Below are positions 1 to 22,197 of a stretch of DNA of 22,197 bases, piece after piece (positions within the stretch are counted from its first letter, which is position 1; the number at the start of each line of letters is the position of its first letter). The position numbers and the translations under genes are program-made. Source of the DNA: a virus. The notes under the pieces were generated by a model, which saw only the letters and a program-made list of their open reading frames with translations, made no database searches and had not been told where the DNA came from. Where the stretch lies: the IMG/VR virus record IMGVR_UViG_3300026521_000053, positions 1 to 22,197 of that record; one strand, 5' to 3'.

Positions 1-1
1 A

Positions 2-2812
2 ACATTATCAGATACAATCACTGCTATGGATAAAAAGTATATTAAAGATGTGTATAAAAAAGATATAGTGTCTACAATATATGCTTTTGAAAAAGATGGT
101 CTATTAGTGGATAATTATGAGATAGAGCACACAGATGATGTACTAGGTAAATATGAAGATCATAAAGTAACTTTTAAACCTATAGATGGTAGACCAAATA
201 CTATTAAATTTAGACTACCTGTAGTAAATAGTAATGGTACAATAAAGATTTCATCGAACTCTTATAGATTACGTAAACAACGAATTGATGTTCCAATTAA
301 AAAAATAAGTAATAAGCGCGTAGCCCTTACCTCTGCCTACGGTAAAATATTTATAGATAAAGCTCCTTATAAAAATATGGATAGAGGTTTCTCTATTAAA
401 AAAGAATTGTATAAACTTAATGATAAAAACAAAGTAAATAATATAGTACTTGGCACGCATGTAATATCTGATGTAATATTTCCCATAGAGTATAGTGAAT
501 TTATGCGTTATATAAAAAGTATTAAAATACAAGGTAGTGTATTAAATTTTGATTATAAAAATAGATCTTCTATTTTAAATAAAGAAGATAATTTAAAAGA
601 TATTGAAAAAGATAAAATGATTTTATTAGGTAGTAATAAAAACAGCTATATCTTAATAGATAAAGATTCTATTTTGCATAAATATGAAAAAGGTAAATAT
701 ACTAAACTAACATCGTTATACGAATATGTAGGTTTAGATACCTCATCATTAGCTGATGAATTTGCTTTAATAAAAATTTATAAATCATATATACCTATAG
801 TCTATTTATTAATGTATTATTTAACACTAGATGAAATATTAAAAATGTTAAATGTTAAATATACTAAAATACCTGGTAATAAACGAATCAAAGATGATAC
901 TGCCATTATATTTAAAACTAGTACAGATACTTTAATAATACATACTGATGATCCTAAGAATAAAATGATTTTAAATGGATTAAACTATTATAAAGATGTA
1001 GCTAAGAAAACTAGTTACGATGTATTTAATAATAAAAACAGTATGTTAGGTTTCTTTAAAGATATTAATTTAAAATTAGTAGTAATTACAGAACTAAATA
1101 CATTAATAAATCTATTTGTAGACCCTGTGACCGGTAATGTGTTAAAAGGTATGAATGAACCGATTACATTTATTGGTCTGGTGCTAAGAAGTGCTGAATT
1201 ATTAATAGATGATAACTTTAAACATCCTTACAGCAGTAAAGGTTATAGTATTAAAGGTTATGAGAAAATACCTCAAATGCTGTATAAAGAATTAATTAAA
1301 TCTATAAAACAGAAAAAATCAGAGAGTGTCTTTGGTAATAGTAAAATGGTATTAAACCCATATTCAGTTTGGAGTGTGATAAACGAAGATAGCAGTAGTG
1401 TGTTAGTAGATGATATAAACCCTATTGCTTATTTAAAACAAGCTGAAGATACCACTAGTGGTGGTTTTAATGGTCGTAGTAAAGAATCTATGTCTAGAGC
1501 TACTAGAGAGTTACATAGAGATGATGTAGGTGTTATAAGTGAGTCTAGTAAAGATAGTGGTGATGTAGGTATTACAGCTTATCTATCAGCTAATCCTTTG
1601 TTAAAAAATGTAAGAGGCATAAGATCTGATACAGATAATTTAGATCCTAGTAATATTTTTAGTACTAGTGCTATGTTAGCACCGTTTATTGATTACGATG
1701 ATCCTAAAAGGGCTATGTTTGCTAATGCACAAAACTCTCATGTAGTAGCTATTAAGAATGCTACAATGTATCCAGTGCGTACAGGTTATGAACCTGTGTT
1801 GCCGTATAGACTAGACAGTAAATTTGTAGGATATGTAAAAGAAAAATGTACTGTAGAAAAAGTATATAAAAATAAAGTAGTCGTAAAATATAAAGATAAA
1901 AAAGAAACATTTACATTTAAAGACTGGACTAGTAAAGAAGAATCACATTCATCTTGGAACCATACAATGGTGTCTATATTAAAAGATGGTGATAAATTAG
2001 AAGCTGGTGACATAGTCTATTATGACAGTACATTCTTTGGACCTGATTTATTTAGTAAAAATAGAATAGTCTATAAACCAGCATGTGTGATGTATACTGC
2101 TCTAGAAGAGATAAATGAAACAGATGAAGACTCTTGTGTAATTAGTAAAAAAATGGCTGAGAATACAGTTATTAGTACTACTAAAATAGAATCTAATATA
2201 TTAGATAAAAAAGATAATATAGAAAATTTAGTTAAGATAGGTGAAAAGATAAATAGCGGTGATGCTCTTTATACATTAAGTAGCGGTATGTTAGAGTCGG
2301 ATGGATTTGATGAAGAAGCATTAGATTTATTACAAGGATTTATTAAAAATACACCTAAGTCTAGTACTGATGGTAAAATTATAAAAATGATTTTATTTTA
2401 TAATTGTGAAAAAGATGATCTATCTGATAGCTTAAAAGAGATAGCTGTTAATAGTGAAAAATATTTAATAGATGAAGACACTGGTAAAAAGTATACTGGT
2501 AAAGTAAATAGTGGTTATAGTATTAATGGAGTACCTTTGGAAACAGATAAAGTAGAACTAAAGATTTATATAGAATCTGAAAGTGGCATGAGTACTGGTG
2601 ATAAAGCTATTTTTGCTAACCAGTTAAAATGTACTGTCGGCGATATAATGGAAGATACTACTACTGAAGCTGGTGATGAAGTAGATGCTATATTTAGTGC
2701 TAGAGCATTATCTGCTAGGGTCGTACTGTCTCCATATCTATCTGGGACTACAGCTACACTATATTATAAATTATCCGAAAACATGGCAAAAATATATTTC
2801 GGCGAGGACTAG
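2..2812 (+). CDS. RNA polymerase beta-like subunit fragment of a phiKZ-type multisubunit RNAP (5' end outside window)
   Basis: Beta-like subunit of a phage multisubunit RNA polymerase. Residue numbers count from the first in-window ATG (26). About residues 485-515 (SKESMSR..., RELHRDDVGV, then SGDVG) align with the bacterial beta block around RERAGFEVRDVHPTHYGR and PEGPNIG. Residues 858-868 (GDK, then K eight residues later) match the GDKMAGRHGNKG block, so both catalytic lysines (K860 and K868) are kept. ALSARVVLSPYLSG near the end matches GVPSRMNIGQILE. The protein stops there, so the C-terminal part of beta must be encoded elsewhere, as in phiKZ-like phages where beta and beta' are split. 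The reading frame is open back to base 2 and ATG 26 has no Shine-Dalgarno, so the true start is probably upstream. It could belong to either the virion or the non-virion polymerase; the sequence does not decide. Confidence 0.9.
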   Translation, partial: TLSDTITAMDKKYIKDVYKKDIVSTIYAFEKDGLLVDNYEIEHTDDVLGKYEDHKVTFKPIDGRPNTIKFRLPVVNSNGTIKISSNSYRLRKQRIDVPIKKISNKRVALTSAYGKIFIDKAPYKNMDRGFSIKKELYKLNDKNKVNNIVLGTHVISDVIFPIEYSEFMRYIKSIKIQGSVLNFDYKNRSSILNKEDNLKDIEKDKMILLGSNKNSYILIDKDSILHKYEKGKYTKLTSLYEYVGLDTSSLADEFALIKIYKSYIPIVYLLMYYLTLDEILKMLNVKYTKIPGNKRIKDDTAIIFKTSTDTLIIHTDDPKNKMILNGLNYYKDVAKKTSYDVFNNKNSMLGFFKDINLKLVVITELNTLINLFVDPVTGNVLKGMNEPITFIGLVLRSAELLIDDNFKHPYSSKGYSIKGYEKIPQMLYKELIKSIKQKKSESVFGNSKMVLNPYSVWSVINEDSSSVLVDDINPIAYLKQAEDTTSGGFNGRSKESMSRATRELHRDDVGVISESSKDSGDVGITAYLSANPLLKNVRGIRSDTDNLDPSNIFSTSAMLAPFIDYDDPKRAMFANAQNSHVVAIKNATMYPVRTGYEPVLPYRLDSKFVGYVKEKCTVEKVYKNKVVVKYKDKKETFTFKDWTSKEESHSSWNHTMVSILKDGDKLEAGDIVYYDSTFFGPDLFSKNRIVYKPACVMYTALEEINETDEDSCVISKKMAENTVISTTKIESNILDKKDNIENLVKIGEKINSGDALYTLSSGMLESDGFDEEALDLLQGFIKNTPKSSTDGKIIKMILFYNCEKDDLSDSLKEIAVNSEKYLIDEDTGKKYTGKVNSGYSINGVPLETDKVELKIYIESESGMSTGDKAIFANQLKCTVGDIMEDTTTEAGDEVDAIFSARALSARVVLSPYLSGTTATLYYKLSENMAKIYFGED

Positions 2813-2829
2813 GTGTGCGTACACCTAGT
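2808..2829 (+). terminator. Perfect 9-bp hairpin at the end of the RNAP beta gene
   Basis: ACTAGGTGT at 2808-2816 pairs with ACACCTAGT at 2821-2829 across a 4-base loop. The TAG stop codon (2810-2812) lies inside the left arm. Only a weak T-rich stretch follows, so it may be a weak terminator or an RNA-stabilising 3' hairpin. Confidence 0.6.
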
Positions 2830-2868
2830 TCTTTAAATGATAATTAAAAGCAACAAGGAATAAATAAA

Positions 2869-4401
2869 ATGAAATACTCTCCTATGGTTATTGATGGCAA
2901 TAACAAAAAAATGACAAATATAGTAAAAGAAATTGTGTACTTAACTATATACTCTATGTTAAGTAATGATAAATTATTTAATTTTAATAGTAAAGAGGTA
3001 ATGAATGACCTAGCTAAAAAATTTACTGATGTAGTAGTAAATAATGAGATAGGTGATTTAATAAGAAAAGAAGTAGTGGATGGTAGTAAAGATGGTCTAA
3101 TCAAACCTAAATTAACATCTATTATAAATACAATTGATCCAGAGTTAATTTCTGAAGATACTTTTGTACATAAGTTTCCTAGTATTAAAAAATCTGTTTA
3201 TGAAAATTTAGTAAAACTTATTAGTGGTGAAATTCTTTATTACAAAGAAACTGTATTAACAGATATAAGAACCATCTCTGCTTTTGTAAAAGAAGATATT
3301 TCTAACTTGATGAATAAAAATCATGAAGAAGATTTTCTATTTAAAATTCTAGATGATAAATATCTATATACTTTAGCAGGTGAAAAGAATATTCTTGATG
3401 AATACGTTACTGTATCTGATAGCATGTTAGATGAATTTAGTTTAAATTTAAAATCTGAAGATACTGCTACATTGTTTTATGAAGTACCTGAAATGGATTT
3501 AAAAACAGTAATTGAAGATGACACTGAATCAAACATTAATATGGATGATGTATTAAAATATGTAAACACATTAATAAATTTACAAACATATTCTGAACGA
3601 GTATCCATGTTACGTAATGCTGGTATATACGATTTAGACTCTCTATTTTATGCAATTCTGTATATGAAAAACTTCTATAGAAAAAATAAAAATAACTTAT
3701 CAAATGGTAATAAAGAAGCATTAAGTAACTTACTTACTTTTGGTAGTAAAAGATTTAAAACACTTTTAAAAATGCTTAGAAGTAAAACAGCTAATAACTA
3801 CTTAGTATTAGCTACAAGTAAAACTAACGAAGGTAAGTACTTAACAGTAGTGTGTGGTCCTAATTACACTAAGTTTACAAGTGAAAATCCTGATGTAACA
3901 TTAAATGCTTTTAACGGTTATGCAATTTTATCACTAGCTAACAGTATGTCTACATATAATGTAAATGGTATTAAAATAAATGACTTTACATCACAAGTTC
4001 CTATGTATAGAGAAACATATAATACATACATGGAAATGATGGCGCTAAATGATAGAAATGCTGATAAACAATCTTTAATTAGAATCTATGCTAAAAATAT
4101 TAGAAAAGTAAATGAAGGTATTAAAAGTAAATTTAATCTAGATGTAGAGAATGAACTAGTTTTAAATACAGCTACATTATGTAATAAATTAGAATTAAGT
4201 ACTTTGTTAGAGCCTATAAACACATTAGAAGTAATTTATGATTATTTAGTAGTCCCTGAAACAAACTTTGGTCTATTTGCAAATAGTGTTAAAAATGTAA
4301 ATAAAGTAATCGGTGAAGATGTGGATCCTGATAAAGCTGCTTTAGTGGCTACGATAGATCTTTTATCAAAACATCTTGTATCACAATTATATATAGTTTA
4401 A
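2869..4401 (+). CDS. Unrecognised 510-residue protein downstream of RNAP beta
   Basis: I do not recognise this protein. It is 510 residues, without an obvious signal peptide or membrane segment, rich in Asn, Lys and acidic residues, and looks alpha-helical in its N-terminal half. A more ordered central part (about residues 315-345, LVLATSKTN...YLTVVCGPNY) suggests beta strands. The ATG at 2869 has an AAGGA ribosome site nine bases upstream. It follows the beta subunit by 56 bases and precedes two further same-strand unknowns, so the four genes probably form one transcription unit. By position it could be a virion protein or an accessory RNAP protein of a phiKZ-like phage; that is inference from neighbours only. 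Confidence 0.75.
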   Translation: MKYSPMVIDGNNKKMTNIVKEIVYLTIYSMLSNDKLFNFNSKEVMNDLAKKFTDVVVNNEIGDLIRKEVVDGSKDGLIKPKLTSIINTIDPELISEDTFVHKFPSIKKSVYENLVKLISGEILYYKETVLTDIRTISAFVKEDISNLMNKNHEEDFLFKILDDKYLYTLAGEKNILDEYVTVSDSMLDEFSLNLKSEDTATLFYEVPEMDLKTVIEDDTESNINMDDVLKYVNTLINLQTYSERVSMLRNAGIYDLDSLFYAILYMKNFYRKNKNNLSNGNKEALSNLLTFGSKRFKTLLKMLRSKTANNYLVLATSKTNEGKYLTVVCGPNYTKFTSENPDVTLNAFNGYAILSLANSMSTYNVNGIKINDFTSQVPMYRETYNTYMEMMALNDRNADKQSLIRIYAKNIRKVNEGIKSKFNLDVENELVLNTATLCNKLELSTLLEPINTLEVIYDYLVVPETNFGLFANSVKNVNKVIGEDVDPDKAALVATIDLLSKHLVSQLYIV

Positions 4402-4422
4402 GAGCATCTGTTTGCTCTTAAA
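4397..4422 (+). terminator. 10-bp hairpin after the 510-residue gene
   Basis: TTTAAGAGCA at 4397-4406 pairs perfectly with TGCTCTTAAA at 4413-4422 across a six-base loop. The arm overlaps the TAA stop. No T-run follows, so it may be an mRNA 3' stabiliser or processing site rather than a strong terminator. Confidence 0.5.
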
Positions 4423-4448
4423 TATAATAAATATTTAAAGAGGTGTAA

Positions 4449-5171
4449 ATGGATAATTTTGAATCTAAAAGTGCAAAAAGAAATAAAAATAAAATAAATA
4501 GTTATTTAAAAAAACGCAGTAATGTAGTAACTACTAGTAAAAATTTATATATAATATTTCCTGAAAAATTTGTAGATAAGAATATGTCTGTGTTGGGCGA
4601 TACTTGTTTCGTATTAGGTGTAGTTGCTATAATGGACGATGATAAAAATTATAGTACTTCTATTATACCTACTAGAGTAAAAGTACAACCATCTGAAATA
4701 AGCACTGTGCTAATAGATGAAATACCACATACTGTATTGCATATAGACGCTAATAGTGATTTAATATCTGATATTAATTTAATTAAAGATTTAGATGTGG
4801 TGCATGATATTTATGAGCTATTTTTAATACAGGGAAAAATACCTTGGTATCTAGATGAGAATGATATACATAAAGTGTTTGGAAATGCTAGCAAATATAC
4901 TGGTAGTAAAGTATCAAATAGTTTACTTACATTTGAAATGTTGGTAGCTACAATAGCTAGAGTAGAATCAGATCCTAAAATTGAACTACGTATAGCTTTA
5001 AATAAAAATCAAAAACCTAAAGCATTCTATTTAGGTTTATCTGATGTTTGGTATATGACAAGTTCCACTATATCAAAATTAGCTAGAGCTAGTATGAAAT
5101 TAGGTGTAGTATCTAGTGTGCTTAATAAAGAAGATGAAATAAGTTCTCTAGAAAGAGTAATAAGAAAATAA
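4449..5171 (+). CDS. Unrecognised 240-residue protein
   Basis: No family recognised. The first 25 residues are very basic (SAKRNKNKINSYLKKR), which suggests nucleic-acid or protein binding, followed by a beta-rich region (LYIIFPEKF, CFVLGVVAI) and a helical C-terminal half (SNSLLTFEMLVATIARVE, ISKLARASMKLG). There is no signal peptide or clear membrane segment. The ATG at 4449 is preceded by an AAAGAGG ribosome site. It lies in a same-strand run with RNAP beta upstream and a 251-residue unknown 15 bases downstream, so it is probably co-transcribed with them. Confidence 0.75.
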   Translation: MDNFESKSAKRNKNKINSYLKKRSNVVTTSKNLYIIFPEKFVDKNMSVLGDTCFVLGVVAIMDDDKNYSTSIIPTRVKVQPSEISTVLIDEIPHTVLHIDANSDLISDINLIKDLDVVHDIYELFLIQGKIPWYLDENDIHKVFGNASKYTGSKVSNSLLTFEMLVATIARVESDPKIELRIALNKNQKPKAFYLGLSDVWYMTSSTISKLARASMKLGVVSSVLNKEDEISSLERVIRK

Positions 5172-5186
5172 TAAAAAAAGAGGTAT

Positions 5187-5942
5187 ATGATGGATGTAAC
5201 TGAAATTGTATCTAAAGCAAAAAAAAGAAATATAACTCCTGAAGTTATAAAAGATGAAGATGGTTACTATAAAATATTATTTGGTAAATTTAATACTTTT
5301 AATAGAGGTGGTATCTTTTATAGAGTAAAAGATATCAATGCTATCTTGGGTCCTGGTAGTTTAGTGGCTAGGCGTATTGACGACGGTGTATTGATTAATG
5401 AAAAATGGCATCCAGAAACAGATGGTCTTAGTGTAGCTGAACTTAGAAAAGCGACTATTATGCTAGATAGCGAAAATGCTGTATCTACTACTAAAAGCAT
5501 AGAAATTGTAAATACAGGTAAATTTGAACCTGGTTTTAATTTACCTATTTATTATATTTATGGATGGGTAAAACCATCTGGTCCTAAAAAAGATGCAATT
5601 ATAGATTTATTAGACAACCCACACGCTAATGTACCATATAGTGTTAGATCCATGGTAAGTCAAAGTAGAGTAGGCAGTATTTTTATACGAGATGTATTAC
5701 TTGTATCTACATGGGATCATGTGCCAGAGAATGGTGTTAAAGGCGCTACACAATGGGGTGCTGCTGGTTTGGAAGGATTAAACACAGTAATAGATTATAA
5801 AGATGTTAAAGGAATGATAGCTGGTTTTGAATCAAATGAAAATATGTGTGAAGATGGAAAGTGTATAATAAACACTTTAGAAAAAACAATGAAAGATATA
5901 AATAAAGAAGATAGAATTCTTTATGAATGGGCAAATATTTAA
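5187..5942 (+). CDS. Unrecognised 251-residue protein
   Basis: No family recognised. It appears to be a folded soluble protein with Gly/Pro-rich turns and beta-strand character (GKFNTFNRGGIFYRV, LPIYYIYGWVKPSGP, VGSIFIRDVLLVSTWDH). A C-terminal tail holds a Cys pair (NMCEDGKC) and an acidic/basic helix. AAAGAGG lies just upstream; either ATG 5187 or the adjacent ATG 5190 could start translation, and 5190 has the better spacing. It is the last gene of the run that starts with RNAP beta, as it is followed by a strong hairpin. A structural or RNAP-associated role is possible from position only. Confidence 0.75.
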   Translation: MMDVTEIVSKAKKRNITPEVIKDEDGYYKILFGKFNTFNRGGIFYRVKDINAILGPGSLVARRIDDGVLINEKWHPETDGLSVAELRKATIMLDSENAVSTTKSIEIVNTGKFEPGFNLPIYYIYGWVKPSGPKKDAIIDLLDNPHANVPYSVRSMVSQSRVGSIFIRDVLLVSTWDHVPENGVKGATQWGAAGLEGLNTVIDYKDVKGMIAGFESNENMCEDGKCIINTLEKTMKDINKEDRILYEWANI

Positions 5943-5974
5943 ATATACATAATAGCAAACGCTATTATGTATAT
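5943..5974 (+). terminator. 14-bp hairpin terminator after the 251-residue gene
   Basis: ATATACATAATAGC (5943-5956) pairs perfectly with GCTATTATGTATAT (5961-5974) across an AAAC loop, followed by a T-rich but interrupted tract. It closes the first gene run just before the next promoter-like element. Confidence 0.7.
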
Positions 5975-5989
5975 CTATTTAATTTTAAC

Positions 5990-6007
5990 TATATATTATT
6001 AATATAA
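5990..6007 (+). promoter_or_regulatory. Phage promoter-like AT element, copy 1
   Basis: TATATATTATTAATATAA, 19 bases before the ATG of the first repeat-protein gene. It is one of seven copies of an 18-base element in intergenic gaps of this window. Probably a phage-specific promoter core; no separate -35-like box is evident. Confidence 0.6.
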
Positions 6008-6026
6008 CAAACATAAAGGATGTAAA

Positions 6027-6788
6027 ATGGAAAAGATTACAGTAATAAATAAAGAGGTGTTAAAAAAATTAAATACTTGTGAAGATGGTATACGTTTTTT
6101 TACACGCAATATAGGAGAATTATCTGTAGAGAAATTAAAACTAGTAAATGGTGATTATAAAAAATATGTGAGATGGTTAAAAAATGCTATTGATAATTAT
6201 AACGATAATCTTAATGAGTCACTTATAAAAGAGTTTGAGCACATAGATTTAGGAGATTGTAAATGGGGGGAATACACCAAAGATAAATGTGGTAATATAT
6301 TAAAATACAAAAATAGTGATGGCTACTGGAGTGATTATACTAGAGATAAAAATGGTAAAATATTGTCATTTAAAAATAGTAACGGTGTTTCATACGAATG
6401 TACGAGGGATAAACACGGTAACGTATTAACATATAAAGATAGTAGTGGTTATTCGTGCGAATACACCAGAGATAAATATGGTAATAAATTATCTTATAAA
6501 GACAATGAAGGTTACTGGACTGAATACACCAGAGATAAATATGGTAATGAATTAACACGTAAAGACAATGAAGGTCACTGGACTGAATACACTAGAGATA
6601 AATTTGGTAATGAACTAACATTTAAAAATAGTAATGGTGATTGGAGTGAATATACTAGATGTGAAATAGGTAATATACTGACTCATAAAGATAATAGTGG
6701 TGTGAATATAACATATGAATACGAGCATACTAAAGAGTATTTTAAAATGTATAAAAATGATAAGTTAATCTTAACAGTATTTAAATAA
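6027..6788 (+). CDS. RHS-like 21-residue repeat protein, 7 repeats (paralogue 1)
   Basis: Member of a three-gene family in this window. The 253 residues divide exactly into an 88-residue head (TVINKEVLKKL...CEDGIRFFTRN...), seven 21-residue repeats and an 18-residue tail (KEYFKMYKNDK...). The repeat has the pattern W/Y-x-E-Y-T-R-D-K-x-G-N-x-L-x-x-K-N/D-x-x-G, like a short RHS/YD or MORN-type beta-hairpin repeat, so a beta-solenoid or fibre-like fold is likely. The last repeat has drifted (TRCEIGNILTHK). No catalytic motif, signal peptide or membrane segment is visible. The ATG has an AAAGGA site. Role unknown; virion decoration, host interaction or immune evasion are possible but unsupported. 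Confidence 0.85.
   Translation: MEKITVINKEVLKKLNTCEDGIRFFTRNIGELSVEKLKLVNGDYKKYVRWLKNAIDNYNDNLNESLIKEFEHIDLGDCKWGEYTKDKCGNILKYKNSDGYWSDYTRDKNGKILSFKNSNGVSYECTRDKHGNVLTYKDSSGYSCEYTRDKYGNKLSYKDNEGYWTEYTRDKYGNELTRKDNEGHWTEYTRDKFGNELTFKNSNGDWSEYTRCEIGNILTHKDNSGVNITYEYEHTKEYFKMYKNDKLILTVFK
6291..6731 (+). repeat. Seven tandem 63-bp coding repeats
   Basis: Codon 89 onward of paralogue 1 is seven 63-bp units, each starting at a Gly-Asn/Lys-x-Leu step. Units are diverged. The stretch 6309-6397 is identical to 14040-14128 in paralogue 3. Confidence 0.85.
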
Positions 6789-6843
6789 AAAGGATGCAGA
6801 TGAGATTACTGGTGCATGTGTTAATTGGTATGAAAATAATGTA

Positions 6844-6972
6844 ATGCAAATTAACGAATATTTAAAAAGAAAAAACATGACACATAACAGTGACGATGTT
6901 TATGCTCGTGAGAAAATATTACATAAAGACTTGATAGAAAATTACGATTACTCAGAATTTAATTCTGAGTAA
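6844..6972 (+). pseudogene. Small ORF (42 codons) whose reading frame extends upstream without a start; possible frameshift remnant
   Basis: From ATG 6844 the frame reads MQINEYLKRKNMTHNSDD and onward to TAA at 6970. The same frame is open upstream to 6775 with protein-like composition (DADEITGACVNWYENN) but has no start codon. An AAAAGG site with ATGs at 6794 and 6800 sits just upstream in another frame that stops after 14 to 16 codons. One inserted or lost base would join these into a roughly 58-residue protein, so this is either a decayed small gene or a short gene starting at 6844 without a good ribosome site. No family recognised. Confidence 0.35.
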
Positions 6973-6979
6973 TTTTTTT
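6950..6979 (+). terminator. Rho-independent terminator
   Basis: ACTCAGAATT (6950-6959) and AATTCTGAGT (6961-6970) form an inverted repeat followed by AATTTTTTT. It overlaps the end of the 42-codon ORF and separates the repeat gene from the RNAP beta' gene. Confidence 0.75.
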
Positions 6980-7007
6980 CTTCTTTGTGGGTGTATTTAA
7001 TTTTAAC

Positions 7008-7025
7008 AACATATTATTAATATGT
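7008..7025 (+). promoter_or_regulatory. Phage promoter-like AT element, copy 2
   Basis: AACATATTATTAATATGT, 22 bases before the ATG of the RNAP beta' gene and directly after a terminator. Same family as the other copies, with the ATATTATTAATAT core intact. Confidence 0.55.
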
Positions 7026-7047
7026 AATCAAACATAAAAGGAGAAAC

Positions 7048-8263
7048 ATGCCAACGATAATGACCACAAAAAACTTAGATGATTATTACCATAGTACATC
7101 TAAACATATTGTGTTAAATCAGTTAAAATATATAGAGGTAGATGCTAGTAAATTATCAGAAGCATTATACACAAAGTATAATGAAGAAATTAGTTTAATA
7201 CCGTCATGCGAACAAGGTTGTACCAAAGGTGCATGGAAATTAGGAAAACTATGTCCTGTATGTGGTACTGAAATTACAAATGAATTTAATAACATTGATT
7301 CAGTGTTATGGATAGAAAAGTTTAGTAATGATTTACCTTTATTAAATCCATATTATTGGGGTAAGTTTAGAAAGTTATTTAAAAATAATATAGACGGAGT
7401 AAGATGGTTAACTGACACTACATATAACCCACCAGGTATACCACCCATACTATTTAACTTGGCTGGTCTTATGAATGGTAGAGGTTATAAAAAGTTTATA
7501 GATAACATACCTAGGATATTAACGCATTTAAAAAACAACAGTATCTTTAGATATAACAATAAACTTGGTAAAATTGAAGCTCTATTAAAAGAGTATAAAA
7601 AGGATAAAGATAAATTATTTAGTAGATATGTATCTTTACCTAATAAAAGATTATTTGTAATGGAGATGACAAATAAAGGGAATTATACTAGCAGTATGTT
7701 AGCCGATGTAATTGATGTGGCTTTATATAGTATTAAGTTAGCTAGTCTAGATCCAAATACTAAAAAAGTAGAAAATGGTGTAGGTAATATTTTAAGTAAA
7801 TTAAGTATATTACCAGAAACATACATAAGGGAAAAACTAGCTAAGAAACCAGGTATAATCAGAAAGAACATATATGGTACTCGGAGTCACTTTACATTCA
7901 GATGTGTAATATCATCTTTACCTAGTTATAAAGATTATGATACTATTGAAGTACCGTGGAAAATATTATGTAGTGCGTTTAGACCACATGTGTTAAACAA
8001 GTTACTTAAAATGGGGTATAAATATAAAGATGCTAATGCGTTAATATACAAATCAATATCTAAGTATGACCCAGTGATAGATGCTATTGGAAAGGAACTG
8101 ATAGCTGAAAATAAAGAGAAAGGAATACCTGTCTTATTTCACAGGAATCCATCCCTAAAACAAGGTAGTATACAATTAGTATACATAACAAAATTTAAAT
8201 CAAATATGGATGATGAAACTATTAGTGCTAGTATGCTAATAATTAAGTCACCCAATGGCGACT
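7048..8263 (+). CDS. RNAP beta'-like subunit, N-terminal part: exon 1
   Basis: First exon of the beta' N-terminal subunit. Residues 54-72 (CEQGC...LCPVCG) are the beta' zinc ribbon with four cysteines. Residues 277-288 (GTRSHFTFRCVI) match GKRVDYSGRSVI. Residues 362-378 (VLFHRNPSLKQGSIQLV) match VLLNRAPTLHRLGIQ. The next expected motif is NADFDGD, and the exon ends exactly inside it: N403-G404-D405 plus the first T of the Phe codon. The unspliced frame would run on to a stop at 8278-8280, adding a meaningless five-residue tail (LSYIQ) and losing the catalytic aspartates. The ATG at 7048 has an AAAAGGAG ribosome site. The spliced protein is 481 residues and would pair with separately encoded beta and beta' C-terminal parts, as in phiKZ-like phages. 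Confidence 0.9.
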
Positions 8264-8298
8264 TGTCTTATATACAGTAGTTTTAAAGGTGTGTTAGA

Positions 8299-8317
8299 GG
8301 TACCTGTGAGGAGGTAC
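8299..8317 (+). promoter_or_regulatory. Hairpin over the ribosome site of the intron ORF
   Basis: GTACCT (8300-8305) pairs with AGGTAC (8312-8317) across a six-base loop. The strong Shine-Dalgarno GAGGAGG (8308-8314) lies in the loop and right arm, four bases before ATG 8319. Such sequestration would silence the intron ORF on long transcripts, as is known for T4 I-TevI. Confidence 0.5.
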
Positions 8318-8318
8318 A

Positions 8319-8510
8319 ATGAAAAAAGTAAAGATAGCTTATGACACGTTCATAAAGAAAGCTAAAGAGGTTAACGGTGATTTATGTAAGTATCCTGGCG
8401 AGGATACGTTTAACAAATATCAGAATGAACATTTTAGAGTACCAATTATATGTCCAGTGCATGGAGAGTTTTTACAAAACCCAAGAATGCATGCATATAA
8501 TAAAATTTAA
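8319..8510 (+). pseudogene. Truncated homing-endonuclease-type ORF inside intron 1
   Basis: 63 residues. The pattern Y-x-x-F-I-x-K-A-K-x-V-N-G-D, then VPIICPVHGEFLQNP, is the short DNA-binding module often found in phage homing endonucleases and intron-encoded proteins (FIxKAxxVHGDKYDYS...IxCPxHGxFxQxPxxH). In intact proteins the module continues with a G-x-G-C-P-x-C step and a nuclease domain. Here a TAA follows MHAYNKI and neither other frame continues the motif, so the gene is an eroded remnant without a visible nuclease domain. The start is clear, with GAGGAGG four bases upstream. It may still make a small DNA-binding peptide, but it should not be able to mobilise the intron alone. Confidence 0.7.
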
Positions 8511-9091
8511 ACCTACCTCAAAACACAACTACAAATGATGTTAAAGAATATTTAACATTTAAATAATTACTATATATAGTAGAATGGGTCCTTCATACGG
8601 TGACGTATGTCGAAGAATCTTTCTAATAAAGAGATGTATTATTAATAGCATCTCACAGGGACTCTTAAAGCTTAAAGATACTACTTAATAGTTGGAAACA
8701 ATTATTAATACCGCATTCATAATGGAGATATGTGGCATAGTGACAACTCTTTAAGATAGCATGCAGTAGCATGTGTTATATGAAATATAAATACACCTAG
8801 TCTTTCTAACCAAAATGATAGTAGATATTTATAGATTATGTAACGTAGAGAATCTGTAGCGAAGTACCTTAAACAGTGAAAACTATCTAACATAGTTAGA
8901 GTGTATGCGCTCAACGACTATCCCGCCAGGGAGTAGGGCTCAAGTGAGTGGATGTCGATCCTTAAATCGAAACGGAAGAGGTCTCTTTAATATGGTATTA
9001 TAGAGATCATGATATAGTCTAGCCTGTAGTGAAAGCTATAGAAGTTCATGGGAGAACTGGTATGGTGTAACGAACCATATTGACTGTTGCG

Positions 9092-9102
9092 TTGATGGTG
9101 AT
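9092..9102 (+). CDS. RNAP beta' micro-exon 2 (11 nt) encoding F-D-G-D
   Basis: TTGATGGTGAT between the two introns. Joined to the T of exon 1 it completes Phe (TTT) and then reads GAT GGT GAT, so it supplies two of the three aspartates of the DFDGD magnesium site. It is preceded by G9091 (last base of intron 1) and ends in T9102, which suits a group I 5' splice site. Without splicing, the frame would reach a stop at AAA CAA TAA. Only this exact placement restores N-G-D-F-D-G-D-E-M-N in frame. Confidence 0.8.
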
Positions 9103-9583
9103 AAACAATAATTTTAAATTATTAAATGTCCGTTATAGAAGAAATTCTATAATGAAAACTTTCTAATTGACGGGGACGCCGTAAAGATGTGTGCACTAAC
9201 CAGACCGCAGTAATGTGAGGATGAAGAGTCTGGGGCTTAGCTAACTACTAAGGTATAGTAAAAGACATACATATGGTATTGAGTTACCAGCATTGATGAT
9301 AGTATATAGGAGTACAATATCCTGTAAAAACATAACATGGTGTAATTGGCAATCCGCAGCGAAGTATCCCTAGTGGATATGTGTTCAACGACCAAGGGTT
9401 TACCACCCTGTAGGGCTCAAGTGAGTGGGTGTAGAATCCCTTAAATCGAAATGTTAGTGTCCTAGCTTACTATAACGATATTGTAGTCGTGTAAGAAGGA
9501 ATTGATATGGTCTCGACTTCTAGAGGAAACCTAGAGAAGTTCATAAGAGAACTGCATGGATTAACGACCTATGTGAAGACACG
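9103..9583 (+). ncRNA. Group I intron 2 (td-like, 481 nt) in the RNAP beta' gene
   Basis: Second group I intron, 11 nt downstream of the first and related to it. AATCCGCAGCGAAGTA (9351-9366) differs from intron 1 at two positions. TAGGGCTCAAGTGAGTGG (9411-9428) is identical to 8934-8951. P7 is GACCA (9390-9394) with TGGTC (9508-9512), a compensatory change from GACTA/TAGTC. P9 is CTTCTAG/CTAGAGAAG. The final hairpin GCATGG-ATTAACGA-CCTATGT resembles the td 3' end. The intron ends in G9583. It has no ORF. The first 180 nt form extra hairpins (for example TTATAGAA-GAAA-TTCTATAA and CCAGAC...GTCTGG). A likely guide is GTTACCA (9283-9289), which pairs with exon TGGTGAT and places a U-G pair at the splice site. 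Confidence 0.88.
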
Positions 9584-9802
9584 GAAATGAACTGTATATT
9601 ACTTATAGATAACTGGATGGTGGATAAAGCTAAAAACTTATCACCACACCATAATATCGTAGATGTAGGATATTATAAAATAAATAAAAATTTATACTTG
9701 TCTCCTACTACAGTATTAAACATAAGTAATTACATAATGAGTGATGATGAAGAAGAAGACCCTGAGTGTCCTATCTATCAAGAACTTTTGGATTTGAAAT
9801 AA
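9584..9802 (+). CDS. RNAP beta'-like subunit, N-terminal part: exon 3
   Basis: Starts with GAA ATG AAC (E-M-N), completing the NGDFDGDEMN signature when joined to the upstream exons, and continues CILLIDNWMVDKAKNLSPHH to a TAA at 9800-9802. The ATG at 9587 could be misread as a gene start, but it has no ribosome site and the protein resembles the stretch after DFDGD in beta'. The subunit ends about 70 residues after the catalytic motif with an acidic tail (MSDDEEEDPE), consistent with a beta' split after the active site. The beta' C-terminal part is not in this window. Total spliced CDS is 1216 + 11 + 219 = 1446 nt, an exact 482 codons including the stop. Confidence 0.88.
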   Translation, partial: EMNCILLIDNWMVDKAKNLSPHHNIVDVGYYKINKNLYLSPTTVLNISNYIMSDDEEEDPECPIYQELLDLK

Positions 9803-9810
9803 TTTTTGTT

Positions 9811-9828
9811 TATATATTATTAATATGA
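9811..9828 (+). promoter_or_regulatory. Phage promoter-like AT element, copy 3 (before a gene-free stretch)
   Basis: TATATATTATTAATATGA. Unlike the other copies it has no start codon 19 to 28 bases downstream, which supports transcription of a non-coding RNA from here. Confidence 0.55.
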
Positions 9829-10088
9829 AGGGTGTAGATTAAAAAGAAAAATAATTTACTGAAAATTGGTATATCTATACTTGCAATTTTATTGCTATGA
9901 TTTGTAGTGTGTATCATCCCATACTTGGGGCCTTGCATATAGATAACCAAACCCTCAGATCCGTTTTGTGTTTACTATAGCGTGTATGTTTATACATGCT
10001 AATGATCTCTGCTATAGCACTTCCTATGCAACGCTGGGATCATTTTCTAAACATCCTAGGCCCTCTGTGGCCTTGTTGATGTTTTTTT
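9827..10088 (+). ncRNA. Putative structured non-coding RNA (about 260 nt), class unknown
   Basis: Gene-free stretch bounded by a promoter-like element and a terminator, visibly less AT-rich than its surroundings. Nested pairings build a long rod: ATCCCA (9916-9921) with TGGGAT (10035-10040), TTGCATA (9933-9939) with TATGCAA (10025-10031), CTATAGC (9975-9981) with GCTATAG (10011-10017), and an apical GTGTA/TACAT hairpin. The outline, with a closing stem, internal bubbles and an apical stem, recalls 6S-type RNAs but I cannot assign it. Alternative: a decayed small membrane-protein gene, since one frame from 9838 reads KNNLLKIGISILAILLL, then TGA, then FVVCIIPYLGPCI, but it has no ATG and TGA is a stop elsewhere here. 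Confidence 0.5.
10050..10088 (+). terminator. Rho-independent terminator of the putative RNA
   Basis: AACATC (10050-10055) with GATGTT (10078-10083) and inner AGGCC (10058-10062) with GGCCT (10069-10073), followed by seven T (10082-10088). Confidence 0.75.
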
Positions 10089-10122
10089 GTTTTGTGTGCT
10101 GTTAAAAACTTTGTAGATTACT

Positions 10123-10154
10123 GATATGACTGTGGATGCTGCCACAGTCATATC
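10123..10154 (+). terminator. Second perfect 13-bp hairpin in the same gap
   Basis: GATATGACTGTGG (10123-10135) pairs with CCACAGTCATATC (10142-10154); a T-rich tract (TCTCTATTTATTTTT) follows. It insulates the next promoter element 22 bases downstream. Confidence 0.7.
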
Positions 10155-10176
10155 TGTGTCTCTATTTATTTTTATA

Positions 10177-10194
10177 TACATATTATTAAGATAG
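10177..10194 (+). promoter_or_regulatory. Phage promoter-like AT element, copy 4
   Basis: TACATATTATTAAGATAG, 26 bases before the ATG at 10221. Two substitutions from the consensus. Confidence 0.5.
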
Positions 10195-10220
10195 TAAAAC
10201 AAAAGATAAAAGGATCTAAA

Positions 10221-11108
10221 ATGGATAAAATTACTGTAATAAATAAAGAGATATTAAAACAGTTAGGTGCATGTCAGGATGGCATAGATTTCTTTACTAG
10301 AAATATAGTAGAGATATCTATAGATAAATTAGACTTGGTAGATGGTGATTATGAGGGATATGTAGAGTGGTTAAGACACAGTATATCAAATTATAATTCT
10401 TGTAAAATTAAACCACCTGTAAAAGAGTTTGAACGTGTATATAATTTAGACGGTAGTTGGAAAGAAATTACTAGGGATAAATTTGGTTATATATTAAAAT
10501 ATAAAGACAGTACAGGTTTTTGGAAAGAATTTAATAGGGATAAATTTGGTTATGAACTATCTTATAAAGATAATACTCATGTGAAATACGAGTACACTAG
10601 AGATGAAGATGGTAACATATTAACGTATAAAAATAGTGATGGTGGTTGGTACGAATACACTAGAGATAGATTTGGTAATGAGCTATCTTATAAAGATAGT
10701 AGTGGTAATTGGAAAGAATTTACTAGGGATAAATTTGGTAATGAGCTATCTTATAAAGATAGTAGTGGTAATTGGAAAGAAATTACTAGGGATAAATTTG
10801 GTTATATATTAAAATATAGAGACAGTACAGGTTTTTCATACGAGTATACTAGAGATAAATATGGTAATGAATTATCTTATAAAAATAGTAATGGTAATTG
10901 GAGTGAGTATACTAGAGATGAAAATGGTAATGAATTACATTATAAAAATAGTAGTGGTAATTGGAGTGAGTATACTAGAGATGAAAATGGTAACATATTA
11001 ACGTATAAAAATAGTGATGGTGAATATATAACATATAAATACGAGCATACTAAGGAATACTTTAAAATGTATAAAAATGATAATTTAATCTTAACAGTAT
11101 TTAAATAA
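10221..11108 (+). CDS. RHS-like 21-residue repeat protein, 9 repeats (paralogue 2)
   Basis: Longest of the three paralogues at 295 residues: the same 88-residue head (TVINKEILKQLGACQDGIDFFTRN), nine 21-residue repeats and the same 18-residue tail ending LILTVFK. The repeat keeps E-Y/F-T-R-D-K/E-x-G-N/Y-x-L-x-Y-K-D/N-S-x-G. Repeats 4 and 5 are almost identical at the DNA level (63-bp period from 10674), a sign of recent duplication. Repeats 7-9 use DENGN variants shared with paralogue 3. The ATG has an AAAAGGA site eight bases upstream. No enzyme motif, signal peptide or membrane segment. It is followed by the 142-residue unknown after 11 bases, so the two are probably co-transcribed. Function unknown. 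Confidence 0.85.
   Translation: MDKITVINKEILKQLGACQDGIDFFTRNIVEISIDKLDLVDGDYEGYVEWLRHSISNYNSCKIKPPVKEFERVYNLDGSWKEITRDKFGYILKYKDSTGFWKEFNRDKFGYELSYKDNTHVKYEYTRDEDGNILTYKNSDGGWYEYTRDRFGNELSYKDSSGNWKEFTRDKFGNELSYKDSSGNWKEITRDKFGYILKYRDSTGFSYEYTRDKYGNELSYKNSNGNWSEYTRDENGNELHYKNSSGNWSEYTRDENGNILTYKNSDGEYITYKYEHTKEYFKMYKNDNLILTVFK
10485..11051 (+). repeat. Nine tandem 63-bp coding repeats
   Basis: Starts at codon 89, as in the other two paralogues. Units beginning at 10674 and 10737 are near-identical. 10911-10991 is identical to 14133-14213 in paralogue 3. Confidence 0.85.
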
Positions 11109-11119
11109 AAGGATTAGAT

Positions 11120-11548
11120 GTGGAACATATTGATATAGAAATTATAAACAGACAAGATTGTTTAATTATTAGAATAAAATATGATAACATAGTAGCATTA
11201 TCATTTAACTATGATTTAAATACACACGACTTAGAATTAGCTTCACATACTTATATGTATAAAGATAAAACACAACATATAATACGTTTATATACGTATG
11301 ACGGAGGTGATGTAAATGTTTATAAACATATACTTAGTTATTTTATCAATGAAGTAATTAATAAACATGAACAAATAATTAATGACATAGATTATATATA
11401 TGATGTGTATATAGATGAACTTTATAGTAATTTAAACAATATTTTAAACTATAAAACAAATAAATACACATTAATAAAACATGAAGTAATTAATAAAACT
11501 AACTATAAGACGACAACCACATACAAAATAAGGAAAATCAATGAATGA
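11120..11548 (+). CDS. Unrecognised 142-residue protein with GTG start
   Basis: No family recognised. The start is GTG at 11120, six bases after an AAAGGA site; the overlapping ATG at 11118 is in another frame and stops after six codons. The protein is acidic and Tyr/Asn/Ile-rich, beta-like at the N-terminus (DIEIINRQDCLIIRIKYDN) and helical in the middle, with a basic C-terminus. No signal peptide or membrane segment. It ends in TGA at 11546-11548, overlapping the dCMP deaminase start by eight bases, so translation of the two is probably coupled. The TGA confirms that this codon is a stop in this genome. Confidence 0.7.
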   Translation: MEHIDIEIINRQDCLIIRIKYDNIVALSFNYDLNTHDLELASHTYMYKDKTQHIIRLYTYDGGDVNVYKHILSYFINEVINKHEQIINDIDYIYDVYIDELYSNLNNILNYKTNKYTLIKHEVINKTNYKTTTTYKIRKINE

Positions 11549-12089
11549 AATTAAACCAACTATCGTAGATGAAATAATGTTAAATGTAGCTGTAGAGATG
11601 TCTAAATTAAGCAAATGTAAAAAACAACAAGTAGGGTGCTTGTTTGTTAAGAATGGTAGAATATTATCTACTGGTGTAAATGGTACTGTGTCAGATACAT
11701 GTAATGGTTGTGAGACAGTGGAGTACACATGTAGTGTTTGTGACGAAATTACATTATTAGATAATGATGTAGATGTAAGAGAATATTGTTTATGTAAATG
11801 CGGTCATATAGATAATATTGATTTTAATAAAAATACTAAATATGTGACTAAAGATAATGTATTACATGCTGAAGAGAATGCTATTTTAAATGCTGCTAAA
11901 GAAGGAATCTCTTTAAAAGGATGTACCGTATACATTACATTATCACCGTGTATTAAATGCGCCAGAATGATAGCTGAGCTAGGCACTACTTGCGTGGTGT
12001 ATAAAAATAAATATAGAAATACCGCTGGTTTAGAACTTTTAAAAAGTAAAGGTATTCAAATAGTGAAAGGAAATAATAATGAAAAATAA
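11541..12089 (+). CDS. dCMP deaminase family protein (zinc-dependent cytidine/deoxycytidylate deaminase)
   Basis: Predicted to deaminate dCMP to dUMP, feeding phage dTMP synthesis. The catalytic zinc site is complete: H109-A-E111 (VLHAEENA) with E111 as the proton shuttle, and C137 and C140 in SPCIKC. The N-terminal VGCLFVKNGRILSTGVNGT matches the substrate-side block of the dCMP deaminase branch. At 182 residues it is slightly long. The extra length is a Cys-rich insert at residues 54-87 (C-x2-C, C-x2-C, then C-x-C-x-C), which looks like an added zinc ribbon. It overlaps the genes on both sides (8 nt upstream, 11 nt downstream), so it sits in a tight operon. Exact substrate (dCMP or another cytosine nucleotide) is inferred from the family. 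Confidence 0.88.
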   Translation: MNEIKPTIVDEIMLNVAVEMSKLSKCKKQQVGCLFVKNGRILSTGVNGTVSDTCNGCETVEYTCSVCDEITLLDNDVDVREYCLCKCGHIDNIDFNKNTKYVTKDNVLHAEENAILNAAKEGISLKGCTVYITLSPCIKCARMIAELGTTCVVYKNKYRNTAGLELLKSKGIQIVKGNNNEK

Positions 12090-12348
12090 AACAAGTAAAT
12101 ATGTATTACCAGATGATGTAACGCCATCTGAATATACAATATCTATACCTAATAAAAAACCAAAAATACTCATAACCGATGATTTAGAAGAAGAACTTTC
12201 TGAATATTACATTCTATTTGCTGGAATAAAATATTATCCTAATAAAGACAAAACACCCAGTGCTTTTTTTAGATTTATGACTAAACATTTACTAGGTTTG
12301 AAATGGGGTAAAGATAGTAAAGAAGAAGATATAGATACACCAAAATAG
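12079..12348 (+). CDS. Unrecognised 89-residue protein
   Basis: Small soluble protein, no family recognised. It starts within the last 11 bases of the dCMP deaminase gene (GAAAGGAAATAATAATG gives a good ribosome site), so it is translationally linked to it. A Pro/Thr/Lys-rich N-terminus is followed by an acidic patch (DDLEEELSEYY) and a short amphipathic helix (SAFFRFMTKHLLGLKWG). The stop TAG lies inside the terminator hairpin. A nucleotide-metabolism accessory role is possible from position only. Confidence 0.65.
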   Translation: MKNKTSKYVLPDDVTPSEYTISIPNKKPKILITDDLEEELSEYYILFAGIKYYPNKDKTPSAFFRFMTKHLLGLKWGKDSKEEDIDTPK

Positions 12349-12373
12349 GTGTATCTATATTATTTATTTTTTT
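12329..12373 (+). terminator. Strong terminator between convergent genes
   Basis: ATATAGATACACC (12329-12341) pairs perfectly with GGTGTATCTATAT (12348-12360), followed by TATTTATTTTTTT. It terminates the deaminase operon; the same hairpin sits just after the stop of the minus-strand gene but has no T-run in that direction. Confidence 0.8.
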
Positions 12374-13620
12374 AATGCTTTTATGTATATATAAAGAATA
12401 AACATAATAGTAGTAGTGGATAGTATCCATTTAGTTTTTCTACCTGTAGTAATCATAGCTAAATAATAAATATACTTTTTAGCTTCTTTCATATCTTTAT
12501 TTTTTACTTTACTACTAGACCAATAATTTTTAAGTAATAAGATACTCTTAGGTAAATTATTTACATCTGTAATATTTAAGTTTAATCTATTTAAATAATC
12601 AAAGCTTAATATTAAAATATCTTTTAATAATTCGTTATAAGGATCTTTATCATTTTTATATTTTTTAATAGTCACTTTTAATTTATTATGTAATTGATCT
12701 TCACATACATTGTTAATCATGCTAGTTAATATATCCTTATTTGTATTTGGAAACATTTTATCGATTACAATAATTATATCAGTGTCTATAAAATCATTTT
12801 TATTGTATTTTATATTTTGTATTTTATTTATATAATTAAAGGCATCATTATTTACTTCTTTTACTTGTTTCTCATTAGCTTCACCACCTATAAAAGTAGA
12901 GTCTTGTTGTTTGATAATTTCTTTTTCTTCTTTAACTTCTACTAATACACCATATATAGCTATTAGTAAAGATCTATTTTTTGTTTGTATATCTGATATA
13001 ATTCTAGTAGAATCTTCAGTAGTAAATCTTCTTAACCTTTTATTATTAGGATTGTGTTTATCTAGTATAGTTTCTACTCTATAATTAAATACTTCTCCCC
13101 AACTATGTTTCTTTTTAATAATAAATTTATGAGATAAGTGTTCATATACAGTAGTTGCTATATTATTATCAACTTTATAATTAAAATATCTAAAATACAA
13201 ACTACTAAACATTCTATACTGCATAATTAACATTGTCTCTTTAACTATTTTTTCTTTAAAATCTTTAGAAGTAACATTACTATTATAAGCATCTGCAGCT
13301 GAATATGTGAGTATGTTATAAATTACATTACTGGTTACTTTAAAAGATTTATTTATATCTTTTACCTTATAAAACTCTTTTTGTATATCTTTAAAACCTG
13401 GTAAATTATAAACATCGTTAGCTAATTTATCATCGTCATTCTCGCTAAATCTAATAGTATGTGCTCCTACTAAATTACTACCTAAAAATTCTATATATTC
13501 ATCACTTTTATTTATCCACGATAATCTAAAATTTCTAATTCTATTTAAAAAACCACTATCTATATTTATGTTTAATTCACTTTTAAAAAAACTTTTAACA
13601 TCTTTATATTTTTTATCCAT
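12364..13620 (-). CDS. Unrecognised 418-residue protein with C-terminal membrane anchor
   Basis: No family recognised. Long, Lys/Asn/Ile-rich and mainly helical, with a charged C-terminal third. The last 20 or so residues (KWILSTTTIMFILYIYIKAL) form one hydrophobic segment after a basic stretch (GRKTK), which looks like a tail anchor with the bulk in the cytoplasm. The ATG at 13620 is preceded on its strand by an AAAAGGG site. It is the only minus-strand gene between 1 and 17067, convergent with the deaminase operon and divergent from the third repeat gene. A short AT-rich gap (13621-13713) holds its promoter, but no copy of the 18-base element is visible on that strand. Confidence 0.75.
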   Translation of the reverse strand: MDKKYKDVKSFFKSELNINIDSGFLNRIRNFRLSWINKSDEYIEFLGSNLVGAHTIRFSENDDDKLANDVYNLPGFKDIQKEFYKVKDINKSFKVTSNVIYNILTYSAADAYNSNVTSKDFKEKIVKETMLIMQYRMFSSLYFRYFNYKVDNNIATTVYEHLSHKFIIKKKHSWGEVFNYRVETILDKHNPNNKRLRRFTTEDSTRIISDIQTKNRSLLIAIYGVLVEVKEEKEIIKQQDSTFIGGEANEKQVKEVNNDAFNYINKIQNIKYNKNDFIDTDIIIVIDKMFPNTNKDILTSMINNVCEDQLHNKLKVTIKKYKNDKDPYNELLKDILILSFDYLNRLNLNITDVNNLPKSILLLKNYWSSSKVKNKDMKEAKKYIYYLAMITTGRKTKWILSTTTIMFILYIYIKALKK

Positions 13621-13713
13621 TGTACGCCCTTTTGTATTACGTAATCATTTAAATATTTAATTACCGGACATTAGTTAAAAATATTTATTATATAATTTCT
13701 AAACATTTTCATT

Positions 13714-13731
13714 TATATATTATTAATATAG
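13714..13731 (+). promoter_or_regulatory. Phage promoter-like AT element, copy 5 (consensus)
   Basis: TATATATTATTAATATAG, 26 bases before ATG 13758. Matches copy 7 exactly and is taken as the consensus. Confidence 0.65.
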
Positions 13732-13757
13732 TAAAACAAAATATAAAAGGATCTTAA

Positions 13758-14456
13758 ATGAAAAAGATTACGGTAGTAAATAAAGAGGTGTTAAAAAAAC
13801 TGAAAGCATGTGAAGACGGTATACGTTTTTTTGTACGTAATATAGGAGAATTACCTGTAGATAAATTAGACTTGGTAGAAGGTGATTATAAACATTATGT
13901 GGAATGGTTAAAAAATGCTGTTACTGAATATAATAACAAACCGCATAAACCACCTGTAAAAGAGTTTGAACGTGTATATAATTTAGATGGTAGTTGGTTT
14001 GAATTTACTAGGGATAAATTTGGTTATACTTTAACATATAAAAATAGTGATGGCTACTGGAGTGATTATACTAGAGATAAAAATGGTAAAATATTGTCAT
14101 TTAAAAATAGTAACGGTGTTTCATACGAGTACACTAGAGATGAAAATGGTAATGAATTACATTATAAAAATAGTAGTGGTAATTGGAGTGAGTATACTAG
14201 AGATGAAAATGGTGCTGTGTTAACGTATAAAAATAGTGATGATTTTTCATACGAGTACACTAGAGATAAATATGGTAATGAATTAACACGTAAAGACAAT
14301 GAAGGTTATTGGTGCGAATACACTAGAGATAAATTTGGTAATGAATTAACATTTAAAAATAGTAATGGTGATTGGAGTGAATATAAATATGAACACACTA
14401 AGGAATATTTTAAGATGTACGAAAACGATAAACTGATATTAACTGTAATTAAATAA
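13758..14456 (+). CDS. RHS-like 21-residue repeat protein, 6 repeats (paralogue 3, mosaic)
   Basis: Shortest of the three paralogues: 232 residues = 88 + 6 x 21 + 18. The head (TVVNKEVLKKLKACEDGIRFFVRN) begins like paralogue 1, while the segment before the repeats (PPVKEFERVYNLDGSW) matches paralogue 2. The repeats are a patchwork: 14040-14128 is identical to paralogue 1 (89 bp) and 14133-14213 identical to paralogue 2 (81 bp), so recombination between copies has built this gene. One repeat has lost its Gly (NSDDFSYE). Good AAAAGGA site and promoter element upstream. A small helical gene follows 13 bases downstream. Function unknown; the repeat fold is probably a beta-hairpin stack. Confidence 0.85.
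   Translation: MKKITVVNKEVLKKLKACEDGIRFFVRNIGELPVDKLDLVEGDYKHYVEWLKNAVTEYNNKPHKPPVKEFERVYNLDGSWFEFTRDKFGYTLTYKNSDGYWSDYTRDKNGKILSFKNSNGVSYEYTRDENGNELHYKNSSGNWSEYTRDENGAVLTYKNSDDFSYEYTRDKYGNELTRKDNEGYWCEYTRDKFGNELTFKNSNGDWSEYKYEHTKEYFKMYENDKLILTVIK
14022..14399 (+). repeat. Six tandem 63-bp coding repeats
   Basis: Starts at codon 89 of paralogue 3. Contains two blocks (89 bp and 81 bp) identical to different paralogues. Confidence 0.85.
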
Positions 14457-14469
14457 AAAAGGAAATAAA

Positions 14470-14718
14470 ATGTTAGATGTAAATGAAAAAGAAATTTTTG
14501 AAAGAAGAGTTCTTAAATTAAAAACAAAAATAGAAGTAGATAATATACCTTACGGTATACTAGGTGATCCTGAAGTACATATAGATATCGTAAAAGATGG
14601 ACTTTTAGATCTTGAAGATAAAGTAAAAAATGGAAAATATAAAGTAAACCAAATATTTACGGCATTACGTGTTATAGAAGATTATTATAATTTTGTATAT
14701 AAATCACAATTGTTATAA
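14470..14718 (+). CDS. Unrecognised 82-residue helical protein
   Basis: Small charged protein, no family recognised, no membrane segment. The N-terminal half reads MLDVNEKEIFERRVLKLKTK and the C-terminal half is a second helix (ALRVIEDYYNFVYKSQ). An AAAAAAGGA site precedes the ATG, 13 bases after the stop of the third repeat gene, so the two are probably co-transcribed. It is followed by a strong terminator. Confidence 0.65.
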   Translation: MLDVNEKEIFERRVLKLKTKIEVDNIPYGILGDPEVHIDIVKDGLLDLEDKVKNGKYKVNQIFTALRVIEDYYNFVYKSQLL

Positions 14719-14725
14719 CTACAAT

Positions 14726-14771
14726 TATAGGTAATAGCAACATGCTATTACCTGTATATCTACTTTTTTTT
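14726..14771 (+). terminator. Rho-independent terminator
   Basis: AGGTAATAGC (14729-14738) pairs with GCTATTACCT (14744-14753), with three more pairs outside, followed after a short spacer by eight T (14764-14771). Confidence 0.8.
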
Positions 14772-14774
14772 ATT

Positions 14775-14792
14775 CATATATTATTTATATAG
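14775..14792 (+). promoter_or_regulatory. Phage promoter-like AT element, copy 6
   Basis: CATATATTATTTATATAG, 25 bases before ATG 14818. Two substitutions from the consensus. Confidence 0.55.
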
Positions 14793-14817
14793 TATTACAA
14801 AACAATAAAGGACATAC

Positions 14818-15432
14818 ATGCAAGGAATGATAATAAACAGTGGTAACACTGATCCAGGGTCTTTATATAGACAAATGACAAATCCAATTATGGATAATAA
14901 TTTCACTAACTATATTAAACAAAACGCTGCTAGTGTGATAAACACAATCTCTAATAGAGGTAATGCATTCGTAAATAATGTTAAACATATGTTTAATGTA
15001 GTAAATGATAACAGCGCTGTAGCTAGAGCTAAAGATTTATTGACTCTAAATGCTAATGTAATTATAGATGACAAAATTACTAATGTAACTAACTCAAATA
15101 TATTTAACACTGGTATGTTAAATAGAAGATATATAATGGCTAATCCTATTATATTTGATATGTACAATAATAATAGATGTAATGGTTATGACGATATGTG
15201 GTCGAATACAGATGTTGTCAGTAATCCTTATGATAGATCTGATTATCTTAGAGCTATGGACGGAGTGTATCAGTTTGAAGATGATGGTGTAAGAATTAGT
15301 AGAATCTATGAAGAAGAAGAAGAGAAATTGACAGTAACTGAGAAATTTGTTATTGGTGATATGTGGGATATAGCTATGGGGTTGATAGAAGAAGGAATCG
15401 ATCCTACTGATGAACATAAAAGTAAATTATAA
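14818..15432 (+). CDS. Unrecognised 204-residue protein
   Basis: No family recognised. Asn-rich N-terminal half (NSGNTDPGSLYRQMTNPIMD) followed by helical stretches, a Tyr/Asn-rich centre (IIFDMYNNNRCNGYDD) and an acidic C-terminal part with five consecutive Glu. No signal peptide or membrane segment. An AAAGGA site and a promoter-like element lie upstream. It starts a unit of five closely packed same-strand genes that ends in the lytic transglycosylase at 17056, although a terminator and promoter element lie between the third and fourth. Confidence 0.7.
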   Translation: MQGMIINSGNTDPGSLYRQMTNPIMDNNFTNYIKQNAASVINTISNRGNAFVNNVKHMFNVVNDNSAVARAKDLLTLNANVIIDDKITNVTNSNIFNTGMLNRRYIMANPIIFDMYNNNRCNGYDDMWSNTDVVSNPYDRSDYLRAMDGVYQFEDDGVRISRIYEEEEEKLTVTEKFVIGDMWDIAMGLIEEGIDPTDEHKSKL

Positions 15433-15443
15433 AAGGATTGTGT

Positions 15444-15824
15444 ATGATTTTTATAACGGATTTAAATAAACCGTATATAACAACCATTAGGAATGAATTA
15501 GTAATATTACCAAATCAATATGTAATAGATAATTTAAAAATAAATATAAAAAATTGTTTATTAGTAACATTCTCTAATTTAACAGAAATACATAATTCTT
15601 ATGGTATAATATCTGACAATATTATACCCCCATTTAAAGCATCTATTAAAATTAATAATGTTTTAATGTACGGTTATATTAATTTTAAAGATACCGAATA
15701 CTTAAAAAAATATAACAAAGGTTTAGTTAAACTAAGTGACGAATTTAAAAAGAAAGGTAGAAATAAATGGATGAGAAAATACTGTTGTTTAGATTATGTA
15801 AAAAACAGCGAGAGTTATATTTAA
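15444..15824 (+). CDS. Unrecognised 126-residue protein
   Basis: No family recognised. The ATG at 15444 is chosen over an in-frame TTG at 15438 because an AAAAGGA site (15431-15437) lies six bases before the ATG and would overlap the TTG. Beta-rich N-terminal part (MIFITDLNKPYITTIRNELVI) and a basic C-terminus (KKKGRNKWMRKYCC). Its last 58 bases overlap the next ORF in another frame, which is long for this phage, so one of the two boundaries may be wrong. Confidence 0.65.
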   Translation: MIFITDLNKPYITTIRNELVILPNQYVIDNLKINIKNCLLVTFSNLTEIHNSYGIISDNIIPPFKASIKINNVLMYGYINFKDTEYLKKYNKGLVKLSDEFKKKGRNKWMRKYCCLDYVKNSESYI

Positions 15825-16093
15825 AGATTAAACCTGTCTTTAAAATAATTAATCGTAAAAGTTATGATTATGTTAAATTTATTTCAGACATTGATATAAA
15901 TAACGATGACATGCATTATTTAATTTACAACATATCTATAATAACCCACGTAGACCCGTATGATATAAAAAGACCGTATGTTATGTTGCCTATTAATTTT
16001 AAACATAGCGTAGAAAAAGATATGTTACATATTAACATAAATAAATTATTGCATATGTTAATTAAAGCAAAAATATTAATATACAATAAATAA
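15767..16093 (+). CDS. Unrecognised 108-residue protein
   Basis: No family recognised. The N-terminus is basic (KILLFRLCKKQRELYLKIK) and the rest is Ile/Asp/His-rich with no membrane segment. It begins 58 bases inside the preceding gene, with an AAAGG site nine bases before ATG 15767. Most of the ORF lies outside the overlap and has coding-like composition. It ends just before a strong terminator. Confidence 0.6.
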   Translation: MDEKILLFRLCKKQRELYLKIKPVFKIINRKSYDYVKFISDIDINNDDMHYLIYNISIITHVDPYDIKRPYVMLPINFKHSVEKDMLHININKLLHMLIKAKILIYNK

Positions 16094-16100
16094 AATTATT

Positions 16101-16140
16101 ACATGTACAGAAATTTCTGTACATGTGAATCCATTTTTTT
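16101..16140 (+). terminator. Rho-independent terminator (perfect palindrome plus T-run)
   Basis: ACATGTACAGAAA (16101-16113) and its reverse complement (16114-16126) form a 26-base palindrome; seven T follow at 16134-16140. Confidence 0.8.
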
Positions 16141-16145
16141 TCATT

Positions 16146-16163
16146 TATATATTATTAATATAG
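16146..16163 (+). promoter_or_regulatory. Phage promoter-like AT element, copy 7 (consensus)
   Basis: TATATATTATTAATATAG, identical to copy 5 and 28 bases before ATG 16192. Probably drives the 118-residue gene and the lytic transglycosylase. Confidence 0.65.
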
Positions 16164-16191
16164 AAAATTAATTTTTATATTGGAGAAAAAA

Positions 16192-16548
16192 ATGTTAAGT
16201 TTGGATAATAAAGCTGCTATAATTGCAGTGGTAAACAAATTAATAAATTTTAAATTCATGATAGTTGAATTTAAAATATTAAATAAAGTATTGCATATAG
16301 ATGCAATACTAAGAAATAAATTGATATCTTTAGATATCGATCTAGAAACATTGACAAAGAAATATACCCTATTAAATATATTGGAGTATATTTCTGATAA
16401 TGAATACTTTATTTCAAAAAAAGAAATAGAGTATGATGAGTTGTTAAACGTGTTTTATGTAATGATGCCCTTGTTAATAAATATAATTAATACTAATGAT
16501 ATTATTAAGGGAATTAATAAAACATACGATAGGATGAGATATGCTTAA
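16192..16548 (+). CDS. Unrecognised 118-residue protein upstream of the lytic transglycosylase
   Basis: No family recognised. The ATG at 16192 is preferred over an in-frame TTG at 16180, whose bases include the GGAG ribosome site used by the ATG. Mostly helical and Ile/Leu/Asn-rich. A hydrophobic stretch near the C-terminus (LLNVFYVMMPLLINIINT) might be a membrane helix, but it is weak. It overlaps the lytic transglycosylase by eight bases, so the two are translationally coupled. A lysis-accessory (holin-like) role is possible from position only and not supported by topology. Confidence 0.65.
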   Translation: MLSLDNKAAIIAVVNKLINFKFMIVEFKILNKVLHIDAILRNKLISLDIDLETLTKKYTLLNILEYISDNEYFISKKEIEYDELLNVFYVMMPLLINIINTNDIIKGINKTYDRMRYA

Positions 16549-17056
16549 ACTATTAATTACATTACTAATGGCAAGCAATGTTTTTGCTGGTGTTGTATCG
16601 GTAAAAACATATTTAAAAATTCTCGATAGAATGTCTTATCGTCAAGAATTAGTTTTAAAAGAGATAGATGAAACATGTAAACCGTACGATTTATCTCTCA
16701 CATGTGTAGCTATATCTTTAAAGGAGTCTCAACTGGGTAGGTGGGCATTAAACCCCACCACTGGTGATTATGGTGTCATGCATATAAACTTAAAAACATT
16801 TATGCGTGACAACAAATTAAACGAATCGTATTATAATAAATTATATTACGCTTCTTTATTAACACGTGATGATAATTTTAATATTAATGCTGGTATTAAA
16901 AATTTATTACATTGGAAAAAAAAACACCATTGTAATTGGGAAAAAATGGTAGGTAGTTACAATGCTGGTAATGTGCCTAATAAAGAATATGCTAAAGATG
17001 TATTAAATGCATTAAGAGCATACAAGCGATGGAAGAAAGAACATGTAGATAGATAG
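16541..17056 (+). CDS. Exported lytic transglycosylase (SLT family), probable endolysin or virion muralytic enzyme
   Basis: Predicted to cleave the glycan strand of peptidoglycan with 1,6-anhydro-muramyl product. The 171-residue protein opens with a short signal peptide (MLKLLITLLMASNVFA, likely cut before G17). The SLT catalytic block follows: ISLKESQLGRWALNP with catalytic E62, GDYGVMHIN (75-83) corresponding to the family's G-x-x-Q block, and GSYNAGN (138-144) as the substrate-groove motif. Length fits a single SLT domain. The Sec-type signal would send it to the periplasm without a holin, unlike the phiKZ endolysin gp144, which to my knowledge has no signal peptide. An AGGATG site precedes the ATG. 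It is convergent with TerL, and its stop lies in a shared hairpin. Confidence 0.85.
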   Translation: MLKLLITLLMASNVFAGVVSVKTYLKILDRMSYRQELVLKEIDETCKPYDLSLTCVAISLKESQLGRWALNPTTGDYGVMHINLKTFMRDNKLNESYYNKLYYASLLTRDDNFNINAGIKNLLHWKKKHHCNWEKMVGSYNAGNVPNKEYAKDVLNALRAYKRWKKEHVDR

Positions 17057-17074
17057 GAAAATCCTATCTATCTA
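17046..17074 (+). terminator. Hairpin spanning the stop codons of two convergent genes
   Basis: TAGATAGATAGGA (17046-17058) pairs with TCCTATCTATCTA (17062-17074) across AAA, followed by TTTTTAAATTTTT. The left arm carries the transglycosylase stop, the right arm the TerL stop on the other strand. Confidence 0.75.
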
Positions 17075-19200
17075 TTTTTAAATTTTTCTATTTTTTTCAT
17101 TATTTTAATATCTTTTAACATAGCATCTATATTAAAATTCTTTACTAATTTATGGCTTAATTTACTTTCTAGTAATTTTATTTTATTTAATATTTTAATA
17201 CCAATTATAGCATTAGATTCTTTTTTAATAAGTTCTATATAAAAAGATATTTGGTCTTTTATTTTATCTTGTTCTTTTATTACTTCCAACTCTTCGTCAG
17301 TAGCGTTTATCATTAATTCATTATTGATTACATCTTTTAAAATATTATCATATCTAAAACCATATTCTTGTTTATTTTCACCATAGATTAAAAACCAATA
17401 CGATAATAACCAACCAATGACCATATCATCATGTTCTCCATCCATATGATCTATTCTACCATTTTTAATAATTAAACCTCTAAGCTGTCTAACTAATGTA
17501 TGGTTTCTAGTTAAGTTACTAGTATATTTAATAGATGAATTAAATACATTTCCATATAAACCGCTTCTACTTGTTCTACCGCTACCACTAGTACTAAATC
17601 CAAAATATTTTTTAAGTTTTATTACAGTATCCATAGATACATAATTTTTACTAAATGCTTCTGGATATTTATTTTTAAAAGATGGCGCATCGTTGTAGAC
17701 CCAGTTAAATATTTTTCTAAACGGATTAATATTTTTAGCTACTAGTACTTTTAATAAATAATCTATAATAGTGCTACCAGAACTCTTTCTCTCTATTAAT
17801 AATAACAATGTCTCGTTAGCTTCTATTAAGTCTATTAAATAATCTGAAAATACAATTAGATTTGTTTCATTATAGTTACCAGCAGCTACTACTTCACCAG
17901 TCACACTATATCTAATAACTAAACCTATGCCATCAGAACCAATAGCGTCTGATGTATCTATACCAGCAATAAAGAAACCTTCTCTTTCCATTTCTTTTTT
18001 TCTAGCTTGAGATATGTACCAATTTAATACATACCCGTGTTCGGATATTTCTACTCTAGGTTCGTTAACTAAACTATTAATAATTACTTCTAACATATCT
18101 TTATCGATAGGGCTATTATCACCACCACCTACCCATTTATTAAAGAAGTTAGAATCAACATCTTCACCAGCTGAAGTAGCTACGGCAATACGTTCTGCTA
18201 ACCATTCATCGGTATACCCGAGTTGTCTGTGATTGTACTCTAGTAACATTACTTCAAAACCATCATTACTAGATGCATTCTTTTTAAGTATTTTTCTGAT
18301 AGCTTCCTCACTACCACTATCTAACATTTTCTCATTCCAACGTAATGCTGAATTATAAATCTTATAGGCAAATTTACCATCTGGATTATTTAGTTTACCA
18401 GGAGTAGTACTAAATATAGTACCGTAAGGTAAATTAAATTCGGCTGCGACCTCTCTAGCGGCAGTTGTCGCGGTTAACATCTCTGGTAAAGTAATTTCAA
18501 TATTAGACACATAACCAAATTCATCTACTTGTACAATAGGAGTAGTCATACCACGACCTACATTATCTGCAGCCTTTTTATCACTACGACCTACATATAT
18601 ATTTAACATATTATTTAATTCTTTTACAGTAACCCGTTCACTATTTTTAATATCATTAGCTTTCATCATACGCAAATACGGAGGTAGTAACTCAATTATA
18701 TCTCTAATTTGTACAGATGTTTTATTTCTAAGTTTATCATCCTTAGTGAGTATTGACATATCTGTGTTTACAGCAGCTACATTTATTAAATATGCAAATA
18801 GTTCATTTACATTTAAAGATTTACCTGTCTGTCTAATTTGTATTAAGTAAGTAGTAATGTGGTTAAAAAATAACCAAAATAATGAAATGTTACCTCTATT
18901 AGCTTTTAGTCTAATATGTGCATTACCAGCAGGTGGTGGTACTCTAGCTACCTCTCTAATAAAATACCAAAAATTAACTTTACATTCTTTAGTAATTAAT
19001 AGTTTTTCTTTTTGCGTTAAATTTGGATCATATGGATTTAAATCTTTTATTCTTGGATCATGTATAGCTAACATAAATGCATGGTTTTTAACACCCATGT
19101 ATTTAAGTAAAGCTGATAGTTTTATAAAAGATGTATTTTTTGTTTCGTAGTGTATTCTAGCTGTTGGATATTTTTTCCAATCTGATAGATGTAAAATCAT
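17068..19200 (-). CDS. terL: Terminase large subunit (TerL), ATPase plus RNase H-like nuclease
   Basis: DNA-packaging motor that cuts concatemers and pumps DNA into proheads. The ATPase half has a Walker A-like R-Q-T-G-K-S (123-128), Walker B VQVDEF (223-228, D226 and E227) and the coupling motif STTPG (264-268). The nuclease half has GIDTSD (D415), LLLIERK (E470) and HDD (D591, D592), the acidic triad that binds metal. At 710 residues it matches large phiKZ-type terminases, and NAHIRLKANRG with IRQTGKS fits that group. On its strand the ATG at 19200 has an AAAAGGA site. A charged helical tail after residue 610 may contact the small subunit or portal. No small terminase subunit is recognisable nearby. 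Confidence 0.92.
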   Translation of the reverse strand: MILHLSDWKKYPTARIHYETKNTSFIKLSALLKYMGVKNHAFMLAIHDPRIKDLNPYDPNLTQKEKLLITKECKVNFWYFIREVARVPPPAGNAHIRLKANRGNISLFWLFFNHITTYLIQIRQTGKSLNVNELFAYLINVAAVNTDMSILTKDDKLRNKTSVQIRDIIELLPPYLRMMKANDIKNSERVTVKELNNMLNIYVGRSDKKAADNVGRGMTTPIVQVDEFGYVSNIEITLPEMLTATTAAREVAAEFNLPYGTIFSTTPGKLNNPDGKFAYKIYNSALRWNEKMLDSGSEEAIRKILKKNASSNDGFEVMLLEYNHRQLGYTDEWLAERIAVATSAGEDVDSNFFNKWVGGGDNSPIDKDMLEVIINSLVNEPRVEISEHGYVLNWYISQARKKEMEREGFFIAGIDTSDAIGSDGIGLVIRYSVTGEVVAAGNYNETNLIVFSDYLIDLIEANETLLLLIERKSSGSTIIDYLLKVLVAKNINPFRKIFNWVYNDAPSFKNKYPEAFSKNYVSMDTVIKLKKYFGFSTSGSGRTSRSGLYGNVFNSSIKYTSNLTRNHTLVRQLRGLIIKNGRIDHMDGEHDDMVIGWLLSYWFLIYGENKQEYGFRYDNILKDVINNELMINATDEELEVIKEQDKIKDQISFYIELIKKESNAIIGIKILNKIKLLESKLSHKLVKNFNIDAMLKDIKIMKKIEKFKNR

Positions 19201-19311
19201 TTCTATTCCTTTTAAAATATGTCAATTTTCATTACATATATCTAATATCTCTAAATAAATATAGAGAGGTAGCTTAGTTTGATTAACAAATACGTATAAT
19301 AAAGGAAAGAC

Positions 19312-21129
19312 ATGAATGAAAGTATTACGTATAGTCTGGTAGAAAATTTAAAAAACCAGAATATAATATTAAGAGATGCCAAAGATGAAATGATGTCATA
19401 TGTGGGTGAATACACTGACAATAAATTATCTAAAAAAATAATGGCTAGCAGACATAATGATATGGAAGATATAGATCTATATTATAATACTAAACTAGAT
19501 GATATTTTAAATTTAGATTTTCTAGGTAAAATGAAAGATGTAAAAGTATCTTCAGAATGTATTTTAAAACATATGGAAAATGACGATAAAATATTGTTAT
19601 TGGTAGACTTTGATGTAGACGGTGTGACTAGTGGTGCGTTAGGCAAGTTAATGTTTAATAACGTATTAGAATATGATAATGTAGAAGTAATTGTAAATAA
19701 GAAAACTAATGGATATGGCATAAATGATAAATTAGTAGATGAAGCTATTGAATTACATAAAAGTTTTGATTTTAAATTAATAATAACAGCAGATCACGGA
19801 TCTAATAATAGAGATGGTATTAATCGTTTAATTAATTCTTTAAACATTGATGTAATAGTGACAGACCACCATTTAATAGAACCTAGCAAAAGCCCTCAAA
19901 ATGTAGTAGGTTTTGTAAATCCACAAAGAGATGATTGTGATATGAGTAATAAAATATCTGGAGCTACTGTATTATATTTTTTATTAACATATGCATTCTT
20001 ATATAAAAATAGAAACAAAGTAATACCTAATGATACGCTAAATACATTATACTATTATTTAACTTATGTGGGTATGACTATTATATCTGATATGATGGAC
20101 ATGAGAAATTATATTAATAGAAAAATAGTAATAAAAGCTTTAGCTATTTTAAATAGTAAACGAATAAAACATAATCCTTTTTGGACTACTGTCATGCATC
20201 ATATAGGTAATAGTTATTTTGTGGATGAAACTACATTAAGTTTTAATTTAAACCCTAAACTAAATACTCCTGGTAGAATTAAAAATCCTAGATTAAGTTA
20301 TGAGACAATGGTAGCTAATACTGAAGGTGAGTGTGAGATGTTCTTTCAAGAATTAGATGCTCTTAATGACAAGCGTAAAGATATGCAAGTAAAAGCTGTT
20401 AAGGCTAAAGCAGAACTAGAATATAAAAATGAATTACTTTATATAGGACTATCTAAAGAAGCTAATAATATACAGGGTATTTTAGCTAACAAAAAAATGT
20501 TTGATGATAAATTTAGAGCAGCTATTATTTTCGCTCCTACTAAAGATAAAAACATAATAGCTGGTAGTGGAAGACTAAATGATGAGCATGCTAATTTAAA
20601 AGAGATGATAGATATAATTAGTAAAGATGTAAATTATATAATTAATCATGGTGGACACGCCGGTGCTATTGGTATACAGATTAGACAAGATGAAAATAAT
20701 CTAGAAGATTTGTTTAATAGATTATCTAAAGAAATGGATAAAACAGATATAGTGAAAGATGAAATTTATTTTGTAGATGAAATTATATATAGTAATAAAA
20801 AATTAATTACTTCTCTATATGATGTAAAGGAATGTGGTCCATATGGTCACAATTATCCTAAACCTACCTTTGTATCTGATTTTGTAATAAAGAGTTTTAG
20901 AGTCTTTAAAAAACCTAATGGCACATATTTATCTATGGATGTTAAATTAAGTGTAAATAGTAATTTTAGTGTAAATGCTTTTTATACTTTAAAAGCATTT
21001 GAACAAGATGAAATATTAAATAACCTCTATGAAGGTAAAAATATAAGATTAATTTATACTATAGGCATAAACACATTTAAAGATATAAATAAGACGTCCT
21101 TAAATGTAATAAAGGTAATTATACTGTAG
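19312..21129 (+). CDS. RecJ-like DHH-family single-strand DNA exonuclease
   Basis: Predicted metal-dependent 5'-3' single-strand exonuclease. All DHH signatures are present: VDFDVDG (D99, D101, D103), TADHGSNN (D161, H162), TDHH (D185-H187), NPQRDD...SGA (203-218) and ISDMMDM (D260). The C-terminal DHHA1 motif GGHAGAIG is at 447-454. At 605 residues it is close to bacterial RecJ (E. coli, 577). The ATG has an AAAGGA site. The 111-base gap to divergent TerL holds no clear copy of the 18-base element. In the phage it probably acts in recombination-dependent replication or degradation of host DNA. An extra N-terminal helical region (1-90) precedes the first motif. Confidence 0.9.
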   Translation: MNESITYSLVENLKNQNIILRDAKDEMMSYVGEYTDNKLSKKIMASRHNDMEDIDLYYNTKLDDILNLDFLGKMKDVKVSSECILKHMENDDKILLLVDFDVDGVTSGALGKLMFNNVLEYDNVEVIVNKKTNGYGINDKLVDEAIELHKSFDFKLIITADHGSNNRDGINRLINSLNIDVIVTDHHLIEPSKSPQNVVGFVNPQRDDCDMSNKISGATVLYFLLTYAFLYKNRNKVIPNDTLNTLYYYLTYVGMTIISDMMDMRNYINRKIVIKALAILNSKRIKHNPFWTTVMHHIGNSYFVDETTLSFNLNPKLNTPGRIKNPRLSYETMVANTEGECEMFFQELDALNDKRKDMQVKAVKAKAELEYKNELLYIGLSKEANNIQGILANKKMFDDKFRAAIIFAPTKDKNIIAGSGRLNDEHANLKEMIDIISKDVNYIINHGGHAGAIGIQIRQDENNLEDLFNRLSKEMDKTDIVKDEIYFVDEIIYSNKKLITSLYDVKECGPYGHNYPKPTFVSDFVIKSFRVFKKPNGTYLSMDVKLSVNSNFSVNAFYTLKAFEQDEILNNLYEGKNIRLIYTIGINTFKDINKTSLNVIKVIIL

Positions 21130-21152
21130 GTGGCAAAAGCCACCTACAGTAT
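21121..21152 (+). terminator. 14-bp perfect hairpin over the RecJ-like stop codon
   Basis: ATACTGTAGGTGGC (21121-21134) pairs with GCCACCTACAGTAT (21139-21152) across AAAA; the TAG stop (21127-21129) is in the left arm. No T-run, so possibly a 3' stabiliser or weak terminator. Confidence 0.65.
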
Positions 21153-21198
21153 GTACTGTTTATCTTAAAATGATTAAAGAAAAACTAAGGATTATAAT

Positions 21199-22197
21199 AT
21201 GTTAAATTTTGAAAATGTTTTAAGTGTAAAAGAATTATCGCCATATGAAAAGATAATGGCAGGTAATGAAAACTTATTAAAAGTACAACTCAATGATAAA
21301 ATTGTAGATGACTTAAGATCATATGTAAAATCATTAAGAGAAATTAAAAATCCTGAAAGTAAAGATAATATAAAAATTTTAAAAAGAATAAGCAGTAGTT
21401 TACATAAAAGATTTGGTGTTCCTGTTAAAATAACTAAAACATATGGCGGTTATTATTCTTTACCTGTAGCATATACAAATAATGTAATAGAATACTACAT
21501 GACAACAAATGAGAAAAACACTTATAAACCTAATGATAAGTTAGATGCTTTAATAATTGACACTGAAAATGTGTATGTGGAAAATTATAATCTTAAAAAG
21601 AAAGCTACTATAAATATAGACTTTGATATATTGTTAGATGAAAAATATACTGTAGATGAAAATGTAGCTATAATACTACATGAGATGGGTCATATATTTA
21701 CATTTTTATCAAATACCAGTAGAATGGTATACAACACGACATTGTTAATAGATGCATTTTCATATGCGACTAGTGGTGAAAATAATAAATATAAAAAAAT
21801 TGTTACCAATGAATTTGGTGTAAAAGATCCAGATAATAAAAAAGAAGTAATAGTTAAAGGTACTAAAAAATTTACAGATGATGTAGTTAGACTAGGTAGT
21901 GTATTTCAAACATCTACAGATGCTGAAAACTTAGCTGATTCTTTTGTAGTTACTTTTGGGTTAGGCGACAGTCTTGCTTCTGGATTAAATAAGTTAATTA
22001 AAGATATTGATGGTACTACCAAACAATTAGAAGTGTTATTTGTTTTTAATTTTATAGCAGTTATTATAGTTGTGTTGCAAAATTTAATACGAGGATATAT
22101 ATTAATATTAACGCCTATGTTTTTTGTACATGTAATTATTTATTTAATAATTATCTTAATTCGCATAAGTTTAATAAATATACTATTTGATTCACTC
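21199..22197 (+). CDS. Membrane-anchored HExxH zinc metallopeptidase (3' end outside window)
   Basis: An open frame of 333 codons runs off the window without a stop. Residues 161-165 are HEMGH (IILHEMGHIF), the zinc metallopeptidase signature. AENLADSFV at 242-250 gives a likely third zinc ligand, E243, in the E-x-x-A-D-x-F pattern seen in M48-like peptidases. The catalytic half is followed by strong hydrophobic segments at about 278-296 and 300-330, so the enzyme would be held in a membrane with its active site before the anchor. An AAGGA site precedes ATG 21199. Substrate unknown: prohead maturation, host membrane proteins or a virion role are all open. Confidence 0.8.
   Translation, partial: MLNFENVLSVKELSPYEKIMAGNENLLKVQLNDKIVDDLRSYVKSLREIKNPESKDNIKILKRISSSLHKRFGVPVKITKTYGGYYSLPVAYTNNVIEYYMTTNEKNTYKPNDKLDALIIDTENVYVENYNLKKKATINIDFDILLDEKYTVDENVAIILHEMGHIFTFLSNTSRMVYNTTLLIDAFSYATSGENNKYKKIVTNEFGVKDPDNKKEVIVKGTKKFTDDVVRLGSVFQTSTDAENLADSFVVTFGLGDSLASGLNKLIKDIDGTTKQLEVLFVFNFIAVIIVVLQNLIRGYILILTPMFFVHVIIYLIIILIRISLINILFDSL

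Follow-up and report, generated by a model that had tools for sequence, protein, structure and literature searches.

A candidate 3'-UTR noncoding RNA with a dedicated phage promoter behind the beta' RNA polymerase gene of a phiKZ-like jumbo phage

Introduction

To our knowledge, jumbo phages have yielded few noncoding RNAs. The locus considered here raises the question of what is transcribed from a phage promoter that stands directly behind a gene for an RNA polymerase subunit and leads into no open reading frame (ORF). The window (the whole stretch of DNA that was analysed, 22,197 nt, IMG/VR record IMGVR_UViG_3300026521_000053) is a 22-kb, incomplete contig of a phiKZ-like jumbo phage. Its 5' ORF encodes a beta-type subunit of RNA polymerase (phrog_3148), and the ORF at 7048 encodes a gp55-type beta' subunit, as in phiKZ (phrog_2987). 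The terminase also points to the phiKZ-like group.

The beta' gene and its introns

The beta' gene (7048-9802, + strand) is divided into exons at 7048-8263, 9092-9102 and 9584-9802 by two group I introns, which give Rfam RF00028 matches at 8783-9041 (E 7e-9) and 9110-9536 (E 1e-7), each scoring slightly below the gathering threshold. Joining the three exons generates a single open frame of 481 aa and restores the catalytic motif as NGDFDGDEMN; the splice junctions, between 8264 and 9583, are placed by this restored frame. The second exon is an 11-nt mini-exon (TTGATGGTGAT) flanked by both introns and lying inside the catalytic DFDGD (NADFDGD) motif. Since the exons join to one frame, beta' should end at 9802, with the element of interest starting 9 nt past its stop codon, at the promoter at 9811.

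The first of these introns contains a small ORF (8319-8510). The beta' gene is also split by group I introns in phiKZ (L009 among the retrieved loci), in Goslar (as annotated), and in the relatives L013 and L015, the last with two intron matches; the sites lie at 4602-4923 in L009, 8290-8628 in L013, 7247-7895 in L015 and 4203-4579 in L008. In many further relatives the reading frame of beta' stops a few residues past the same catalytic motif, so that introns seem to target this site widely.

A promoter without a gene

At 9811-9826 (+ strand) lies an exact copy of the phage promoter motif TATATATTATTAATAT, followed by a G and matching the phiKZ-type consensus family (PMC7058600, Table 2); the original prediction had called it near-consensus. 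The window has four exact copies, every one on the + strand, where 0.0026 would be expected per strand. Compared with the consensus of phage OBP, the copy at 9811 agrees at 25 of 29 positions, where all positions in the window average 14.1 (sd 2.6). The OBP consensus is listed beside those of N1M2, 201phi2-1, EL and phiKZ, and the OBP promoter is deemed early, early timing there being itself a prediction (PMC7058600). It is from resemblance to this OBP/N1M2/phiKZ family of predicted early promoters that we infer early activity for the promoter at 9811; transcription by a phage polymerase would start just 3' of the motif.

What sets this copy apart is what follows it. The window holds six further near or exact copies, each located 5' of an ORF. 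The same comparison can be made in a sister contig (IMGVR_UViG_3300028534_000030, 59 kb), which overlaps window positions 6432-14277 at 99.3% identity and carries the element unchanged. Of its 14 intergenic promoter copies scoring at least 14/16, 13 lead into an ORF that begins 13-93 nt beyond the motif core; the element's promoter is the only one of the 14 that does not (there is none within 400 nt). The proposed distinction between this promoter and the other copies thus stands. Nor does the unit hold a credible ORF, in line with what had been claimed: no frame overlapping 9827-10088 exceeds 48 aa, and a 27-aa ATG frame at 9897 has no ribosome-binding site visible upstream.

Termination and the next gene

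The promoter-to-terminator stretch 9827-10088 (+ strand) defines the ~260-nt form of the candidate noncoding RNA. It ends in an intrinsic terminator at 10049-10088, an imperfect hairpin (10049-10084) running into seven T residues (10082-10088). The clear terminator of the original prediction is therefore present, although it may not be the real end: a second, perfect 13-bp hairpin with a T-rich tail, of the phage's usual terminator type, follows at 10123-10154 (+ strand) and is probably either a backup or the main terminator. A perfect hairpin of ~13-15 bp closes most units in the window and stands just 5' of the next promoter or gene. Perfect unit-end hairpins of 11-15 bp are found at 2804, 4396, 5943, 6946, 10123, 12328, 14726, 16099, 17045 and 21120, and are probably the usual terminators of this phage. 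The RNA may accordingly end at either hairpin, transcription stopping at 10049-10088 to give ~260 nt or at 10123-10154 to give about 330-340 nt.

The gap between the beta' stop codon and the promoter at 9811 contains no terminator, nor would one fit, and beta' transcripts must consequently traverse the element. On its sequence organization, the element is both the 3' UTR of the beta' mRNA and a separate unit, which would lie wholly inside that 3' UTR and have its terminator in common with beta'. The next gene, at 10221, encodes an RHS-like repeat protein and has its own promoter at 10177-10192 (+ strand; two mismatches), and therefore has no need of the one at 9811. The window contains three paralogous RHS-like repeat proteins (6027-6788, 10221-11108 and 13758-14456) with the same promoter directly 5' of each, and the start of the sister contig also carries a copy.

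Composition and fold

The element is less AT-rich than its surroundings, as originally described, with a GC content of 0.357, the contig averaging 0.265; a GC content at least this high is seen in 4.6% of 263-nt windows, those of the intron region included. Its predicted fold has an energy of -69.8 kcal/mol, which none of 200 shuffled sequences equalled (z-score -3.5 to -3.9). A z-score of -3.5 or lower occurs in 13 of 126 equally long windows and is therefore weak evidence; similar values are common across this AT-rich window, and the z-score was rejected as proof of structure. The lowest absolute folding energies belong to two intron windows and one window that overlaps the element. The strongest folding z-scores in the window (-7 to -9) belong to another region, 16101-16538, covering the start and body of a small ORF at 16180.

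Minimum-free-energy and centroid structures concur on a multi-domain fold, and the single rod that had been proposed does not emerge from it. Instead, a rod is predicted as one part of a 5' three-way-junction domain (9829-9955, + strand), which consists of a closing stem (9829-9833/9951-9955), an A-rich hairpin (9834-9859) and the rod (9866-9950); two predicted hairpins follow on the same strand (9978-10001 and 10002-10043, together 9978-10043), and then the terminator. The only second copy of the element, that in the sister contig, is identical and so offers no covarying positions.

Known RNA families, relatives and possible targets

Searches of the element with Rfam and ARAGORN found no known riboswitch, T-box, tRNA or group I intron, and, with permissive filters and E values of up to 10, no 6S RNA either. 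Exact 18-22-nt probes from the element hit the sister contig alone in IMG/VR and had no match in GTDB genomes; blastn against phages aligned only promoter sequence belonging to the next gene; and a search of genome contigs with the beta' alignment returned no relative. A duplex-energy search for targets at 62 phage gene starts gave best values within the range of shuffled sequences.

Among relatives, 73 loci with beta' genes were retrieved. A covariance model built on the single sequence of the element recovered the identical copy in the sister contig but nothing in the other 49 of 50 relatives' records; against 80 promoter-bearing loci it likewise found nothing besides the sister contig. Most relatives have a short spacer behind a complete beta' gene, and the gene that follows frequently resembles phrog_3254, as judged by eye from translations. 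The spacer is nevertheless variable: short in most, tRNA-bearing in one distant relative, and holding several kb of extra genes in the window.

That distant relative, an AT-rich contig designated L066 (IMGVR_UViG_3300023439_000046), provides the one possible counterpart. Its 357-nt post-beta' spacer holds, in this order, a promoter-like motif (ATATATATTATATG), ~105 nt of noncoding sequence enclosed by an 11-bp stem, genes for tRNA-Met and tRNA-Asn, and a terminator, beyond which the next gene follows. Like the element, the L066 RNA lies directly behind beta', has a promoter-like motif upstream and is noncoding, and it shares with the element three colinear blocks of 9-10 nt: GATAACCAA (window 9942-9950, L066 1441), GTTTTGTGTT (9963-9972, L066 1461) and TTCCTATGCA (10021-10030, L066 1490), all on the + strand of the window, with nearly equal spacing of the first two. 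The exact-block chain totals 29 nt, equalled in 8 of 60,000 shuffled pairs (p about 1e-4), and outranks every other segment from 72 loci, although the runner-up falls short by only a single base. When IMG/VR was scanned for GATAACCAA-N8-15-GTTTTGTG, 34 stretches were found, of which only those of L066 and the sister contig also have the third block; nearly all the others lie in ORFs. In the beta' tree the window stands beside the L066 clade, with moderate support and on a long branch.

Against this, ordinary local alignment of the element with the L066 RNA is not convincing (p about 0.04-0.2), and the L066 RNA differs in its length, its closing stem and the two tRNAs that come after it. The folds do not correspond: no shared structure was found, an L066-like closing stem costing the window RNA 13 kcal/mol, and an L066 covariance model fails to detect the window element. 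Closer kin of L066 (L020, L026 and L050) lack this RNA behind beta'. Homology of the two RNAs is possible on these sequence comparisons, at about even odds.

The region 1402-1668 of L066 is a promoter-driven array directly behind beta', made up of the noncoding RNA, which holds the palindrome CCAAGCTTGG, tRNA-Met(CAT) and tRNA-Asn(GTT). Two weak matches to the L066 model were rejected as chance, one in L249 (a terminator hairpin running into coding sequence) and one in L250 (inside an ORF).

Weighing the explanations

The element is probably an independently transcribed phage noncoding RNA within the beta' 3' UTR. Such an RNA is the simplest way to account for an exact promoter that leads into no gene, for the terminator and for the intron-like composition, and the unit of promoter and noncoding RNA at the equivalent place in L066 counts in its favour; the frequency of comparable z-scores in the window and the lack of gene-start complementarity beyond that of shuffled sequences count against it. 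As a promoter-to-terminator unit without an ORF, the candidate originally put forward is well supported by what can be read from the DNA. The element could be merely a 3' UTR with a spare promoter. It is unlikely, in our judgement, that it has no dedicated RNA function and comprises the beta' 3' UTR and terminator together with the relic of a promoter, in a spacer prone to insertions. The variability of that spacer and the failure to recognise the element in about 50 relatives would suit a relic, but an exact 16-nt promoter is not readily expected to survive as one, and composition and folding energy are like those of the window's introns. The element also lies on the same strand as gene 10221 and 130 nt 5' of it, and might be its untranslated leader, driven by the promoter at 9811 and attenuated by the two hairpins. 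A 10-nt direct repeat (TGGGGCCTTG at 9926, TGTGGCCTTG at 10066) could allow the upstream copy to base-pair with the terminator's 5' arm, possibly switching between that arm and its upstream copy. The repeat is short enough to arise by chance, however, two terminators intervene, no known riboswitch or T-box model matches, and the promoter at 10177 has the usual spacing to the start of the gene; we regard a leader as quite improbable.

6S RNA is a single long hairpin with a closing stem and a large central bubble, which binds RNA polymerase and templates a product RNA. The original prediction raised a 6S-like RNA that would bind and regulate the phage multisubunit RNA polymerase. The position directly behind beta' and the modelled rod within the 5' domain are compatible with this, and a polymerase association is conceivable given that the 180-nt 5'-UTR fragment of phiKZ occurs in RNA polymerase-associated fractions (PMC8545117). 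The element shares with 6S RNA a rod in part of the fold, but there is no Rfam 6S match, the predicted fold is multi-domain without a long closing helix or a single bubbled hairpin, and no such polymerase-adjacent RNA was recognised in about 50 relatives bar the one possible case of L066. Proximity is itself weak evidence for a polymerase function, the post-beta' spacer being short in most relatives. With position as its sole footing, and failing the tests that could be made (Rfam and fold), the 6S-like regulator is unsupported and extremely improbable.

Comparison with known 3'-UTR RNAs

The noncoding-RNA reading has precedents. Some bacterial 3'-UTR small RNAs have their own internal promoter; like them, the element has a promoter past the stop codon and a terminator common with the upstream gene, whereas its promoter is of the phage type. 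Its own promoter past the stop, the shared intrinsic terminator and the absence of an ORF are among the features by which 3'-UTR small RNAs are recognised. In phiKZ, Grad-seq revealed two noncoding RNAs, a PHIKZ298 3'-UTR RNA of ~100 nt and a p40 5'-UTR RNA of ~180 nt, both of them missed by transcription-start mapping; the 3'-UTR RNA, which has no mapped start, is thought to be cut from mRNA (PMC8545117). These precedents make a dedicated phage noncoding RNA plausible. The PHIKZ298 RNA resembles the element in lying in a 3' UTR of a related jumbo phage and ending in a terminator hairpin; the element differs in having its own promoter, in being longer and in standing behind a different gene.

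Implications

Membership of the promoter in its predicted family would have the RNA made early. A stable RNA would then most likely be regulatory in the infected cell, acting through base-pairing or protein binding. That it represents a conserved early noncoding RNA of the beta' 3' UTR, acting on that polymerase or on a two-polymerase switch, is a very distant prospect. The element is a definite candidate jumbo-phage noncoding RNA for testing, and a unit of this kind (a phage promoter, no ORF, a terminator) can be recognised from sequence alone, which provides a simple rule for finding more. If a polymerase-adjacent noncoding RNA should turn out to be conserved, it would open up RNA-based control of jumbo-phage transcription.

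Follow-up and report, generated by a model that had tools for sequence, protein, structure and literature searches.

Head proteins of the giant phages SPN3US and phiKZ are processed by prohead proteases, that of SPN3US being reported to cut after A-x-E (PMC5694885) and that of phiKZ after S/A/G-x-E (PMC13282480). According to the 2017 paper on SPN3US, eight cleaved head proteins were all cut at A-x-E and the cleavage was credited to the S80 protease gp245, the self-trimming of which was reported at residue 203; gp45 is given among the cleaved proteins, with a propeptide of 20 residues, and ejection was inferred by the authors for gp47, the gene of which lies two downstream of gp45 (PMC5694885). 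phiKZ gp84 (PHIKZ084) and SPN3US gp45 are members of the family phrog_2767; the PHIKZ084 record bears the note 'structural head protein', and further annotations in the family are 'putative virion structural protein', 'peptidase' and 'hypothetical protein'. The protein AMR59696.1 (SEGD1_047), 100% identical to SPN3US gp45, was named by Iyer et al. 2021 (PMC7824862) as an additional zincin-like metallopeptidase, uncharacterised but conserved in the phages of the phiKZ group, and the enzyme class of the family, a zincin-like metallopeptidase of phiKZ-type phages, is already known. The gp84 homologue of Pseudomonas phage PA1C (L012:3711-4957) seems to be split between two annotated genes, a short one for the initial piece and another for the remainder.

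The window is the whole stretch of DNA that was analysed (22,197 nucleotides; IMG/VR record IMGVR_UViG_3300026521_000053). At its 3' end an open reading frame of 333 aa (21199–22197, plus strand) starts with ATG and runs stop-free up to the edge, where the gene is truncated. Single-sequence scans of IMG/VR returned a twin of the window, contig IMGVR_UViG_3300028534_000030 (G001; 59,220 bp), and no other relative; identity of the two was 99.79% over 6,998 bp and 99.35% over 8,828 bp. The complete gene in the twin (L002:6001-8193) encodes 730 aa, the window ORF being its N-terminal 333 residues with one difference (99.7% identity). The 3' end, absent from the window and from the preliminary description made on it, was thereby obtained and was found to encode a kinase-like C-terminal domain; all statements on the C-terminal part refer to the twin contig. 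On that contig a short gene (L002:9305-9802), the third one after the peptidase-kinase gene, contains a GGDEF diguanylate-cyclase motif (PF00990, 8.5e-11); its product is possibly a c-di-GMP enzyme of a jumbo phage.

The window ORF is probably (roughly 0.6) the front of a head polyprotein, 730 residues long, from a phiKZ-type phage that encodes chimallin; the polyprotein would be cut by the S80 protease and ejected. The most economical account of the chain divides it into a propeptide (residues 1–24), a zinc peptidase of M48/Ste24-like type that includes two membrane helices and ends in a helical tail (ca. 25–471) and a protein-kinase-like domain (ca. 472–730). With regard to the phage type, a homologue of the nuclear-shell protein chimallin (phrog_4795, E 1.6e-11 to 2.9e-36) was found in each of G001–G005; of the 10 records searched 8 matched phrog_4795, whereas G007 and the window record, both of which are fragments, did not. 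The nuclear-shell phage context supposed in the preliminary description agrees with the homologue encoded by the twin contig. The window itself encodes RNA polymerase beta-type subunits.

With phrog_2767 the window ORF gave E 6.4e-22 and the full-length twin protein E 6e-23, residues 27–467 of the latter aligning with positions 17–439 of 442 of the family. When 50,697 phage records were searched with the window ORF by tblastn, 113 matched at E ≤ 0.1, of which none reached 80% coverage. From an alignment-based scan of IMG/VR, in which two peptide patterns built on the zinc motifs were used and introduce a bias, the best 80 of 93 relatives were taken further and 47 were picked for the family alignment. 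HExxH was encoded by 79 of these best 80 loci (exception: L042), a count that is to be read with the motif-built patterns in mind; the tblastn and phrog_2767 matches of the window ORF are independent of these patterns. In the window protein the zinc-binding/catalytic motif reads HEMGH (residues 161–165; 21679–21693, plus strand) and is followed by ENLADSF (residues 243–249; 21925–21945, plus strand), where E243 is the likely third zinc ligand and is accompanied by D247; H161, E162, G164, H165, E243 and D247 are invariant in all 47 aligned members. HEMGH, the downstream E-x-x-A-D and two hydrophobic helices, all pointed out earlier in the 333-aa ORF, are present. The accompanying opinion that this is an unusual phage protein did not hold, an HExxH membrane protein of phrog_2767 being widespread among phiKZ-like phages. 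Homology to a non-peptidase virion protein, which had been said to speak against a peptidase, exists in name, many homologues being called 'virion structural protein', but not in substance: they have the same zinc motif.

The M48-like layout, likewise proposed beforehand, was supported as that of a zincin with Ste24-type arrangement and membrane helices (profile, Pfam, VIA and hydropathy). In the search of the family profile against PDB sequences the best matches were ZMPSTE24 (3.4e-4, 3.5e-4, 3.5e-4 and 0.012) and Ste24p (0.0094), designed helical proteins scoring beside them (0.0058 and 0.02); two of the ZMPSTE24 alignments match around HExxH and around E-x-x-A-D. Among the Pfam families M48 matched most often (12 of the 47 members at E ≤ 0.1; best value 2.1e-4), with an unrelated family scoring 2.0e-4 in one member in the same search; the window protein gave no M48 match at E 0.1. 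The structure model of residues 1–467 (mean pLDDT 74) gave Ste24p/ZMPSTE24 at VIA ranks 1–5 with Z of 7.8 to 6.6, the safe level being 8 (best match: Ste24p, Z 7.8, rmsd 7.1, 177 aligned). Foldseek of this model against PDB returned nothing under E 1, probably because long helices dominate the model. M48/Ste24-like is thus the best-supported kinship, short of proven membership. The protein resembles the Ste24p/ZMPSTE24 branch of M48 in HExxH, in the downstream E-x-x-A-D and in helices after the third ligand, and differs from it in belonging to a phage head-protein family. Matches of the window ORF to SprT-like (0.034), M91 (0.2) and metallo_LGF (0.013) in Pfam/NCBIfam were below the cut-offs and were set aside as general zincin resemblance.

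Hydrophobic segments at residues 279–297 and 312–330 (mean KD > 2.6, computed on the full-length twin protein) form a predicted membrane-spanning region (22033–22188, plus strand); in the structure model a single long helix spans residues 256–329. A hydrophobic 19-mer after the third ligand is found in 44 of the 47 members, and such a segment behind the zinc site is ill-suited to the capsid lumen. It thereby weighs against an ordinary family member, the peptidase of which would be a second maturation enzyme inside the prohead beside the S80 protease, with an incidental kinase-like tail. Maturation cleavage was indeed proposed for this zincin by Iyer et al. 2021 (PMC7824862), and the record of phiKZ gp84 describes a head protein; however, all eight cut SPN3US head proteins of the 2017 paper have A-x-E sites credited to gp245 (PMC5694885), and the kinase-like domain was retained in five genomes, so that a maturation enzyme of this kind is regarded as unlikely.

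That domain (residues ca. 472–730) is without counterpart in ten compared relatives (337–447 aa). Five fusions were found in IMG/VR: L014 (the window twin, 730 aa), L015 (703 aa), L016 (671 aa), L019 (696 aa) and L024 (1162 aa). The last one (L024:4527-8012; IMGVR_UViG_3300026521_000161) consists of two complete HExxH/E-x-x-A-D modules followed by the kinase-like domain. The motifs D-x-H-x-[GD]-N and D-P occur in all five proteins, with D686, H688, N691, D704 and P705 invariant. The T7-type protein kinase family phrog_15752 matches four of the five (best 2.5e-7; the window's protein 5.5e-4), and hhalign against the T7-like kinase of Pectobacterium phage PcCB251 gave E 1.6e-6 over 31 columns (terminase control: 0.49). 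The model of the domain (mean pLDDT 71.6; model residues 1–51 under 50) had 25 Foldseek matches in BFVD at E ≤ 0.001: nine named protein kinases (2.8e-6 to 4.7e-4), one NAT_SF and 15 uncharacterised or unnamed proteins, one uncharacterised protein being the best overall (2.9e-7). In PDB, 47 of 50 among the Foldseek matches listed were kinases or kinase-fold proteins by name, the matches being weak (best E 0.013), and VIA against solved kinases was weak as well (Z at most 5.9). No kinase was found among PDB sequences with the kinase-like profile, and no kinase family among Pfam families. A BN_H helical domain (9.7e-4) was recorded in one of the five members, and the kinase-like profile matched Elongator 6 among PDB sequences; such single weak matches of AT-rich helical sequence were taken as chance.

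The fold predicted by the model is protein-kinase-like, of the phage gp0.7 type. The domain shares with T7 gp0.7-type kinases (phrog_15752) the catalytic loop D-L-H-x-G-N, the D-P motif and a similar predicted fold. Kinases of the gp0.7 type are free early proteins, whereas the present domain follows a peptidase that belongs to a family of head proteins. By eye, no beta3 Lys can be recognised in it, T occupying the VAIK-like position, and an invariant K lies in the putative alpha-C helix. With these two features the domain may be a pseudokinase. As a query, the kinase-like part gave one phage record (E 0.8), and a profile scan of IMG/VR with it gave the five fusions and nothing further, both searches being restricted by divergence as well as by the choice of peptide patterns.

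The predicted capsid-targeting propeptide of 24 residues (21199–21270, plus strand) ends in G-N-E. Its E24 aligns with E20 of SPN3US gp45, and in the first 40 residues of gp45 the only S/A/G-x-E ends at residue 20, where it aligns with G-N-E24. The corresponding column has E in 44 of 47 members and S/A/G-x-E in 40 of 47; the others have D-x-E (3/47), T-x-E (1/47) or no aligned E (3/47). The likely processing enzyme, an S80 prohead protease, is encoded in the window (5187–5942, plus strand; PF20034, 4.8e-38), and four such proteases were found in eight records (window, G002, G003 and G006). The three that were read have G-x-E at 215–225, C-terminal of the Pfam domain (19–208 in the window protein), roughly at the position of gp245 self-trimming, and an additional G-x-E at 196–199; G002 has a third one as well. 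These sites are consistent with G-x-E as the motif of the window phage, and with a polyprotein, and are no proof.

Within the 730 aa G-x-E occurs twice, at residue 24 and at residue 471, i.e., at the peptidase/kinase junction; for background, eight other proteins of the window contain 8 in a total of 3,992 residues. Residue 471 coincides with the C-terminal end of the canonical family proteins. All 6 module junctions in the five fused proteins (two of them in L024) have a G-x-E, and each of the five also keeps the N-terminal prohead-protease motif. Since one or two extra G-x-E, besides the N-site and the junctions, occur in each of the remaining four fused proteins, the motif alone is no proof of a site. 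These extra motifs would suit an uncut chain, i.e., a bifunctional 730-aa membrane protein in which the kinase-like domain regulates or positions the peptidase and G-x-E 471 is a linker; the co-linear fusion in 5 of 5 proteins and the unclear beta3 Lys, as in regulatory pseudokinases, point in the same direction. An uncut chain is nevertheless considered quite unlikely, the junction motif being invariant among proteins that are 27–30% identical to the window's protein and being repeated, as a copy of the N-terminal motif, at each of the two junctions in L024, the double-peptidase form of 1162 aa.

In the preferred reading of a cut polyprotein, the protein resembles the known S80 substrates (SPN3US gps 45, 47, 50, 53, 54 and others), in which S/A/G-x-E follows an N-terminal propeptide (PMC5694885), and differs from these substrates of giant phages in the extra site between two enzyme-like modules. 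In the open-licence papers searched no described case of one chain yielding two enzymes was found. Compared with phiKZ gp84 and SPN3US gp45, the homology over residues 27–467, the zinc residues, the hydrophobic segment, the conserved helical tail and the N-terminal processing motif are common; the kinase-like domain is added, the gene lies behind a RecJ-like gene and not at the polymerase/baseplate locus, and a second, zinc-less copy remains at the old locus of four of the five fusion-carrying genomes.

In all five genomes a RecJ-like gene (in the window 19312–21129, plus strand) precedes the peptidase-kinase gene, and a phrog_2921 gene (in the window 12364–13620, minus strand) is a further conserved neighbour; in the window phage a terminase-containing stretch lies between the two. 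G002 has an intervening 274-aa ORF on the minus strand, and the RecJ match of G005 is in two pieces. Directly 3' of the RecJ-like gene of the window, a terminator-like inverted repeat (ctgtaggtggc/gccacctacag, 21120–21155) was noted by eye.

The search with the family profile revealed a second family copy in G001, G002, G004 and G005. In all four this copy is at the canonical gp84 locus, beside a gp85-sized gene (152–163 aa; no sequence match to gp85 itself) followed by an opposite-strand homologue of the phiKZ gp87 baseplate protein. At the HExxH position these copies read KEIGV, FEVGK, KEIGY and KQVGV, both histidines being lost in 4 of 4; the zinc-less copy of the twin contig (L112:13612-15006) has lost the phrog_2767 match at 0.01, as has L118:6593-8086. 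As the canonical locus of the twin contig holds a zinc-less copy and the window gene lies behind the RecJ-like gene, the window gene is a paralogue and not the orthologue at the canonical gp84 locus. In G003 (186 kb) the fused copy alone was found: no second copy was returned by the family profile or by that of the zinc-less copies, and no family member was present among the ORFs inspected behind its baseplate gene. A scan with the zinc-less copies gave no contigs beyond the four known. The gp87 baseplate homologue of G002 (L117:4092-6846) is split into ORFs of 245 and 637 aa with TAA within the match.

In a 51-row tree the peptidase parts of the fusions cluster (93/73; 97% of bootstraps) and lie beside those phages' own canonical copies, with which L027 is grouped (96/89); because the branches are long, the support is moderate. 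L027, a copy at the canonical locus with a baseplate homologue as neighbour (E 5e-119), still encodes HExxH, and its 53-kb contig showed no second copy. In G007 each of the two loci holds an HExxH copy, neither with the kinase-like domain, and G007 is a possible intermediate. Zinc loss is hence not a clade-wide rule, and our reading is that it occurred more than once or after the fusion. The relocated copy presumably took over the enzymatic job. Relocation from the head-gene locus would also suit a protein made in the infected cell that acts on the host envelope or on nuclear-shell-associated proteins, as would the membrane helices. This non-virion role is held to be very improbable, in view of the prohead-protease motif kept at the N-terminus of 5 of 5 fused proteins and of the head proteins in the family (PHIKZ084 note; for gp45, PMC5694885).

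The head polyprotein would operate as follows. The 730-residue chain would be packed into the prohead and cleaved there by the S80 prohead protease after G-N-E24 and G-N-E471, giving the mature membrane peptidase and the kinase-like protein; both would be ejected along with the DNA, as is suggested by likeness to the SPN3US head protein gp47. The peptidase might then insert into the host inner membrane or into the membrane of an early-infection vesicle, and the kinase-like part might act on host or phage proteins. Action in the membrane after ejection is pointed to by the hydrophobic segments and the Ste24 kinship. For a wider group the proposal would be that in some nucleus-forming jumbo phages an S80-cut polyprotein packaged in the head releases a kinase and a Ste24-like membrane protease, of which one phage would have two. 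Ejected as infection begins, these enzymes would act at the inner membrane of the host or at the early-infection vesicle, and the ancestral gp84-locus copy would by now be a zinc-less structural paralogue; this is put at slightly less than even odds.

Other features of the window were recorded as follows. Three paralogous tandem-repeat genes ('EYTRDKxGNxLxYKxSxG'-like; 6027–6788, 10221–11108 and 13758–14456) cross-match stretches of the twin contig with 74–90% DNA identity; we take the look of the repeats to be Rhs/YD-like. A region of ca. 1.9 kb behind an RNA polymerase subunit gene (8319–10220) has low coding density and higher GC (0.33–0.35) and contains a short endonuclease-like ORF (phrog_681, E 0.001). 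An SLT-type lytic transglycosylase (16541–17056; PF01464, 1.7e-8) has a signal-peptide-like start by eye. Rfam gave no match in the window at the gathering score.

The family was known already; no prior description of the fusion, the junction site or the zinc-less paralogue turned up in the open-licence papers searched. The early-infection roles of many phiKZ-type head proteins, as a vesicle forms around the incoming DNA, are referred to as an open question (PMC13282480), and a membrane metalloprotease common to phiKZ-type phages is a concrete candidate for an actor at this stage. The natural rearrangement (duplication, relocation, kinase fusion and zinc loss of the old copy) separates the enzymatic from the structural role. 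If the proposal is true, a virion polyprotein carrying a protease and a kinase would be a new way of loading phage effectors.
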